NCBI RefSeq assembly: GCF_018612915.1 | Contig: NZ_JAGGRL010000001.1 | Span: forward strand, 62,001 to 126,000 | DNA from: Stenotrophomonas sp. ISL-67 | GTDB lineage: Bacteria; Pseudomonadota; Gammaproteobacteria; Xanthomonadales; Xanthomonadaceae | Length of the DNA: 64,000 nt | Direction of reading: 5' to 3' | Shown here: one piece after another, positions 1-64,000 of the stretch | How positions within the stretch are numbered: the stretch's first letter is position 1 | How the letters are laid out: each line of letters begins with the position of its first letter | Position numbers and translations under genes: made by a program | Notes under the pieces: model-generated | What the model saw: the letters and a program-made list of their open reading frames with translations, nothing else | Database searches by the model: none | What the model was told of the DNA's origin: nothing

Positions 1-1
1 C

Positions 2-88
2 ATCGTCATTCCGCACCTGCGCCGGGCCGTGGATTTCCTGGACCAGCTGGAAGGCGGCGCCGAGGCCCCGGCCGTTCACGAACATTGA
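2..88 (+). CDS. C-terminal end of an unidentified protein (partial)
   Basis: An open frame entering from the left edge encodes 28 residues (IVIPHLRRAVDFLDQLEG... ending AVHEH) before a TGA. The codon choice is typical of the neighbouring genes, and a SMAG repeat pair starts 5 bases after the stop, as at other gene ends here. Too little is present to name a family. Confidence 0.5.
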   Translation: MVIPHLRRAVDFLDQLEGGAEAPAVHEH

Positions 89-93
89 TACCC

Positions 94-154
94 GGTAGCG
101 CCGGCCGTTGGCCGGCCCAGGCGATCCGTGGGCCGGCCAACGGCCGGCGCTACC
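94..154. repeat. SMAG-type REP pair (inverted)
   Basis: Two copies of the GTAGCGCCGGCCGTTGGCCGGC element face each other around a short spacer, so a large hairpin can form. The GTAG head is the hallmark of Stenotrophomonas REP elements. It lies between two genes on the same strand and could stabilise the upstream mRNA 3' end. Confidence 0.9.
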
Positions 155-271
155 TTGGTCTATTTGGGGTCCGGGGACTGGCTAAGGCATAATTGCGGGT
201 GAAACTTCCCTTGCGCCGGTGCGTTGTGCACCTGGTTGACGGCGCTCCCCCTCGGTTCGGAAACAGATCAA

Positions 272-1279
272 ATGACGCAGAAAATCACGGTCATCCGCGG
301 TGACGGCATCGGCCCGGAGATCATGGACGCTACCCTGTTCGTGCTCGGCAAGCTGGACACCGGCTTTGAATACGAAGATGCCGACGCTGGCCTGGTCGCA
401 CTGGAAAAGCACGGCGACCTGATGCCGGCGTCCACGCTGGAATCGATCGCACGCAACAAGATCGCCCTGAAGAGCCCGCTGACCACGCCGGTCGGTGGTG
501 GCTTCACCTCGATCAACGTCAGCCTGCGCCGCCACTTCGACCTGTACGCCAACGTGCGTCCGGCGGTGTCGTTCCCGAATACCAAGTCGCGTTTCGGCGA
601 CGGCGTGGACCTGGTCACCGTGCGTGAGAACACCGAAGGCGCGTACCTGGCTGAAGGCCAGGAAGTGTCGGCCGACGGCGAGACCGCCTTCTCCGGCACC
701 CGCATCACCCGCAAGGGCTCCGAGCGCATCGTGCGCTACGCCTTCGAGCTGGCCCGCAGCACCGGCCGCAAGAAGGTCACCGCCGTGCACAAGGCCAACA
801 TCATCAAGTCGACCTCGGGCCTGTTCCTGGCCGTGGCGCGCGAAGTGGCGGCCAAGTACCCGGACATCGAGTTCCAGGAAATGATCGTCGACAACTGCTG
901 CATGCAGCTGGTGATGCGTCCGGAACAGTTCGACGTGATCGTCACCACCAACCTGTTCGGCGACATCATCTCCGACCTGTGCGCCGGCCTCGTCGGCGGC
1001 CTGGGCCTGGCCCCGGGCGCCAACATCGGTGAGAACGCGGCGATCTTCGAAGCCGTGCACGGCACCGCACCGGACATCGCGGGCCAGGGCAAGGCCAATC
1101 CATGCGCGTTGCTGCTGGCCGCCGCGCAGATGCTGGACCACGTCGGCCAGGCCGACAACGCCGAGCGTCTGCGCAAGGCCATCGTGGCCACGCTGGAAGC
1201 CAAGGACTCGCTGACCGGCGACCTCGGCGGCACCGGCAACACCATGGGCTTCGCCCAGGCCATCGCCAGCCGCCTGTAA
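272..1279 (+). CDS. icd: NAD-dependent isocitrate dehydrogenase
   Basis: The 335-residue protein belongs to the beta-decarboxylating dehydrogenases (isocitrate/isopropylmalate family) and should convert isocitrate to 2-oxoglutarate in the TCA cycle in the cytosol. Family motifs are visible: RGDGIGPEI near the N-terminus, the substrate-loop SINVSLRRHFDLYANVRP, ENTEG, and the metal-binding NLFGDIISD. In the cofactor loop the sequence reads VHGTAPDIAG. NADP enzymes such as E. coli Icd have Lys-Tyr where this one has Asp-Ile, so NAD specificity is inferred, as known for the short Xanthomonas enzyme. The start chosen gives MTQKITVIRGDG; an upstream in-frame ATG at 224 would add 16 unrelated residues. 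A strong terminator follows. Confidence 0.9.
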   Translation: MTQKITVIRGDGIGPEIMDATLFVLGKLDTGFEYEDADAGLVALEKHGDLMPASTLESIARNKIALKSPLTTPVGGGFTSINVSLRRHFDLYANVRPAVSFPNTKSRFGDGVDLVTVRENTEGAYLAEGQEVSADGETAFSGTRITRKGSERIVRYAFELARSTGRKKVTAVHKANIIKSTSGLFLAVAREVAAKYPDIEFQEMIVDNCCMQLVMRPEQFDVIVTTNLFGDIISDLCAGLVGGLGLAPGANIGENAAIFEAVHGTAPDIAGQGKANPCALLLAAAQMLDHVGQADNAERLRKAIVATLEAKDSLTGDLGGTGNTMGFAQAIASRL

Positions 1280-1302
1280 CCGCGCGGGTCAATGTGCAGA
1301 AA

Positions 1303-1328
1303 AGGCACCCGGGAGGGTGCCTTTTTTT
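1303..1328 (+). terminator. Rho-independent terminator after icd
   Basis: The stem AGGCACCC/GGGTGCCT closes a 4-base loop and runs into a T tract, 23 bases after the icd stop codon. Confidence 0.9.
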
Positions 1329-1372
1329 GTGGGCGATCCGCGGGGCCCTCCTGCGGCGGCGTCTGCGACGTT

Positions 1373-1458
1373 GGTAGCGCCGGCCGTTGGCCGGCCCTCG
1401 GGACCGACTGGGCCGGCCAACGGCCGGCGCTACCGGTAGCCGGGCTGAGCCCGTCTAC
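1373..1458. repeat. SMAG REP pair plus a second GTAG repeat
   Basis: Inverted GTAGCGCCGGCCGTTGGCCGGC copies (1374-1434) are followed directly by a different GTAG-headed hairpin, GTAGCCGGGCTGAGCCC...CTAC (about 1435-1458). They sit between the convergent icd and Bax-inhibitor genes. Confidence 0.85.
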
Positions 1459-1477
1459 GCAACGTCGATGCCACGCA

Positions 1478-2236
1478 TCAACGTTGCTGGATCTTCGACA
1501 GCAAACGCAGGAACTCCACGTACAGCCACACCAGCGTGACCATCAGCCCGAACGCGCCGTACCACTCCATGTACTTGGGTGCGCGCGCTGCCGCGCCGTT
1601 TTCGATGAAGTCGAAGTCCAGCACCAGGTTCAGCGCAGCCACCACCACCACGAACAGGCTGAAGGCGATGCCCAGCCAGCTGGCCTCATGGATCACCGGC
1701 ACGTTGATGTTGAAGAACCCCAGCACGAACGAGGCCAGGTACAGCAGCGCGATGCCGCCGGTGGCAGCGACCACGCCCAGCTTGAAGTTCTCGGTGACCT
1801 TGATCAGCCCGCTGCGGTAGGCGAACAGCAGTGCGAACAGGGTGCCGAAGGTGAGCAGCACGGCTTGGAACACGATGCCCGGGAAGCGCGCTTCGAACAC
1901 CGCCGAGATGGCGCCCAGGAAGAAACCTTCCACCAGTGCGTACATCGGTGCGGTCACCGGCGACCATTCCTTCTTGAACACCGTCACCAGTGCCAGGATC
2001 AGTCCGCCGATCGCGCCGCCGATCGCGTAGATCATCGCACCCGGTGCGATCTGGCCGTCGGCGCCCAGGGTCTGGCTCCAGGCGAAGGCAGCGGTGATGA
2101 CGGTCAGCAACAGCAGGAGGCCGGTCTTGTTGACCGTGCCGTTGATGGTCATCACCTGGTCGGGCGAGCTCACGACCGAGCCGCTGGCGAGGTCGAGGAA
2201 CGTCGACTCCGAAAGTGCGGGATTGCCGCTGCGCAT
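1478..2236 (-). CDS. Bax inhibitor-1/YccA family membrane protein
   Basis: The 252-residue protein has about seven hydrophobic helices after a short hydrophilic N-terminus (MRSGNPALSES). It matches the layout of the long Bax inhibitor-1/YccA subgroup, including a GAISAVFEARFPGIVFQAVL-type segment and an aspartate-containing C-terminal region (NLVLDFDFIE). In E. coli, YccA modulates FtsH proteolysis; here the function is inferred only from family. The start is supported by AAGGAG eight bases upstream. An in-frame upstream ATG at 2392 would add 52 unrelated residues. Confidence 0.8.
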   Translation of the reverse strand: MRSGNPALSESTFLDLASGSVVSSPDQVMTINGTVNKTGLLLLLTVITAAFAWSQTLGADGQIAPGAMIYAIGGAIGGLILALVTVFKKEWSPVTAPMYALVEGFFLGAISAVFEARFPGIVFQAVLLTFGTLFALLFAYRSGLIKVTENFKLGVVAATGGIALLYLASFVLGFFNINVPVIHEASWLGIAFSLFVVVVAALNLVLDFDFIENGAAARAPKYMEWYGAFGLMVTLVWLYVEFLRLLSKIQQR

Positions 2237-2364
2237 TGCCAATCTCCTTGAAGGGGTAGGGTCCGGCCGATCCGGCCGCTGAACAAGAGCATAGCGTACG
2301 GCAACAAACCGTCTGCGCCGTGGGCAACGTCGGAACACGAATGTGAAAAACCCTGTGAAAAGCG

Positions 2365-2393
2365 TTGACAGACGCCTCGCTGATTCCCACAAT
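2365..2393 (+). promoter_or_regulatory. Sigma-70 promoter of the tRNA cluster
   Basis: A perfect -35 TTGACA (2365-2370) and a -10 CACAAT (2388-2393) are separated by 17 bases, about 40 bases upstream of tRNA-Pro. Confidence 0.7.
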
Positions 2394-2433
2394 AGGCGGC
2401 TCTTTCGGGGGGAACCTCGAGGGTTGAAACCAC

Positions 2434-2510
2434 CGGGGTATAGCGCAGTCTGGTAGCGCGCCTGCTTTGGGAGCAGGATGTCGGGGGTTCGAATCCCTCT
2501 ACCCCGACCA
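2434..2510 (+). tRNA. tRNA-Pro (TGG)
   Basis: This 77-nt cloverleaf has the acceptor stem CGGGGTA/TACCCCG, anticodon loop CTTTGGG giving TGG, the T-arm GGGTTCGAATCCC and an encoded CCA. Confidence 0.95.
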
Positions 2511-2556
2511 TGTCCCGCTGCTCAAACCGGGATGGGAATGCGACAATCCGGTCAGA

Positions 2557-2633
2557 GCGCCCGTAGCTCAACTGGATAGAGCACCGGCCTTCTAAGCCGG
2601 CGGTTACAGGTTCGATTCCTGTCGGGCGCGCCA
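2557..2633 (+). tRNA. tRNA-Arg (TCT)
   Basis: The cloverleaf has acceptor GCGCCCG/CGGGCGC, anticodon stem-loop CCGGCCTTCTAAGCCGG with anticodon TCT, and an encoded CCA. It starts 46 bases after tRNA-Pro and is probably co-transcribed with it. Confidence 0.95.
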
Positions 2634-2668
2634 TCGGCGCAAACGCCAGGGGATTCAACATTTGCGAC

Positions 2669-2691
2669 GTAGGGACACGCCATGCGTGTCC
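2669..2691 (+). repeat. GTAG-type REP (GTAGGGACACGCCATGCGTGTCC)
   Basis: A single GTAG-headed hairpin of the GACACGC...GCGTGTC subtype lies between tRNA-Arg and tRNA-His. Confidence 0.7.
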
Positions 2692-2712
2692 AGATGTCTG
2701 AAAGGTTTCAGT

Positions 2713-2790
2713 GGTGGCTGTAGCTCAGTTGGTTAGAGTTCCGGATTGTGATTCCGGAGGTCGGGGGTTCGAGTCCCCTCAGCCACCCCA
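2713..2790 (+). tRNA. tRNA-His (GTG)
   Basis: The cloverleaf has anticodon GTG within GGATTGTGATTCC. It also has the extra 5' G opposite the C73 discriminator that is typical of bacterial tRNA-His, and CCA is encoded. Confidence 0.95.
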
Positions 2791-2830
2791 CTGATTGAAG
2801 GAACCGGGTTCGCCGAAAGCGGGCCTGGGG

Positions 2831-2858
2831 TTGCAAAAAGAGGCGCAGACGTTACACT
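2831..2858 (+). promoter_or_regulatory. Promoter of the first tRNA-Lys
   Basis: TTGCAA (2831-2836) and TACACT (2853-2858) are spaced by 16 bases, ending 17 bases upstream of the mature tRNA. Confidence 0.5.
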
Positions 2859-2875
2859 TGCCGCCTGGATTTTCA

Positions 2876-2951
2876 GGGCTGTTAGCTCAGTTGGTAGAGC
2901 AGTTGACTCTTAATCAATAGGTCGAAGGTTCGAATCCTTCACAGCCCACCA
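2876..2951 (+). tRNA. tRNA-Lys (CTT), copy 1
   Basis: This 76-nt cloverleaf has acceptor GGGCTGT/ACAGCCC, anticodon loop CTCTTAA giving CTT, and an encoded CCA. It is identical to the copy at 3178-3253. Confidence 0.95.
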
Positions 2952-2957
2952 AGACAG

Positions 2958-2987
2958 AAGCCATCCGGGAAGCCGGGTGGCTTTTTT
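2958..2987 (+). terminator. Terminator after tRNA-Lys copy 1
   Basis: The stem AAGCCATCCGG/CCGGGTGGCTT has a GAA(A)G-type loop and is followed by six T. Confidence 0.85.
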
Positions 2988-3010
2988 CTTGCGCGCGATC
3001 CACTGTTGCG

Positions 3011-3105
3011 TGGGACACGCGTGGCGTGTCGCTACCGGTGCGCCGGGCAGCCACGCAGGGCGTGGCTCTACGCATGTGCGCCGGCAGCCACGCAGGGCGT
3101 GTCTA
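3011..3105. repeat. Cluster of three REP-like hairpins between the tRNA-Lys copies
   Basis: GGGACACGCGTGGCGTGTCGCTACC (3011-3035) and two copies of the CAGCCACGCAGGGCGTG...CTAC type (about 3049-3071 and 3086-3105) are adjacent. All are inverted GTAG-headed elements of the kind seen throughout this window. Confidence 0.7.
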
Positions 3106-3131
3106 CGCTGTGAGGCCCGTGCAGAAAATGC

Positions 3132-3161
3132 TTGCGCATTTGTGCGGCGTTGCGTCATAAT
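3132..3161 (+). promoter_or_regulatory. Promoter of the second tRNA-Lys
   Basis: TTGCGC (3132-3137) and CATAAT (3156-3161) have an 18-base spacer and lie 16 bases upstream of the tRNA. Confidence 0.5.
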
Positions 3162-3177
3162 TCGCCTCCCGATTTTC

Positions 3178-3253
3178 GGGCTGTTAGCTCAGTTGGTAGA
3201 GCAGTTGACTCTTAATCAATAGGTCGAAGGTTCGAATCCTTCACAGCCCACCA
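3178..3253 (+). tRNA. tRNA-Lys (CTT), copy 2
   Basis: The sequence is base-for-base the same as the tRNA-Lys 226 bases upstream, with anticodon CTT and encoded CCA. It has its own promoter and terminator, so the two are independent units. Confidence 0.95.
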
Positions 3254-3259
3254 AGACAA

Positions 3260-3289
3260 AAGCCATCCGGTTCGCCGGGTGGCTTTTTT
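3260..3289 (+). terminator. Terminator after tRNA-Lys copy 2
   Basis: The stem AAGCCATCCGG/CCGGGTGGCTT is closed by a TTCG tetraloop and followed by a T run. Confidence 0.9.
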
Positions 3290-3332
3290 CTTGTCTGCGA
3301 TCGGGCGCCGCGCCGCTATAATGCTGCCCAGC

Positions 3333-3417
<85 letters not shown>

Positions 3418-3608
3418 GCTGTCGGGGCAGGGGACTCCCCTGAACACGCCCCGGATTGACGTTCCCGCCCCCCTGCTGGCGGCGCTGGCCGTTATCGGCC
3501 AAACTACAGGGCTGCGGCGGGCAGGCGCGTCCACGACCCCGCGTTCTCAACCCGTTTCATCCAATCACATCGTGCCGGGGGCGTCGCCACCGGTTGGCAG
3601 GAGTCAAC

Positions 3609-4904
3609 ATGCAAGCTTCGATCGAATCCACCGGCAATCTGGAACGCCGCCTGACCTTCTCGCTGCCGGAAGACCGCCTGCAGACCCACATCAGCGGCCG
3701 CCTGGGCGAAATCGCCCGTACCGCGCGCATCAAGGGCTTCCGCCCGGGCAAGGTGCCGGCCAAGGTGATCGAGCAGCGTTTCGGCCAGCAGGTCCGCAGC
3801 GAAGCCGTCGACGGCCTGCTGCGTGAGACCTTCGATGCCGCCATCCGCGAGCACGAACTGCGCATTGCCGGCGCGCCGCGCATCGACAAGGGCGACAACG
3901 GCGAGTTCTCGTTCGTGGCCACCGTCGAGCTGGTGCCGGACTTCGGCGACGTCGACGTCAGCACGCTGACCGTCGTGCGCCACGTCGCTGAAATCAATGA
4001 CGCCGACATCGACCAGATGATCACCAACCTGCGCGAACAGCGCCGCAGCTGGAGCCCGGTTGAGCGTGGTGTCCAGGACGGCGACCTGGTCGCACTGGAA
4101 ACCTGGTCGCAGGCCGGCGATGAGCGCCTGCCGGCCGAAGGCACCGAGAAGGGCAGCGTGGTGGTGGGCCAGGGCATGATGTTCGAGCAGATCGAGCAGG
4201 GCCTGGTCGGCCTGTCCAAGGGTGAGGAAAAGACCCTGGACGTCGAGTTCCCGGCCGACTGGCGCGTGCCGGCGCTGGCTGGCAAGCAGGTCAAGGTCAC
4301 GGTCAAGGCGGTGGACGTGTCCGCGCCGGTGCTGCCGGATGTGGATGCCGAGTTCATCAAGAGCTTCGGTGTGAAGGGTGGCGATGAGGAGCAGTTCCGC
4401 AAGGACATCCGCGCCAACCTGGAGCGTGAGCTCAAGGGCGCGCTGATGAACCGCCTGCGCCGTGAAGTGGGCGAGCAGCTCATTGCCGCCTACGCTTCGG
4501 TGGAAATGCCGCCGCGCCTGGTCGACAACGAGGCCCGTGCCATGCTGGCCCAGCAGGTCGAGCAGATCCGCCGCAGCGGCCGCAACCCGGGCGACATCCC
4601 GGCCGACGCCCATGAAGGCTTCAAGGACGCCGCCGCCAAGCGCGTCCTGGTCGGCCTGCTGGTCGGCGAAGTGGCCCGCAGGAACGACCTGCGCCTGGAC
4701 CCGAAGCGCCTGAACGAAACCATGCGCCTGATCGCGTCGACCTATGAAGAGCCGGAGCAGGTCATTGAGATGTACCGCAACGACCCCCAGCTGATGAGTG
4801 GGCTGCAGAACCGCGTGATGGAAGAGCAGGTGATCGACTGGATCGCCGAGCGCGCCCAGCACACCGAGCAGTCGTTGTCGTTCCAGGATGCCATCCGCCA
4901 GTAA
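3609..4904 (+). CDS. tig: Trigger factor (ribosome-associated chaperone, prolyl isomerase)
   Basis: The 431-residue protein should bind the ribosome at the tunnel exit and fold nascent chains. The N-terminal ribosome-binding motif appears as [17 protein letters not shown] (residues about 39-56). An FKBP-like PPIase domain covers about 150-240, and a helical C-terminal chaperone domain follows. Length matches E. coli Tig (432). The start MQASIESTG is preceded by GGCAGGAG; in-frame codons further upstream run through tRNA-proximal sequence without family resemblance. It opens the conserved tig-clpP-clpX-lon-hupB block. Confidence 0.97.
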
Positions 4905-4971
4905 GCGGGCGGCGTTTCATGCCCCGCGCCCCATGGCGCGGGGTGGTTTCCCCCAAATAGGTGCCTCAGTA

Positions 4972-5598
4972 ATGGACAACCAAACCAAAGCCCTGAACAT
5001 GGTTCCGATGGTGGTCGAACAGACCAGCCGCGGCGAGCGCGCCTATGACATCTATTCGCGCCTGTTGAAGGAGCGCCTGATCTTCCTCGTGGGCCCGATC
5101 GATGATCACATGGCCAACGTGGTGGTGGCGCAGCTGCTGTTCCTGGAAGCGGACAACCCGGAAAAGGACATCAGCATCTACATCAACTCGCCCGGTGGCG
5201 TGGTCACCGCCGGCATGGCGATCTACGACACCATGCAGTACATCAAGCCGGACGTGAGCACCATCTGCGTCGGCCAGGCCGCCTCGATGGGCGCACTGCT
5301 GCTGGCATCCGGCGCGGCCGGCAAGCGTTATGCGCTGCCGAACTCGCGCGTGATGATCCACCAGCCGCTGGGCGGCTTCCAGGGCCAGGCCACGGATATC
5401 GACATCCACGCCCGTGAAATCCTGACCCTGCGTTCACGCCTCAACGAGGTGCTGGCCAAGCACACCGGCCAGTCGCTGGAGACCATCGCGCGCGACACCG
5501 AGCGCGACAACTTCAAGAGCGCGGCCGATGCGGTGGCCTACGGCCTGGTCGACTCGGTCCTCGAGCGCCGTCCGGAAGAGTCGATCACCCCGGCCTGA
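4972..5598 (+). CDS. clpP: ATP-dependent Clp protease proteolytic subunit
   Basis: The 208-residue serine peptidase forms the tetradecameric barrel that degrades substrates fed by ClpX or ClpA. The catalytic triad is visible as S105 (GQAASMGA), H130 (RVMIHQP) and D179 (DTERDN). The start is ATG at 4972, giving [17 protein letters not shown], which matches the usual N-terminus. The gene lies 67 bases after tig and 126 bases before clpX. Confidence 0.97.
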
Positions 5599-5724
5599 TA
5601 GTGCCGCCAGGCCGGGAAACCGGCCTGTTTCCGCAGGGTCGGGCTGGACTGGCGTCCTCCCGACCCTGTGCTATTCTCGAATCGAACCCCCGTTCAGCGG
5701 GTGGGGTAACTGGGTAAGCGAAGC

Positions 5725-7014
<1,290 letters not shown>

Positions 7015-7067
7015 TCCATCAAGTATTTGAATTGATGGATGTTTTTCAGAGCATCTTGCATCTGGAC

Positions 7068-7102
7068 GCCGATGGCCCCATAACGGGGCCATCGGCTTTT
7101 TT
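7068..7102 (+). terminator. Terminator between clpX and lon
   Basis: A 12-bp perfect stem GCCGATGGCCCC/GGGGCCATCGGC is followed by six T, separating the clpP-clpX unit from lon. Confidence 0.9.
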
Positions 7103-7155
7103 GTATCCGGGTGAAGCTGCCCGGAGGCCATCCACACTGCTCAACTGGAGCCCAC

Positions 7156-9621
7156 ATGGCCCGTTCCCCAACTGAGACTCTCGACCTGCCGGTACTGCCG
7201 CTGCGCGACGTGGTGGTGTTCCCGCACATGGTCATTCCGCTGTTCGTCGGCCGCGACAAATCCATGCACGCGCTGGAACAGGCGATGGAAGCGGACAAGC
7301 GCATCCTGCTGCTGGCGCAGAAGTCGGCCGAGACCGACGATCCCACCGCCGCCGACCTCTACCAGGTCGGCACCCTGGCCCAGGTCCTGCAACTGCTGAA
7401 GCTGCCCGACGGCACCATCAAGGTGCTGGTTGAAGGCCTGTCGCGGGTCAACGTCACCCAGGTCAGCGAGCGCGACGGTTCGCTGCACGGCCTGGCCGAA
7501 GAAATCGAATCGGACGAATCACGCGAGCCGCGCGAGATCGAAGCCATTGCGCGTTCGCTGATGTCGCTGTTCGAACAGTACGTCAAGACCAACCGCAAGC
7601 TGCCGCCGGAACTGCTGCAGACCCTGGCCGGCATCGATGAACCGGCACGCCTGGCCGACACCATCGCCGCGCACATCAGCGTGCGCCTGGCTGACAAGCA
7701 GCGCCTGCTGGAAACCCTGCAGATCGGCGACCGCCTGGAAATGCTGGTCGGCCTGGTCGACGGCGAGATCGACGTGCAGCAGATGGAAAAGCGCATCCGC
7801 GGCCGCGTGAAGTCGCAGATGGAAAAGAGCCAGCGCGAGTACTACCTCAACGAGCAGATGAAGGCCATCCAGAAGGAACTGGGCGACCTGGACGATGCCC
7901 CGGGCGAGCTGGAAGAGCTGGCGCGCAAGATCGCCGACGCCGGCATGCCCAAGCCGGTGGAAACCAAGGCCAAGGCCGAGCTCAACAAGCTCAAGCAGAT
8001 GTCGCCGATGTCGGCCGAAGCGGCCGTGGTCCGCAACTACCTGGATTGGCTGCTGGGCGTGCCGTGGAAGAAGCGCACCAAGGTGCGCAAGGACCTCAAG
8101 GCCGCCCAGGACACCCTGGATGCCGACCATTTCGGCCTGGACAAGGTCAAGGACCGCATCCTGGAGTACCTGGCGGTGCAGTCGCGGGTGAAGCAGATGA
8201 AGGGCCCGATCCTGTGCCTGGTCGGGCCGCCGGGCGTGGGCAAGACCTCGCTGGGCCAGTCCATCGCCAAGGCCACCAACCGCAAGTTCGTGCGCATGAG
8301 CCTGGGCGGCGTGCGCGACGAAGCCGAGATCCGTGGCCATCGTCGCACCTACGTCGGTTCCATGCCGGGCCGCATCGTACAGAACCTCAACAAGGTGGGC
8401 AGCAAGAACGCGCTGTTCGTGCTCGATGAAATCGACAAGATGTCGATGGACTTCCGTGGCGACCCGTCTTCGGCGCTGCTGGAAGTGCTCGACCCGGAAC
8501 AGAACAACGCCTTCAACGACCACTACCTGGAAGTGGACCTGGACCTGTCCGAAGTGATGTTCGTGGCGACCTCCAACTCGCTCAACATCCCCGGTCCGCT
8601 GCTGGACCGCATGGAAGTGATCCGCATCCCCGGCTACACCGAGGATGAGAAGCTAAACATCGCCATGCGCTACCTGGTGCCCAAGCAGCTCAAGGCCAAC
8701 GGCCTGAAGCCGGAGGAACTGGAGATCGAGGCCGACGCCATCCAGGACGTGGTGCGTTACTACACCCGCGAATCGGGCGTGCGCAACCTCGAACGCGAAG
8801 TGGCCAAGATCTGCCGCAAGGTGGTGAAGGAAATCGCGCTGGCCGGTCCGGTCGCACCTGCAAGGCCGGCCAAGGCAGGCAGGAAGACCGCGGCGAAGAA
8901 GAAGACGCTGGTGGTGGTCAACGGCAAGAACCTGGGGAAATACCTGGGGGTGCGCCGCTTCGACTTCGGCCGTGCCGAGGAACAGAACGAAATCGGCCTG
9001 GTCACCGGCCTGGCCTGGACCGAGGTCGGTGGCGAGCTGCTGCAGATCGAATCGACCCTGGTCCCGGGCAAGGGCGCGCTGATCCTGACCGGCCAGCTCG
9101 GCAACGTCATGAAGGAATCGGCGTCGGCCGCGCTGTCGGTGGTGCGTTCGCGCGCTGAGCGGCTGGGCATCGATGCCGAGTTCCTGCAGAAGCACGACGT
9201 GCACGTGCACGTGCCCGACGGCGCCACCCCGAAGGACGGCCCCAGCGCCGGCATCGCCATGGTGACCTCGCTGGTGTCGATGCTGACCAAGGTGCCGGTG
9301 CGCGCCGAAGTGGCCATGACCGGCGAGATCACCCTGCGCGGGCGGGTCACCGCCATCGGTGGCCTGAAGGAGAAACTGCTGGCGGCGCTGCGCGGTGGCA
9401 TCACCACCGTGATCATCCCCGAAGAGAACCGCAAGGACTTGGTCGACATTCCCGTCAATGTCACCCGCGACCTCAAGATCATTCCGGTGAAGTGGATTGA
9501 AGAGGTGTTGGACCTGGCGCTTGAAACGCCGCTGAAGGCGCCCAAGCCCAGGAAGGATGGGCAGCGCGTCACAGTGCGGGGCAAGAGCAAGCCAGCATCC
9601 ACCACGCGCGTCAAGCACTGA
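7156..9621 (+). CDS. lon: ATP-dependent Lon protease
   Basis: The 821-residue protein has the N-terminal substrate-binding LON domain, a coiled region, an AAA+ module with Walker A GPPGVGKT, and a C-terminal protease domain. The Ser-Lys dyad is S697 (in PKDGPSAG) and K740 (in GGLKEK), with the same 43-residue spacing as E. coli S679/K722. A Lys/Ala-rich insertion (AKAGRKTAAKKKT, about 575-592) explains most of the extra length over E. coli Lon (784). The chosen start follows a GGAG at 7147. Confidence 0.97.
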   Translation: MARSPTETLDLPVLPLRDVVVFPHMVIPLFVGRDKSMHALEQAMEADKRILLLAQKSAETDDPTAADLYQVGTLAQVLQLLKLPDGTIKVLVEGLSRVNVTQVSERDGSLHGLAEEIESDESREPREIEAIARSLMSLFEQYVKTNRKLPPELLQTLAGIDEPARLADTIAAHISVRLADKQRLLETLQIGDRLEMLVGLVDGEIDVQQMEKRIRGRVKSQMEKSQREYYLNEQMKAIQKELGDLDDAPGELEELARKIADAGMPKPVETKAKAELNKLKQMSPMSAEAAVVRNYLDWLLGVPWKKRTKVRKDLKAAQDTLDADHFGLDKVKDRILEYLAVQSRVKQMKGPILCLVGPPGVGKTSLGQSIAKATNRKFVRMSLGGVRDEAEIRGHRRTYVGSMPGRIVQNLNKVGSKNALFVLDEIDKMSMDFRGDPSSALLEVLDPEQNNAFNDHYLEVDLDLSEVMFVATSNSLNIPGPLLDRMEVIRIPGYTEDEKLNIAMRYLVPKQLKANGLKPEELEIEADAIQDVVRYYTRESGVRNLEREVAKICRKVVKEIALAGPVAPARPAKAGRKTAAKKKTLVVVNGKNLGKYLGVRRFDFGRAEEQNEIGLVTGLAWTEVGGELLQIESTLVPGKGALILTGQLGNVMKESASAALSVVRSRAERLGIDAEFLQKHDVHVHVPDGATPKDGPSAGIAMVTSLVSMLTKVPVRAEVAMTGEITLRGRVTAIGGLKEKLLAALRGGITTVIIPEENRKDLVDIPVNVTRDLKIIPVKWIEEVLDLALETPLKAPKPRKDGQRVTVRGKSKPASTTRVKH

Positions 9622-9670
9622 CGCGCATGGTGGAATTGCCTGAAACCCGCGTCGCTATTGGCTTTTCAGC

Positions 9671-9699
9671 TTGCGCGGGTAGGGGTGCGCTGGTATAAA
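9671..9699 (+). promoter_or_regulatory. Sigma-70-like promoter of hupB
   Basis: TTGCGC (9671-9676) and TATAAA (9694-9699) are spaced by exactly 17 bases. The promoter leaves a 5' leader of roughly 120 bases before the hupB start. Confidence 0.6.
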
Positions 9700-9827
9700 A
9701 GCAGCACTCGCACGTCAACAGAATGCTGACGGCTGCGAATCGAGAACTTCACTGGCATCCGGTCACGTCGCGGGTCGGATGCTTCACTGTCGAACATGCG
9801 GAATCCCCGCCAAAGGAGCTGTACAGA

Positions 9828-10100
9828 ATGAACAAGACCGAATTGATCGACGCCGTTGCCGAAGCCGCTGACCTGACCAAGGCCGAGTCGAGCCGCGCTG
9901 TCGATGCCGTCATCGCTTCCGTCACCAAAGCCCTGAAGGGCGGTGATGCGGTGACCCTGGTGGGCTTCGGTACGTTCCAGGTGCGCGACCGCGCTGCCCG
10001 TACCGGCCGCAACCCGAAGACCGGCGACACCATCAAGATCGCTGCGTCGAAGAATCCGTCGTTCAAGGCTGGCAAAGCCCTGAAGGATGCCGTAAACTAA
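9828..10100 (+). CDS. hupB: DNA-binding protein HU
   Basis: The 90-residue histone-like protein should form dimers that bend DNA. The family signature is complete: [20 protein letters not shown] at the start, the [22 protein letters not shown] beta-arm with its proline-bearing loop, and the [12 protein letters not shown] tail. An AAAGGAG lies 11 bases upstream of the ATG. tRNA-Val starts 12 bases after the stop, so the tRNAs are probably processed from the hupB transcript. Confidence 0.96.
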
Positions 10101-10111
10101 GCGGCTTGCTG

Positions 10112-10186
10112 GGGTGCTTAGCTCAGCGGTAGAGCGTCTCCTTTACACGGAGAGGGTCGGGGGTTCGAAACCCTCAGCACCCACCA
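10112..10186 (+). tRNA. tRNA-Val (TAC)
   Basis: The 75-nt cloverleaf has acceptor GGGTGCT/AGCACCC, anticodon stem-loop TCTCCTTTACACGGAGA with anticodon TAC, and encoded CCA. Confidence 0.95.
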
Positions 10187-10213
10187 GGCACCGCCAGTAA
10201 ATGTTTGAAATGT

Positions 10214-10290
10214 GGAGCGGTAGTTCAGCTGGTTAGAATGCTGGCCTGTCACGCCGGAGGTCGCGGGTTCGAGTCCCGTCCGCTCCGCCA
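10214..10290 (+). tRNA. tRNA-Asp (GTC)
   Basis: The 77-nt cloverleaf has acceptor GGAGCGG/CCGCTCC, anticodon GTC in GCCTGTCACGC, and encoded CCA. Confidence 0.95.
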
Positions 10291-10297
10291 ATTCTTG

Positions 10298-10331
10298 AAG
10301 GCCCCTGGTGCAAACCAGGGGCTTTTCTTTT
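10298..10331 (+). terminator. Terminator after tRNA-Asp
   Basis: The stem AAGGCCCCTGG/CCAGGGGCTT-type hairpin is followed by a T-rich tract. It closes the hupB-tRNA-Val-tRNA-Asp unit. Confidence 0.85.
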
Positions 10332-10412
10332 TGGTTGCCGCCATGCCCCTGTTGGGGAGTGGCGCGAAGCGGGGTACACTGCCGGATTCGCCAATCGGGC
10401 CTTGATTTCTCC

Positions 10413-12386
10413 ATGCTGCAGAAACTTCGCGACAAGACCTCGGGCTGGATCGTTACCGTGATCCTGGGGCTGCTGATGATTCCGTTCCTGTTCGTGATCG
10501 ACTCCAGTTATCTGGGTGGTGTCGGTGCGCAGAACGTGGCCAAGGTGGCAGCGCCGCCGACCTGGTGGCGCTCGGCGCCGTCGTGGTGGCCGGTGTCCTT
10601 CCTGTGGCAGCACCATGAAATCAGTGCGGAAGAATTCCGTACCCGTTTCGAGCAGGCGCGCCAGCAGGCCCGCCAGCAGCAGGGCGAGAATTTCGACCCG
10701 CGCGAGTTCGAAAGCGTCGAGAACAAGCGCGCCGTGCTCGACCAGATGATCGACGAGCAGGTCGTGCGCCTGGCCGGCGAACAGTCCGGCATCGTCATCG
10801 GCGACGCCGCCGTGCGCGAAACCATCGCCTCCATCCCGGCCTTCATCGGCGCCGATGGCACGTTCAACCAGGACCAGTACCGCCTGGCGCTGAGCACCGG
10901 CAATCCGCCGCGTACGCCGGCACAGTTCGAAACGCTGGTGCGCGAGAGCCTGCAGCAGTCGATCATCCCGCAGGCCCTGCAGGAGTCGGGTTTCGTCACC
11001 AGTGCAGAGGCCGAGCGCCTGATGAACCTGCTGGGTGAAACCCGCGACGTCGAGATCGCCGCGCTGCCGGAACTGCCGGCCGATACCGCCGAAGTGACCG
11101 ACGCGCAGATCAAGCAGTGGTACGACAGCCACCCGAAGGACTTCCGCCAGCCGGAATCGGTGTCGCTGGAGTTCGTGGAAATCAATGCGGCCACGTTGCC
11201 GCCGGCCGTCGCGGCCGATGAAACCACCCTGCGCAAGCGCTACGCCGATGAAAAGCCGCGGTTCTCCACGCCTGAAGCACGTCTGGCGTCGCACATCCTG
11301 ATCGCCGCCGACGGCAGCGATCCGGCCAAGCTCAAGGCCGCCGAAGCGAAGGCCACTGCGCTGGCCGCGCAGGCCAAGGCGCCGGGTGCGGACTTCGCGG
11401 CGTTGGCCAAGGCCAATTCGGACGACACCGGTTCCAAGGACACCGGTGGCGACCTGGGCTGGGTCGAACGCGATGCAATGGTCAAGCCGTTTGAAGACGC
11501 GCTGTTTGGCATGAAGGCGGGCGAAGTGAGCGCGCCGGTCAAGACCGAGTTCGGTTACCACGTGCTGCAGCTGCGCGAGGTCCGTGGTGGCCAGCAGCGT
11601 CCGTTCGAGGACGTCCGCGACCAGCTCGCCGCCGAGCAGCTCAAGGCCGACAACGAAGGCGCGTTCTCCGAACTGAGCGGCCGCCTGGTCGACCAGGTCT
11701 ACAAGAATCCGACGTCGCTGCAGGGCGCCGCGGATGCGCTGAAGCTGAAGGTGCAGACGATCGGTCCGTTCACCCGCGACACGGCCAGCGGCATTGCCGC
11801 CAACCCGGCGGTGCTGCGTGCGGCGTTCTCCGACGTGCTGGTGCAGGACGGTACCGTGAGCGATCCGATCGCGATTACGCCCGACCACAGCGTGATGATC
11901 CGCGTGACCGACCACAGCCCGGAGCAGGCGCTGCCGCTGGACAAGGCCCGCGACGGGGTGATCGCCGCGATCCGTGCCGACCGCAACCGCCAGCTGTCGG
12001 CCAAGGCCGCCGATGCGCTGCTGGCCAAGCTCAATGCCGGGCAGACCCTGCAGGCGCTGGCCGCCGAAGAGAAGCTGCAGGTCAGCCCGCTGCCGGGCCT
12101 GCCGCGTACCCAGCCGGTGCCGACCCCGGAAATCAACCGCGCGGTGTTCGCCGTGAAGGCGCCGGCGGAAGGCAAGCCGAGCTATGGCAAGGTCGCCCTG
12201 CAGGATCGCTACGTGGTGTTCGCGGTCAACAAGGTCACCCCGCCGACCCTGGCAGACGTGCCGGCCGAGCAGAAGCAGCAGTTCAAGGACCAGCTGGACC
12301 AGGTCGACGGCATGGCCTCGGCCAAGGCCTTCATCCAGGCCATGCGCAAGCACTACAAAGTGCAGGTCGAGGAGGCCAACCTGTAA
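10413..12386 (+). CDS. ppiD: Periplasmic peptidyl-prolyl isomerase/chaperone, SurA-N type
   Basis: The 657-residue protein has one N-terminal transmembrane anchor (about 13-31, TVILGLLMIPFLFVI), a SurA-N-like helical region, and a parvulin-type rotamase domain in the middle. The rotamase domain carries ASHILIAADG, GGDLGWVERDAMVKPFEDALF and TEFGYHVLQLREV. A second low-similarity rotamase-like region follows. It should act at the periplasmic face of the SecYEG translocon on emerging outer-membrane and secreted proteins. Its place after hupB is the same as ppiD in E. coli. The start MLQKLRDKTSGW is typical. Confidence 0.92.
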   Translation: MLQKLRDKTSGWIVTVILGLLMIPFLFVIDSSYLGGVGAQNVAKVAAPPTWWRSAPSWWPVSFLWQHHEISAEEFRTRFEQARQQARQQQGENFDPREFESVENKRAVLDQMIDEQVVRLAGEQSGIVIGDAAVRETIASIPAFIGADGTFNQDQYRLALSTGNPPRTPAQFETLVRESLQQSIIPQALQESGFVTSAEAERLMNLLGETRDVEIAALPELPADTAEVTDAQIKQWYDSHPKDFRQPESVSLEFVEINAATLPPAVAADETTLRKRYADEKPRFSTPEARLASHILIAADGSDPAKLKAAEAKATALAAQAKAPGADFAALAKANSDDTGSKDTGGDLGWVERDAMVKPFEDALFGMKAGEVSAPVKTEFGYHVLQLREVRGGQQRPFEDVRDQLAAEQLKADNEGAFSELSGRLVDQVYKNPTSLQGAADALKLKVQTIGPFTRDTASGIAANPAVLRAAFSDVLVQDGTVSDPIAITPDHSVMIRVTDHSPEQALPLDKARDGVIAAIRADRNRQLSAKAADALLAKLNAGQTLQALAAEEKLQVSPLPGLPRTQPVPTPEINRAVFAVKAPAEGKPSYGKVALQDRYVVFAVNKVTPPTLADVPAEQKQQFKDQLDQVDGMASAKAFIQAMRKHYKVQVEEANL

Positions 12387-12396
12387 GGTTGGCCCG

Positions 12397-12419
12397 GTAG
12401 CGCCGGCCGTTGGCCGGCC
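12397..12419 (+). repeat. Single SMAG REP
   Basis: One GTAGCGCCGGCCGTTGGCCGGC element lies 11 bases after the ppiD stop. Confidence 0.85.
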
Positions 12420-12434
12420 CTCGTTGAAAACGCA

Positions 12435-12460
12435 GAAGGCCCGGCAATTGCCGGGCCTTC
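12435..12460. terminator. Bidirectional terminator between ppiD and mltD
   Basis: A perfect 26-bp palindrome (GAAGGCCCGGCAA/TTGCCGGGCCTTC) lies between the convergent genes with T-rich sequence on the + side. Confidence 0.75.
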
Positions 12461-12494
12461 ATTTTCTGGTGCGCCGCTGGATACCCAGCCCGCC

Positions 12495-13697
12495 TCAATC
12501 CTCGACGCGCAACACCGCACCCGGCTTGAGCACGCTGCTGCCGCTGAGGTTGTTCAACGACAGCAGTGCCTTCAACGGCATCCCGTAGCGCTTGGCAATC
12601 GTCCACGCCGACTCGCCGCTGCGCACGGTGTGCCGACGCACCTTCGGCCGGTCGGCGCTGGCCACGCTGCGGCGGGACACCTGCGTGTCCGCGCGCGGGC
12701 TGGCCGTCCCGGTCACGGGCACATCGGCCTTGGCCACCATCACCGACGCATCCACCGGCGCATGCGTGGCCGGGGCCAGCACGGTCACCTGGCCACTCGG
12801 GCGGCCCTTGCCGCTCGCCAGGGCCGGATTGAGCCGGGCGATGCGCGCCGGATCCAGCGAACGCTGCGCGGCCCACTGCTGCACGCTGGTGCCGGCAGGC
12901 AGGGGGTGGCCCTTCAGCACCGGCACGGTGCGGTCCAGCGAGGCCATCACGGCCGGGGTGGTTTCAGCGTCTTCCAGCACGCAGGCCAGCGCGTGCAGCT
13001 TCTCCACATACGCATAGGTCACCGGTGACAGCCCCGGCAGCTCGGCCGGGCGCGCGTTCTGTGCGTTCATGCCGGCCTTGCGCAGCGACTGCAGCACCCG
13101 GTACTCGCCGGCGTTGTAGGCCATGGTGGCCAGGCGCCAGTCGCCGCCGAACATCCCGTGCAGGGTCTTGAGGTAACGCACCGCCGCCTGGGTGGAGTCG
13201 GCCGCCGACAGCCGGCCGTCATAGCCGCTGGTCATCTGCACGCGGTGGTTCTTCGCGGTGGTCGCGATGAACTGCCACAGCCCGGCGGGGCCGGCGCCAT
13301 TACGCGCGTTGGGGCGGTAGCCGCTTTCCACGAACGGGATCAGTGCGAATTCGGTAGGCAGGTTGGCGTTGCGCAGTTCTTCGACCACATAGCCGAACAA
13401 CACCAGCGCATCGTCATCCTGGTTGGCCAAACGCGAAGGCGCATGCGCGAACTGCTTCCGCCAGCGTGGGCTGGCCGCCTCGACATCGCAGGTGGGTTCG
13501 GCCAGGCCATCGCGGAAGCTGGCGAAGATATCCTGGCCGTTGCGGACCGAGACCGGGGGCAGGGCAGCGCCATCCAGCGGCAGCTGCGACAGCCCGGCCA
13601 CGTTCTGCGACATCCCCGCACTCAACGACTGGGCGCCCGCAGTGCCGGCCAGGGCAATCGCCAGGCCTGCCGCGAGCGGCAACCATCGCCGACTCAT
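12495..13697 (-). CDS. mltD: Membrane-bound lytic murein transglycosylase D with LysM
   Basis: The 400-residue protein should cleave peptidoglycan glycan strands in the periplasm. A signal peptide ends near AGA-Q (about residue 22). The SLT domain has the catalytic glutamate E124 in FVESGY, followed by [11 protein letters not shown] and [10 protein letters not shown]. One LysM domain is clear at the C-terminus (about 355-398, [17 protein letters not shown]), with a degenerate LysM-like stretch before it. The ATG overlaps the gloB stop (ATGA), so the two are translationally coupled. Confidence 0.93.
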
Positions 13698-14461
13698 GTT
13701 CGGAATCCGTCTTTCCAGCCCCGCAGACCTGCAAGGACATCGACTTCATCGGTGACGGGACGACCGAGGTGCTGGCTGACAGCAGCGCGGACAGCGGGAG
13801 TATCGGTTCGCAGGAACGGGTTGCATTCCAGCTCGCTGGCCAACGTAACCGGCAGCGTGGGGCGTTCATCGCGGCGCATGGCCAGTGCCTCCTTTTGGCG
13901 TCGCGCGAGCGCGGCGTTGGCGGGGTCGACATGCCGCGCGAAGACGGCATTTGACGCGGTGTACTCATGGCCGCAGCACAGCAACAGGTGCGGCGGCAGG
14001 GACGCCAGCTTGTGCAGTGAAGCCAGAAGCTGGGGGGGCGTACCTTCGAACATCCGGCCACAGCCCAGGCTGAACAACGCATCGCCGCTGAAAAGATGTT
14101 CAGCGCTGTGAAATGCGATATGCGACCGGGTGTGTCCGGGCACGGATACTACGTCCATCTCCAGCCCCAGTGCCTGAATTCGTTCACCTTCGCCGACACG
14201 GCGGGTCGCCCCGGGAATGCGCGGGTCGTCCGGGGCGATCACCGCAAGCCCCGGAAACCGGGCCTGCAGCTCGGCCACACCGCCGATGTGGTCGTCGTGG
14301 TGATGGGTGAGCAGGACCGTGTGCGGTCGCCAGTTGTGCTGCGCTGCGGCGGCCAGCACCGGGGCAGCTTGGCCGGGGTCGACCACGATGACCTGGCCGT
14401 CGTCGGCGACCAGCGCCCAGATGTAGTTGTCCGCGAATGCGGGTAGGGCGGTCAGTCGCAT
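13694..14461 (-). CDS. gloB: Hydroxyacylglutathione hydrolase (glyoxalase II)
   Basis: The 255-residue metallo-beta-lactamase-fold enzyme hydrolyses S-lactoylglutathione to D-lactate and glutathione. The dinuclear metal motif [10 protein letters not shown] (52-61) is intact, with later ligands in [22 protein letters not shown] and CCGHEYT. Length matches the family. It is divergent from the methyltransferase gene 11 bases away and coupled to mltD downstream. The start gives [15 protein letters not shown], typical of GloB. Confidence 0.95.
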
Positions 14462-14472
14462 AGAATTGGACC

Positions 14473-15117
14473 ATGCCCGCCGCGCCGAGCCCCCGTCAAG
14501 TTTCCGTCGCATCCTGGTTTGATACTGAACCGGCGCAAGCGCTGCGTGAGCTCGAGCGGAAAGCCCTGGAGCCGGTGCTGGCGTCGCACCCGCTCAACCC
14601 CTGGTTGTGGATTGCACCGAACCCGGCCTGGCTGGACGCGGCTGCGCTGCCAGGGCAGGGCGTGCGCCTGCACCGCAGCGAGGGCGGCTATAGCGGCGAT
14701 GTCACCTGCGCGCTGCCGCTGCCGTTCCAGAGCGAGAGCCTCAACGCGATCGTGCTGCAGCATGTGACCGCCCGCGACGCCGAACAGCTCATTGCCGACT
14801 GCGCCCGGGTGTTGATGCCGGGTGGCCGCCTGTGGCTGTCCACGCTCAATCCGTTCAGCCCGTTCCGCCGCCAATGGCGCCGGCATGGGCTGGTGGTGCG
14901 CACCCCGCAGCGGCTGCGCCACATCCTGGAGCGGGCCGGACTGGCCTGCGATGACCTGGCCTGGCTGGGACCGATGTGGCGCGACCGCGCGCCCGAGCGC
15001 GGCAGTGTGGCCGCCCTGCGCGCGGCGTGCCTGTTCACCGCCGAAAAACGCACCCTGGCCCTGCCAGGACCTACGCCACTGCCGGTACGCCGTTGGCACG
15101 GCACCGTGGCGACCTGA
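14473..15117 (+). CDS. Class I SAM-dependent methyltransferase, YafS-like
   Basis: The 214-residue protein has a Methyltransf_11-like core: [19 protein letters not shown] (motif III region) and [17 protein letters not shown] (post-motif). The usual glycine-rich motif I is weak. The gene sits between gloB and rnhA, the same place as yafS in E. coli, so orthology is likely. The substrate is not known. Confidence 0.8.
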
Positions 15118-15129
15118 TCTGGAGTTGTA

Positions 15130-15582
15130 TTGAAAACCATTGAAATCCACACCGACGGTTCCTGCCTCGGCAACCCCGGCCCCGGCGGCTGGGCCGCGTT
15201 GATGCGCTACAAGGGGCACGAGCGGGAGCTGAGCGGCGGTGAAGCGCACACCACCAACAACCGGATGGAGCTGATGGCGGCCATTTCCGGCCTGGAATCG
15301 CTGACCGAGCCGTGCGAGATCGTGCTGTTCACCGATTCGCAGTACGTGCGCCAGGGCCTGACCCAGTGGCTGCCGGGCTGGATCCGCAAAAACTGGAAGA
15401 CCGCCGGCGGCGACCCGGTCAAGAACCGCGACCTGTGGGAGCGGCTGCACGCGGCCACCCAGAAGCACAGCATCGACTGGCGCTGGGTGAAGGGCCACTC
15501 CGGCGACCCCGACAACGAGCGGGTGGATACGTTGGCGCGCGACGCCGCGATCCGGATCCGTGCCGCCGGCCCGGTACACTGA
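15130..15582 (+). CDS. rnhA: Ribonuclease HI
   Basis: The 150-residue enzyme removes RNA from RNA/DNA hybrids. The DEDD carboxylates are visible at D9 ([14 protein letters not shown]), in NRMELMAAI, in FTDSQYV and in [10 protein letters not shown]. The start codon is TTG at 15130, preceded by GGAG; no ATG or GTG upstream would preserve the conserved N-terminus [10 protein letters not shown]. The gene ends 4 bases before the dnaQ start. Confidence 0.96.
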
Positions 15583-15586
15583 GCCC

Positions 15587-16312
15587 ATGCGTCAGATCAT
15601 CCTCGACACCGAAACCACCGGCCTGGAATGGCGCAAGGGCAACCGCATCGTCGAAATCGGCTGTGTGGAACTGCTGGAGCGCCGCCCCAGCGGCCACAAT
15701 TTCCACCAGTACCTCAAGCCGGACTGCGAGTTCGAACAGGGCGCGCAGGAAGTCACCGGGCTGACCTTGGAATTCCTGGCCGACAAGCCCGTGTTCGCGG
15801 AGGTCGCCGAAGAATTCCTGGCCTACATCGACGGCGCCGAGCTGATCATCCACAACGCCGCGTTCGATCTGGGCTTCCTGGATTACGAGCTGTCGTTGCT
15901 GGGCGACCAGTACGGAAAGATCACCGACCGCTGCACCGTGATCGATACGCTGAAGATGGCACGCGAGCGCTATCCGGGCCAGCGCAACTCGCTCGATGCG
16001 CTGTGCAAACGCCTGGGCGTGGACAACGCGCACCGCCAGCTGCACGGCGGCCTGCTCGATGCCCAGATCCTGGGCGATGTGTATATCGCGCTGACCTCCG
16101 GCCAGGAGGAGATCGGCTTTGGTTCAGCCGACGACGCCCGCCCCGGCACCGCCCACGCCCAGGCCTTCGACACCAGCCGCCTGCTGCCGCGTCCGCGCGT
16201 GGTGGCTACCGCCTCGGAGCTGGAAGCGCACGAGGCGCGCCTGGCCAAGCTGCGCAAGAAGGCCGGTCATGCGATCTGGGATGGGCCGAAGGCGGAAGAG
16301 GCGGTGGCCTGA
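15587..16312 (+). CDS. dnaQ: DNA polymerase III epsilon subunit (3'-5' exonuclease)
   Basis: The 241-residue proofreading subunit carries the DEDDh exonuclease motifs: LDTETTGLEWRKGNRIVEIG (Exo I), HNAAFDLGFLDYEL (Exo II) and HGGLLDAQILGDVY (Exo III with catalytic His). The C-terminal helical tail binds the alpha subunit. The chosen start gives MRQIILDTETTG. It is tightly packed behind rnhA. Confidence 0.96.
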   Translation: MRQIILDTETTGLEWRKGNRIVEIGCVELLERRPSGHNFHQYLKPDCEFEQGAQEVTGLTLEFLADKPVFAEVAEEFLAYIDGAELIIHNAAFDLGFLDYELSLLGDQYGKITDRCTVIDTLKMARERYPGQRNSLDALCKRLGVDNAHRQLHGGLLDAQILGDVYIALTSGQEEIGFGSADDARPGTAHAQAFDTSRLLPRPRVVATASELEAHEARLAKLRKKAGHAIWDGPKAEEAVA

Positions 16313-16359
16313 TGCCGCGGCTTCGGCGGGCATAACGTTGGCCGGCCCACGCAATCCCG

Positions 16360-17064
16360 CTAATGGCAGCGGACCAGAATCACCGTGATGTTGTCGGAGC
16401 CGCCGCCATCCAGCGCGGCGGCCACCAGCGTATCCACGCATTCCTGCGCGCTGGCGTCGTCGTAGGCGAGGGTGCGGGCGATGCCCGTGTCTTCCACTTC
16501 CTCGGTCAGCCCATCGCTGCACAGCAGCAGCTGCATGCCCGGGCGCAGCTCGCCGGCGGTGGTCGCCACGTTCAGGTGCGCCGGGTCGGTCACCCCCAGC
16601 GCCTGGGTCACCACGTTGCGGTGCGGGTGCGCGCGGGCCTCTTCGGCCGTGAGGTTGCCCTGCGCCACCATTTCCTGGACCACGCTGTGGTCCTGGCTCA
16701 GCTGTGCAAGCTTGCCATCGCGCCACAGGTAGGCGCGGCTGTCGCCAACCCAGGCCACTTCATAGCGATTGCCCTGCACCCGCGCGGCCACGACCGTGGT
16801 GCCCATGGGCAGGCTGTCATTGCGCCGGCGCGAGGTGCGGATGATTTCCTCATCGGCCACCCGGATCGCGTGCGCGAGCGTCGCGCCCTGGCGGATCTCG
16901 CGCACGATGGTCTCGCGCGCCAGCGCACTGGCCACCTCGCCACAGGCGTGTCCGCCCATGCCATCGGCCACCAGCCACAGCGCAAGCTCCCCGTCCCCGT
17001 AGTAGGTGTCCTCGTTGAGGTCACGGCGCAGGCCAGGATGGGTCAGGTGTCCGAATTCGATCAT
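16360..17064 (-). CDS. PP2C-family serine/threonine protein phosphatase
   Basis: The 234-residue cytosolic phosphatase has the metal-binding motifs of bacterial PP2C/Stp enzymes: RDLNEDTYY, LVADGMGGH near the N-terminus, WVGDSRAYL, and LLCSDGLTEEVED plus GGSDNITVIL near the C-terminus. No transmembrane or regulatory domain is fused. It is convergent with dnaQ and not next to a protein kinase gene, so its substrates cannot be inferred. Confidence 0.92.
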   Translation of the reverse strand: MIEFGHLTHPGLRRDLNEDTYYGDGELALWLVADGMGGHACGEVASALARETIVREIRQGATLAHAIRVADEEIIRTSRRRNDSLPMGTTVVAARVQGNRYEVAWVGDSRAYLWRDGKLAQLSQDHSVVQEMVAQGNLTAEEARAHPHRNVVTQALGVTDPAHLNVATTAGELRPGMQLLLCSDGLTEEVEDTGIARTLAYDDASAQECVDTLVAAALDGGGSDNITVILVRCH

Positions 17065-17233
17065 GAGTGGTGCGTTGGCCGGGAGTGTCGCTGGGGAATA
17101 ACGGCATGATCGCGGCCCTGCGGACATCCGGCAAGGCGTCGATACAGAAGAAATTCATCGGAAGCCGGGGAATGGCTTGCCGTCTGCGTCTCCTGACCGT
17201 ATTATTCGCTCCCCGGTTCGCCGGGGACCATCT

Positions 17234-17324
17234 GGAGAGGTGGCAGAGCGGTTGAATGTACCTGACTCGAAATCAGGCAGGCGTTTATAGCGCCTCGGGG
17301 GTTCGAATCCCCCCCTCTCCGCCA
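17234..17324 (+). tRNA. tRNA-Ser (CGA)
   Basis: The 91-nt class II tRNA has a long variable arm, acceptor GGAGAGG/CCTCTCC, anticodon CGA in CTGACTCGAAATCAG, and encoded CCA. Its 3' half is part of the 81-bp palindrome described separately. Confidence 0.95.
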
Positions 17325-17386
17325 GACACGCAAAAAGGCCACCCATTGGGTGGCTTTTTTGCGTGTCTGGCGGAGAGGGGGGGATT
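17306..17386. repeat. 81-bp near-perfect palindrome spanning the tRNA-Ser(CGA) 3' end and terminator
   Basis: Two 40-nt arms flank the single base at 17346, with one mismatch (a G-T pair in RNA). The left arm starts inside the T-arm of the tRNA, includes the 3' acceptor strand and CCA, and continues through the terminator. The right arm is the reverse complement, so an inverted ghost of the tRNA 3' end lies at about 17365-17386. The core GGCCACCCA/TGGGTGGCTTTTTT serves as terminator. Confidence 0.9.
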
Positions 17387-17390
17387 GCAA

Positions 17391-17520
17391 CGGCGCTTTG
17401 CGCCGTTGCCCCCGCGTGTTTCCTCTCCCCGCCCCTGTCGGGGCAGCCCCTCAACAGAGGGGCTTGTCCTCCCCGACGGCGTAAAATCACGCCCGCATGG
17501 CTGAGTGTTGGCCGGCATCG
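17391..17520 (+). other. Gene-free stretch after tRNA-Ser(CGA)
   Basis: Between the palindrome and the next repeat lies GC-rich sequence with small hairpins (GGCGCTTTGCGCC, CCCCTGTCGGGG, CCCCTCAACAGAGGGG). No open frame resembling a protein and no clear promoter could be recognised. Confidence 0.4.
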
Positions 17521-17592
17521 TGAACCACGCTACCTGGCGACGCGCTCAAGGGTGCGGCGCACACTTTTCATGCGGCGCGGCGTGGCTCTACG
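17521..17592 (-). repeat. Long GTAG dispersed element, copy A
   Basis: Read on the minus strand it begins CCGTAGAGCCACGCCGCGCC and continues through GCATGAA, TTGAGCGCGTCGCCA and GTAGCGTGGTTCA. The same modules, in the same order, occur at 20671-20769 on the plus strand, where an extra block of about 27 bases is present. Confidence 0.7.
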
Positions 17593-17628
17593 GCTAAACT
17601 GAGTGCAACAGAACAGTGGTGTGCCCCC

Positions 17629-18021
17629 ATGAGCGCAGAAATCCAAGTCCCCGTGTCCTTTGGCGAGCTACTGGACAAGATCTCCATCCTGCAGATCAAG
17701 TCCGAGCGGGTCAGCGATCCGGGCAAGCTGGTCAACATCCGCGCCGAATTGAGCGCGCTGGAGAAAACCTGGATGGTGCACCCGGCCGGGGGCAAGGACA
17801 TCGCCAAGCTGCGCACCGAGCTCAAGGACGTCAACGAAAAGCTGTGGGATATCGAAGACAACGTCCGCCTGAAAGACAGGGCAGGGGAGTTCGATGAGGC
17901 GTTCGTCGCCCTGGCCCGCAGCGTTTACCAGAACAACGATGAGCGGGCGCGCATCAAGAAGGACATCAACAAGGCGCTGGGTTCGCTGTACATCGAAGAG
18001 AAATCGTACAAGCACGCCTGA
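17629..18021 (+). CDS. DUF6165 family protein
   Basis: The 130-residue hydrophilic, mostly helical protein begins MSAEIQVPVSFGELLDKISIL and has long charged helices rich in Lys/Glu. I recognise it as a DUF6165-type protein, a family of unknown function often near lipopolysaccharide sugar genes. Here a family-9 glycosyltransferase and Kdo kinase follow within 1.2 kb, which fits a role near LPS core assembly, but no enzymatic motif is visible. Confidence 0.7.
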   Translation: MSAEIQVPVSFGELLDKISILQIKSERVSDPGKLVNIRAELSALEKTWMVHPAGGKDIAKLRTELKDVNEKLWDIEDNVRLKDRAGEFDEAFVALARSVYQNNDERARIKKDINKALGSLYIEEKSYKHA

Positions 18022-18022
18022 C

Positions 18023-18101
18023 GGTAGAGCCGGGCTCTGCCCGGCTGCTGTCCGTGGCGGTCCCGCATCGCCTGGTTGCCGGGCAGAGCCCGGCACTACC
18101 G
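18023..18101. repeat. Inverted GTAG repeats (GTAGAGCCGGGCTCTGCCCGGC type)
   Basis: GTAGAGCCGGGCTCTGCCCGG (18023 onward) faces TTGCCGGGCAGAGCCCGGCACTAC (ending 18099) around a 30-base spacer. They lie between the convergent DUF6165 and glycosyltransferase genes. Confidence 0.8.
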
Positions 18102-18102
18102 G

Positions 18103-19146
18103 TCATGCGTTATCGGCAACGTAGCGCTCGAAGGCGGCAATGCCGTCTTCCACGGCAATCAGCTGCATCACATCGTCGAACTCGATCTTGGTGCCCCATT
18201 TGAGTTCGCTGGCCGGCTTGCCCAGGAACTTCCGCGCGGCATCGTCATAGCGGTCCACGCAGTAGCGGCGGTCCGAATAGGGGCCGCTGCGGTGTGGGTT
18301 GCTGGCCGCGTGCAGGCCCAGCACCTTGGTGCCCATCGCGTTGGCGATGTGCATCGGGCCCGAATCCGGGGTCATCACCAGCGCCGCGCGGGCCAGCAGG
18401 GCCGGCAGCTGCTTGAGCGTGTCCTTGCCCACCAGGTCCAGCGCAGGGGTGTCCAGCTGTGCCTGGATGGCGTCGGCCATGCCACGCTCCAGCTCGCTGC
18501 GGCCGCCGCACAGCACCACCCGCCAGCCGCGCGCTACCGCGTGGTTGGCCACCGCGGCATAGCGGTCGGCATACCAGTTGCGGCGCACGTGGCTGGAGCA
18601 GGGCGAGATCATCAGCACCGGCCGGCCATCGTCCTGCCACTGGGCCTGCGCCCATTCCACGGCTGCCGGCGGCACCGCCAGGTCCCAGCTGACCTCGGTC
18701 TGGCGGATTCCCAGCGGTTCGCAGAAGCTGCCCATCGCATCGAGCACGTGGATGCCGGGCCGGTCGGGGATGCGTTCGTTGATGAAAAGGCCGTGCAGGT
18801 CCTTGGAGCGCGCCTTGTCGTAGCCAATCCGGCGTACCGCCGGGACGAACGCCGACAGCACGTTGGCGCGGAAGGCTACCTGCATCTGCAGCAGCGCCTC
18901 GAAGCGCCCCGGGGGCAGCGAAGCGCGCAGGGCGCGCATGCCGGCCAGCCCGGTCTTCTTGTCGTAGGCGTGGAACACCACCCCCGGCAGGCCGTCGAGC
19001 AGCTTGTGCCCGGCCTTGTCGATGATCCAGTGCAGTTCGGTGCCCGGCCGTGCCTGCTGCAGCGTGCGCACCAGCGGCACCACGTGGGTGACATCGCCCA
19101 GTGCGGACAAACGCAAAAGACACAAGGAAGAGGACGCTGATGCCAT
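18103..19146 (-). CDS. Glycosyltransferase family 9 (heptosyltransferase-like)
   Basis: The 347-residue GT-B protein resembles LPS heptosyltransferases (WaaC/WaaF). It has the N-terminal [20 protein letters not shown] motif, the central [18 protein letters not shown] region, and the donor-binding [21 protein letters not shown] motif. It should act on the cytoplasmic face of the inner membrane, adding a sugar to the LPS inner core. The start gives [18 protein letters not shown]. It is divergent from the Kdo kinase 21 bases away, which supports a shared LPS-core role. Confidence 0.85.
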
Positions 19147-19167
19147 GGTGTTGTTAGACTCGAAGGA

Positions 19168-19917
19168 ATGGTCGCATTCGACGCCACTGAAGCGCTGACG
19201 CCCTGCCGCGATGGACGCGGCATGGGTGCCATTCTGTTCGACCGCGAACGCCTGCGGCAAGCCGAGATGAGCCTGTTCTCCCCGGCCCACTGGGGCGACC
19301 GGGCGCGCCCGGTCGGCGATGGCGGGCGCGGCGGGGCCTGGTTCGTCGATGCGCCCTTCGGCCATTGCGTGCTGCGCCAGTACCTGCGCGGCGGCATGGC
19401 GGCCAAGCTCAGCCACGACCAGTACCTGTGGCGCGGTGCCAACCGCACCCGCAGTTTCGCCGAGTTTCGCCTGATGCGCGCCCTGCGTGCGCTGAAGCTG
19501 CCGGTGCCGCGCCCGATCGCTGCGTTCTACATGCGCGATGGCCTGCGCTACCGTGCCGCGATCCTGATGGAGCGCCTGGAAGGCGTACGTTCGCTGGCCG
19601 ACCGTGCGCTGGTGGCCGGTCGCGGTGCCCCCTGGGAAGAGGCCGGCCGGCTGATCGCGCGCTTCCACCGCGCCGGGCTGGACCATGCGGATCTCAACGC
19701 CCACAACATCCTGTTCGACGCCAACGGCCACGGCTGGCTCATCGATTTCGACCGCGGCGTGCAGCGCATTCCGGCCACCGCCTGGCGCGAGCGCAACCTC
19801 AAGCGCCTGCACCGTTCGCTGGTGAAGCTGCGCGGTGAGCGCAGCCACGATGAGGTCGAGAAGGACTTCGCACGCCTGCGCCGGGCCTACGACCTGGCCT
19901 GGAACCGGGGCTACTGA
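19168..19917 (+). CDS. kdkA: 3-deoxy-D-manno-octulosonic acid (Kdo) kinase
   Basis: The 249-residue protein is a small kinase-fold enzyme of the KdkA/WaaP family that phosphorylates Kdo in lipid A-core. Visible features are [22 protein letters not shown], the catalytic loop [12 protein letters not shown] and the metal-binding LIDFDRG. These are the standard sugar-kinase HxDLxxxN and DFD motifs. The start codon is GTG/ATG-like M at 19168. The stop overlaps the next start (TGATGG), implying co-translation. Confidence 0.88.
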
Positions 19918-20675
19918 TGGACTGGGCACTGCGCTTCATGGGGGTCGGCAATGCGTCGGCCGTACAGCTGGGTTCGCCGATGGCGGTGATCGAGCGCGGC
20001 GGCCAGCCGTGGCTGACCATCGACTGCGGCGGCGAGGGCCTCACCGCGTTCCTCGCCCAGTACGGGCGCATGCCCGAAGCGCTGTTTGTCACCCATGTGC
20101 ACCTGGATCACGTGGCCGGCTTCGAGCGCCTGTTCGTGGATGCCTATTTTTCGCCGCAGCGGCGCGGCCGCATCCGCGTGTATGTACCCGCCACGGTGGT
20201 GCCGCTGCTGCACCGGCGCGTGGCCGATTACCCCAACGTGCTGGCTGAAGGCGGCGCCAATTTCTGGGATGCCTTCCAGCTGATCGTGGTGGGCGATGCG
20301 TTCTGGCATGACGGCGTGCGCCTGGAAGTATTCCCGGTCCGCCACCACTGGCCGGAAACCGCCTACGGCCTGCGCCTGCAGGGCGCGCTGGTGTGGAGTG
20401 GCGACACCCGTCCGATTCCGGAAATGCTGGTGCGTTACGCCGCCGACAACGAACTGATCGCGCACGACTGCGGCCTGCACGGCAACCCCTCGCATACCGG
20501 CGTGGACGATCTCGAGCGCGAGTACAGCGCCGAACTGCAGGCGCGGATGATGCTTTACCACTATGCGAGCGAAGCCGACGGCGAAGCACTGCGGCAGCGT
20601 GGGCACAGGGTCGCGCTGCCGGGCGAGTGCGTGGCGTTGTCGGACCCGACGTCCCCTGTAGCAATCCCCCCGTAG
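19917..20675 (+). CDS. Metallo-beta-lactamase-fold hydrolase
   Basis: The 252-residue protein has the THVHLDHVAGFERL metal motif (a THxHxDH variant), later ligands in RHHWPETAYGL, WSGDTRPIPE and AHDCGLHGN, and no extra domain. This resembles RNase Z-like/phosphodiesterase MBL proteins; the substrate is unknown. It overlaps kdkA by one base. The TAG stop codon is supplied by the head of a GTAG repeat. Confidence 0.8.
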   Translation: MDWALRFMGVGNASAVQLGSPMAVIERGGQPWLTIDCGGEGLTAFLAQYGRMPEALFVTHVHLDHVAGFERLFVDAYFSPQRRGRIRVYVPATVVPLLHRRVADYPNVLAEGGANFWDAFQLIVVGDAFWHDGVRLEVFPVRHHWPETAYGLRLQGALVWSGDTRPIPEMLVRYAADNELIAHDCGLHGNPSHTGVDDLEREYSAELQARMMLYHYASEADGEALRQRGHRVALPGECVALSDPTSPVAIPP

Positions 20676-20769
20676 AGCCACGCCGCGCCGCATGAACGGT
20701 GCGCGCCGGTCCGTTGAACGCGTCGCCACGCGCCTTTGCGCTGATCGCATCGTGACGTAGCGTGATTCA
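20671..20769 (+). repeat. Long GTAG dispersed element, copy B
   Basis: It starts CCGTAGAGCCACGCCGCGCC, then GCATGAA, TTGAACGCGTCGCCA, an extra block of about 27 bases, and ends CGTAGCGTGATTCA. It is the same element as 17521-17592 in inverted orientation. Confidence 0.7.
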
Positions 20770-20820
20770 GTGCGTGGCTGCGCGGTACCGCCGAAGCCTC
20801 TTTCGCAAGCCCAAAAAGGT

Positions 20821-20928
20821 GGCGGCCCCGCCGGCTGACCTCGGCGCCCGCGTCGATCGATACCGTTGCTGCCTTCCGGCCCTGGCGGGATTTTCGACCT
20901 AGCGTCGCGAGGGGCCGACGGGGCCGCC
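20821..20928 (-). ncRNA. ffs: Signal recognition particle RNA (4.5S, small bacterial type)
   Basis: On the minus strand the sequence folds as one long hairpin with ends GGCGGCCCCG...CGGGGCCGCC. It carries the diagnostic apical SRP motif GCCAGGGCCGGAAGGCAGCA, which corresponds to GGTCAGGTCCGGAAGGAAGCAGC in E. coli and contains the GGAA tetraloop. The RNA is about 108 nt and followed by a CTTTTT tract. With Ffh it targets membrane proteins to SecYEG. Confidence 0.93.
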
Positions 20929-21006
20929 ATAGAGACGTGCGCAGGCAGGACAAGGTCCCGCAGTGCAGCCACGCATTCTAGCCCAACCGCGGCCAGCAAC
21001 GCCAGC

Positions 21007-21030
21007 GTAGCGACACGCCACGCGTGTCCC
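21007..21030 (+). repeat. GTAG-type REP (GTAGCGACACGCCACGCGTGTCCC)
   Basis: A single hairpin of the GACACGCCACGCGTGTC subtype lies between ffs and the guanidine riboswitch. Confidence 0.7.
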
Positions 21031-21111
21031 ACGGATAGCTGAATCCCGTGTAGCCCCAAACGTTCACCTCACGCCACCCCAACCCCCAGCGGCTAGAATG
21101 CCCCCACATCT

Positions 21112-21160
21112 GGAGGAACGGCCTCCCCCGCATCGGGCATCAACGACCAGGACGGCCTGG
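21112..21160 (+). promoter_or_regulatory. Guanidine-II (mini-ykkC) riboswitch
   Basis: Two small hairpins with the diagnostic ACGG loops are present: GGAGG-A-ACGG-CCTCC (21112-21126) and CCAGG-ACGG-CCTGG (21147-21160). Known guanidine-II riboswitches have exactly two such stem-loops that kiss on ligand binding, and they usually control SMR-type guanidinium exporters, as here. The 3' strand of the first hairpin (GGCCTCC) is complementary to the Shine-Dalgarno region GGAGGCC (21171-21177). Sequestration of that site without guanidine is the inferred mechanism. Confidence 0.85.
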
Positions 21161-21179
21161 CCTCATCAAAGGAGGCCTT

Positions 21180-21497
21180 ATGGCCTGGATCTATCTACTG
21201 GCAGCCGGTGTACTGGAAATCGTCTGGGCGTTCGCGATGAAGCAGTCCGACGGTTTCAGCAAGCTCACCCCCTCCATCATCACCATCGCCGGCATGATCG
21301 CCAGCTTTTGGCTGCTCGCCCTGGCGATGCGCACATTGCCCCTTGGCACCGCATACACGATCTGGACCGGCATCGGCGCGGTCGGCGCGTTCGTGATCGG
21401 CATCGTGTTCCTGGGCGAACACGTCAGCGCGATGCGCATTGCCGCGGCGGTGTTGATAGTGAGCGGGCTGGTGCTGATGAAAGTGTCGAGCGCGTAA
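21180..21497 (+). CDS. gdx: Guanidinium exporter (SMR family)
   Basis: The 105-residue protein has four transmembrane helices. The SugE/Gdx-type signature GVLEIVWAFAMK places the essential glutamate at E13, and the last loop GAFVIGIVFLGEHVSAMR is typical. Gdx proteins export guanidinium in exchange for protons as antiparallel dimers. The guanidine-II riboswitch directly upstream makes guanidine export the likely role rather than broad drug efflux. A strong Shine-Dalgarno AAAGGAGG precedes the ATG. Confidence 0.92.
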   Translation: MAWIYLLAAGVLEIVWAFAMKQSDGFSKLTPSIITIAGMIASFWLLALAMRTLPLGTAYTIWTGIGAVGAFVIGIVFLGEHVSAMRIAAAVLIVSGLVLMKVSSA

Positions 21498-21582
21498 CTG
21501 CGGAAGGGAGCGGCGGGTTCACCCCTGAATCCGCATCTCCCGCCACGCCGAACGCAGCACCCGCGCCGTTGCGGAACGGATT

Positions 21583-21666
21583 CAGCAGCCACAGGCACAC
21601 GCCATTGGCCGCCAGGTTCAATGCACCGGCAATGCCCATGCCTTCGAACAGTGGCACGGTCGGATG
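21583..21666 (-). pseudogene. Remnant of a cation transporter (CDF-like) gene
   Basis: On the minus strand, about 28 codons read HPTVPLFEGMG then IAGALNLAANGVCLWLL. This resembles one transmembrane segment of CzcD/CDF-like cation transporters (FEGMG...NGVCL.LL). No start, metal site or other helices are present and the frame soon runs into a REP. The call rests on recalled family similarity only. Confidence 0.35.
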
Positions 21667-21674
21667 GGTCAATT

Positions 21675-21741
21675 GTAGAGCCACGCCCTGCGTGGCTTCG
21701 CGGTGCTGAACGGAGGGCAGCCACGCAGGGCGTGGCTCTAC
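21675..21741. repeat. Inverted GTAG repeats (GTAGAGCCACGCCCTGCGTGGC type)
   Basis: Two facing copies of the GTAGAGCCACGCCCTGCGTGGC element are separated by about 20 bases. The rest of 21742-21864 shows no gene. Confidence 0.85.
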
Positions 21742-21864
21742 CCAAAGGGTCGCCCTTCGGGCGGCGTTGCTTATCTGGCAGGTTGGTCGTGCGTGGCGGG
21801 CTGGTGGCCGCTTCATTGCCGGGGATTGCGGGGCCCATCCATGGGCCCCGTCCGGTGTTTCTCG

Positions 21865-21945
21865 TCCCCCTCTCTCCGCCAGACAGACGCAAAAAGGCCG
21901 CCCAGTGGGCGGCCTTTTTGCGTCTGTCTGGCGGAGAGAGGGGGA
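21865..21945. repeat. 81-bp perfect palindrome spanning the tRNA-Ser(GGA) 3' end and terminator
   Basis: Two 40-nt arms are exact reverse complements around the single base at 21905. The right arm covers the terminator half and the 3' strand of the tRNA (acceptor, CCA). The left arm is an inverted ghost of the same. The core GGCCGCCCA/TGGGCGGCC with A/T runs on both sides is the terminator. The layout is the same as at 17306-17386. Confidence 0.93.
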
Positions 21946-22021
21946 TTCGAACCCCCGAAGCGCGGTTTAGACGCTTACACACTTTCCAGGCGTGCTCCTT
22001 CAACCGCTCGGACACCTCTCC
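21929..22021 (-). tRNA. tRNA-Ser (GGA)
   Basis: The 93-nt class II tRNA has acceptor GGAGAGG (5') and a matching 3' strand, anticodon GGA in CACGCCTGGAAAGTGTG, a long variable arm and encoded CCA. The stretch GGTGTCCGAGCGGTTGAAGG is typical of bacterial tRNA-Ser(GGA). Confidence 0.95.
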
Positions 22022-22157
22022 GGACCTGCTGCGTTAACCCGCTGCAGGGGCGCAGATTCTAGCCGGGGAATGCGATCTGCACAAGCACCGCGATGCCGGG
22101 CAGGGTGGGGCTGGACAGGCGTGGCACAATGGACGTCCCGATGAAGACGGTGGCCTG

Positions 22158-24080
22158 ATGTCCTATCTCGTCCTTGCCCGCAAGTGGCGTCCGAAGCGTT
22201 TTGCCGAGCTGGTAGGCCAGGAACACGTGGTCCGTGCGCTCAGCAATGCGCTGGACAGCGGCCGGGTGCACCATGCATTCCTGTTTACCGGCACCCGAGG
22301 GGTCGGCAAGACCACCATCGCGCGCATTTTCGCCAAGTCGCTGAACTGCGAGCAGGGCACCAGCGCCGATCCCTGTGGCCAGTGCCCGGCCTGCCTGGAT
22401 ATCGATTCCGGGCGCTACATCGACCTGCTGGAAATCGATGCCGCGTCCAATACCGGCGTGGACGATGTCCGTGAGGTGATCGAGAACGCCCAGTACATGC
22501 CCTCGCGCGGCAAGTACAAGGTCTACCTGATCGACGAAGTGCACATGTTGTCCAAGGCGGCGTTCAATGCGCTGCTCAAGACGCTGGAAGAGCCGCCGGA
22601 ACACGTGAAATTCCTGCTGGCCACCACTGACCCGCAGAAGCTGCCGGTCACGGTGCTGTCGCGCTGCCTGCAGTTCAATCTCAAACGCCTGGACGAAGAC
22701 CAGATCCAGGGCCAGATGACCCGGATCCTGGCCGCCGAAGACATCGAATCGGACCCGACCGCGATCGTGCAGCTGGCCAAGGCCGCCGACGGCAGCCTGC
22801 GTGACGGCCTGTCGCTGCTCGACCAGGCCATCGCCTATGCCGGTGGCGCGCTGCGCGAAGACGTGGTGCGCACCATGCTGGGCACCGTCGACCGTACCCA
22901 GGTGGCGGCCATGCTCGATGCCCTGGCCGACGGCGACGGCGTGCGACTGCTGCAGGTGGTGGCTGCGCTGGCGGAGTTTTCGCCCGACTGGAGCGGTGTG
23001 CTCGAAGCGCTGGCCGAAGCCCTGCATCGCATCCAGGTGCAGCAGCTGGTGCCCGGTGCCCAAGCCGATGGCGACGGTATCGATGCCGCCACCTTCGCCC
23101 AGCGCCTGCGCCCGGAAGTGGTGCAGCTCTGGTACCAGATGGCGCTCAGTGGCCGTCGCGACCTGCACCTGGCCCCCAGCCCGCGTGCCGGCTTTGAAAT
23201 GGCCGTGCTGCGCATGCTGGCGTTCCGCCCGGCCGCCGCGGTTCCGCCGGTGCCGCGTGACCCGGGCACCGGTACAGAGATGGGCAGCGGTTCGCGTGGC
23301 GCCGAACAGGGCGGCATGGCCGCCGCACCGGCTGCGGTGGCTGCGCCCGCCGCCGCCGCGCCGGTGGCCGCAGCTGCAGGGCCTGTAGTCGCCTCGGCTC
23401 CGGCCCCGGCAGCCCCCGTTGCCGCTCCCGCTGCGCAGACGCCGAAAGCGGTGCCGGTAGCGGAGGAACCCGCTGCCGACGACGATCTGCCACCGTGGCA
23501 CCAAGCTGGTAGCGACGACCGCGACGAGGCCCTGGCCGTGGAACTGGCCAGCCCCGACGCCGCCATGGCCGCGCCGTGGGAAGCCCCGCCGGAACGCCCG
23601 GCCGTCGTCCAGGCTGCTGCGCCCGCGCCGCGCTCGCAGGGCATCGCCATCGGCCCGTCGCCTGCTGCCGCCACCGCCGCCCCGGTCGCGCTGGCGTCGG
23701 CTGAAACCTGGCTGGAACTGGTCGCCCAGAGCCAGCTGAATGGTCCGTCGCGGCAGCTGGCCGCGCATGCCGCCTTCATCGGCTTCCAGCACGGCGTCTT
23801 GAAACTGGCCGTATCGCCCGGATTTGAGTACCTGTGTTCGGACCGTTCGCTGGCGGCCCTGACCGAGGCGCTGTCCGGCCCGCTCGGGATGACCCCGCGT
23901 ATCGTGATCGAACATGGCAACGCCGACGCCGAAACGCTGCACCAGCGTTCCGACCGCCAGCGTGGCGAACGACAACAGGCGGCCGAAACCGCCTTCCTGG
24001 CCGACCCGTCGGTGCAGCTGCTCATCCAGCAGCATGGCGCACGGGTCGTGACCGATTCCATCCGTCCTTTTGATGAGTAA
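22158..24080 (+). CDS. dnaX: DNA polymerase III subunits gamma/tau
   Basis: The 640-residue clamp-loader ATPase begins [15 protein letters not shown]. It has Walker A GTRGVGKT (45-52), a zinc module with cysteines C64, C73, C76 and C79, [22 protein letters not shown], and the SRC arginine-finger motif. Domain III is followed by a long Ala/Pro linker (about 365-505) and the tau C-terminal domain that binds the polymerase. I do not see an A-rich slippery heptamer near the usual E. coli gamma frameshift site. It heads dnaX-ybaB-recR. Confidence 0.95.
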
Positions 24081-24086
24081 CACGAC

Positions 24087-24407
24087 ATGCGTGGCAACAT
24101 CGCCCAACTGATGCAGCAGGCCCAGAAGATGCAGGAAAACCTGCAGAAGGCCCAGGAAGAACTCGCCAATCTCGAAGTGACCGGCAGCGCCGGCGGCGGC
24201 ATGGTCAGCGTGACCCTGACCGGCGCCAAGGAGTGCCGCAAGGTGCGCATCGACCCGTCGATCCTGTCCGATGCGGAAATGACCGAAGACCTGGTCGCGG
24301 CCGCCTTCAACGACGCCTCCAACAAGATCGATGCCGAATCGAAGAACCGCATGGGCTCGGCCACGGCCGGCATGCAGCTGCCGCCCGGCATGAAGCTGCC
24401 GTTCTAA
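24087..24407 (+). CDS. ybaB: YbaB/EbfC nucleoid-associated protein
   Basis: The 106-residue DNA-binding dimer starts [20 protein letters not shown] and has the family core [26 protein letters not shown]. The gene lies 6 bases after dnaX and 2 bases before recR, the universal dnaX-ybaB-recR order. Confidence 0.94.
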
Positions 24408-24409
24408 GC

Positions 24410-25006
24410 GTGAGCCTGCCCCTGCTCGAACAGCTGATCGAGGCCTTTCGGGTGTTGCCCGGGGTAGGCCAGAAGACCGCCCAGCGCATGGCCTACCACG
24501 TGCTGGAGCGCGAGCGCGAAGGCGGCAGGAAGCTGGCCGAGGTGCTGGCCAAGGCGATTGAACGCATCGGCCATTGCGCGCAGTGCCGCGATTTCAGCGA
24601 AACCGAGATCTGCGCGTTGTGCGCCAATGGCAGCCGCGAACGCCAGCAGCTGTGTGCGGTGGAATCGCCGGCCGACCGGCTGGCCATTGAAACCGCCACC
24701 GGTTTCCGTGGCGTGTACTTCGTGCTGCAGGGGCGTCTTTCGCCGCTGGATGGCATCGGTCCGCGCGAACTCGGGCTGGACCAGCTGGAAGCGCGGCTGG
24801 GGCAGGGCGAAGTGCAGGAGCTGATCATCGCCACCAGCGCTACGGTCGAAGGCGAAGCCACCGCGCATTACCTGGCGCAGCTGGCGCGTGCGCACAAGGT
24901 GCGGCCCAGCCGGTTGGCGCAAGGGTTGCCGTTGGGCGGTGAGTTGGAATATGTGGATCGCGGTACGTTGTCGCATGCGTTTGGTACGCGTACCGAAGCA
25001 ACCTAG
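24410..25006 (+). CDS. recR: Recombination mediator RecR
   Basis: The 198-residue protein helps RecF/RecO load RecA at gaps. It has an N-terminal helix-hairpin-helix ([20 protein letters not shown]), a four-cysteine zinc finger (CAQCRDF...CALC), a TOPRIM domain and the Walker-like C-terminus [20 protein letters not shown]. The start is GTG at 24410, two bases after the ybaB stop. Confidence 0.95.
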
Positions 25007-25011
25007 CAACC

Positions 25012-25083
25012 GGTAGCGCCGGCCGTTGGCCGGCCCACGCGGATTGCCATCATTCGGGAAGCCGGCCAACGGCCGGCGCTACC
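25012..25083. repeat. SMAG REP pair
   Basis: Facing GTAGCGCCGGCCGTTGGCCGGC elements with a 28-base spacer fill most of the recR-HIT intergenic region. Confidence 0.9.
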
Positions 25084-25105
25084 GGACAAACATTGAGGTG
25101 ATGCA

Positions 25106-25462
25106 ATGACCCAGGACACCCTGTTCGGAAAGATCATCCGCCGCGAAATTCCGGCCACCATCGTCTATGAAGATGACGACGTGCTGGCCTTCAAGGACAT
25201 CGCCCCGCAGGCACCGGTGCACGTGCTCTTCATCCCGAAGAACGAAGCCATTCCCACGCTGGATGACGTGCAGCCTTCGCAGGCGCACCTGATCGGCAAG
25301 CTGGCATTGGCCGCAGCGGAGTACGCGCGCCGCGAAGGCTTCGCGCAGGATGGCTACCGCATCGTCATGAACTGCCGCGAGCATGCCGGGCAGACCGTGT
25401 TCCATATCCACCTGCACCTGTTGGCAGGCGCGCCGTTGGGCCACTTCGGTACGTCTCCGTAA
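25106..25462 (+). CDS. HIT family nucleotide hydrolase (HinT-like)
   Basis: The 118-residue protein has the histidine-triad active site HIHLHLLAG near the C-terminus and starts MTQDTLFGKIIRREIPATIVYEDD. This is the HinT branch, which hydrolyses purine nucleoside phosphoramidates. A GAGGTGATG start context supports the ATG. Confidence 0.92.
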   Translation: MTQDTLFGKIIRREIPATIVYEDDDVLAFKDIAPQAPVHVLFIPKNEAIPTLDDVQPSQAHLIGKLALAAAEYARREGFAQDGYRIVMNCREHAGQTVFHIHLHLLAGAPLGHFGTSP

Positions 25463-25464
25463 AG

Positions 25465-25493
25465 CAAAAAAACCGCCCGAAAGGGCGGTTTTT
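25465..25493. terminator. Bidirectional terminator
   Basis: AAAAAAACCGCCC and GGGCGGTTTTT enclose a GAAA tetraloop between the convergent HIT and slp genes, with A and T tracts on either side. Confidence 0.9.
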
Positions 25494-25502
25494 CTTCAAG
25501 GA

Positions 25503-25524
25503 GTACCGACCGACGGTCGGTACC
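25503..25524. repeat. Short palindromic repeat (GTACCGACCGACGGTCGGTACC)
   Basis: This is a near-perfect inverted repeat of the kind that recurs in Stenotrophomonas intergenic DNA, just outside the slp stop codon. Confidence 0.5.
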
Positions 25525-25527
25525 TAC

Positions 25528-26052
25528 CTACCACCAACCCCAACCGCGGTAGCCCCAGCCGGGACCCCAGCCCGGGCCCCACGGCCCGTAGGGATAGACC
25601 GGCACCACGTCCACCTGGCGCTGTTCCGGCCACAGGTAGATCACGTCGGCCTCGAGCTTGGGCAGGCGGTAGTCGTAGTCGCCGATGCGGGTGTTCTCGT
25701 AGCCGGCGATCTTGCCGATGAAGGTCACGTCGCGGCCTTCCTCGAACACGGCCGGGTCGTAGAAACCGGCGCGGCAGGCCACGAAGCGGCCATCGCTGGC
25801 GTCATTGGAGGTGGTGTTCGGGCGGCCGCTGCCATTGAGCGGGCGCGACAGCAGCTGGAAGCAGGTCTGGCCCTGGCCCGGGGTGGTTTCGATGATGCGG
25901 CCCCCCCAGCGGACCGGCGTGCCTACCTGCTGGGTGGCGACAGAGTCGCGCGGGCTGACCACGCTGAACTGCCCCTGCAGCGGTTTGGGGGCCGTGGCAC
26001 AGGCGGCCAGCGCCAGCGACGCGGCAAGGGGAAGCAGGATCTTGACGTTCAT
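25528..26052 (-). CDS. slp: Slp family outer-membrane lipoprotein
   Basis: The 174-residue lipoprotein has a signal peptide with lipobox LAAC (MNVKILLPLAASLALAAC). It has the Slp core (GTPVRWGGRIIET, CFQLLSRPL, GRFVACRAGFYDP) and a Gly/Trp/Tyr-rich tail (YGPWGPGWGPGW...). It should sit in the outer membrane. Its ATG overlaps the stop of the transglutaminase gene (ATGA), so it is the last gene of the moxR operon. Confidence 0.88.
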   Translation of the reverse strand: MNVKILLPLAASLALAACATAPKPLQGQFSVVSPRDSVATQQVGTPVRWGGRIIETTPGQGQTCFQLLSRPLNGSGRPNTTSNDASDGRFVACRAGFYDPAVFEEGRDVTFIGKIAGYENTRIGDYDYRLPKLEADVIYLWPEQRQVDVVPVYPYGPWGPGWGPGWGYRGWGWW

Positions 26053-27995
26053 GAGGTTGCTCCGGTGGACGGGCGGTGCCTGTGCAGGTCGCGCACGAGT
26101 GAAGGGTCGAGCTCGGCGCCAGCGTAGCGCGCCTGAACGAAACGGTGGCTGAGCGAAATCAACGTCGGGTCGGGACGTTGCCGATGGACGCGCCGGGCCC
26201 AGTCCGTTGCGGCCTCCGCAGGGTCCCGGGCAAGGCCATGCCGCGCGTAACGCCGCCCAAGGCGGTGCCAGGCCCGCAGCAGGGGGTCGCGTTCGCGTTC
26301 GCCACGGGCCAGCAACCATGCCATCCAGCCTAGCGCGCCGCCCGCGAAGGCAATGAAAATGGCGACCAGCTGTGCCGGCTCCAGCGCGTCGATGCCGAAG
26401 GGGCGCAGCAGTTGCTTCTGGCGGTTGGAATCGAACGACAGCACCAGGTCGTTCCAGCCCCGGCGCAGCAGATCGCCCACCTGGCCGACCTGCAGCCAAC
26501 GGCCTTCCAGCGTCGTGCCGGCGCCTTCGCCGAGGCGGTCTTCCAGGGTGTCGTAGATGCGCTCGGGCGCTACCGCTGCGGTCGGGTCCACCCGTACCCA
26601 GCCGCGCTGCGGCAGCCACACTTCGGCCCAGGCATGCGCATCCATCCGGCGCACGACGTAGTAATTGCCATAGGGATTGCGCTGGCCGCCGGCGAAGCCG
26701 GTTACCACGCGGGCGGGAATGCCGGCGTTGCGCATCAGGACCACGAACGACGAACTGAAGTGCTGGCAGTAGCCTGCCTGCTGGTCGAACAGGAAGTCGT
26801 CCACGCTGTTCCGGCCCGGTTCCGGTGTGTCGAGCGTGTAGGCAAAGCGCGAACGGATCCAGTCCAGCGCGCGTGCCACGACGGCCGCATCGTTGCTGCC
26901 CGCGTCCTGCCGCCACTGCCTGCCCAATGCCGCTGTGCGCGGGTTGAGGTTGGGGGGCAACTGCAGCGCCAGTTGGCGTTGGAACGCGCTGAGGGGTTCG
27001 GTGTACGCCGCTGCAGGTGCCGATTGCAGGCGCCAACGGGTCAGCGCCGACAGGCTGCGTTCGCTGCGCAGGCTGTAGGTGCCATCTAGGGTCGTGCCGG
27101 CCGGTGCCAGCAGCGGCAGGTCCAGCGCCACCAGCTGGCGGCGGTCGGTGGGCTCATAGTCGATCTGGTACTCCCAGCGCGTCGCCGCGCGGGTCACCTT
27201 GGGAGGCGCGCGCCGCTCGGTGTAGGGATCGCGGTCCCAACGCCGGCCATCGAAGCGGGTCATCACCGGGCCACGCCAGTAGCGCTGCTCGGGCGGCGGC
27301 GCCGCACCGAAGAAGCTCACGCGCAGCGCGGGCGCGTCATCGGCCATCAGGTCCAGCCACTCGGACGGGTCCATGTGGTCGGACAGGCCGGGCTTGCCCA
27401 CGGCGCGTTCCGGCAGCCCCCACAGCGGCTCGCTCAGCCGCGGGAACAGCCAGAACGCGGCCAGGGCCAGTGGCAAGCCCAGCGCCACCAGCTTGCCCAC
27501 GCCGCGCACCTGTTCGGTCAGCGTGACACCGGGGGCATGCCCTTCGGCGCGCGCCAGGCGCTGCAGCGTGAGCAGCGTGGCCAGTGCGGCCAGCACCGCC
27601 AGGCCCATCGTCAGCGGGCCCTGGTCGAGCAGGAACGCCGAGAACGGGGCAAACAGCGCAAAGCCCAGCAGGCTGCGTGCATCGCGCAGGCTGCGCAGTT
27701 CGCTGGATTTCAGCGCCAGCATTGCCGCCAGCAATGCACAGCCGGTGTCGCGCCCCGGGCGCATGCCCATCTGCCAGTAGATCGCGGCCAGCATGCCCAG
27801 TACCAGCAGCACCCGGATGGGACCGGGCAGCACGCGTTGCCCGGACACCAGCGCGGTGAGCACCGCCGCCAGTGCGAATACGCCGGCCAGCAACGGTGGC
27901 AACTGCAGCAGCAGCGGCAGCAGTGCCAGCGCAGCGCTGGCCAGGGTCCAGTGGCGGGCGGCGGGGGAAAGCAGGGAAGCGGAAAGGTCAGCCAT
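26049..27995 (-). CDS. Transmembrane transglutaminase-like protein (DUF3488, TgpA-like)
   Basis: The 648-residue protein has six to seven N-terminal transmembrane helices (DUF3488, residues 1-185). A periplasmic transglutaminase-like domain carries the Cys-His-Asp triad in AGYCQHFSSSF, DAHAWAEVW and RVDPT, and a last helix precedes a cytoplasmic tail. The closest known relative is TgpA of Pseudomonas. It overlaps the DUF58 gene by 8 bases and slp by 4, in a tight four-gene operon. Confidence 0.9.
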   Translation of the reverse strand: MADLSASLLSPAARHWTLASAALALLPLLLQLPPLLAGVFALAAVLTALVSGQRVLPGPIRVLLVLGMLAAIYWQMGMRPGRDTGCALLAAMLALKSSELRSLRDARSLLGFALFAPFSAFLLDQGPLTMGLAVLAALATLLTLQRLARAEGHAPGVTLTEQVRGVGKLVALGLPLALAAFWLFPRLSEPLWGLPERAVGKPGLSDHMDPSEWLDLMADDAPALRVSFFGAAPPPEQRYWRGPVMTRFDGRRWDRDPYTERRAPPKVTRAATRWEYQIDYEPTDRRQLVALDLPLLAPAGTTLDGTYSLRSERSLSALTRWRLQSAPAAAYTEPLSAFQRQLALQLPPNLNPRTAALGRQWRQDAGSNDAAVVARALDWIRSRFAYTLDTPEPGRNSVDDFLFDQQAGYCQHFSSSFVVLMRNAGIPARVVTGFAGGQRNPYGNYYVVRRMDAHAWAEVWLPQRGWVRVDPTAAVAPERIYDTLEDRLGEGAGTTLEGRWLQVGQVGDLLRRGWNDLVLSFDSNRQKQLLRPFGIDALEPAQLVAIFIAFAGGALGWMAWLLARGERERDPLLRAWHRLGRRYARHGLARDPAEAATDWARRVHRQRPDPTLISLSHRFVQARYAGAELDPSLVRDLHRHRPSTGATS

Positions 27996-28944
27996 GCGGC
28001 ATCAGCGCCAGGGCGCGTTGGCAGAGGTGGTGGTGGCTGCTGCCCTGGCCGGGACCCAGCAACGGTTGGCCGGGGAGCTGCAGCGTGTAACGGCGACCCT
28101 CGCGTTCGGCCATGTCGACCCAGCGCGCCAGTCGGGCGATCTTCACTTCGCCCGGCAGCGAACCCATCTGCCTCCAGTCGAGCAGGACGTCCACGCCCAC
28201 CGGCTTTTCGTACTCGCGCACCAGCAGCGTGTCGCGGCGTGCGGAGTGTTTCCAGGAAATGCTGCGCTGCGGATCGCCAGGTCGATAGGAGCGCAGTTGG
28301 TGCAGCTCATCGCCGCTGGCATGCACGCGCGTATGCAGTGGGTCGCCATCACCCTCGGGAAGCGGTGGTGGCTGCGGCTCCGGCGCGGCGTAGACCAGCA
28401 GTGGCGTATCGGGCCACACCCATGACCATGCACGCACCAGGCCCAGCGGCTGGGTGGTGGAAATGCGGATCCGCTCCAGGTCCAACCAGCCGCGACGCGT
28501 GGTCGGCAGGGACAGATCCACTTCGATCTGGTCGGTATCCACCAGGTGTCCGTACCCCTGGCTCTCGCCCAGCGCCAGCACCAGGCCGCGACGCGTGCGC
28601 GTATCGGCACGCGAAAGGTTGATGCGCAGCCTCAGCGTGGCCCCGGCCACCACGGGTTCGGCCGACACCGCATCGACCTGCAGCCCCGACAGCTGCAGGT
28701 GCGCGCTGAGCGTGCTGGCAATGGCCACCGTGGCCAGCAGCAGCGCCAGCAGCAGGGCAGGGTTGTTGTTGTAGTTCAGTGCGCCCAGCAGCATCGCGCC
28801 CAGCACCACGGCCACGAACAGGCCGAAGCGGGTCGGCAGCACGTAGATGCGGCGGCGGTGCAATCGCCGCGGCAGGCTCTCCGGCTGCCGTGGCCGGGCC
28901 ATCAACGCCAGCGTGCGCCAGCGGTCTCCCCAGCCGCTGCGCAC
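27988..28944 (-). CDS. DUF58 domain-containing membrane protein
   Basis: The 318-residue protein has two adjacent N-terminal helices (about 36-78) and then the DUF58 core with YRPGDPQRSISWKHSARRDTLLVREYEKP. Such proteins are partners of MoxR ATPases. The start is GTG at 28944, abutting the moxR stop; an in-frame ATG 14 codons later is an alternative. Confidence 0.88.
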   Translation of the reverse strand: MRSGWGDRWRTLALMARPRQPESLPRRLHRRRIYVLPTRFGLFVAVVLGAMLLGALNYNNNPALLLALLLATVAIASTLSAHLQLSGLQVDAVSAEPVVAGATLRLRINLSRADTRTRRGLVLALGESQGYGHLVDTDQIEVDLSLPTTRRGWLDLERIRISTTQPLGLVRAWSWVWPDTPLLVYAAPEPQPPPLPEGDGDPLHTRVHASGDELHQLRSYRPGDPQRSISWKHSARRDTLLVREYEKPVGVDVLLDWRQMGSLPGEVKIARLARWVDMAEREGRRYTLQLPGQPLLGPGQGSSHHHLCQRALALMPHG

Positions 28945-29898
28945 TCAGTCCACCGGAACCGTCTGGAGGATCGCGCGGGCCAGCGCCGGCCCGGTGCTGG
29001 CTTCGGCCTCGGGCACCAGGCGATGCCCGGCCACCGCGATGAAGAGGGTCTGCACGTCTTCTGGCACCACGTGGCTGCGCCCCAGCAGCAGCGCATGCGC
29101 CTTGGCCGCGCGCAACAGCGCCAGTCCGGCCCGCGGCGACAGGCCCACCCGCACGCCGGTGTGCTGGCGGCTGCGCGCCAGCAGCGACTGCACGTACTGG
29201 ATCAGCGCTTCGCTGGCATGCACCTGGCTGACCGCTTCGCGCAGGGCGCGCACCTGGTTGTCATCCAGGCAGGCGGTGGCCTGCGCGATCAGGTGGCGGC
29301 GATCGGTGCCGCGCAGCAGCTCGCGTTCCGATTCGGGATTGGGGTACCCCAGTGCCAGCCGCAGCAGGAAGCGGTCCATCTGCGAATCGGGCAGCGGGAA
29401 CGTACCGGAGAGGTCCACCGGGTTCTGGGTGGCGATCACGAAGAACGGATCGGGCAGCGGATGGGTCACGCCATCAAGGGTGACCTGCTGTTCGGCCATC
29501 GCCTCCAGCAGCGCGCTCTGCGTACGTGGCGGCGCGCGGTTGATTTCATCGGCCAGCAGCACATGCGTGAAGACCGGGCCGGGATGGAACTGGAACTGGC
29601 GGCTGGTGGCTTCGTAAACCGAAACGCCGAGCACATCGGCGGGCAGCAGGTCAGAGGTGAACTGCACGCGCTGGAATCCCAGCCCGAGGCTGGATGCCAA
29701 CGCATGCGCCAGGGTGGTTTTGCCCAGGCCTGGCAGATCCTCGATCAGCAGGTGCCCACCGGAGAGCAGCGCAACGAACGCCAGGCGGACTTCATGGGCC
29801 TTGCCCAGCACCAGCCCATTGACCTGATCCTGCGCGTTGCGCAGGGACTGTCGCAGTTCTTCGGGTAGCATGGCGGGCACGCGGGGCGAAGTATCCAT
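28945..29898 (-). CDS. MoxR family AAA+ ATPase
   Basis: The 317-residue cytosolic ATPase has Walker A EDLPGLGKTT, Walker B HVLLADEINRAPPRTQSALLEAM, and sensor 1 VIATQNPVDLSGTFPLPDSQMDRF. MoxR proteins act as chaperone-like regulators of VWA or DUF58 partners. It is the first gene of the moxR-DUF58-transglutaminase-slp operon, which likely concerns envelope integrity. Confidence 0.92.
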   Translation of the reverse strand: MDTSPRVPAMLPEELRQSLRNAQDQVNGLVLGKAHEVRLAFVALLSGGHLLIEDLPGLGKTTLAHALASSLGLGFQRVQFTSDLLPADVLGVSVYEATSRQFQFHPGPVFTHVLLADEINRAPPRTQSALLEAMAEQQVTLDGVTHPLPDPFFVIATQNPVDLSGTFPLPDSQMDRFLLRLALGYPNPESERELLRGTDRRHLIAQATACLDDNQVRALREAVSQVHASEALIQYVQSLLARSRQHTGVRVGLSPRAGLALLRAAKAHALLLGRSHVVPEDVQTLFIAVAGHRLVPEAEASTGPALARAILQTVPVD

Positions 29899-29938
29899 GT
29901 TCGTCTCGTGTCGATGATTCCTTCGATTCTATAGAGCA

Positions 29939-31780
29939 ATGCAGGGCGAACAACGCGCACGCACCATTTTTTTGCTGTTGTGGACGCTCATCACGGCCGT
30001 AAAGCTCGTGGTGGCTGCGCGTCTGCCCCTGTTCGTGGACGAAGCGTTCTATTGGCAGGAAGGCCAGCACCTGGCCGCCGCCTACTCCGATCTGCCCGGT
30101 CTGACCGCGTGGCTGGCACGCCTGGGTGTCGAACTCGGCGGCAACCACGTATTGGCGCTGCGCCTGCCATTCCTGGCCATCGGGGCCATGTTGCCGTGGC
30201 AGGTCTCACGCATCGCCACCCGCTGGTTTGGCGCCGTGGCGGGCTGGCAGGCGGGCAGCCTGACCCTGTTGATGCCGCTGTCGGCCACCCTGGGCATGCT
30301 GGCCGTGCCCGATGTGCCGTTGGCGCTGGCCGCCGTGTTGTGCCTGGACGCCGGTGCACGCCTGCTGCGCAACGTCGATGCCGCGGCCGCGGTGAAACTG
30401 TCGTTGGGGCTGGTGATCGGCGCGCTCAGCCACTACCGCTTCATCGGTGTGATCGTGGTCGGTTTCATTGCCCTGCTGCTGTTGCCGCAGGGGCGGCGCA
30501 CGCTGCGTGATCCACGCGTGTGGGTGGCGCTGGCAGTGGGCGTGGTGGCGTGGTTGCCCTTGCTGGCGTGGAATGCCGACAACCAGGATGCAGGCCTGAA
30601 ATTCCAGGTGGTCGAACGCCACCCGTGGGCGTTCCAGTGGAGCGGCCTGTGGTTCCTGGTGATCCAGCCAATGCTGGTCACCCCCATCCTGTGCATCGCG
30701 ATGTGGAAGGTGGCCTTGGCCGGCACCCGTTCCGGTGGTGGCGCGCGTGCGCAGTGGCGCTACTTCGGCCTGGTGGGGGCGGTGTCCACGCTCGCGATCT
30801 TCGCGCTGGGCTTCTTCACCGATGTGGAACGCATCAGCTTCCACTGGCCACTGCCCGGCTACCTGGCCCTGCTGGTGGCGGTGCCGGTGGTGCTCAACGG
30901 CTGGCCGCGCTGGCTGCGACGCACCGGCTGGTGGCTGGCGGGGACAGGGCTGGCGCTCGCGTTCTCCTATTACCTGGTGGCCTCCACTCCAAGCCTTCGC
31001 GGACAACTGGCTGGCGACAAGTACTACCCGCGCAATTTCGCCGGTTGGGCGCCATTGGCCGATGAGGTGCGTGCGGAACTGGCCGGCATGCCGCCGGGCA
31101 CGCGCGTGCTGGCCGGCAACTTCAAGGTAGGTGCCGAACTTGGCTTCCAGCTGCGTGATCCCCGGATTGAAGTGCTGCGCCATCCGCTCAATGACAAGCA
31201 CGGCCGCACCGCGCAGCTTGGGCTGTGGGGCCTGCTGCACGATGGCCAGCGCGATGCGCCGATGTTGCTGGTGCTGTCGCCCAGCGACCAGCGCTACCGC
31301 GACCTGCTGGAGCGCTACCATGACATCTGCAGGCAGGTGGGGCCGTTGCCGCCGCCGCGCGTGGTCAGCCAGGACCATGGCTACCAGCGCTTCCTGTTGT
31401 TCAAGTTGCCGGCGCAGCGCGTCGAAGGCCCCTGCGTGACCCCGGCCATGGCCTGGGTGGATGCTCCCCTGCAGGATGCGAAGGTAAGCGAGGGCATGGA
31501 AGTGCGCGGGTGGGCGTTCAAGGACGGCGTGGGGCTTTCGCGCGTCGAACTGCTGATCGATGGCCGGCCCGTGGGCGATGCGGTCTACGGCCGCGCCTAT
31601 GACATCACGGCCGCGTGGAAGATTTCCACCGATCCGCAGCACCCGCACGTGGCCTTCGATGCCACGCTGGACACCCGCACGCTCGCCCCCGGCAAACATT
31701 GGTTGGGTATGACGCTGTACGGCAACGATGGCAGCGTGGAGCAGTGGCAGGAACAGTCCTTCACCGTTCCCGCGCGCTGA
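29939..31780 (+). CDS. GT39-family membrane glycosyltransferase
   Basis: The 613-residue protein has about ten transmembrane helices and the first periplasmic loop LFVDEAFYWQEGQHLAAAYSD, which carries the DEAFYW-type acidic motif of ArnT/PMT-like enzymes using polyprenyl-phosphate sugars. The C-terminal third (about 350-613) is soluble and ends in a beta-rich domain with MEVRGWAFKDGVGLSRVELLIDG. The acceptor is unknown. It is divergent from moxR, 40 bases away. Confidence 0.85.
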   Translation: MQGEQRARTIFLLLWTLITAVKLVVAARLPLFVDEAFYWQEGQHLAAAYSDLPGLTAWLARLGVELGGNHVLALRLPFLAIGAMLPWQVSRIATRWFGAVAGWQAGSLTLLMPLSATLGMLAVPDVPLALAAVLCLDAGARLLRNVDAAAAVKLSLGLVIGALSHYRFIGVIVVGFIALLLLPQGRRTLRDPRVWVALAVGVVAWLPLLAWNADNQDAGLKFQVVERHPWAFQWSGLWFLVIQPMLVTPILCIAMWKVALAGTRSGGGARAQWRYFGLVGAVSTLAIFALGFFTDVERISFHWPLPGYLALLVAVPVVLNGWPRWLRRTGWWLAGTGLALAFSYYLVASTPSLRGQLAGDKYYPRNFAGWAPLADEVRAELAGMPPGTRVLAGNFKVGAELGFQLRDPRIEVLRHPLNDKHGRTAQLGLWGLLHDGQRDAPMLLVLSPSDQRYRDLLERYHDICRQVGPLPPPRVVSQDHGYQRFLLFKLPAQRVEGPCVTPAMAWVDAPLQDAKVSEGMEVRGWAFKDGVGLSRVELLIDGRPVGDAVYGRAYDITAAWKISTDPQHPHVAFDATLDTRTLAPGKHWLGMTLYGNDGSVEQWQEQSFTVPAR

Positions 31781-31822
31781 CCGCACCGGCATTTCCGGGT
31801 GCGCTGCAGCTGCGCGGAGGGC

Positions 31823-32395
31823 TCAGGGCAGGGTGTAGCCGGCCTGGCGCAGCAGCCCGCTGAGCGCGATCAGGGGCAGGCCGACCAGCGCGGTGGGGTC
31901 GCGGTTGTCGATCGCCTCGAACAGGGTGATGCCCAGCCCCTCGCACTTGAAGCTGCCGGCGCAGTCCAGCGGCTGCTCGGCCGCCACGTAGCGGGCAATC
32001 TCGTCCGCATCCAGGACCCGGAAACGCACCTCGGTAAGATCGCAGGCCTCCAGCACCTGGTCATCGCGGACCAGGCAGGTCGCGGTATGGAAGGCCACCG
32101 TCTGCCCTGACATCGCCGCCAGCTGCGCGTTCGCCCCTGCTACATCGCCGGGCTTGCCCAGCGGGGTCCCGTTCAGGTCCGCGACCTGGTCCGAGCCGAC
32201 CACCCAGCGCCCCGGGTGCCGGCTGGCCACCTCGGCGGCCTTTGCCCGCGCCAGCCGGATCGCCAGCCCGCGCGGCGCTTCGCCCGGGGCAGGGGTCTCG
32301 TCCACGTCCGGCCGCGCCGTCTCCAGGGGCAGGCCAAGCCGCTCCAGCAGTTCACGGCGGTAGCGGGACGTAGAGGCCAGCAGCAGGGGAAGCAT
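31823..32395 (-). CDS. Maf family nucleoside-triphosphate pyrophosphatase (YceF type)
   Basis: The 190-residue enzyme starts MLPLLLASTSRYRRELLERL and has WVVGSDQVADLNGTPLGKPG and FKCEGLGITLFEAIDNRDPTALVGLP. These are the Maf motifs of the m7GTP/YceF branch (SDQV, GKPG). It should remove modified nucleotides from the pool. It is divergent from yceD, as in many gammaproteobacteria. Confidence 0.9.
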   Translation of the reverse strand: MLPLLLASTSRYRRELLERLGLPLETARPDVDETPAPGEAPRGLAIRLARAKAAEVASRHPGRWVVGSDQVADLNGTPLGKPGDVAGANAQLAAMSGQTVAFHTATCLVRDDQVLEACDLTEVRFRVLDADEIARYVAAEQPLDCAGSFKCEGLGITLFEAIDNRDPTALVGLPLIALSGLLRQAGYTLP

Positions 32396-32496
32396 GCGAC
32401 AATACCGGGGTGACAGGGGTGGGGCGCACTCTACCGCACGTCTTCGTATCGCGGTAATTGACAACGGCCGGTGGCGTCCTTAACATTCAGCGGCTT

Positions 32497-33006
32497 ATGT
32501 CCGCGAACGTGCCCGAATTGCTGGATGCCTGGCGGATGGTCGCAGCACGAAGGTGCTTCGACGGTCAGGTAGAACTGGCAGAAATGACCCGCCTGCAAGG
32601 CCTTGTTGCCGATACCGAGGGAAAGTGCACCTTTGCGCTTGAATTCGGCCACGACGACATCCTGCGGGTATCCTATGTGGACCTGGCCATCGATACCGAG
32701 CTGCCGCTGATCTGTCAGCGCAGCCTGCAGCGTTTCCTGCTGCCGGTGTCGGTCAGGCAGCGGCTCGGCCTGATCCGCAGCGAAGACGAAGAGTCGTCGC
32801 TGCCGGAGGAGTACGAAGCCATGCTGGTGCCCGAAGACGGCAACCTGCGTCCGCTGGACCTGGTCGAGGACGAACTGGTCCTGGCCGTGCCGGTGGTGCC
32901 GCTGTCGCCCGAGGGTGAAGCGGTGGACCGGGACTGGGCCCCGACCGAAGAAGAACAAAGCAAGGCCAATCCGTTTGCGGCATTGGCGGCGCTGAAGAAA
33001 CAATAG
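32497..33006 (+). CDS. yceD: DUF177/YceD 23S rRNA accumulation protein
   Basis: The 169-residue acidic protein begins [23 protein letters not shown], the typical N-terminus, and has [19 protein letters not shown] and a C-terminal [12 protein letters not shown]. YceD proteins affect 23S rRNA levels. An upstream in-frame TTG at 32458 is less likely. It is followed by rpmF, the universal partner. Confidence 0.9.
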
Positions 33007-33115
33007 CAGCCGGATTGTCGTCGGCGGCTGCGGCGAAAGCGAAGACTGTGCTGGGCGCTGGCGTCCTGCGCGACGATACGACGAAGCAAAAACGAACCGA
33101 GTTTGGAGCAATCCC

Positions 33116-33313
33116 ATGGCTGTGCAGAAATCCCGTGTTACCCCGTCCCGCCGCGGCCAGCGCCGTTCGCATGACGCCCTGAGCGCCAAGCAGCTGTCCA
33201 CCGACCCGACCACCGGCGAAGTGCATCTGCGTCACCACATCACGGCTGACGGTTTCTACCGCGGCAAGAAAGTGATCGCGACCAAGTCGAATTCGGCCGT
33301 CGAAGAAGATTGA
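33116..33313 (+). CDS. rpmF: 50S ribosomal protein L32
   Basis: The 65-residue protein starts [20 protein letters not shown] and has the L32 core [17 protein letters not shown]. The four-cysteine zinc version is absent, so this is the cysteine-free form. TTGGAGCAATCCCATGG provides the ribosome-binding site. Confidence 0.96.
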
Positions 33314-33321
33314 TTTGTGAG

Positions 33322-33350
33322 GGCCGCTGCCCGGTCGGGCAGCGGCCTTT
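33322..33350 (+). terminator. Hairpin after rpmF
   Basis: GGCCGCTGCCC/GGGCAGCGGCC with a 4-base loop is followed by only three T, so termination may be partial and fabH could still be read through. Confidence 0.6.
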
Positions 33351-33401
33351 ACCCCTTTCTTCCTGGCCGCCGTTCCCGGTGGCCGCGTTACAGGAAATGC
33401 A

Positions 33402-34379
33402 ATGAGCAAGCGGATCTACTCGAGGATCGCGGGCACCGGTAGTTATTTGCCCGAGAAAGTGTTGACCAACCAGGATCTGGAGAAAATGGTCGACACCAGC
33501 GATGAGTGGATCCAGACGCGCACCGGTATCCGCGAGCGGCACATCGCCGCCGACACGGAAACCACCAGTGACCTCGGCTATCACGCCGCGGTACGTGCGT
33601 TGGAAGCGGCCGGTATCGACGCCTCCCAGCTCGACATGATCGTGGTGGGTACCACTACCCCTGATCTGATCTTCCCGTCCACCGCGTGCCTGATCCAGGC
33701 CAAGCTCGGTGCGACCGGCTGCCCTGCCTTCGACGTCAACGCCGCCTGTTCGGGCTTCGTGTTCGCGCTGGGCGTGGCCGACAAATTCATTCGCTCCGGT
33801 GATGCCCGCCACGTGCTGGTCATCGGTGCGGAAACCCTGACCCGTATCGTCGACTGGAACGACCGCACCACCTGCGTGCTGTTCGGTGATGGTGCCGGCG
33901 CGGTGGTACTCACGGCCGACGAAGACACCGGCATCCTGAGCACCCACCTGCATTCGGATGGCAGCAAGAAAGAACTGCTGTGGAACCCGGTGGGCGTTTC
34001 GGCTGGCTTCGGCGAGGGTGAACAAGCCCGCGGCGCGATCCTGATGAAGGGCAACGACGTGTTCAAGTACGCCGTCAAGGCGCTGGACTCGGTCGTGGAC
34101 GAAACCCTCGATGCCAATGGCCTGACCAAGGCCGACCTGGACTGGCTGATCCCGCACCAGGCCAACCTGCGCATCATCGAAGCCACCGCCAAGCGGCTGG
34201 ACATGTCGATGGACCAGGTCGTGGTGACGGTCGATAGACACGGCAACACGTCCTCGGCCTCGGTGCCGATGGCGCTGGACGTTGCCGTGCGCGCGGGCAA
34301 GATCCAGCGCGGCCAGCTACTGCTGCTGGAAGCCTTCGGTGGCGGCTTCACCTGGGGTTCGGCGCTGCTGCGTTATTGA
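33402..34379 (+). CDS. fabH: Beta-ketoacyl-ACP synthase III
   Basis: The 325-residue condensing enzyme starts fatty-acid synthesis from an acyl-CoA and malonyl-ACP. Catalytic residues are C116 (NAACSGF), the histidine in PHQANLR and the asparagine in GNTSSAS. Length is standard. No plsX lies between rpmF and fabH, unlike in E. coli. Confidence 0.96.
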
Positions 34380-34397
34380 TGGTGTGTTGATCGATTC

Positions 34398-34430
34398 ATG
34401 CAGAACGGCCCCGATGGGGCCGTTCTGCAT
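34398..34430 (+). terminator. Strong hairpin between fabH and fabD
   Basis: A perfect 15-bp stem ATGCAGAACGGCCCC/GGGGCCGTTCTGCAT has a 3-base loop and a short T tract, so fabD probably has its own promoter. Confidence 0.75.
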
Positions 34431-34516
34431 TTGACCCCTCAATACGCGCCAGTACAGACGAAGCGCGGTATTCCCCCTTATCATTCGCCGTTCGATTTTT
34501 GCAGGCGGATCTCCGC

Positions 34517-35461
34517 GTGACCGATTCCAATCTCGCTTTCGTGTTCCCGGGCCAGGGCTCCCAGTCGCTGGGCATGCTGGCTGAACTGGCTGAGCTGCAC
34601 CCGCAGGTGCGTGACGCCTTCACCGAAGCCTCCGATGGCGCCGGCGTGGACCTGTGGGCGCTGTCGCAGGGCGGCCCGGAAGAGATGCTCAACCGCACCG
34701 AGTACACCCAGCCGGCCCTGCTGGCGGCCAGCATCGGCGTATGGCGCGCGTGGAATGCCGTGCACGGCGCCCAGCCGGTCGTGCTGGCCGGCCACAGCTT
34801 GGGCGAGTACACCGCCCTGGTCGCTGCCGGCGCCCTGTCGCTGCGCGACGGTGCCCACCTGGTGCGCCTGCGTGGCCAGCTGATGCAGGACGCCGCCCCG
34901 ACGGGCGTCGGGGCCATGGCCGCCGTGCTCGGCGCCGACGATGCCGTGGTGAAGGACGTCTGTGAACAGGCCTCCGGCAGCCAGGTGGTGGTGCCCGCCA
35001 ACTACAACTCGCCCGGCCAGATCGTCATCGGGGGCGATGCCGCCGCCGTCGACCGCGCCTTGGCCCTGCTCGCCGAAAAGGGCGTGCGCAAAGCCGTGAA
35101 GCTGGCCGTCAGCGTGCCCTCGCACACCCCGCTCATGCGCGAAGCTGCCAACCGGCTGGCCGAAACCATGGCGGGCCTGGATTGGCGCGTGCCGAGCCTG
35201 CCGGTGGTGCAGAACGTGGATGCCCGCGTGCACGACGGCATCGATGCCATCCGCAGCGCACTGGTCCAGCAGCTGTACCTGCCGGTGCAGTGGACCGGCT
35301 GCGTGGAAGCCCTGGCCGCGCGCGGCGTCACCCGTGTGGCCGAATGCGGCCCCGGCAAGGTGCTCAGCGGATTGATCAAGCGCATCGACAAGGGCCTGGA
35401 TGCGCGCACACTGTCCACGCCCGCCGACTTCGAGACTGCCCGCGAGACCTGGGCCGCCTGA
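34517..35461 (+). CDS. fabD: Malonyl-CoA-ACP transacylase
   Basis: The 314-residue enzyme loads malonyl groups onto ACP. It has the FVFPGQGSQSLGM start and nucleophile S94 in GHSLGEY, with the conserved His in VPSHTPLM. GTG at 34517 is chosen because it gives the canonical VTDSNLAFVFPGQG start; a TTG at 34499 is the alternative. Confidence 0.95.
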   Translation: MTDSNLAFVFPGQGSQSLGMLAELAELHPQVRDAFTEASDGAGVDLWALSQGGPEEMLNRTEYTQPALLAASIGVWRAWNAVHGAQPVVLAGHSLGEYTALVAAGALSLRDGAHLVRLRGQLMQDAAPTGVGAMAAVLGADDAVVKDVCEQASGSQVVVPANYNSPGQIVIGGDAAAVDRALALLAEKGVRKAVKLAVSVPSHTPLMREAANRLAETMAGLDWRVPSLPVVQNVDARVHDGIDAIRSALVQQLYLPVQWTGCVEALAARGVTRVAECGPGKVLSGLIKRIDKGLDARTLSTPADFETARETWAA

Positions 35462-35537
35462 TGACTTTCGATCGCGTTCGCCACGTGCCAGCCTCCGGGC
35501 CGGCGCTGCGGACCGGTCCCGTTCGAGGAAACTGAAC

Positions 35538-36281
35538 ATGAGCAAGCCCCTTCAGGGTGACATCGCACTGGTGACCGGTGCCAGCCGTGGCATTGGTGCC
35601 GCGATCGCCGACGCACTGGCCGCGCAGGGCGCGACCGTCATCGGCACCGCCACCACCGAATCCGGTGCGGCCGCCATTGGCGAACGCCTGGCTGCCGTGG
35701 GCGGCCATGGCCGCGCGCTGAACGTGACCGACCCGGCCGCGCTCGAGGCCGTGCTGGACGGCATCGCCAAGGAGTTCGGTGCCATCACCATCCTGGTCAA
35801 CAACGCCGGCATCACCCGCGACAACCTGCTGCTGCGCATGAAGGAAGAGGACTGGCAGGCCATCCTCGACACCAACCTGACCAGCGTCTACCGCACCTCC
35901 AAGGCCGTCATCCGCGGCATGATGAAGGCGCGCAAGGGCCGCATCATCAATATCGCCTCGGTGATCGGCGTGACCGGCAATGCCGGCCAGGCCAATTACG
36001 CCGCAGCCAAGGCCGGCATCATCGCCTTCTCCAAGTCGCTGGCCAAGGAAATCGGCTCGCGCGGCATCACCGTCAACGTGGTGGCGCCGGGCTTCATCGA
36101 CACCGACATGACCAAGGCGTTGCCGGAAGAACAGCGCACCGGCCTGGTCAAGTCGATCGCCCTGGAACGCCTGGGCGAGCCTTCCGACATCGCCAATGCG
36201 GTGGCGTTCCTGGCCGGTCCCTCGGCAAGCTACATCACCGGCGAAACCCTCCATGTGAACGGCGGCATGTACATGCCGTAA
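35538..36281 (+). CDS. fabG: 3-oxoacyl-ACP reductase
   Basis: The 247-residue short-chain dehydrogenase has the NADPH motif TGASRGIG, NNAGITRD, and the Ser-Tyr-Lys triad (NIASVIGVTGNAGQANYAAAKAG). It reduces 3-ketoacyl-ACP in fatty-acid elongation. GAGGAAACTGAAC precedes the ATG. Confidence 0.96.
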   Translation: MSKPLQGDIALVTGASRGIGAAIADALAAQGATVIGTATTESGAAAIGERLAAVGGHGRALNVTDPAALEAVLDGIAKEFGAITILVNNAGITRDNLLLRMKEEDWQAILDTNLTSVYRTSKAVIRGMMKARKGRIINIASVIGVTGNAGQANYAAAKAGIIAFSKSLAKEIGSRGITVNVVAPGFIDTDMTKALPEEQRTGLVKSIALERLGEPSDIANAVAFLAGPSASYITGETLHVNGGMYMP

Positions 36282-36434
36282 GCATGTGGTGCAGGGACTG
36301 CACCGCAAGTGGTTGATCCAAATGGAGTTTTGCAGCCATGCAAGGCCCCCGCGGTTTCCACTACACTATCCCACGGCCATCGCTATTTGATGGCGTCACT
36401 TTTTGAACCACTACTCCATCTGGAGCGATATCCA

Positions 36435-36674
36435 ATGAGCACCATCGAAGAACGCGTCAAGAAAATCGTCGTCGAACAGCTTGGCGTCAAGGAAGAAGAA
36501 GTTGTCAACACCGCATCGTTCGTCGATGACCTGGGTGCCGACTCGCTGGACACCGTTGAACTGGTGATGGCGCTGGAAGAAGAATTCGAGTGCGAAATCC
36601 CGGACGAAGAAGCCGAGAAGATCAGCACCGTCCAGGCTGCAATCGACTACGTCACCTCTCACGTCAAGGCGTGA
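36435..36674 (+). CDS. acpP: Acyl carrier protein
   Basis: The 79-residue acidic four-helix protein carries the 4'-phosphopantetheine serine S37 in [10 protein letters not shown]. Start [16 protein letters not shown] is canonical, preceded by a GGAG at 36422. Confidence 0.97.
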
Positions 36675-36810
36675 TGTCAGGCGGCTTGCGCGCGGGTGTG
36701 GCCAACGCCGCCACCGCGTGCAGCAAACCCATGGGGCCGCGCTTGCGGCCCTGTGCTTTTGAGCGTTACACCGCGTCAACCCCGCAACACCCGGGTCAGG
36801 AGAATCTGCA

Positions 36811-38073
<1,263 letters not shown>

Positions 38074-38099
38074 GTTCCACGCCGCGACAGACGTCAACC

Positions 38100-38122
38100 A
38101 AGGCCGCCCACCGGGCGGCCTT
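38100..38122 (+). terminator. Hairpin after fabF
   Basis: AAGGCCGCCC/GGGCGGCCTT with a 3-base loop lies 27 bases after the fabF stop. The T tract is minimal. Confidence 0.65.
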
Positions 38123-38167
38123 GGCACATCTGCGCAATGTGCGTGATTTCATCGCCCGCGACACCCG

Positions 38168-38190
38168 GTAGCGCCGGCCGTTGGCCGGCC
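38168..38190 (+). repeat. Single SMAG REP
   Basis: One GTAGCGCCGGCCGTTGGCCGGC element lies in the fabF-pabB gap. Confidence 0.85.
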
Positions 38191-38241
38191 GTCACAATGT
38201 TCCCCCGGCCCCGGCCGGCCCAGACCCCTGCCGGTATCCCG

Positions 38242-39633
38242 ATGTTCCAGACCCGCCTGCTACCCGCCACCACCGACCTGCTCGCGCTCCAGCGCCTGGC
38301 ACCGCAGCGTTACCCGCTGCTGATGGAATCCACCGCCTCGGGCACCGCCCAGGGCCGCTGGGACCTGCTGCTGATGGGCAACGGTGAATCACTGGCGCTG
38401 CATGCCGATGGCGTCGTGCGCGACCACGGCGGCGCTGCGCATGAAGGCCGCTTCCTGGACGTGCTTGACGCGCACTGGCACGCACTTCGGTTGCCGCGCG
38501 AGGGCACGCCTGATTCGCCTTCGCCAGTTCCTGGCGCAGGGCCCGGCCTGCCGTTCCGCGGCGGCTGGGCACTGATGCTCGATTACGAACTGGCGGCCCA
38601 GATCGAAACCGTGCTGACGCTCCCGGCACGCGCCGACGGCCTGCCCAGCGCGCTCGCGCTGCGCTGCCCGGCCGCGGTGCTGCACGACCGCGTACTGGGC
38701 CAGTTCCACGCGGTATGCGAAACCGGCCATGCCGCCCAGCTCGACACGCTCCTGCAGGACCTGGACGCCACCGCCACGCTGCCGGCGCTGCCGCAGTGGC
38801 AGCCACCGGCCGAGATGGAAGAGGATGCGCCAACGCGGTTCACCGACGGCGTGGGCAAGGTCATCGACTACCTGCGTGCCGGCGATGTGTTCCAGGTGAA
38901 CCTGTCGCGCCGCTGGGTCGCGCACTTCGATGACGCGCTCGCACCGCAGGCGCTGTACGCCCAGCTGCGCGTGGCCAACCCGGCGCCGTTTGCCGGCCTG
39001 TTCATCGCGCAGGGCAGGGCGGTGGTGAGCTCTTCACCGGAGCGCCTGGTGTCGGTGCATGGCGACGACGTGCAGACCCGCCCCATCGCCGGCACCCGCC
39101 CGCGCTTCGCAGGCGATGACGATGCCGAACGCATCCGCGAACTGGTCGGCCACCCCAAGGAACGCGCCGAACACGTGATGCTGATCGACCTGGAGCGCAA
39201 CGACCTGGGCCGCATCTGCACCGCCGGCAGCGTCGAAGTGGACGAACTCATGAGCGTGGAAAGCTACGCGCACGTGCACCACATCGTGAGCAACGTGCGT
39301 GGCCGCCTGCGCCCCGGCGTGAGCCCGGGCGAAGTGATCGCGGCCACCTTCCCCGGCGGCACCATTACCGGCTGCCCCAAGGTGCGCTGCATGCAGATCA
39401 TCGCCGAGCTCGAACAGACCGCACGCGGCGCCTACACCGGCGCGTTCGGCTGGTTGAACCGCGATGGCGACCTGGACCTGAACATCCTCATCCGCACCGC
39501 CGAAGTGGCCGGCACCCACGCCGCCTTCCGCACCGGTGCCGGCATCGTCGTCGATTCGGACCCGGTCAAGGAACTGGACGAAACCCGCGCCAAGGCCCGC
39601 GGCCTGATGCGCGCGCTGGGCCGCCACGACTGA
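38242..39633 (+). CDS. pabB: Aminodeoxychorismate synthase component I
   Basis: The 463-residue chorismate-binding enzyme makes 4-amino-4-deoxychorismate for folate. The C-terminal domain shows FQVNLSRRW, SSSPERLVSV, RPIAGTRPRF, KERAEHVMLIDLERNDLGR and FPGGTITGCPKVR, all anthranilate/PabB-family motifs. PIAGT with the Lys in ITGCPKVR favours PabB over TrpE. It occupies the spot taken by pabC in E. coli. Confidence 0.92.
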   Translation: MFQTRLLPATTDLLALQRLAPQRYPLLMESTASGTAQGRWDLLLMGNGESLALHADGVVRDHGGAAHEGRFLDVLDAHWHALRLPREGTPDSPSPVPGAGPGLPFRGGWALMLDYELAAQIETVLTLPARADGLPSALALRCPAAVLHDRVLGQFHAVCETGHAAQLDTLLQDLDATATLPALPQWQPPAEMEEDAPTRFTDGVGKVIDYLRAGDVFQVNLSRRWVAHFDDALAPQALYAQLRVANPAPFAGLFIAQGRAVVSSSPERLVSVHGDDVQTRPIAGTRPRFAGDDDAERIRELVGHPKERAEHVMLIDLERNDLGRICTAGSVEVDELMSVESYAHVHHIVSNVRGRLRPGVSPGEVIAATFPGGTITGCPKVRCMQIIAELEQTARGAYTGAFGWLNRDGDLDLNILIRTAEVAGTHAAFRTGAGIVVDSDPVKELDETRAKARGLMRALGRHD

Positions 39634-39682
39634 GCCAAGGTATGCTGTCGGGCGGGCCGTATGTGCGGTTCGGACACCGCGG

Positions 39683-39799
39683 GGACACGCATGGCGTGTC
39701 TTTACCGGTCGGCGCGGACTGTACCAACGCGTAGCGACACGCCATGCGTGTCCCACGCGGAAATGAACGAAACCGTAGCGCCACGCCCTGCGTGGCTGC
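39683..39799. repeat. Three GTAG-type REPs before mltG
   Basis: GGACACGCATGGCGTGTC...TACC (39683-39705), GTAGCGACACGCCATGCGTGTCCC (39731-39753) and GTAGCGCCACGCCCTGCGTGGC (39775-39799) fill the pabB-mltG gap; the first is inverted relative to the others. Confidence 0.8.
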
Positions 39800-39819
39800 A
39801 CCACCCCACCGAGGTACCC

Positions 39820-40878
39820 ATGGCAGGCGTAAAACGAGGTTGTCTCACCGTTCTGGGTGTGCTGCTGCTGGGCGCACTCCTGCTGGCCGCCGCAGGCGCA
39901 TGGTTCTGGCACAGCCAGAGCGGCTTCGCCGACACGCCCATCAGCCCCGAACAGGAGAGTGTTGTGATCGCCCCCGGCGATGGCCTGCAGACGGTCGTGC
40001 GCAAACTGCGCGACGCCGGCGTGGACGAAGGCAACGACACCCAATGGCAGCTGCTGGCCCGCCAGCTCGACGCCGCAGGCAAGCTCAAGGTCGGCGAATA
40101 CGCGCTGGATGCCACGCTCACCCCGCGCGAACTGCTCACCCGCATGCGCCAGGGCCGCACCCTGCAGCACCGCGTCACCATCGTCGAAGGCTGGAACATC
40201 CGCCAGCTGCGCGCGGCACTCAAGCGCGCCGATCCGCTCATCCACAAGACCAACGAACTGGACGACGCCGCGCTGATGAAGGCACTTGGCTTCCCCGGCC
40301 AGCACCCGGAAGGCCGCTTCCTGCCTGAAACCTATGTCTACCAGCGCGGCGACACCGACCTGGACGTGCTCAAACGCGCCCACGCCGCCATGGAAAAAGA
40401 GTTGGCCGCCGCGTGGGAAAACCGCGCCGACGACCTGCCGCTGAACTCGCCGTACGAGCTGCTGATCCTGGCCTCCATCATCGAAAAAGAAACCGCGCTG
40501 GCCAGCGAGCGGCCGCAGATTGCCGGTGTGTTCGCGCGCCGCCTGAAGATGGGCATGCGCCTGCAGACCGACCCCACCGTCATCTACGGCATCGGCAGCA
40601 GCTACGACGGCAACATCCGCAAGCGCGACCTCACCACCGACACGCCGTACAACACCTACACCCGTGCCGGGCTCACCCCCACGCCGATCGCCCTGCCGGG
40701 CCGCGACGCCCTGCAGGCCGCCGCACGTCCCGCAGCGGGTGATGCCCTGTACTTCGTGGCCGTGGGCGATGGCAGTGGCGCGCACGTGTTCTCGGCGACC
40801 TACACCGACCACAACACGGCCGTGGCGCGGTACCTGCAGCAACTGCGCCAGCGGCGCAGCCAGGCGGCCCCGCAATGA
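39820..40878 (+). CDS. mltG: Endolytic murein transglycosylase MltG
   Basis: The 352-residue protein has one N-terminal membrane helix (about 9-30) and a YceG-like domain. The catalytic glutamate lies in LILASIIEKET, followed by RLQTDPTVIYG and TYTRAGLTPTPIALPGRDAL. It cuts nascent peptidoglycan strands. The stop overlaps the tmk start by 4 bases (ATGA). Confidence 0.94.
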   Translation: MAGVKRGCLTVLGVLLLGALLLAAAGAWFWHSQSGFADTPISPEQESVVIAPGDGLQTVVRKLRDAGVDEGNDTQWQLLARQLDAAGKLKVGEYALDATLTPRELLTRMRQGRTLQHRVTIVEGWNIRQLRAALKRADPLIHKTNELDDAALMKALGFPGQHPEGRFLPETYVYQRGDTDLDVLKRAHAAMEKELAAAWENRADDLPLNSPYELLILASIIEKETALASERPQIAGVFARRLKMGMRLQTDPTVIYGIGSSYDGNIRKRDLTTDTPYNTYTRAGLTPTPIALPGRDALQAAARPAAGDALYFVAVGDGSGAHVFSATYTDHNTAVARYLQQLRQRRSQAAPQ

Positions 40879-41543
40879 GCCCCGCACTGCGCCGCCACCC
40901 GCGTTTCATCAGTCTGGAAGGCGGCGAGGGCGCCGGCAAGACCACTGCCCTCAATGCCATCCGCAGCGCCCTGCAGGCGCAGGGCCATGAGGTGGTGCTC
41001 ACCCGTGAACCCGGCGGAACCCCGCTGGCCGAGCGCATCCGTGCGCTGTTGCTGACCCCGGACGCGGAGATCGCCGCCGAGCCGCTCAGCGCCGAAGCCG
41101 AGCTGCTGCTGGTGTTCGCCGCCCGTGCCCAGCACGTGCGCCAGGTGATCGAGCCGGCCCTGCGCCGGGGCTGCTTCGTGCTCAGCGACCGCTTCACCGA
41201 TTCCAGCTACGCCTACCAGGGCGGCGGCCGTGGCCTGGAGCCGGCGTGGATCGCCGACCTGGAACGCCGGGCCGTGGGCCTGCTGCCCGGCCTGACCCTG
41301 CTGCTGGACGTGGACGTGGCCGTGGGTCGCGCCCGCGCCAACGGCCGCGACCTGTGGCCGGACCGCATCGAAAGCGAGCAGGACGATTTCTTCCAGCGTG
41401 TGCGTGCCGTGTTCCGCGAGCGCGCCACCCAGGACCCCACGCGTTTCCGCCTCATCGACGCCAGCCAGGACCAGGCCGGCGTGGCCGCCCAGGTGGTGGC
41501 CGCCATCGATGCGTGGCTGGCGCAGGAGCCGGGCAATGACTGA
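40875..41543 (+). CDS. tmk: Thymidylate kinase
   Basis: The 222-residue enzyme phosphorylates dTMP. It has the P-loop EGGEGAGKTT, the TREPGGTPLAERIR motif, DRFTDSSYAYQGGGRG and the LID-type segment ending DRIESEQDDFF. It overlaps both neighbours, so mltG-tmk-holB-pilZ is one translational unit. Confidence 0.95.
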   Translation: MSPALRRHPRFISLEGGEGAGKTTALNAIRSALQAQGHEVVLTREPGGTPLAERIRALLLTPDAEIAAEPLSAEAELLLVFAARAQHVRQVIEPALRRGCFVLSDRFTDSSYAYQGGGRGLEPAWIADLERRAVGLLPGLTLLLDVDVAVGRARANGRDLWPDRIESEQDDFFQRVRAVFRERATQDPTRFRLIDASQDQAGVAAQVVAAIDAWLAQEPGND

Positions 41544-42495
41544 CACGTTTTCCCCCTGGCAGCAGCGCGCCTATGACCAGACCATCGCCGCGCTCGACGC
41601 CGGCCGGCTTGGCCACGGCCTGCTGATCTGCGGCCCGGCCGGGCTGGGCAAGCGCGAGGTGGCGCTGCGCATGGCCAGCCACGTGCTGACCCGCGGCGAG
41701 CCGGCCGCTGCCCAGCGCGCCGCCCAGCTCATCGCTGCCGGCACCCACCCGGACCTGCAGCTGCTCTCGTTCATTCCGAACAAATCCGGCGACAAGCTGC
41801 GTACCGAGATCGTCATCGAGCAGGTGCGCGAGATCTCCCGGAAGCTCTCGCTCACCCCGCAGTACGGCATCGCCCAGGTGGTGGTGGTGGATCCGGCCGA
41901 CGCCATCAACCGCGCCGCCTGCAACGCCCTGCTCAAGACCCTGGAAGAGCCGCAGCCCGGCCGCTACCTGTGGTTGATCAGCAGCGACCCGGCGCGGCTG
42001 CCGGCCACCGTGCGCAGCCGCTGCCAGCGCCTGGAATTCAAGCTGCCGCCGCGCGGGGAAAGCCTGGCCTGGCTGCAGGCCCAGGGCCACAGCGAAACCA
42101 GCGCCCGCGAGGCCCTGGACGCCGCGCGCGGCCACCCCGGTCTGGCTGACGACTGGCTGCGCAACGACGGCCTGGCCCTGCGCCGGCAGGTCGCCAGCGA
42201 CCTGGAAGCGCTGGTGGCCGGGCGCTCGGGCGCGGTGGAACTGGCCCAGCGCTGGACCCAGGATGAGCACGCAGCGCTGCGCCTGCGCCATGCCGCCGAT
42301 CTGGCGCTGGCCCAGGCCACCGGGGGTGGCTTGACCGAACCCGAGCGATTGCACAAGCTGGGCGCCTGGTTCGACGCCGCCAACCGTACCCGCGATCTGT
42401 TGCGCACCACCGTGCGCGCCGACCTGGCGGTGGTGGAATTGTTGTTGGCCTGGAACAAGGTCAACGAGCGGCACGCAAAGGGGAATAGAGCATGA
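41536..42495 (+). CDS. holB: DNA polymerase III delta-prime subunit
   Basis: The 319-residue clamp-loader stator subunit has a degenerate P-loop (GPAGLGKRE), the segment [21 protein letters not shown] and SRCQRLEF. The P-loop Thr is replaced, as is usual for a subunit that does not hydrolyse ATP. The start overlaps tmk by 8 bases; the end overlaps pilZ by 4. Confidence 0.93.
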   Translation: MTDTFSPWQQRAYDQTIAALDAGRLGHGLLICGPAGLGKREVALRMASHVLTRGEPAAAQRAAQLIAAGTHPDLQLLSFIPNKSGDKLRTEIVIEQVREISRKLSLTPQYGIAQVVVVDPADAINRAACNALLKTLEEPQPGRYLWLISSDPARLPATVRSRCQRLEFKLPPRGESLAWLQAQGHSETSAREALDAARGHPGLADDWLRNDGLALRRQVASDLEALVAGRSGAVELAQRWTQDEHAALRLRHAADLALAQATGGGLTEPERLHKLGAWFDAANRTRDLLRTTVRADLAVVELLLAWNKVNERHAKGNRA

Positions 42496-42845
42496 GCGCC
42501 ACCAACGCCCGCCAGGGCATCCTGTCGCTGGCCGTCAAGGACAAAGCGGCGCTGTACAGCGCCTACATGCCGTTCGTGAAGAACGGCGGCATCTTCGTGC
42601 CCACCCCCAAGCGCTACTTCCTGGGCGATGAAGTGTTCCTGCTGCTGAGCCTGCCCGATTCCAGCGAGCGCCTGCCGGTGGCCGGCAAGGTGGTCTGGGT
42701 GACCCCGGCCGGTGCCCAGGGCAACCGCGCGGCGGGCATTGGCGTGCAGCTGGCCGACGGCCAGGAAGGCGAGAACGTGCGCAACAGGATCGAGACCGCG
42801 CTGGCCGGCACCCTGAACTCGGACAAGCCCACGCACACGATGTGA
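42492..42845 (+). CDS. pilZ: Type IV pilus assembly PilZ-domain protein
   Basis: The 117-residue single-domain PilZ protein starts MSATNARQGILSLAVKDKAALYSAYMPFVKNGGIFV. It lacks the RxxxR c-di-GMP motif of canonical PilZ domains, as known for the Xanthomonas/Pseudomonas PilZ needed for pilus biogenesis. It is coupled to holB (ATGA), the usual order. Confidence 0.93.
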   Translation: MSATNARQGILSLAVKDKAALYSAYMPFVKNGGIFVPTPKRYFLGDEVFLLLSLPDSSERLPVAGKVVWVTPAGAQGNRAAGIGVQLADGQEGENVRNRIETALAGTLNSDKPTHTM

Positions 42846-42864
42846 AGAAATTCACGCAAACCCG

Positions 42865-42892
42865 TTGACGCGAAATTTCGCCGCCCTATAAT
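42865..42892 (+). promoter_or_regulatory. Promoter of tRNA-Val(CAC)
   Basis: TTGACG (42865-42870) and a perfect TATAAT (42887-42892) are spaced by 16 bases, 18 bases upstream of the tRNA. Confidence 0.75.
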
Positions 42893-42910
42893 GAGCGGCT
42901 CAGCAGCATC

Positions 42911-42985
42911 GGGCGGTTAGCTCAGCGGTAGAGCATTGCCTTCACACGGCAAGGGTCACAAGTTCGAACCTTGTACCGCCCACCA
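42911..42985 (+). tRNA. tRNA-Val (CAC)
   Basis: The 75-nt cloverleaf has acceptor GGGCGGT/ACCGCCC, anticodon stem-loop TTGCCTTCACACGGCAA with anticodon CAC, and encoded CCA. The accessory island begins directly downstream. Confidence 0.94.
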
Positions 42986-43017
42986 TATAGAACCCTGATT
43001 TTTAAGGGTTAACGTCA

Positions 43018-43041
43018 AAGCCGGCCTTGAGCCGGCTTTTT
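43018..43041 (+). terminator. Terminator after tRNA-Val(CAC)
   Basis: AAGCCGGC/GCCGGCTT with a 5-base loop and a T run follows a smaller hairpin AACCCT...AGGGTT at 42991-43010. Confidence 0.8.
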
Positions 43042-43062
43042 CGTAAGCGCAGGGTAAGTGCG

Positions 43063-43410
43063 TCAGCCGCCAGCCGGGATGTGCTTCTCGATCCAGCCTT
43101 CCACGTCGCTCTCGAGCCAGAAGACGCTGCACCCGATCTTGATCTGCGCTGGGAAGAGACCGCGCTTCACGTGGTCGTAGATGGTGTTCTTTGGCAGGCC
43201 TGTCCGTTCGCTAACTTGGGCTCGCCGTAGCAGACGCCGAGGTTGGGGCTCGCTGCGGTTGATCAAAGGCTGCCGGACCGGCGGTGAAGCGGGTTTGGCC
43301 GTCTCGGCCTTCGCAATGGCCGTCACGACTCTGGCTGTGATGTCCTCTGCGAGGATGTCGATCAGCTCATGGATGGCGAACTGCAGGCGGGCGGCGCGGT
43401 TAACGGTCAT
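43063..43410 (-). CDS. AlpA-like excisionase/regulator (MerR-type HTH)
   Basis: The 115-residue protein has a C-terminal winged-helix segment of the AlpA type: LLRRAQVSERTGLPKNTIYDHVKRGLFP then SVFWLESDVEGWIEKHI. AlpA proteins control prophage or island integrases. The N-terminal half (1-55) is an unassigned helical stretch. AAGGAGG lies 5 bases before the ATG. No integrase is found beside it. Confidence 0.8.
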   Translation of the reverse strand: MTVNRAARLQFAIHELIDILAEDITARVVTAIAKAETAKPASPPVRQPLINRSEPQPRRLLRRAQVSERTGLPKNTIYDHVKRGLFPAQIKIGCSVFWLESDVEGWIEKHIPAGG

Positions 43411-43464
43411 GGGACCTCCTTGGTGAGTGGAGGTCCAGATTAAGCCGCGTTTGTAGCTCTGTTG

Positions 43465-44097
43465 TCAGCCTGGGGTGCCTTCGTCTTCGCGACCCTCGTT
43501 GGCCAAAAAATCATCGTGGGCGGCTTGTCTGGCTTCATTTTTCGCCTGATACGCTGCGTGCCTCTCGCGCAGCAGGCTCTCCGCGCTCCATCTTTCATGT
43601 GGCTTAGCAGGCATTCGAGTTTCCTTGCGAAGGTCCGAGGCTATGTCTGCCGCTCTCACTCCGATCTCAGCGAACCTCTCTTGTCGCGCGTCCATGTAGT
43701 CGCTGCCGTCGAAATCTCCCATCTCTGCAACGTGGTCAAGATACCCTTCCGCGTTTCGAAGCAGGAGCGGTATGGAGTGAATCGAATACATGAGTTCTGG
43801 AGAAATTGATCTCCACTCAACGTTCAGATCTGCAATCTGAAATTGGGGGGCCTCGGTCTGGGGGAAGTAGAACTCTTCGCCGCTATCACGTCTACCCGCC
43901 GCTTGGCCGAGAACAGTTCCGTTGTCTACTACCACGGCATAGCTCTCAGAGATAAATCTCTCCAGGCGCACCAGCACCAGAACCCCAAGGTGGGACGCGT
44001 CATGCTTTCTGGCGGCCTCCGATTTTCTGCGCTCACTGAAGTAAGTGGTTACCCAAACCACCAATGCACCCAGAACTGCTGCAAATACCTCCGACAT
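43465..44097 (-). CDS. Unknown membrane-anchored protein
   Basis: The 210-residue protein starts with one hydrophobic helix (MSEVFAAVLGALVVWVTTYF). A cytoplasmic-looking, charged helical region follows, with a C-terminal Lys/Glu/Ala-rich stretch. I recognise no domain. AGGGAG 5-6 bases upstream supports this start. Base composition is lower in GC than the core genes. It could be a phage-encoded or island cargo protein. Confidence 0.6.
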   Translation of the reverse strand: MSEVFAAVLGALVVWVTTYFSERRKSEAARKHDASHLGVLVLVRLERFISESYAVVVDNGTVLGQAAGRRDSGEEFYFPQTEAPQFQIADLNVEWRSISPELMYSIHSIPLLLRNAEGYLDHVAEMGDFDGSDYMDARQERFAEIGVRAADIASDLRKETRMPAKPHERWSAESLLRERHAAYQAKNEARQAAHDDFLANEGREDEGTPG

Positions 44098-44149
44098 GCG
44101 ATTCTCCCTGTTAACGGGTGAAATATCGCATATCTGCATGCCTTCAGAT

Positions 44150-44506
44150 TTACTGCTGATCCTCCGCCAAGGTGCCGCCGCTGATCACCGCGGAGCCCAC
44201 CAGCATCCCGAGCTCGTCATGCCCGCCGAACGCATACGGCACAGGGTTTCCCTGGGCCTGCGTGTTGACGGTGCCGTTCATGCTGAAGTTTGGGCAATTC
44301 TCGACCGCGTCCTGAGATCCAAGTCCCTTAGGCTGTGGGGACAGCATTTGGCCCCCCCCGATTGCCATCGCAGCACCCATTTGGACGAAGCCGACACCAG
44401 AGCCGGGGGCCACGATGTTCATCCACACGCCCACGACTATCAGGATGATCCCCAGCACCGTCTGCAGCACACCACCGCGCTTCGCCCCGTCAGCACTGTA
44501 GGGCAC
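44150..44506 (-). pseudogene. Phage tail assembly protein I, N-terminally truncated
   Basis: About 118 codons match the C-terminal half of lambda gpI-like tail assembly proteins: GAKRGGVLQTVLGIILIVVG, MAIGGGQMLSPQ, and GTVNTQAQGNPVPYAFGG followed by GSAVISGGTLAEDQ. In lambda gpI the corresponding parts are GAKSGGVFQIVLG, LGGVAQMLAP and NMVAQGNVLPVLYG. The open frame continues upstream to 44818, but that part is antisense to the micro-gene and does not resemble the family, so the phage N-terminal half is missing. Confidence 0.75.
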
Positions 44507-44545
44507 AGCCGCGCAGCGGGGGGCAAGTACCGCGCGCGTGGGATA

Positions 44546-44574
44546 TTGGCGGCTGAGCCCTTGGGGCCTAGGAT
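44546..44574 (+). promoter_or_regulatory. Candidate promoter for the proline-rich micro-gene
   Basis: TTGGCG (44546-44551) and TAGGAT (44569-44574) are spaced by 17 bases, 39 bases upstream of the ATG at 44614. Confidence 0.4.
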
Positions 44575-44613
44575 GGCGGTGCGACCCAACCATCCAATCC
44601 CAAGGGGCCAACC

Positions 44614-44730
44614 ATGAGCGATAAAAGCCAACGTCCGTCCAGTCCTCCAGGCGGCGACCACAAGCACAGCCATACGCCGCCGCCTGCGCGAAACCCGCCG
44701 CCGCCACCGCCCCCACCGCCGAAGAGATGA
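44614..44730 (+). CDS. Proline-rich 38-residue micro-protein
   Basis: ATG at 44614, preceded by AAGGGG, opens 38 codons ending TGA at 44730. The product is MSDKSQRPSSPPGGDHKHSH, then TPPPARN, nine consecutive prolines, KR. Fifteen or more of 38 residues are proline, so efficient translation would need EF-P. The next gene starts 4 bases after the stop, which suggests a two-gene transcript. I have no family name. Expression is inferred from the ribosome-binding site, promoter-like sequence and spacing. Confidence 0.5.
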   Translation: MSDKSQRPSSPPGGDHKHSHTPPPARNPPPPPPPPPKR

Positions 44731-44734
44731 CCCG

Positions 44735-45223
44735 ATGACCGCTGATGCCGACTACCCGCGCTCGCTCTATGAAGTCCGGATGGATATTTGCTACTACGCA
44801 AAGCTCCACGTCCTTCACGAGCGGCTCTACGCGCGTCTGGACAAGGGCATCAAGGCAATTGAGCTGATCGCCGGCAGTGGCGCCTTCTACGCTGTCACTG
44901 CCGGCTACACCGGCGCGACCAAGATCTGCGCGCTGGTCGTGACCACTTTTGCGCTGCTGAGCCTAGTGTATGACTACGGTGGACGCGCACGCGAGATGCG
45001 CGGGGCGGTACGCAACTACCTGCAGCTCCTGTCGGAAGTGGATCGAAAAGGGGCTACCGTTGCATCGCAGGACAAGCAGCTGGCCCAGGTGGGCAAAGAC
45101 GCGCCCACCACCATCAACGGTTTGGCCAAACCGGCCTACAACCAGAATCTGGCCTCGCACGGCCGCTACAGCTACGCGCTGCCGCTCAGCCGTTGGGAGC
45201 GTTTCCTGCAGGCTGTTGCCTGA
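44735..45223 (+). CDS. Two-helix membrane protein, SLATT-like layout
   Basis: The 162-residue protein has a helical N-terminus (1-37), two adjacent transmembrane helices (about 39-57, AIELIAGSGAFYAV; and 61-80, TKICALVVTTFALLSLV) and a charged C-terminal helix (YGGRAREMRGAVRNYLQLLSEVD) with a soluble tail. This layout resembles SLATT/2TM effectors of nucleotide-signal defence systems, though the match is architectural and not a motif match. It follows the proline-rich micro-gene by 4 bases and sits next to a phage tail remnant, a typical place for phage-carried accessory genes. Confidence 0.6.
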   Translation: MTADADYPRSLYEVRMDICYYAKLHVLHERLYARLDKGIKAIELIAGSGAFYAVTAGYTGATKICALVVTTFALLSLVYDYGGRAREMRGAVRNYLQLLSEVDRKGATVASQDKQLAQVGKDAPTTINGLAKPAYNQNLASHGRYSYALPLSRWERFLQAVA

Positions 45224-45238
45224 GATTCGAACGGTGCT

Positions 45239-45997
45239 CATGCGCTGAATACCCAGCACTTGATTGGCCTTGCCTGATGCGGGCTGTTCACCGCGCGGCT
45301 GCGGTGCAGCAACCGGGGCAGGCGAGCAGTGTCCAGGTCAGCCCAGTCGATGCCGGCAGGGCTGCGCCCTGCAGCTCAGCTACGCGCCGCACCTCAGGTA
45401 GGTTGAGGGCGGCCATGCCGGGTTGCGGGCGTGGCTGTGCAGCTGCCCGGCGGCGATGCCGGCGTCGACCACGCTCCAGAAGTCGGCCAGCACACCCTCG
45501 ACCCGCGAATCAGGGGCGCTGGGTACTTCTGGTACCGGCAGGCCCAGACCGAGCGACAGCTGGACGGCCTGGGCATGCAGGGCTCGACCTCCCCGCGGTA
45601 CAGACGATTGACCACGCGGGCGTGGGCGTTGTGCAGGGCGGCCGAGGTGCTGACGTGTGCTGCAGGCTGGGCCTGGCCGGTGACCAGGGCGTCGTAGGCG
45701 TCGATGACGGCTAGGTGGAACTCGGACGAGATCCACATTGCGTAGGCGTAGACCAACGGTTTGACGACGAAGGTGGATGGCGTGACGCCGCCGCGCTGGC
45801 TGACCAAAGCCGGAATTCCGGCTTTGGTCATTGCGATCTTTGCCATCTCAATGGTCTTTGAGTTCTCCGCCCATCGAGATGGCCTATGCCTGCTGCTACA
45901 GGCCGGAGGCTTGGTGAAGGTCGTTCAGACAGCAGCGCCCGACCGCGTCTCGGCGGATCTGCAGGTTTCCGATGAGCAGCGGTGCGGCGGCGTTCAT
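45239..45997 (-). pseudogene. KilA-N-type phage protein, multiply frameshifted
   Basis: Starting from ATG at 45997 the minus strand reads MNAAAPLLIGNLQIRRDAVGRCCLNDLHQASGL then stops. Shifting frame near 45895 continues RHRPSRWAENSKTIEMAKIAM, then GVTPSTFVVKPLVYAYAMWIS and EFHLAVIDAYDALVTG. Further frame changes near 45600 (to RVEGVLADFWSVVDAGIAAG), near 45385 (to LPEVRRVAELQGAALPAST) and near 45335 are needed to reach a final stop near 45239. LNDLH..SG and VYAYAMWIS..FHL are standard in phage KilA-N proteins. At least four frame breaks make it non-functional. Confidence 0.75.
45801..45830. repeat. 30-bp perfect palindrome inside the KilA-N remnant
   Basis: TGACCAAAGCCGGAA is followed immediately by its exact reverse complement with no spacer. 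It lies within the codons for AMTKAGIPALV of the KilA-N pseudogene. Confidence 0.9.
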
Positions 45998-46086
45998 GCG
46001 AGGTTCCTCGGCTGGAGATTGGGTGCGGGCAAGGCGGGGTGCCGCTGGGGCTGCGATGTCAAATTAATGTGCATACAATAAATGCC

Positions 46087-46371
46087 GTGGAAATCACCTA
46101 CGACGCCGCCAAGAACGCCCGCAACGTTGAAGAACGCGGCCTGTCCTTCGAGCTGGTGCATGCGTTCGATTTCCAGACCGCCTTGTTCGTCGTAGATGAC
46201 CGAAAGGAGTACGGCGAGGTGCGTTACCGGGGGCTTGGGCTGGTAGGCGAGCGGGTACATGCGCTGGTCTTCACCGAGACCTCCAAGGGCATCATGGTCA
46301 TCAGCTTCCGCAAGGCGAACAAACGAGAGGTCAAAAGCTATGAACAAGAACAAGAACAGCGACGCGCCTGA
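46087..46371 (+). CDS. brnT: BrnT family type II toxin (RelE-like ribonuclease)
   Basis: The 94-residue protein starts at GTG 46087 (VEITYDAAKNARNVEERGLSFE) and carries the BrnT layout: DAAKNARN.EERGLSFE, ALFVVDDRKEYGEVRYRGLGLVGERVHALVFTE, and ISFRKANKREVKSYE. BrnT cleaves mRNA and is neutralised by BrnA. It overlaps brnA by 32 bases. GTG is chosen because the upstream ATG at 46082 is out of frame and the frame further upstream is not BrnT-like. Confidence 0.9.
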   Translation: MEITYDAAKNARNVEERGLSFELVHAFDFQTALFVVDDRKEYGEVRYRGLGLVGERVHALVFTETSKGIMVISFRKANKREVKSYEQEQEQRRA

Positions 46372-46687
46372 CAACGACAACCCGGAATGGACCCACCGCG
46401 ACACAGCACGTGCGGTAGCGTTCACTGGGTTGCCGGCTGGGCTGCAGGGCAAACTGCGTGGCCGGCCCAAGGCGGCGGAAACGAAGGAACGCATCACCAT
46501 TCGGCTGTCGCCAGATGTGCTGGAAGCGTTCCGCGAAACCGGTGCCGGCTGGCAGACCAGGATTGACGCGGTGCTGAAAGATTGGGTGGTCGCTCGCCAT
46601 GGCAAGCTGTCGACGACTGTCGCGAAGCGTTCGACAGTCGCAAAGCGTGCGACTGTCGCAAAGCGTCCTATGGCGGCCAAGAGATGA
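46340..46687 (+). CDS. brnA: BrnA family antitoxin with extended repeat tail
   Basis: The 115-residue protein has the BrnA C-terminal RHH region (KERITIRLSPDVLEAFRETGAGWQTRIDAVLKDWV). It should bind BrnT and its own promoter. Beyond the usual end there is a tail made of three to four five- or six-residue units (TVAKR, STVAKR, ATVAKR, PMAAKR) encoded by 18-base tandem repeats. The tail is basic and may bind nucleic acid non-specifically. Confidence 0.88.
   Translation: MNKNKNSDAPDNDNPEWTHRDTARAVAFTGLPAGLQGKLRGRPKAAETKERITIRLSPDVLEAFRETGAGWQTRIDAVLKDWVVARHGKLSTTVAKRSTVAKRATVAKRPMAAKR
46615..46668 (+). repeat. Three 18-bp tandem repeats in the brnA 3' end
   Basis: Units 46615-46632, 46633-46650 and 46651-46668 share GAC(T/A)GTCGC(G/A)AAGCGT plus two variable bases. 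They keep the reading frame and can change copy number by slippage. Confidence 0.9.
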
Positions 46688-46688
46688 T

Positions 46689-46707
46689 GCCCGGCGCGAA
46701 GCCGGGC
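46689..46707 (+). terminator. Hairpin after brnA
   Basis: GCCCGGC/GCCGGGC encloses a 5-base loop two bases after the brnA stop; there is no T tract. From here to 46893 I see no other gene. Confidence 0.5.
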
Positions 46708-46893
46708 GCACCCTTGCTGCAGGGCTTCGACGTTGGGGATCACCGGGAGATCGCCATCCGACGGCGGCCGGATCATCGCGACAGCTCAGTAGGCGGCGCC
46801 GATGAATGCCGGAAGAAGAGACAGAACTATCGATTTCCCATCTGGCTCGTCATCCGGCAGGGTGCTCCTTCCATCGCGCGATAGGGGTACATC

Positions 46894-47349
46894 ATGATCA
46901 GCCTGTCTGGTTCAGAAGATGCGTACAGCGCTCTGGTCGAAAAGGGAGCGGAGGGCTGGATCCATGGTCTGGTGGCTTTTGCTGTTTTCGAAGAGCAGCG
47001 GTTCGAGTGGATGCGGCACATCGAGTTGAAGTCAGGTTGTCTTCCCAGCGATGAGCAGATTCGGGAATGGTACGAGCAGCAGCCTGTTTCGGCTCTGATC
47101 CGCGCGCGAGAGACTGCGAACACCATGTTGAGTGAGCATGTCCAAGCGACCCTCAAGATGCCCCGTGATGGCTCAATTGGCCGGAAAGCGACGTTTGCTT
47201 CGAGCCTGGATTCCTCTCAGCTTCGATCAAGCGGGGCGGACCATTCGCCAACAAGGTCCGCTGCATCTCGAATCCTCTGGGATTCTTCGAGAAGCAAGGC
47301 GGCCATGATTGCAGCGGAGCTTGCGCTGGGGCCACGCCCGAAGCGGTAG
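46894..47349 (+). CDS. Unknown protein, possibly truncated family member
   Basis: The 151-residue frame starts at ATG 46894 behind a GGGG site. Residues 1-90 (GAEGWIHGLVAFAVFEEQRFEWM, then EWYEQQPVSALIRARETA) look like a real helical domain that I recall from unnamed proteobacterial proteins with a C-terminal membrane helix. Residues 91-151 are Ser/Arg-rich and lack any membrane helix, so the 3' part has probably changed frame or been replaced. Function unknown. Confidence 0.5.
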   Translation: MISLSGSEDAYSALVEKGAEGWIHGLVAFAVFEEQRFEWMRHIELKSGCLPSDEQIREWYEQQPVSALIRARETANTMLSEHVQATLKMPRDGSIGRKATFASSLDSSQLRSSGADHSPTRSAASRILWDSSRSKAAMIAAELALGPRPKR

Positions 47350-47724
47350 TTTCCGACATGTCCCCCGCGACGTACTCGATGCCTTTACGCGTGTTTGACG
47401 TGCAGCTTGAGCACTGAAGTGTGAGCTGCATTCACTGATCAATGAGTAGGCGTGGTCGCATGCGTCATCCATTAGGTTTCGTTAACCAAGATCGTTAGAT
47501 CAAGAGATACAAACGATTTCCCAGCTTCCGCATCATCCTGCATGGTGTTCTACAGAGCCTAGAAACTCGAAAAAGCCACACAATGCTGGACGTTCCTTTG
47601 TCGGGAGGGCGGCTAATACAAGACCCTCGTGGAAATACGCCCGCCGGTTTCTGTGGCTTTACGGTTTCTAGCCTCCCGACGCTCTTGTCATCTCGACGAG
47701 AGCCACACGTGCCGGAGGTCCAAC
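47350..47724. other. AT-richer gene-free stretch in the island
   Basis: This 375-base segment has visibly lower GC than the flanks and no convincing open frame. It holds several short inverted repeats (for example AGCCTCCCGACGCTCTT...CGACGAGAGCC near 47671-47704) just before the symE start. An antisense symR-like RNA could lie here, but no promoter is clear enough to annotate. Confidence 0.4.
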
Positions 47725-48048
47725 ATGTTCAGATCGCGGGCTAACACGCCCTACGAGTACGAAGTGCGCTCCAAGCGCAAACCCTATTCCCGCCCGCCAC
47801 GCACCTACAGGGTGGGTGCGCAGTGGTACGAACTGCACGCCGGAATGGGGCGCTACGAGCCCGTTCCTGGCCTCAGGCTGAGTGGCCGCTGGTTGCGGGA
47901 CGCTGGCTTCGTCATCGGCGCCAAGGTCGCGGTTGAGGTGAAAGAAGGGTCCATTACCCTCACGGTGATCGAAACGCCCGCACCGGTGGCTCCAAAGGTT
48001 CCCCGCAAAGTGCAGCAAGAGCTGGCCCGCCTGGGGAGGGTGTCATGA
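47725..48048 (+). CDS. symE: SymE-like toxin (type I toxin-antitoxin family)
   Basis: The 107-residue protein has the SymE core PVPGLRLSGRWLRDAGFVIGAKVAVEVKEGSITLTVI (about 50-90), a swapped-hairpin AbrB-like fold. E. coli SymE cleaves or compacts nucleic acids and is repressed by the antisense RNA SymR and by LexA. GGAGG lies 8 bases before the ATG at 47725. The stop overlaps the next start (ATGA), so this SymE is translationally coupled to a downstream gene, unlike solitary E. coli symE. Confidence 0.85.
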   Translation: MFRSRANTPYEYEVRSKRKPYSRPPRTYRVGAQWYELHAGMGRYEPVPGLRLSGRWLRDAGFVIGAKVAVEVKEGSITLTVIETPAPVAPKVPRKVQQELARLGRVS

Positions 48049-48371
48049 GCAGGCGCGTACTCATGCGGGCGAAGATGGAAGACACGTTGCGGGCCAACTT
48101 CCAGGCTGCGGCAGCGCGCGACTTCCAGTCGGCAGCCACGGTGCTGCGGCAACTGATGCAGGCTTACGTAGTGGTGCAGAGCGCCCCTGCCGATTCAGTG
48201 GCAAGGCGGCCTGGCAACGCCGTGCCGGTTGCTGCTGAGGCGGTAGCTAGACTGACGCGGCCGCCGCGCGTGCAGGGCGATGAGCGGGATGTCGAAGCGC
48301 TGTTCCAGCGTCAGTATCGGTGGAAGAACAGCGTATTTGGCGCGGGCGCGGGAGGAAACACCGATGGCTGA
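48045..48371 (+). CDS. Small helical protein, possible ribbon-helix-helix antitoxin
   Basis: The 108-residue protein starts VLMRAKMEDTLRANFQAAAARDFQSAATVLRQLMQAYV, a pattern consistent with an RHH DNA-binding N-terminus (strand, helix, turn, helix). A disordered Pro/Ala region and a basic C-terminus (VEALFQRQYRWKNSVFG) follow. This resembles antitoxins that bind DNA with the N-terminus and a partner with the tail. It overlaps symE by 4 bases and the next gene by 8. The assignment is tentative. Confidence 0.5.
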   Translation: MSRRVLMRAKMEDTLRANFQAAAARDFQSAATVLRQLMQAYVVVQSAPADSVARRPGNAVPVAAEAVARLTRPPRVQGDERDVEALFQRQYRWKNSVFGAGAGGNTDG

Positions 48372-48717
48372 TCACGCGCGTCATGCACCTCACGTAACGC
48401 AGGCGCGAAGAGAGGCATTCCGCATCTGCGCCGGCATGCTGGTCAGGACAGTGGATGTGGTGGAAGGGTGCCACCGCCTCGCGTCGCTGCGGCGCGAGGC
48501 AGGTGTTGACGAATGGGATAAGGACTTCGCCATGTTCGCTGACATATCAAGCGAAATCGACCGCCTGTCTGCCCGGGAAGGTCGCAGGTATTGGTCGGAA
48601 GAAGAGCTTGATAGGGCGGTGCCGAACGGCAAGGACATAGCCGCTTGGGCCCGGATCATGACAGCAGACGAATGTTGGTCGGTGGTGGGGCGATTCAAGC
48701 CGAGGGTGCGTTGCTGA
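48364..48717 (+). CDS. Unknown protein, DUF2489-like pattern
   Basis: The 117-residue protein begins MADHARHAPHVTQARREAFRICAGM and continues VEGCHRLASLRREAGVDEWDKDF, DISSEIDRLSAREGRRYW and WARIMTADECWSVVGRFK. The pattern (EGCxxL, SEIDRL, RRYW) recalls DUF2489, a family of unknown function, but I cannot confirm it. It is the third gene of the symE unit. The stretch from RRYW to the end is present again, diverged, immediately downstream. Confidence 0.5.
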   Translation: MADHARHAPHVTQARREAFRICAGMLVRTVDVVEGCHRLASLRREAGVDEWDKDFAMFADISSEIDRLSAREGRRYWSEEELDRAVPNGKDIAAWARIMTADECWSVVGRFKPRVRC

Positions 48718-48721
48718 GTCT

Positions 48722-48856
48722 CGCAGGTACTGGCCCGCAGAAGCTCTCGAAGGCTTGAAGCCGGATATCCAGGCGGCCGCCGCTTGGGCAAGGGCCATGG
48801 CAACGGCCGCCTGCAGGTCGGTCGTAAAGCGGTTCAGTACTCAGATGAGCTCCTGA
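48722..48856 (+). pseudogene. Orphan C-terminal fragment paralogous to the preceding gene
   Basis: Forty-four in-frame codons read RRYWPAEALEGLKPDIQAAA, then AWARAMATAACRSVVKRFSTQMSS and TGA. They align end to end with RRYWSEEELDRAVPNGKDI, AWARIMTADECWSVVGRFKPRVRC of the gene that stops at 48717. There is no start codon or 5' part. The DNA at the junction repeats TCGCAGGTA(T/C)TGG. It looks like the displaced 3' end of a second allele. Confidence 0.7.
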
Positions 48857-48894
48857 CGGCGCTGGTCACGGAGCGCCTGTCCACGCCCAGCTTC

Positions 48895-49404
48895 TCAGTC
48901 AACCCGTCGCCATACGGAGATGGGCACGCTGCCATCCGCGCGCGGCGGCACGGTGTACCGCAGCTCCGCGCCATCCTGTGTGTACTTGCGCCGTTGGGTC
49001 GTGCCTTCCCAATTGGGGAAGGATGCCCCGTCGATCGAGAACACCAGTTCGCCTGCCTGTTCGTCGATGGCCAGCGCACCATAGTGGGTGCTGCTGCCCA
49101 TGACCGCGGCGCGGAATTCGTCGGCGCTGGCATCGGCCTTGCTGTCGCTGCCAAACCGCTGGCGGTCGGACCGGAAGATCTGCAGCGAGTACTGCCCCGT
49201 GGCGTCTACCATCAGCGTGCCCTTCGGCTGTTCTCCATAGTCGCGGGTGATCTCGCCGTTGGGCAGCCGCTTGTCGGCGGCCACCAGTATCCAGGTTCCC
49301 TGCAGCGGAAAGGTGCGCGGCTGCGCCTGTGCATCGCGTGCACCCAGGCCGGCCAGCAGGGCGAACAGGGCTCCAGTCAGTAACTTCATCAGGTGGGTCC
49401 TCAT
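48895..49404 (-). CDS. Lipocalin-like domain protein, secreted
   Basis: The 169-residue protein has a signal peptide (MKLLTGALFALLAGLGARDAQA, cleavage after AQA) and a lipocalin-like beta-barrel (LQGTWILVAADKRLPNG, GTLMVDATGQYSLQIFR, YGALAIDEQAGELVFSIDGA). It probably binds a small hydrophobic ligand in the periplasm. It is divergent from a LysR gene with about 90 bases between them. Confidence 0.8.
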   Translation of the reverse strand: MRTHLMKLLTGALFALLAGLGARDAQAQPRTFPLQGTWILVAADKRLPNGEITRDYGEQPKGTLMVDATGQYSLQIFRSDRQRFGSDSKADASADEFRAAVMGSSTHYGALAIDEQAGELVFSIDGASFPNWEGTTQRRKYTQDGAELRYTVPPRADGSVPISVWRRVD

Positions 49405-49452
49405 GGCGTGGGTGGATGCGCCAAGCCTGGACCGCTTGAGTCATGCAATAAA

Positions 49453-49474
49453 GACATCTATAAGGATATCTGTC
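49453..49474. promoter_or_regulatory. Candidate LysR operator between lipocalin and lysR genes
   Basis: GACATCTATAAGGATATCTGTC is an imperfect dyad (GACA...TATA...TATC...TGTC) in the AT-rich divergent intergenic region. Confidence 0.4.
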
Positions 49475-49497
49475 ATTTCACAATCGAATGGTTGGAC

Positions 49498-50337
49498 ATG
49501 AGAGCCATGGACGTGGAGGCGGTCAGGGCGTTCCTGCTGGCCGGTGACCTGAAAAGCTTCACCCGGGCCGCAGAGGTGATGGGCACCACGCAGTCTGCGA
49601 TCAGCCTCAAGCTGCGGCGGCTGGAGGAGCAGCTTGGCCGCCGCCTGCTGGAGCGCACCCCGCGTCATGTGCGCCTCTCGGCCGAAGGGCTGGCCTTTCT
49701 CGGCGTCGCGCGCGAGCTGGTGTTGTCCCACGACCGCGCGGCGGCGGCCTTCACGACCGAACAGCGCAGGTTGTCGATCGGGATCAATCAGCAGCTGGTT
49801 GGCAGCGAGCTGCCGGTGCTGCTGGGGAAGATGCGCGACCACGACCCCAACCTGCTGGTCGAAATACGCATTGCCGGCACGCACGAGCTCATGCAGGCCC
49901 AGCAGCGCGGGGAGCTGGATGCCGTGATGGTGCTGCGCCCTGAAGAGGGTGGCAAGCGTGGCCGGATCGCGTTCCAGGAATCCTTCTCATGGTTCGCCGC
50001 GCCGGGTTGGGAGCGGTTCGCGGGCCAGCCGTTGCCGTTGGCAACGCAGGGAGAGCCATGCCGCATCCGCCTTGAGGCCGTGCGCGCGCTCGACCGCGCA
50101 GGCATCGAGTGGCGCGAGGTCTTCATCGGCAAGGGTGCCGCGATCCTGGGTGCCGCGGCGGTGGCAGGCCTGGCGGTGGCTGTACTGGCGCGGCGCGCGG
50201 CGCCACCAGGCACGGTGGACGTGGGCGGGCCACTCTCGCTGCCGCCGATACGAGCGCAGGACGTGATGCTCTACAGCAACCTGAGCGACAGACGCACCCG
50301 TGAAGCGCTGCGCATCGTCACCTTGGCCTTCCAGTGA
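49498..50337 (+). CDS. LysR family transcriptional regulator
   Basis: The 279-residue regulator has a clear N-terminal HTH (DVEAVRAFLLAGDLKSFTRAA, then TTQSAISLKLRRLEEQLGRRLLERTPRHVRLS) and a C-terminal ligand-binding domain starting near residue 85. Either ATG at 49498 or at 49507 may be the true start; no clear Shine-Dalgarno sequence is seen. A segment near 215-235 (GAAILGAAAVAGLAVAVLARR) is unusually hydrophobic but fits the second ligand subdomain. It probably controls the divergent lipocalin gene. Confidence 0.88.
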   Translation: MRAMDVEAVRAFLLAGDLKSFTRAAEVMGTTQSAISLKLRRLEEQLGRRLLERTPRHVRLSAEGLAFLGVARELVLSHDRAAAAFTTEQRRLSIGINQQLVGSELPVLLGKMRDHDPNLLVEIRIAGTHELMQAQQRGELDAVMVLRPEEGGKRGRIAFQESFSWFAAPGWERFAGQPLPLATQGEPCRIRLEAVRALDRAGIEWREVFIGKGAAILGAAAVAGLAVAVLARRAAPPGTVDVGGPLSLPPIRAQDVMLYSNLSDRRTREALRIVTLAFQ

Positions 50338-50394
50338 GATGGCTGGCTGCGACCCGCCGGCATGGACTGGCAAATGCCATCCAGGTGCTCGCCC

Positions 50395-51369
50395 TCAGTG
50401 GGATGAAACATAGGTTGCGCCGGGCCAGGCCTGCGCAACCGCAAAGCTGTCGCGCATGCGCCGTGCTTCCTTTGCTGGTGTCAGCCCGAACAGGCGTTTG
50501 AACTCACGGCTGAACTGCGAGCTGCTTTCGAAACCTACCGCGTGGCAGGCGGCAGCGGCCGTCATGCCTTCCCGCACCATCAGCAGGCGTGCCTGGTGCA
50601 ATCGCGTTGACTTGAGGTACTGCATGGGCGAGGTGCAGGTCACGGCCTTGAAGTGACTGTGGAACGATGCTGGGCTCATGCCTGCCGCCTGCGCCAGGCG
50701 TGCAACATCCAACGGTTGGGCGTAGGTGGCATGGATGCGCTGAAGCGCTTTGGCGATCTTTCCGAACCTTCCCTGCAGCGACAGTGCCGAGCGCATGACC
50801 GGGCCCTGTGGGCCGGTAAGCACGCGGTAGTACAGTTCGCGAAGCAACTGAGGCCCGAGCAGGGCCGACTCCATCGGGTCGGCAAGCGCCCGGAGCAGGC
50901 GCTCCAGCGACATCTGCATGGCCGCGTCCAACGGGCTGGACAGCATGCTCTGTGGCTGGGCCGCGCTTGCGCTGCCGCCTTGGCGATCGATCTCCAGCGT
51001 CAGTTCGGCTGCAAGTGAAAAGTCCAGGTGCAGGTACAACGCGAGCAGTGGCGCGTCAGCCGATGCGTCCGTTTCCATGGTGAAGGGTACGGGCACGGAG
51101 ACGGCCAGATACTGGTCTGCGTCATACACATAGGTGCGCGGACCGAAGTAGCCGCGCTTGCAGCCTTGGCAGACGATCACGATGCCGGGGTCGTAGAGGA
51201 CCGGTGTCCGTGACAGTGGGCGGTCGGATCGGAGCACGCGGACGCTGGGCAGCGCGGTCGGGTTGTAACCCTCGACTGGCGCCAGTGCCAGCACGAGCGG
51301 TGCCAATGGAGACGGCCCACGGTCCTGAATGGTAGCGGTTGCGTCGGAGGAATTCATAGGAATAGGCAA
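50395..51369 (-). CDS. AraC family transcriptional regulator
   Basis: The 324-residue protein has the AraC_N-type effector domain (VCQGCKRGYFGPRTYVYDADQYLAVSVPVPF) and two C-terminal HTH motifs (LDVARLAQAAGMSPASFHSHFK and AAAACHAVGFESSSQFSREFKRLFGLTPA). An alternative start at 51357 (MNSSDAT) is possible. It is divergent from a short-chain dehydrogenase and likely regulates it. Confidence 0.9.
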   Translation of the reverse strand: MPIPMNSSDATATIQDRGPSPLAPLVLALAPVEGYNPTALPSVRVLRSDRPLSRTPVLYDPGIVIVCQGCKRGYFGPRTYVYDADQYLAVSVPVPFTMETDASADAPLLALYLHLDFSLAAELTLEIDRQGGSASAAQPQSMLSSPLDAAMQMSLERLLRALADPMESALLGPQLLRELYYRVLTGPQGPVMRSALSLQGRFGKIAKALQRIHATYAQPLDVARLAQAAGMSPASFHSHFKAVTCTSPMQYLKSTRLHQARLLMVREGMTAAAACHAVGFESSSQFSREFKRLFGLTPAKEARRMRDSFAVAQAWPGATYVSSH

Positions 51370-51445
51370 TTATCGGAGCGGAACGTGGCTTATCGGGGCG
51401 GGGTGGCAGAAGTACTGTGCACCCATCCCCATGTTGGAGTATTCC

Positions 51446-52279
51446 ATGACGCACCCCAGGCACCTCTTCATTACCGGCGTGAGCAGCGGTTTCGGCCTTG
51501 CGCTGGCCCGCGAAGCCTTGGCTGATGGTCACAGGGTGACAGGCACGCTGCGCCAGGTTGACCGCATCGAGGCGTTCGAGGCGCTGGCGCCCGGTCGCGC
51601 CCACGCACGCCTGTTGGACGTTACCGACGAGGCGGCCATCGAGAGGGTGGTCCGCGAGGTCGAGGTGGAACGTGGTCCAATCGAGGTACTGGTCAACAAC
51701 GCCGGGTATGGCCACGAAGGGGTGATGGAGGAATCGCCGCTGACGGAGATGCGCAAACAATTCGATGTGAACGTGTTCGGCGCGGTGGCGATGATGCGGG
51801 CAGTGCTGCCGGGCATGCGTAGCCGGCGCTCCGGGCGGATCCTCAACATCACCTCGATGGGCGGCATGATCACGATGCCGGGCATCAGCTACTACTGCGG
51901 CAGCAAGTTCGCGCTGGAGGGCATCAGCGAAGCGTTGGGCAAGGAAGTGCGCGACCTGGGCATTCATGTCACTGCGGTGGCGCCGGGCTCGTTCCGTACC
52001 GACTGGGCGGGGCGCTCCATGGTGCGTTCGCCGCGGTCCCTGAGCGACTATGACGCGTTGTTCGGCCCCATTCGCCAGCGTCGGCAGCAGGTCAGTGGAA
52101 AACAGCTGGGCGACCCAACCAAGGCCGCGCGCGCCATGCTGGATACCCTGGACAGCGACGCGCCTCCCGCGCATCTGCTGCTCGGCAGTGATGCCCTGAC
52201 CCTGGTGCGCGAGAAGTATGTTTCCGCGCTGGATGACCTCGTGCGCTGGGAAAGCGTTACGTGCTCCACCGATGGCTGA
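51446..52279 (+). CDS. Short-chain dehydrogenase/reductase
   Basis: The 277-residue SDR has TGVSSGFGLALA (cofactor motif TGxxxGxG), NNAGYGHEG, and the catalytic NITSMGGMITMPGISYYCGSKFALEG with Ser-Tyr-Lys. It resembles SDRs commonly paired with AraC regulators; the substrate is unknown. TTGGAG precedes the ATG. Confidence 0.88.
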   Translation: MTHPRHLFITGVSSGFGLALAREALADGHRVTGTLRQVDRIEAFEALAPGRAHARLLDVTDEAAIERVVREVEVERGPIEVLVNNAGYGHEGVMEESPLTEMRKQFDVNVFGAVAMMRAVLPGMRSRRSGRILNITSMGGMITMPGISYYCGSKFALEGISEALGKEVRDLGIHVTAVAPGSFRTDWAGRSMVRSPRSLSDYDALFGPIRQRRQQVSGKQLGDPTKAARAMLDTLDSDAPPAHLLLGSDALTLVREKYVSALDDLVRWESVTCSTDG

Positions 52280-52358
52280 ATCAGTGCTGGCAGTGGCGAG
52301 TACCTCCAGCCTGTGGTTTCATTCGCAGCGCATGGACCTACAGAAGGAACTACTCAAT

Positions 52359-52592
52359 ATGGAAAAGCGGGTTTGCTTCGACTTTGAAATCGAGTTCAGC
52401 AATGGCGGCGGAATCCAGGGCCAGGAATTCCGGCTTGATATTGACGGCGACGACATCGCCGACGATGCGCTTGCAGACTACATCGTTCGGGACATGCGGC
52501 TGCTGATGGTGGGCGCGGTGCGCATCCTCAACAAGCGGATCATCGAAGAGCCGCACAAGCGCCCCGTGGATGCGCTTGACGGAGCGGAATGA
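52359..52592 (+). CDS. Small acidic protein, cyclase-like fragment family
   Basis: The 77-residue protein reads MEKRVCFDFEIEFSNGGGIQ, then FRLDIDGDDIADDALADYIV and MLMVGAVRILNKRII-like sequence. It recalls small proteins annotated near cyclases, but I cannot assign a function. GAAGGAA before the ATG at 52359 supports this start over the ATG at 52332. Confidence 0.65.
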   Translation: MEKRVCFDFEIEFSNGGGIQGQEFRLDIDGDDIADDALADYIVRDMRLLMVGAVRILNKRIIEEPHKRPVDALDGAE

Positions 52593-52890
52593 GGACGCGG
52601 CGTTGCGGCGCAGCGAATGCTGCGGGCGGTCGCTCTCATGTACTGCCTTGCGCCCTTGGCGCTACCTCGGTACCACTGCGCTTTGGCTGAACCTGCAGAC
52701 GAACTACGATCTGGAAATCGCCAGCCGTGGGCTGGTCAGTTCGATTGCACACATTCGCCCCCGGGCGACCTGACCCAACCCCGCGATGCGGCACCCGCAT
52801 AAAAGGTTGCAATGACCAACGGCGGTTGCCGCCGTCCTGCGGGCAGGCCAGTATCCGGCACAGACAAGCATCCACATTGAAGGGGGCACT
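52593..52890. other. Gene-free stretch before the DUF5694 gene
   Basis: No open frame with coding character and no REP is seen. A GAAGGGGG ribosome-binding site appears only at the end. A weak promoter may lie here but cannot be assigned. Confidence 0.3.
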
Positions 52891-53979
52891 GTGATCGGAC
52901 GCATCGGCAGTCTGTTGGTTCTGGGGCTGTGCACGGCTGGCGCACTCGCCGCGCCCGTCGGCCACACGCCCGATTTCCATCCGGACCGCCTCAAGGGGCC
53001 GCCAACTGGCCGTCCGAACGAGGTGATGGTGCTGGGTTCGCCGCACCTCTCCACATTGCCAGCTACGTTTGCGCCCGGCCAATTGGAACCTTTGCTGTCA
53101 CGACTGGCAGCCTGGAAACCTGAGGTCATCGCGGTTGAGGCGGTATCCGGGCTGCAGTGTGACTTCATGCGGCGGAATCCCACGCGCTATGCGGAGAGTG
53201 TCAGCAGTTACTGCGGGGATACCGGCCCGGCGCAGCGCGCCACCGGATTGGATGTGCCGGCGGCGAACGCCGAAGCCGAGCGACTGCTTGCGTCATGGCC
53301 GACCACGCCAGGCGCGGCAGACAGGCGGCGGCTGGCGGCGGTGTTCCTGGCGGCCGGTGAGCGCAATTCCGCGCTGGTGCAGTGGCTGCGACTGCCGGAG
53401 CAGCAGCGCGTCGCCGCCGATGGACTGACACCAGAGCTGGTGGCCTACCTGGATGCGCGCTTGCAACGGCGTGACGAATCGGTGCTGGTCGCAGCGGTGC
53501 TGGCCGCCCGGCTGGGGCTGGAACGGGTCTGGGCAGTGGATGACCACACGGCGGATTCGCCCACGCCCAAGGACGCTGAAAAGGCCTCAGGCGAGGCGAT
53601 CATGAAGGCTTGGGACAACCCGTATACCAAAGCGCGTGCGGATGCCGACGCTGCATTGCAGGCCAACATAGGTAAGCCCGACGCGATGTTGGCCATGTAC
53701 CGCGACTACAACGCGCCCGGCACCGCTTTGCAGGTCTACCACAGCGATTTCGGCGCCGCCCTGACCGAGCCGTCGCCACAGGGCTTTGGACGCACTTACG
53801 TGGGCTATTGGGAAACCCGCAACCTGCGCATGGTCGCCAACATCCGCGACGTGCTGGGGCAGGTGCCAGGCAGGCGCCTGCTGGCCATTGCCGGCGCATC
53901 GCACAAGGGCTATTACGAGGCGTACCTCAACCTGATGCACGATGTGCAGCTGGTGGACACCGAACAAGTGTTGCGCTGA
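52891..53979 (+). CDS. DUF5694 family secreted protein
   Basis: The 362-residue protein starts at GTG 52891 behind GAAGGGGG. A signal peptide (MIGRIGSLLVLGLCTAGALAA) precedes the core NEVMVLGSPHLSTLP, KPEVIAVEAVSGLQCDFMRR and GRRLLAIAGASHKGYYEAYL. The VLGSPHL...EAVSG and IAGASHKGYYEAYL motifs suggest the DUF5694/TraB-like group with unknown enzymatic role, probably periplasmic. Confidence 0.75.
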   Translation: MIGRIGSLLVLGLCTAGALAAPVGHTPDFHPDRLKGPPTGRPNEVMVLGSPHLSTLPATFAPGQLEPLLSRLAAWKPEVIAVEAVSGLQCDFMRRNPTRYAESVSSYCGDTGPAQRATGLDVPAANAEAERLLASWPTTPGAADRRRLAAVFLAAGERNSALVQWLRLPEQQRVAADGLTPELVAYLDARLQRRDESVLVAAVLAARLGLERVWAVDDHTADSPTPKDAEKASGEAIMKAWDNPYTKARADADAALQANIGKPDAMLAMYRDYNAPGTALQVYHSDFGAALTEPSPQGFGRTYVGYWETRNLRMVANIRDVLGQVPGRRLLAIAGASHKGYYEAYLNLMHDVQLVDTEQVLR

Positions 53980-53986
53980 CGCCCTT

Positions 53987-55249
53987 TTACTTCCCGGTAT
54001 CGGGATCCTTGCCATGGGTTCCGGCCTGGCCACTCAGCAACAACCGCGCCTGCGACTGCCACCCGCCGATGAACAGGTCCGGCTTGCCATCACCGTCCAG
54101 ATCACCACGGGCCATGCTCCAACTGCGGCCAACGGTTGCAGCGGGAATCACGCTGGCAGTGACGTCGGTGAAGTTTCCCTTGCCATCGTTCTGCCAGGCG
54201 CGGACCTGCAGCGGCTTGAAGCCGGGCACCTCGATCGCGCTCACCACCAGGTCGGGATGACCATCGTGGTTGAAGTCCACCACGGTGCCGCCCCAGCTTG
54301 AGAAGCGGTGGGCGGGCAGGCGCGCACGGGTTTCGTCCTTGAAGCGGGCGTTGCCCTGGTTGATCAGCAACCGCGTCTGCGGGTCCTTGTCCCAGTCCCG
54401 GTTGTTGCTGGTGAGGTTGAAGAACACAAGGTCCAGGCGACCATCGCCGTTGGCATCAAGGGCGTGCACTTCGCGGGTCTCGGTGGGTACTTGGGGGCCC
54501 AACCGGTCGGTGGCATCGGTGAAGCGTCCGCTGCCGTCGTTCAATAACACCCTGTTGATAGGATCCTGGCTCGCAATGGCCATGTCCAGGTCGCCATCGC
54601 CATCCAGGTCCGCCAGCACGATGCCCTGTGCCTGCACGTCGATGGCGGGCAGGTGGGTGGTGGTGGCATCGATGAACCAGCCCGGTCGCGCACGGTCATT
54701 GAGCCACAGGAAAGGCTGTGCCACCCCGTCCTTGCCCTCGGTGGTGTTGCCCACCACGATGTCGGGCAGACCGTCGCCGTTCACATCGCCGACCGCCACC
54801 GCGTTGGCCTGGCTGGTGGCGGGCAGGCGTTCGCTCACCCGGGTAAACCCGCCTTTGCCGTCGCCCAGGAACAGGTTGTGCTGTTCGGTGTCTTCGGCCA
54901 CGAACACGACATCCATAGGGCCGTCGCCGTTGAAGTCGGCCACCCGCACATGCTCGTTGTCGCCGGCGATGGAACCGAATGCATCGGGCGTCTGGCTGAG
55001 CTTGCCGGTGCCGTCGTTGAGGTACAGCCGGTTGGCGCCGTTCTCCACCGCAACCGCGACATCCAGGTCACCATCTCCATCGGCATCCAGCAGGGCCGCA
55101 TCCAGGGCGTGCAGTTCGGCGCCTGCAGGGACATGCGTCGCGGTCACGTCAGTGAAGACCTTGGCCGCAGGCCCGCTCTGGCCAGCGCAGGCAGCGGGCA
55201 AGGCAGCGGAAAGCGCGGTGAGCAGCAGGAACGGGGTGGATCTGGTCAT
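53987..55249 (-). CDS. FG-GAP/VCBS repeat protein, secreted lipoprotein-like
   Basis: The 420-residue protein has a signal peptide (MTRSTPFLLLTALSAALPAAC) with a possible lipobox Cys, then at least seven calcium-binding-type repeats with DxDGDGxxD or DxNGDGxxD cores (for example DADGDGDLDVAVA, DFNGDGPMDVVFV, DLDGDGKPDLFIGG). This predicts a beta-propeller exposed outside the cytoplasm. It is the last gene of the operon starting with the H-NS-like gene. Confidence 0.82.
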   Translation of the reverse strand: MTRSTPFLLLTALSAALPAACAGQSGPAAKVFTDVTATHVPAGAELHALDAALLDADGDGDLDVAVAVENGANRLYLNDGTGKLSQTPDAFGSIAGDNEHVRVADFNGDGPMDVVFVAEDTEQHNLFLGDGKGGFTRVSERLPATSQANAVAVGDVNGDGLPDIVVGNTTEGKDGVAQPFLWLNDRARPGWFIDATTTHLPAIDVQAQGIVLADLDGDGDLDMAIASQDPINRVLLNDGSGRFTDATDRLGPQVPTETREVHALDANGDGRLDLVFFNLTSNNRDWDKDPQTRLLINQGNARFKDETRARLPAHRFSSWGGTVVDFNHDGHPDLVVSAIEVPGFKPLQVRAWQNDGKGNFTDVTASVIPAATVGRSWSMARGDLDGDGKPDLFIGGWQSQARLLLSGQAGTHGKDPDTGK

Positions 55250-55265
55250 GCTGAAGGACCTCCGG

Positions 55266-56252
55266 TCAGTCAACCAGCGCCAGCTGCCGTTTGAAACCCG
55301 GCCACAGCGCCAGCTTGTGGGTGACATAGGTGATCTTGCGCGTCGCGTCTTTCGAATCCACTTTGATGGACGACGTCGTCTTGCCCTGCCGCCACAGGCC
55401 GAACATCACGATGTCGGCACCCACCGGGAACGACTGCAGCCATGCCGCATCATCGTGCCCGACACTCACTTCGTAGAAGTCAATCTGGTCGGTGACGCCG
55501 GTGCGTTGGTACTGGGAGGTGCAGTTCAGGTAGGTGGCGCTGTAGCTGGCGCCGGGCTGCGGCGAGCGGTGCGACCGCACAGTGCCGACCAGCGCCATGG
55601 GCAGGTCCGTGGAAGAGGCACCAAGCCGTTCCCACGCTTCGTCGTAACGGTCCGGCTCGTAGAAGAAGTTGCTCCACTCGATCTTTTTCTTGCCCAGGCG
55701 CAGGGTGAGCTGCGCGGCCAGCACGGCGTCGTCGTCACACATGGCACGCAGGGTGAGCAGATCGGCGACGGTGCGCAGGTAGCTGTCCAGCCGTTGGCCG
55801 GTGCCCTGGTACGTGGTTGGGCGCCGGGTTTCCGAGGCGTTCGCGGTAGGCGCCGGTGAGGCGGGCGGATGATGGCTGCCGCGCTTCAGCCCCTGTTGGA
55901 GCAACAGCAGCCGCAGCTCATGTTTACCGTCGTCCAGCGCCTGCAGGAAATCGGGATCGGATCCAGCGGCCAGAATGGTCTGCAGGCGACCCGGGGCATC
56001 GTATCGGCAGCCACGGATATGCTCCACGCCCTTCTTCAACGCGATGTAGGCCGGCACATGGATGGGCGTGGTGCGGTCGGCGCGGGATCGGGTGTGTTCG
56101 GTCACGAACCTGACAGAAACGCCGCATCCGGGGCTGTCGCAAAGCAGCGTGGGAAGGGTCTGCTGCGCATCATGGCGCTTCTGCAGGTCCTCAACGCGAT
56201 GCGGGGTGCCGAACGTTCCCAAGGCCCGGCGCATCTTGATTCCGCGACTCAT
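55266..56252 (-). CDS. Unknown protein with putative zinc-binding N-terminus
   Basis: The 328-residue protein has an N-terminal Cys/His patch (LLCDSPGCGVSVRFV, then HIRGCRYD, about 37-83) reminiscent of CoiA-like or nuclease-associated zinc modules. The unassigned C-terminal region has LRTVADLLTLRAM and KIEWSNFFYEPDRYDEAW. No catalytic motif is certain. It starts 8 bases after the H-NS-like gene and ends 16 bases before the FG-GAP gene start, so it is within one operon. Confidence 0.6.
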   Translation of the reverse strand: MSRGIKMRRALGTFGTPHRVEDLQKRHDAQQTLPTLLCDSPGCGVSVRFVTEHTRSRADRTTPIHVPAYIALKKGVEHIRGCRYDAPGRLQTILAAGSDPDFLQALDDGKHELRLLLLQQGLKRGSHHPPASPAPTANASETRRPTTYQGTGQRLDSYLRTVADLLTLRAMCDDDAVLAAQLTLRLGKKKIEWSNFFYEPDRYDEAWERLGASSTDLPMALVGTVRSHRSPQPGASYSATYLNCTSQYQRTGVTDQIDFYEVSVGHDDAAWLQSFPVGADIVMFGLWRQGKTTSSIKVDSKDATRKITYVTHKLALWPGFKRQLALVD

Positions 56253-56260
56253 CTTCGCAT

Positions 56261-56623
56261 TCAGCCCGGATAGGCCGGGAAGCGCTCATCGGGGTGGTGC
56301 TTCTTCCACTCGGTATGCGCCACGGTGCCCTCCCACGCAAGGAAGGTGCCTGGCACGCGACCGCGACCGGACCAGGTTTCCTGGGTATGTGGGAGCCAGT
56401 AGCGCGGCGGCAGTTCTTTCCGTTCTGTCTTGGCAGGTTTGGCTCGCCTGGCCGGGCTGGCCGCTCCCTCGCTGCCCAGCAGGTCACGCAGCCTGCGCTG
56501 CTGTTCCGGGCTGAAATCGCCGAAGCTGGTGGTCAGCAGCAGGGTGACGCGCTCATACGCCTCCTTGGTGGCTGCCCGCAGCAGGGCGTGCGGGGCGGGG
56601 GAGGCGGATGATTTGCGGGGCAT
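56261..56623 (-). CDS. H-NS-like nucleoid protein
   Basis: The 120-residue protein has a helical N-terminus and the H-NS DNA-binding type C-terminus YWLPHTQETWSGRGRVPGTFLAW, then HHPDERFPAYPG. H-NS family proteins silence AT-rich, often horizontally acquired genes. It lacks close similarity over the N-terminal oligomerisation part. It leads the three-gene operon with the zinc-finger-like and FG-GAP genes. Confidence 0.82.
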   Translation of the reverse strand: MPRKSSASPAPHALLRAATKEAYERVTLLLTTSFGDFSPEQQRRLRDLLGSEGAASPARRAKPAKTERKELPPRYWLPHTQETWSGRGRVPGTFLAWEGTVAHTEWKKHHPDERFPAYPG

Positions 56624-56827
56624 GGGATTCCAGAAAAAAAGGGCTGACGGCGGGCACGATAACAAATGCCGGTGTGATCAACCCGCTTTCGCCCAGCCTG
56701 TCCTCGTGTTCGACAGCCTGTGATTGACCGGGATACGGATACACCCCGCAGCATGAATTGTGAGGTGTCTCCCACTCTTGCGGCGATTACGTCGTAAAGT
56801 CGCCCCAACAGGACAGGAGGCCACGCC

Positions 56828-57640
56828 ATGAGTGCACTGCCATCGCGCTGGTACAACGTGGCACGAACGGTATTCAGGGCCGGTTGTTGGCTGATCGTCG
56901 TGGTGGTATCGGCCGAATTCCTGCTTGCCGCCTACGGAAAGTACGGGCTTCTGGACAGCCCAGCCTATGGCCGCTTCGTTGATCGGCACGGCTGGTTGTG
57001 GCTGCACCTGGCCGGCGGCGTGGTCGCCATCGTGGCCGGGCCGGTCCAGCTGCTGGCGCGCTGGTGGTGGGAGCGTCCGGCACTGCATCGGCAGGTCGGG
57101 TACGTGTACTTTGGCGGAATCCTCACCGGCAGCGCGGCAGCGGCTGGATTGATCGCCACCACCCCCGCACCGCTGTCCATCAAGCTTGGCTTTGCGGGTA
57201 CCGCGCTGGCGTGGTTGACCACGGCGCTGTTGGCAATGCTCGCAATCCACCGTGGTCGTGTGCAGCGTCACAGGACATGGATGCTCCGCAACTACGCGGT
57301 GACCCTGGCACCTGTCCTGTTCCGGTTGATGTTGCCCGTGGCCATTGCGGCGGGCCTGGCGCCAGGCGGCACGCTCATCTCATGCCTGCTGTGGGCAAGC
57401 TGGCTGGTGCCCCTGGCTGTGCTGGAGGCGTTCCGGCGGCGGCTCCCCGCCTCCACGCCTTCCCCCTACCGCTGGCGGACCGCACTCAGGCAACACCTGC
57501 CCTGGTGGTTGATCAACCGGGGCTTCGCCGGCAAAGGCAAGGATTGTGCGGCGCATGGGGGCGCGCATTCCTGGTACAACATCGACGGCGCGACGAGTGG
57601 GTGCTATCACTGCAGGGTGGTGGTGCGGCACGACCCATGA
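56828..57640 (+). CDS. DUF2306-like membrane protein with C-terminal Cys/His motif
   Basis: The 270-residue protein has six transmembrane helices (about 15-220) with RPALHRQVGYVYFGGI and RHRTWMLRNYAVTLAPV, typical of DUF2306 (heme-binding-like helices). A soluble tail follows, GFAGKGKDCAAHGGAHSWYNIDG then GCYHCRVV, with a CxxC and upstream Cys/His. That tail motif also occurs as small stand-alone proteins, so this looks like a fusion. Confidence 0.75.
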   Translation: MSALPSRWYNVARTVFRAGCWLIVVVVSAEFLLAAYGKYGLLDSPAYGRFVDRHGWLWLHLAGGVVAIVAGPVQLLARWWWERPALHRQVGYVYFGGILTGSAAAAGLIATTPAPLSIKLGFAGTALAWLTTALLAMLAIHRGRVQRHRTWMLRNYAVTLAPVLFRLMLPVAIAAGLAPGGTLISCLLWASWLVPLAVLEAFRRRLPASTPSPYRWRTALRQHLPWWLINRGFAGKGKDCAAHGGAHSWYNIDGATSGCYHCRVVVRHDP

Positions 57641-57657
57641 CTGCGCGCTGCAGGGCA

Positions 57658-59142
57658 TCAGGGCGAACACGCTGCATGGTGTGATACGAGGTCGGCGATC
57701 CGCCTGCCTTCCTCAACCGCCGCGACATAGCCGTCCGGACGAACCAGCACCCACTCGCCAGGCTCCAGCCCGTACGCTTGTGCGAAATGACCTTCGATGT
57801 CGCACAGGTCACCCTCCGGTCCGATGCGGTGTACGTGCAGGCCGGCGCGCGAGGGCGCAGCAGTGCGCTCGGGTGCATGGCCCAACAGCGTCCAGTGGGT
57901 GCCTCGAAGCACCTCGAACAAACGGATGGGCTGCCCTCCTGCGCCCTGCAGGGGCGCATCCGGCGCGCGATCACCGGGTACGATGCGGCCCCCGCGCGGT
58001 TCGGACGGCAGCGTAAGCGAAGACGCCCGATACCCGAGGTCGAGCTGCTGCACCTCACGTCCACGACGGTTGTCGCCGCGCTGGGCATGTTCGAGAAGTG
58101 TGGTGGCAAGGCCGAGCATCGCCGCCGCAATGGGCCTGCGTTCTTCTTCGTAGGTATCGAGCAGCACGTCCGGGGCGCCCTGCAGCACGGAGGCCAGCTT
58201 CCAGCCCAGGTTGTACGCATCCTGCGCGCTGGTGTTCAGCCCCTGGCCGCCGGTGGGCGGATGGGTGTGCGCGGCATCGCCGGCCAGGAACACCCGCCCG
58301 ACGCGATAACGATCGGCCAGACGCGCGTTCATCTGATAGGCGGAGGCCCAGGAGACGCTTTCCAGGGTGAGGTCATCGCGCCCAGTCCGCTCATGCACCA
58401 TGGCGGCCAGGCCTTCGACGGACAGATCCACCTCGCCCTCCAACGGCACCGGAGCCTGCAGCTGGAACAGTGCCGTGCCCATGAGCGGGCACAGCGACAT
58501 GCGGCGCGTCATGTCGCTCTCGTTGAAGTTGTGCCATGCATCGCGCGGCAAACCTCGCAGCACGATGTCGGCGACCACGGCGCGCACGCCCAGGGTCTGG
58601 CCGGGGAAAGGAATCTGCAGCGTTTGGCGCACGAGGCTGCGGCCGCCGTCGGCACCGACCAGGTAGCGCGTCTGCAACTGCTGCTCGCCGGTGGGCGTGG
58701 CGATGCGGACGCAGACGCCATCGTCATCCTGATCGAAGCCAATCAACGCGTGACCAAATTCCACCGCGTGCCCCAGTTCGGCCAGCCGGTCGCGCATCAC
58801 CCCTTCGGTCAGGAACTGCGGCACCATCAGCGATTGGCGATAAGGCTCGGTCGGGGTGGCCGGTGCACCTTCCAGCGTGGCGCTGTCGGTGCTGCTGCCA
58901 TCGGCATGGTGGGTACGCGAAAGGGGATAGGCACCCCCGGTGGCAAACAGCCGGTTGAGCACGCCCATGTCCTCGAACATCTCCTGGCTTCGCGGCTGGA
59001 TGCCCTTGCCCCGCGAACCATGGAAGGGATGGTCGCGCTGTTCCAGCAACCGGAACGTCACGCCACGGCGGGCCAGTTCGATCGCCAGGGTCAAGCCGGC
59101 GGCACCGGCGCCGCAGATCACTACATCGAGGGTACTACCCAT
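57658..59142 (-). CDS. FAD-dependent monooxygenase (PHBH/UbiH family)
   Basis: The 494-residue flavoprotein has the Rossmann GAGAAGLTLAIELARRG, the DG-type LVGADGGRSLVRQTL and the FAD-binding FLAGDAAHTHPPTGGQGLNTSAQDAYNLGWKLA. A thioredoxin-like C-terminal domain (about 400-494) is present. It should hydroxylate an aromatic compound using NAD(P)H and oxygen. It is divergent from a MarR regulator, 49 bases apart. Confidence 0.9.
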   Translation of the reverse strand: MGSTLDVVICGAGAAGLTLAIELARRGVTFRLLEQRDHPFHGSRGKGIQPRSQEMFEDMGVLNRLFATGGAYPLSRTHHADGSSTDSATLEGAPATPTEPYRQSLMVPQFLTEGVMRDRLAELGHAVEFGHALIGFDQDDDGVCVRIATPTGEQQLQTRYLVGADGGRSLVRQTLQIPFPGQTLGVRAVVADIVLRGLPRDAWHNFNESDMTRRMSLCPLMGTALFQLQAPVPLEGEVDLSVEGLAAMVHERTGRDDLTLESVSWASAYQMNARLADRYRVGRVFLAGDAAHTHPPTGGQGLNTSAQDAYNLGWKLASVLQGAPDVLLDTYEEERRPIAAAMLGLATTLLEHAQRGDNRRGREVQQLDLGYRASSLTLPSEPRGGRIVPGDRAPDAPLQGAGGQPIRLFEVLRGTHWTLLGHAPERTAAPSRAGLHVHRIGPEGDLCDIEGHFAQAYGLEPGEWVLVRPDGYVAAVEEGRRIADLVSHHAACSP

Positions 59143-59160
59143 CTCGCCATCTCCAGGTGT

Positions 59161-59180
59161 GTGTAATATGCACTTATATG
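59161..59180. promoter_or_regulatory. Candidate MarR operator
   Basis: ATAT-N6-ATAT (59166-59179) is the centre of a short AT-rich dyad in the 49-base gap between the monooxygenase and marR genes. Confidence 0.4.
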
Positions 59181-59191
59181 GAGGAGATCCT

Positions 59192-59683
59192 ATGCCTGCA
59201 AAAAAGAGAGTGCAAGATACACATATTTCGGCCGAGCTGAAGTCGCTGCACCTGTCCGTGGTCAGTCTGGTCAGCGTGATGAACCGGCCGCGCAACGACG
59301 AACGCCTGATCCAGGAAGCGGGGGTGAAGCTGGACCAGGCCCTGTTCCGGCTGCTGGTGGTGATCGAGCGGGTAGGGCCGATCGGGGTGGTCGAACTGGC
59401 AGACCGGCTGGGCCGCGATTACACGACCATCAGCCGGCAGGTGGCCAAGCTGGCGACGATGGAACTGATTACCCGGCAGGGCAACCCGCGGGACCGCCGG
59501 ATTCGCGAGGCCACCATCGCGCCGAAGGGGAAGGAGATGACCGACCGCCTGGATGCTGCGCGCGAACGCATGGGCAGGACCATCTTCGAATCATGGGAGC
59601 CGCAGGAACTGTCGGACCTGGTGAGGCTGATGGCGAAATTCGCCAGCGCCATGGAAGCCGTCGAGCGCGGGCCGCCGGGGTAG
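59192..59683 (+). CDS. MarR family transcriptional regulator
   Basis: The 163-residue winged-helix repressor has GVVELADRLGRDYTTISRQVAKLATMELITRQGNPRDRRIREATIAPKG. GAGGAGATCC precedes ATG 59192. The stop codon TAG is the middle of a GTAG-headed REP. It probably represses the divergent monooxygenase and responds to its aromatic substrate. Confidence 0.9.
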   Translation: MPAKKRVQDTHISAELKSLHLSVVSLVSVMNRPRNDERLIQEAGVKLDQALFRLLVVIERVGPIGVVELADRLGRDYTTISRQVAKLATMELITRQGNPRDRRIREATIAPKGKEMTDRLDAARERMGRTIFESWEPQELSDLVRLMAKFASAMEAVERGPPG

Positions 59684-59703
59684 AGCCACGCCCTGCGTGG
59701 CTG
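59680..59703 (+). repeat. GTAG-type REP at the marR stop codon
   Basis: GTAGAGCCACGCCCTGCGTGGC begins one base before the stop, so the repeat supplies the stop codon. 59704-59832 holds no recognisable gene. Confidence 0.8.
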
Positions 59704-59832
59704 CGGAATGCCCGACGAAAGGCGTGGGTTCTTGTCCATTCTGGAGGTGTTACTTAAGCTTGCCGCTGCAACAGGCACATCAGCACGGAGCGTAATGCGG
59801 CCCTGCATTGCGCTACCGGTCCAGGGGGGACC

Positions 59833-60549
59833 ATGTATTCAAAGGAATTTTTCGTAGCCCGCTTCCAGGACCTCGACACCGACGCGTTGGTGGAGAAGCT
59901 GGCGACGCAGGAGTTGACGGACGAGGCGCGCCAGGCCTTGGCCCAGGTGCTGCGCGACCGGGGCAAATGGGGCGAGGCGCTGGACGATGAGCTGCACCAG
60001 TCCCGGCGAAACCAGCACCTGAAGACCGGTGTGGACAATCGCTGCGATTTCTGCGGGAAATCCCTGCTGACCGGCGCGTTCACCATGGAAGGGCAGAAGT
60101 TCTGCGGCATCGACTGCTTCCACACGTCGCGGCTGCGCATGGTTGGCGAAGACATCAGCGACGAACGCGCCGCTGCGCATGCACATGCGCTCAAGGCTGG
60201 CAGTTGTCCGCGATGCGCCAAAGCGCAGCAGCAACCCGACATGTACAAGGCGCATTTCATTGCCTCGATGGTCTTCGTTGTCACTACCAGCACGGAAACC
60301 ACGTTCTCGTGCCGTGCCTGTGCCAACCGCAGCAATCTCTGGGCCATGCTGTCGTGCGCAACGCTGGGCTGGTGGAGCTTCCCGGGCATATTCGCCACGC
60401 CGTATCGGGTGCTCTGGAACGCCAGTGAGATGCTGCGCCGCAAGCCAGCGCCGGAGCCATCAGCCGCATTGGTGGACTGGGCGCGCATGGCACTGGCGGA
60501 TGTTGAATTGCGGGAAGCCGGTGCGGGTCGTTATGGGCTTCGGGCGTGA
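59833..60549 (+). CDS. Zinc-ribbon protein of unknown function
   Basis: The 238-residue protein has a helical N-terminus (about 1-65), a CDFCGKSLLTGAF...FCGIDCFH module, a second CPRCAKAQQ...CRAC module, and a hydrophobic segment near 190 (WAMLSCATLGWWSFPGIF). Two treble-clef or zinc-ribbon pairs are likely; no enzymatic motif is visible. The stop overlaps the next start (GTGA). Confidence 0.65.
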   Translation: MYSKEFFVARFQDLDTDALVEKLATQELTDEARQALAQVLRDRGKWGEALDDELHQSRRNQHLKTGVDNRCDFCGKSLLTGAFTMEGQKFCGIDCFHTSRLRMVGEDISDERAAAHAHALKAGSCPRCAKAQQQPDMYKAHFIASMVFVVTTSTETTFSCRACANRSNLWAMLSCATLGWWSFPGIFATPYRVLWNASEMLRRKPAPEPSAALVDWARMALADVELREAGAGRYGLRA

Positions 60550-60938
60550 GGGCGCTGCACCGCAGGATGGCGCGGTGCTTGATCACCGCGGCTTCCTGCG
60601 CACCGCTCACGGCGCTGGCGACCAACTACACCGGCGTGTTGACGTCCGCGATTGGCATTCCTTTGCTGTTCTTCGCAGCCGGCATGCTGCTCACCTTGTT
60701 GATTGTCCGTGGGCACGGGCGAGCATGGGCCAGGTGGCTGGCGTCAATCATCGCGTGTGCACTGTTGCTGGCGGGCGTGTGGGTATTCCAGATCGATACG
60801 TGGAAGCTCTGGCCATATGCCAATGACAGCGAACGCGTAGCCAAAGGAGCGATGGTAGGCGTGTACTGCGTGCTCTGGTTGGCGGTGCTGGTGCAGACAT
60901 GCCTGCTTTGGATCCTGCGACGGCCGCGGACGCATTGA
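60546..60938 (+). CDS. Small membrane protein
   Basis: The 130-residue protein has three to four hydrophobic helices ([57 protein letters not shown]). It starts at GTG 60546, overlapping the zinc-ribbon gene by 4 bases, so the two are probably co-translated. Function unknown. Confidence 0.6.
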
Positions 60939-60984
60939 CTCTTCCAACTATCAGGGGCGCAATGCCCAATGCAACGAGGCAACC

Positions 60985-61365
60985 ATGGCAGACCCCTACA
61001 ACAGCGCTGCACGCCCGCCGACCGGGCCCCGTTTTGACGATTCGATGGTGACCACGGCGTTCGAGCTACCCGGCTTCCGGGTCGCGCGCAACCTGGGCGT
61101 GGTGCGCGGCATCACCGTGCGCTCGCGTTCCATCGTCGGCAACTTCCTGGGTGGTATCCAGACCCTGTTCGGCGGCAACATCACGATCTATACCGAGCTG
61201 TGCGAGCAGGCGCGCGAGGAGACCTACCGCGACATGGCCAAGCACGCACGGATGCTGGGGGCCAACGCCATCATCGGCATGCGGTATGACGCTACCGATA
61301 TCATGACCGGGCTGACCGAAGTGTTGTGCTATGGCACGGCGGTAGTGGTGGAGCCGTTGCGATGA
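60985..61365 (+). CDS. YbjQ-like heavy-metal-binding domain protein
   Basis: The 126-residue protein has the YbjQ/UPF0145 core [37 protein letters not shown] and a Lys/Glu-rich segment followed by [15 protein letters not shown]. The family forms pentamers and its role is unknown. ATG context and spacing are good. Confidence 0.85.
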
Positions 61366-61451
61366 GAGAGGCACATGGCATGCGCGCCGTGCTGTCGCTG
61401 GGGGCGGTGGAGGAACGCATCTCGGTGGTGCCCGCCAGCATGGCCGGTTGA
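61362..61451 (+). CDS. Possible 29-residue micro-ORF
   Basis: ATG at 61362 overlaps the YbjQ-like stop (ATGA) and opens [20 protein letters not shown], then SVVPASMAG and TGA. Coupling is suggestive, but no Shine-Dalgarno or family supports expression. Confidence 0.3.
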
Positions 61452-61634
61452 TCAGCGCGTGCGTTTCACCCATGCACGCACCACCAGTCCGATCAGTGCG
61501 GCGAAGACCACCCACGACACTACGTCGAAAACGCCATCGCCGATCAGCGCGCTGACCAGGCCCAGCACACTGGCTGCCGCGATCCAGGCGGGTGCCGTGA
61601 ACGGGCTGCCATTGGGCGCAGGGGTCCGGCTCAT
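61452..61634 (-). CDS. Small two-helix membrane protein
   Basis: The 60-residue protein has two hydrophobic stretches (WIAAASVLGLVSALIG and VVSWVVFAALIGLVV) and a basic end WVKRTR. Its ATG overlaps the PepSY stop (ATGA), so it belongs to the PepSY transcript. Confidence 0.6.
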   Translation of the reverse strand: MSRTPAPNGSPFTAPAWIAAASVLGLVSALIGDGVFDVVSWVVFAALIGLVVRAWVKRTR

Positions 61635-62767
61635 GCTTCACCCCCGGTCTTTTCGGCGCGCTCGATCTCGGTCACCCGCGCCTCGGTACTGCCGCGCTTG
61701 AACCACAGGTACAGGCCGCTGACCAGCACCGCGATGGTGAGCAGGTCCAGCAGGGCCCACAGGATCTTCAGCGGCAGCTTGCCGTAATCGCCGAAGTGCA
61801 GCGGCTGGCTGAGCAGCAGCACGCTCATGTAGGTGGGCAGCTGCGGCTGGGCGGTGAGTTCGCCGCTGGTCGCGTCGATCAATACCGGGCGATACAACCG
61901 CTCGGTGAGCGGGGTGTTGCCCTGCATGAACACGCCATAGTGGTGGTCGCCGCTGTAGCCGGTGCCGGGGAAGCTGACGAACGCCGGGCGCATGTCCGGT
62001 TCGGCGGCGCGCGCGGTGTCCACGGCGGCCTGCAACGAGGCCAGCGTGGTCGGACGCGGCTGGCCGGCGTAGCGCGCGGCAAATTCGCCCAGCTGCTGGC
62101 TCTGCCAGGCAGTTTCCAGGGGTTTGGCGATGGTGTTGATGGCCCCGGTGATGCCCACCACCAGCGCCCAGCCCAGGGTGACCACGCCGATCACGTTGTG
62201 CAGGTCCAGCCAGGCCAGCCGGCGGCTGCGGCCAGTACGCAGGGTGCCGAAACGCTGGCGGCGCATGAAGGGTCCGTACAGCACCAGGCCGGAGATGATC
62301 GCCACCGCGAACAGCAGGCCCATCGCGCCCATGAACAGCATGCCGGGCAGGCCCAGGAACAGGTCGGTGTGCAGGCGGTACAGGAAGTACATCACCCCTT
62401 CGTTGAACTGCGGCGCCGGCAGCACTTCACCGCTGCTGGCATCGAGCAGCGCGGTCTTCATCTGCGGCGGCGGCGTACCCGGCTCGGTGCCGGTGTTGAC
62501 GTAGACGGTATGGCCTTCCCAGTCCCAGCCCACGAACAACGGCACGTTGCCCGGGTACTGCGCCACGGCGCTGCGTACCTGCGCATCCAGGTTGCGGTGC
62601 GCGGCTTCCGGTTGCGGGTTGTCCACGTGCGGTTCGCTGAGGTGCGCGATTTCCTCGCCGAACACCAGTGGCAGGCCGGTGATGCACAGCAGGAGCAGGA
62701 AGAGGGTGCAGATCAGGCTGGTCCACTTGTGGACCAGGAACCAGGCTTTGAGGGTGGTGCGTTGCAT
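61631..62767 (-). CDS. PepSY-associated transmembrane protein
   Basis: The 378-residue inner-membrane protein has four to five transmembrane helices, with LFLVHKWTSLICTLFLLLL-type first helix (residue 7-25) and LDLHNVIGVVTLGWALVVGITG. PepSY domains lie in periplasmic loops (for example VPLFVGWDWEGHTVYVNTG). Such proteins often sit beside TonB-dependent siderophore receptors and may reduce or release iron. Here it lies directly downstream of one. Confidence 0.88.
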   Translation of the reverse strand: MQRTTLKAWFLVHKWTSLICTLFLLLLCITGLPLVFGEEIAHLSEPHVDNPQPEAAHRNLDAQVRSAVAQYPGNVPLFVGWDWEGHTVYVNTGTEPGTPPPQMKTALLDASSGEVLPAPQFNEGVMYFLYRLHTDLFLGLPGMLFMGAMGLLFAVAIISGLVLYGPFMRRQRFGTLRTGRSRRLAWLDLHNVIGVVTLGWALVVGITGAINTIAKPLETAWQSQQLGEFAARYAGQPRPTTLASLQAAVDTARAAEPDMRPAFVSFPGTGYSGDHHYGVFMQGNTPLTERLYRPVLIDATSGELTAQPQLPTYMSVLLLSQPLHFGDYGKLPLKILWALLDLLTIAVLVSGLYLWFKRGSTEARVTEIERAEKTGGEA

Positions 62768-62798
62768 TGGGTTCTCTGGCGGCGGCTGGAGAAAGCTT

Positions 62799-62817
62799 GC
62801 CGGGCAGAGCCCGGCTG
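62799..62817. repeat. Short hairpin of the GCCGGGCAGAGCCCGGC type
   Basis: The hairpin TGCCGGGCAGAGCCCGGC matches half of the repeat at 18023-18101. It lies in the 54-base gap between the receptor and the PepSY gene. Confidence 0.55.
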
Positions 62818-62821
62818 ACGA

Positions 62822-64000
62822 TCAGAAACGGTAGCTGATGGTGCCGGTCACCGTGCGCGGGTTGCCGGTGAAGCAGTCGCCGAAGTTGCGGCACGGCGCG
62901 AAGTACTTCTTGTCCGAGAGGTTGGTGATGTTCAATGCCATGGTCCAGTCGGTCACCTGGATCTCGGCCAGCGCATCGACCAGGGTGTAGCTCGGCGTGC
63001 GGATGAAACCGCCGAAGCCCAGCGATTGGGTGTTGCCGACGTAACGGCCACCCACGCCCACGCGCAGGCGCGAGACGTCGTCGATCTGGAAGCCCTTGGC
63101 CAGCCACAGCGAGGAAAGCTCCTGCGGGGTGTCGTTGAGGCGCTGGTTCACTTCCATCTCGAAGTTGCTCTTGGTCACCTTGGCACGGTTGCGCGAGTAG
63201 GCGGCGGTGAGGGTGAGGTCATGGGCGAAGGTGAACTGGCCTTCCAGCTCGACGCCCTTCGACTCGATCTCACCGGTCTGCACGACGTTGAGCGGATTTT
63301 CCGGATCATTGGTCTGGCGATTGGTTTCGGTGATGCGGTACACCGCGGCGGTGACCAGCATGTTCGCAGCAGGCTGCCACTTCACGCCGCCCTCCCACTG
63401 GTCGCCCTGCATCGGCTTGAACGCATGGCCGTAGATGTCCTGGCCGGTGACCGGCAGGAACGATTCGCTGTAACTGATGTACGGCGACACGCCAGCGCCG
63501 ATTTCGCCGATCAGGCCGGCGCGCCAAGTGGTGGCGTTGTCGGTCTGGCTGGGCAGGCCTTCGGTCTTGCTGCGCGCGTGGTCGCGGCGCGCGCCGAGCA
63601 CCAGCGAGACGCGGTCGGCCCAGCGGATCTGGTCCTGCAGGTACACGCCCAGCTGGGTGGTCTGCTGGTCAGGCAGGCGGTCCCAGCCGTTGATGGTCGC
63701 GCCGGCGGACACCGGGGTGTAGATATCGATGGGGGTCGGGGTGGCATTCAGTTGCAGTGCCTCTTCCCGGTAGTCGCTGTAGTCCACGCCGGCCAGCAGC
63801 AGGTGCTGGAACGCGCCGGTGGCGAAGTCGAACTGCAGCGCGTTGTCGCTGGTCAGCGACCGCACGTCCGGGCGCACGCCGTAGGCGTTGCGGTTGAGCA
63901 CGCGCTTGTCGGCGTCGATGAACGGGTCCAGTGGATTGCTGTAGGCGTCCGGGTACAGCTCGCGGAACTCGGTCTTGCCGTCCAGGTAGCGCACCGACGA
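62822..64000 (-). CDS. TonB-dependent siderophore receptor (3' part, cut by window edge)
   Basis: The C-terminal 390-plus residues form a 22-strand-type barrel segment with typical tracts (DQIRWADRVSLVLGARRD, GVSPYISYSESFLPV, KPMQGDQWEGGVKWQP, VGVGGRYVGNTQSLGFGGFIRTPSYTLVDALAEIQV) and the terminal phenylalanine of the Bam signal in TGTISYRF. The plug and signal peptide are beyond the right edge. It resembles FhuA/FpvA-class ferric-siderophore receptors. Fur control is expected but cannot be checked here. Confidence 0.92.
   Translation of the reverse strand, partial: SSVRYLDGKTEFRELYPDAYSNPLDPFIDADKRVLNRNAYGVRPDVRSLTSDNALQFDFATGAFQHLLLAGVDYSDYREEALQLNATPTPIDIYTPVSAGATINGWDRLPDQQTTQLGVYLQDQIRWADRVSLVLGARRDHARSKTEGLPSQTDNATTWRAGLIGEIGAGVSPYISYSESFLPVTGQDIYGHAFKPMQGDQWEGGVKWQPAANMLVTAAVYRITETNRQTNDPENPLNVVQTGEIESKGVELEGQFTFAHDLTLTAAYSRNRAKVTKSNFEMEVNQRLNDTPQELSSLWLAKGFQIDDVSRLRVGVGGRYVGNTQSLGFGGFIRTPSYTLVDALAEIQVTDWTMALNITNLSDKKYFAPCRNFGDCFTGNPRTVTGTISYRF

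Follow-up and report, generated by a model that had tools for sequence, protein, structure and literature searches.

How does a palindrome with one arm inside a tRNA gene come to exist, and what keeps its two arms identical? The window analyzed here, a 64-kb stretch of the Stenotrophomonas sp. ISL-67 genome, raises this question at the 3′ end of a tRNA-Ser(GGA) gene and, with one mismatch, at a tRNA-Ser(CGA) gene nearby.

Geometry and recurrence of the tRNA-Ser palindromes

The palindrome scan, a repeat search and a DNA fold all recovered a palindrome at 21865–21945 with arms of 40 nt around one central base (21905). The scan found no mismatch over this 40-1-40 layout, in agreement with the initial annotation, and the repeat search extended the inverted similarity, with mismatches, to arms of 52 nt. 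Because ARAGORN places a 93-nt tRNA-Ser(GGA) gene with encoded CCA at 21929–22021 on the minus strand (also an RF00005 match), 17 nt of the inner arm (21929–21945, minus strand) are the 3′ end of the tRNA, hereafter the tail. Folded as single-stranded DNA, the 81-mer reaches −56.9 kcal/mol, whereas shuffled sequences average −14.5 (sd 2.6). The scan scores and the shuffled folds reject a chance origin, and the palindrome is confirmed as real and far beyond chance.

Reading outward from the tRNA gene, the tail is followed by the 3′ trailer GACAGACGC (21920–21928, minus strand), the terminator AAAAAGGCCGCCC-3 nt-GGGCGGCCTTTTT, the mirrored trailer (21882–21890) and the mirrored tail TGGCGGAGAGAGGGGGA (21865–21881, minus strand). 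The trailer is perfectly mirrored in the sequence and covaries among relatives; the outer arm end is the exact reverse complement of the tRNA tail, as seen in both the palindrome scan and the flank comparison. Beyond it lie CGAGAAACACCGGA, the hairpin CGGGGCCCATGGATGGGCCCCG and then CAATCCCC. The predicted intrinsic terminator core, AAAAA-GGCCGCCC-3 nt-GGGCGGCC-TTTTT (21891–21919), was read from the sequence and is symmetric and of the bidirectional type. The sequence and the RNA fold place a GC-rich stem and a T-run behind the gene, as expected of a terminator; a terminator consensus scan of the window does not list this core, probably because the T-run falls within the stem. In the ORF list, a convergent 105-aa ORF, which we take to resemble an SMR-type transporter, occupies 21180–21497 on the plus strand and ends 368 nt before the palindrome.

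ARAGORN predicts 11 tRNA genes in the window. The companion palindrome (17306–17386; ARAGORN and palindrome scan) reaches 19 nt into tRNA-Ser(CGA) at 17234–17324 on the plus strand. The GGA and CGA palindromes lead the scan of the whole 64 kb (loops of at most 10 nt) with scores of 40 and 36, followed by 26 and 22. Both flanks begin GACA..CGCAAAAAGGCC; the two are therefore not independent in sequence, as they had been taken to be.

Other palindromic repeats occur in the window at 21675–21741, 94–154 and 1373–1434. They include a pair of related GGTAGCGCCGGCC hairpins and one GTAG-tagged hairpin, GTAGAGCCACGCC...GTGGCTCTAC, of a type known from Stenotrophomonas (studies cited in PMC12306157). 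We rejected a SMAG/GTAG-type identity for the tRNA palindrome: such a repeat lies nearby (21675–21741), and its sequence is unrelated to the tRNA mirror.

Scoring of all tRNA flanks in the window's own genome (76% complete; 38 tRNA matches and 38 flanks scored) revealed only two with arms deep in the tRNA, those of Ser-GGA and Ser-CGA. One tRNA-Lys flank enters its tRNA by 2 nt, and the terminator arms of tRNA-Ser(GCT) remain outside. In the relative G037, where 64 flanks were scored from 65 tRNA matches, three strong-scoring flanks enter by at least 3 nt: Ser-GGA (10 nt), Ser-CGA (4 nt) and Gln-CTG (3 nt). The last of these (L161) has perfect 23-nt arms, so mirrored arms are not confined to tRNA-Ser. 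The proposed specificity for class II tRNA-Ser genes thus survives as a bias, in two of 38 flanks here and two of the three strong cases in G037, and not as a strict rule.

Extending the tRNA-Ser(GGA) search to 61 genomes of the genus, the window's own included, yielded a sample of 106 distinct tRNA-Ser flanks (55 GGA and 51 CGA, with the window's two among them). The arms enter the tRNA by at least 3 nt in 49 of the 106 (24/55 GGA, 25/51 CGA) and do so with many different trailers, which bears out the earlier suggestion of recurrence and not chance; the other 57 enter by less than 3 nt or score low. Among the 49 entering flanks, depth ranges from 3 to 19 nt and arm length from 24 to 40 nt. 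Entry reaches at least 10 nt in 10/55 GGA and 4/51 CGA flanks, and at least 16 nt in 3/55 and 3/51. The commonest depth is 5 nt (25/49), which contradicts a preferred stop at the T-arm. A fixed 40-1-40 module is likewise rejected by the spread of arm lengths: the "exactly same layout" described by the initial annotation applies to both window loci, the CGA one with its mismatch, and is no rule among relatives.

A strict pattern of 10 mirrored nucleotides occurs in 12 of the 61 genus genomes and in 14 of 149 family genomes (8 of 54 genera); because the pattern searches demand these 10 nt, the mirror length of the loci that they return is conditioned by them. The unit in one genus locus (L050, genome G051) is identical to that in S. 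pennii locus L225, a name that resolves to S. lacuserhaii; on this ground we take the sampled genus to be Stenotrophomonas.

A two-anchor pattern applied to named genomes returned at least 114 stretches, and those listed comprise 80 loci with 81 matches. Among the matches listed, 67 of 81 lie at a predicted tRNA-Ser (28 GCT, 21 GGA, 12 CGA and 6 TGA) and 14 do not. Those listed include loci of Rhodanobacter, Dyella, Pseudoxanthomonas, Massilia, Duganella and Thiodiazotropha, and of assemblies labelled Clostridia and Bacteroidales. A perfectly mirrored 7-nt trailer is present in 44 of these 67 listed tRNA-Ser loci. The exact mirror spans 10 to 23 nt in the 67, which were selected for at least 10; the longest stretch noted, in L244, is an inverted copy exact for 23 nt that reaches the T-loop.

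The initial annotation had proposed asking whether the arms co-evolve with changes in the tRNA, and this check came out positive. An exact match of at least 14 nt to the locus's own tail is present in 38 of the 67 listed loci, whereas 2000 tail shuffles averaged 7.1 and never exceeded 15; because the loci share ancestry to some degree, this comparison does not amount to a probability. The pattern itself fixes 10 nt; the identity score uses nucleotides 11–18, and the exact-length count needs 14. On sequence comparison, then, the mirror follows each tRNA's own tail beyond the 10 nucleotides fixed by the pattern.

At six loci of the Massilia/Duganella type (L201, L208, L219, L234, L249 and L258), the complement of the tail is split and reads TGGCGGAGAGA-hairpin-GGGGGATTCGAA.

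The element behind tRNA-Ser(GGA) and two kinds of flank

The outer arm at many GGA loci forms the first strand of a structured element roughly 130 nt long, which the initial annotation had not noticed. Intact relatives share a common order: tRNA tail, terminator, reverse complement of the tail, structured element, direct tail copy and second terminator. The element ends in CAATCCCC(C/T)CTCTCCGCCA, which is the direct copy of the tail, and another trailer and terminator follow. Twenty-three rows were classed as tail copies, two of which, L038(+) and L046(−), are mirrors read on the other strand.

The Rfam RtT model (RF00391), run under stricter filters, matched four of the 61 genus genomes at E ≤0.1, two of them over the cut-off of 45 bits (G004, locus L083, with 49.9 bits, and G038). 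Since it matched so few, we built a covariance model from the genus (R1, from alignment A1), which comprises 19 elements and 37 pairs, 10 of them with two-sided changes. R1 recovers its own 19 source sequences by construction. Built solely from genus elements, it also finds three of the four E. coli RttR copies, at E values of 4e-6 to 5e-5. By this sequence match, the elements of the intact relatives are of the RtT type and homologous to E. coli RttR. R1 matches at E ≤0.001 in 36 of 100 genus loci, 17 of which are model sources. Among the 80 loci listed from the named-genome scan, 38 match at E ≤0.01 (23/40 and 15/40); none of the listed loci labelled Clostridia, Bacteroidales, Porphyromonadaceae or Muribaculaceae does so.

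In the window, R1 matches 21813–21926 on the minus strand (28.4 bits, E 5.6e-7), where its support comes from the 3′ hairpin and CAATCCCC and the 5′ half of the alignment falls on the terminator. This match and a comparison with L094, L107 and L121 point to a truncated RtT-type remnant at 21819–21881 (minus strand; ...GGGGGACGAGAA...CGGGGCCCATGGATGGGCCCCGCAATCCCC) that has lost its middle and its tail copy. The outer arm end at 21865–21881 occupies the position of the first strand in intact relatives, and the element starts with a complement to the tail of the adjoining tRNA gene, a feature of RtT. The remnant ends CAATCCCCGG..., with no CTCTCTCCGCCA tail copy within 330 nt. Rfam RtT has no match at E ≤5 in 21600–22100 of the window and, under the stricter filters, none in the window's genome. 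Given that it falls short of the Rfam cut-off and lacks the terminal tail copy, we do not assign the remnant to RtT. A permissive Rfam scan also returned miRNA families; these scored under their cut-offs, and we discounted them as hits to a long hairpin.

The Rfam family sX4 (RF02223) exceeds its cut-off at 7 CGA loci of 10 sources and reaches 56.8 bits, under the cut-off of 70, at the window's GGA locus.

Tandem elements also occur, with three in L117 (258–775); L209 (2803–3452) and L224 (5936–6656) resemble this locus, with three to four successive R1 matches each. In L074 (1–1410, minus strand), an integrase gene (Pfam Phage_integrase) begins close behind tRNA-Ser(GGA), and what appears to be the same island starts in L086 beyond the tail copy of RtT. 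This spare tail may thus offer an alternative attachment site and so leave the tRNA intact.

At the window's CGA locus, the palindrome is followed on its 3′ side by a GC hairpin, with no RtT-type core on the tRNA strand. A weak antisense R1 match downstream of this gene (17372–17498, minus strand; 21 bits, E 9e-5) is probably the hairpin plus the mirrored tail. On the minus strand the CGA mirror reads ...GCAATCCCCCCCTCTCCGCCA, which resembles an inverted RtT tail.

Regular expressions composed after the flanks had been inspected divide the 49 entering flanks into two kinds and a remainder. An RtT-type core is present in 12 (11 GGA, 1 CGA), with entry depths of 6 to 13 nt; a GC-hairpin flank is present in 28 (21 CGA, 7 GGA), with a depth of 5 nt in 25 and 4 nt in three. 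Most long-armed CGA loci thus combine a GC-hairpin flank with a five-base mirror. The remaining nine, both window loci among them, match neither expression and range from 3 to 19 nt in depth. On inspection, six of the nine, all GGA (the window, L057, L081, L094, L107 and L121), resemble RtT-type variants or remnants, and the three CGA flanks (the window, L038 and L040) show a long mirror followed by a GC hairpin. Among the other 57 flanks of the sample, 13 have an RtT-type core, one has a GC-hairpin flank and 43 have neither. Entry depth therefore tracks the kind of flank, which suggests that the end point is inherited with the flank and not set anew.

The GC-hairpin flank (TGGCG-CGGGACGCG...hairpins...CCTCTCCCCGCCCCTGTCGGGG; for example L140, L088 and L115) is found at most long-armed CGA loci and also behind RtT tail copies; a unit of this type sits there in L041, L091, L092, L095 and L118. 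In L082, L092, L095, L097 and L118, a 4.5S SRP RNA gene lies between the two tRNA-Ser genes. At the second tRNA-Ser(CGA) copy of L094, the flank runs into an N and then the end of another tRNA, probably an assembly join at the palindrome.

Changes between relatives and candidate explanations

To follow how the arms change, we split each locus into trailer, core, loop and outer arm and kept 126 of 129 such units, two rows being one palindrome read on opposite strands. Among 67 distinct 7-nt trailer pairs, 15 are perfectly mirrored, with 15 different trailers; shuffling of the outer arms gave a mean of 0.48 and a maximum of 5 (2000 shuffles). A perfect trailer occurs in 55 units, and 51 of them also mirror at least 3 nt of the tRNA tail, compared with only two of the 50 units in which at most 4/7 trailer positions are mirrored. 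An earlier swap control had given 522/721 Watson–Crick pairs observed versus 365/707 swapped in the trailer, and no excess in the tRNA part (566/1030 versus 570/1010); the shuffle test superseded it because trailers are rich in A and the tRNA arm does not vary.

Thirteen sister pairs, chosen by eye, were then compared, and eight show exactly paired differences in the trailer or the A/T-tract on a near-identical background. These comprise an A>T change paired with T>A (L140/L141, L080/L082), G>A paired with C>T (L092/L118), paired one-base indels (L140/L137, L088/L115) and further exactly paired differences in L098/L139, L105/L127 and L133/L141. Trailer or mirror changes are one-sided in L048/L129, L045/L041 and L055/L056; L046/L040 is mixed, and L046/L127 has diverged beyond reading.

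An automatic count over 22 independent pairs gave 17 one-sided substitutions, seven two-sided ones that keep pairing and two two-sided ones that do not; three length changes are perfect in both arms versus eight that are not. In equal-length pairs whose trailers are both mirrored at 6/7 or 7/7 positions, one-sided changes lie beyond trailer position 7, by a post hoc sorting. L041/L045, whose trailers are imperfectly mirrored, differ on one side at trailer position 3. Exact inversions of a 4-nt loop between near-identical arms occur in only two cases, GAAA/TTTC (L133) and TTCG/CGAA (L041/L043); the third case on the list is the same palindrome seen on its two strands, and loops of a single base were not counted. 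We did not polarize these events on the CGA gene tree because it places 38 of 52 loci, the other 14 having no downstream-ORF match in the stretch fetched, and because 15 of its 34 inner branches are well supported.

Paired changes and loop inversions of this kind have been reported as marks of template switching, and we infer such switching here from the comparison of sequences. Template switching turns quasipalindromes perfect in E. coli (PMC7202029). It has been invoked to account for paired multi-base changes, along with loop inversions, in the stems of bacterial and other rRNAs (PMC8794818), and likewise for arm homogenization and spacer inversion in yeast genes (PMC8604942).

We therefore judge it slightly more likely than not that the palindrome is a tRNA-Ser terminator joined to a degenerate RtT-type first strand, and that template switching, in which the tRNA serves as donor, maintains the identity of its arms. 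During replication, a nascent DNA strand would pair through the terminator core, copy the opposite arm and return, as in quasipalindrome correction; this would keep the arms perfect and sometimes lengthen them. We propose that the tRNA would in effect always be the donor, since selection would remove mutations copied into its own arm; tRNA function would thus hold one arm in place, and the outer arm would have to track the tail. Synthesis of the tRNA would go undisturbed, since transcripts would normally stop at the T-run and so not reach the mirrored tail. In models, an RNA ending 6 nt past the T-run forms the normal tRNA fold plus a hairpin, and a read-through RNA buries the tRNA 3′ strand in one long hairpin, so a benefit of the mirror at the RNA level is not obvious.

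Several points temper this preference. Strong selection for pairing would also produce paired changes. In the RtT element itself, helix P1 already joins the first strand to the tail copy, and selection at the RNA level could therefore account for part of the mirror. GC-hairpin flanks fall outside the RtT account, and the window's CGA locus is among the flanks without an RtT core; the remnant at the GGA locus, for its part, has no Rfam RtT match. The one-sided sister pairs, the mixed automatic count and the small number of loop inversions also weigh against the preferred reading. As entry depth appears to be inherited, we have slightly lowered our confidence in it.

The rival that survives best, still an unlikely one in our judgment, holds that a long perfect stem would be selected in RNA. 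A read-through duplex of 25–40 bp would be used by RNase III or exonucleases to separate the tRNA, the terminator and the RtT RNA, much as happens at the processing stalks of rRNA. The paired changes fit this reading, the read-through RNA folds at z = −12.5 relative to shuffles, and sX4 models a single RNA from tRNA-Ser past the terminator into the start of the element. However, the duplex would bury the acceptor and T-arm strand of the tRNA, and loop inversions serve no pairing purpose. The stem is also absent from 57 of the 106 flanks, so the mirror is not required. G-T pairs, moreover, are rarer in mirrored trailers (6/406) than in the core and A-tract (37/804), a scarcity that speaks against selection on an RNA stem and is expected if copying of DNA makes the trailers.

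We hold it quite unlikely that the mirror serves as a strand-exchange switch, in which the anti-tail of a read-through RNA would take the tRNA tail and the spare tail would pair with the 5′ acceptor strand, coupling read-through to loss or rescue of the serine tRNA. Model folds of L050 (1418–1704) and L091 (115–450) do pair the 5′ acceptor strand with the RtT tail copy and the tRNA's own tail with the start of the element. Such a switch would need the match, and so the co-evolution of mirror and tail would follow from it.

Selection for strong bidirectional termination is highly unlikely to account for the mirror. Here a symmetric A-tract/T-tract core with T-rich mirrored trailers would stop transcripts from both sides; the core is indeed symmetric (A5 and T5), mirrored trailers are frequently A/T-rich, and the convergent ORF ends 368 nt from the GGA palindrome. 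Yet at the CGA locus the next ORF (17629–18021) is co-directional with the tRNA and the palindrome is present anyway, a tail mirrored past the T-run is not expected to aid termination, and the mirror is equally exact for trailers that contain G and C internally (GACAGACGC, GTTAACTG).

Least probable of all, and in our view very improbable, is a one-step origin that has since decayed, either a tail-to-tail inverted duplication of tRNA-Ser or a mobile-like RtT-type element bounded by an inverted and a direct tail: RtT-type elements do open with the reverse complement of the tail and, when intact, close with its direct copy, the inverted copy in L244 extends into the T-loop, tandem copies exist in L117, L209 and L224, and an island starts at a tail copy in one locus (L086), but a single old duplication leaves the two-arm trailer changes and the own-tail fit unexplained, none of the 81 matches listed has a second predicted tRNA facing the first, and a direct tail copy of at least 13 nt within 400 nt is found in just five of the 67 listed loci.

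Comparison with known systems

RttR relatives stand behind tRNA-Ser across the genus and family and follow a simple, testable rule, an anti-tail at the start and a tail at the end; tails are also mirrored at loci labelled Clostridia and Bacteroidales, for which no RtT homology was found. The open-licence PMC literature gave no account of a tRNA-Ser palindrome or of RtT at tRNA-Ser, which is weak evidence of absence. The RttR repeats that follow tRNA-Tyr in E. coli are not known to have a settled role.

With RtT/rttR at E. coli tyrT-tyrV, the elements described here share a position behind a tRNA gene, an end formed by a copy of the tRNA 3′ tail, tandem arrangement, a start (GGGG..GGATGAGAA) complementary to the tail and a core of the AGGTTCGA type. 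In its annotated record, E. coli RttR starts with GGGGAAGGATGAGAA, complementary to the tRNA-Tyr tail, and ends with that tail. The tRNA is tRNA-Ser here and tRNA-Tyr in E. coli; the mirror, whose E. coli counterpart starts 59 nt behind the tRNA, begins directly at the terminator here and is also longer, at 17 nt in the window; and the window copy is truncated and without a tail copy. The sX4 model likewise spans tRNA-Ser and the terminator up to GGGGGGUGAGA, the start of the element, as at this locus, whereas the GGA locus of the window scores below its cut-off. Intrinsic terminators share the GC stem and T-run directly behind the tRNA; the inverted repeat here, unlike theirs, extends far beyond the T-run and back into the gene.

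The closest parallel to the preferred reading, copying between arms by template switching, is quasipalindrome correction as described in PMC7202029, PMC8794818 and PMC8604942, which has in common a near-perfect inverted repeat, a tiny spacer and homogenized arms. Its spacer inversions and paired multi-base changes have counterparts here in two loops and in pairs picked by eye, with the automatic count mixed. What sets the tRNA-Ser palindromes apart is that one arm lies within a tRNA gene, which would make the copying one-way. These flanks accordingly offer a natural data set on arm identity in inverted repeats, with one arm held by tRNA function and the other following. They also carry a warning, in that covariation in a stem, usually taken as proof of RNA function, can have another cause.
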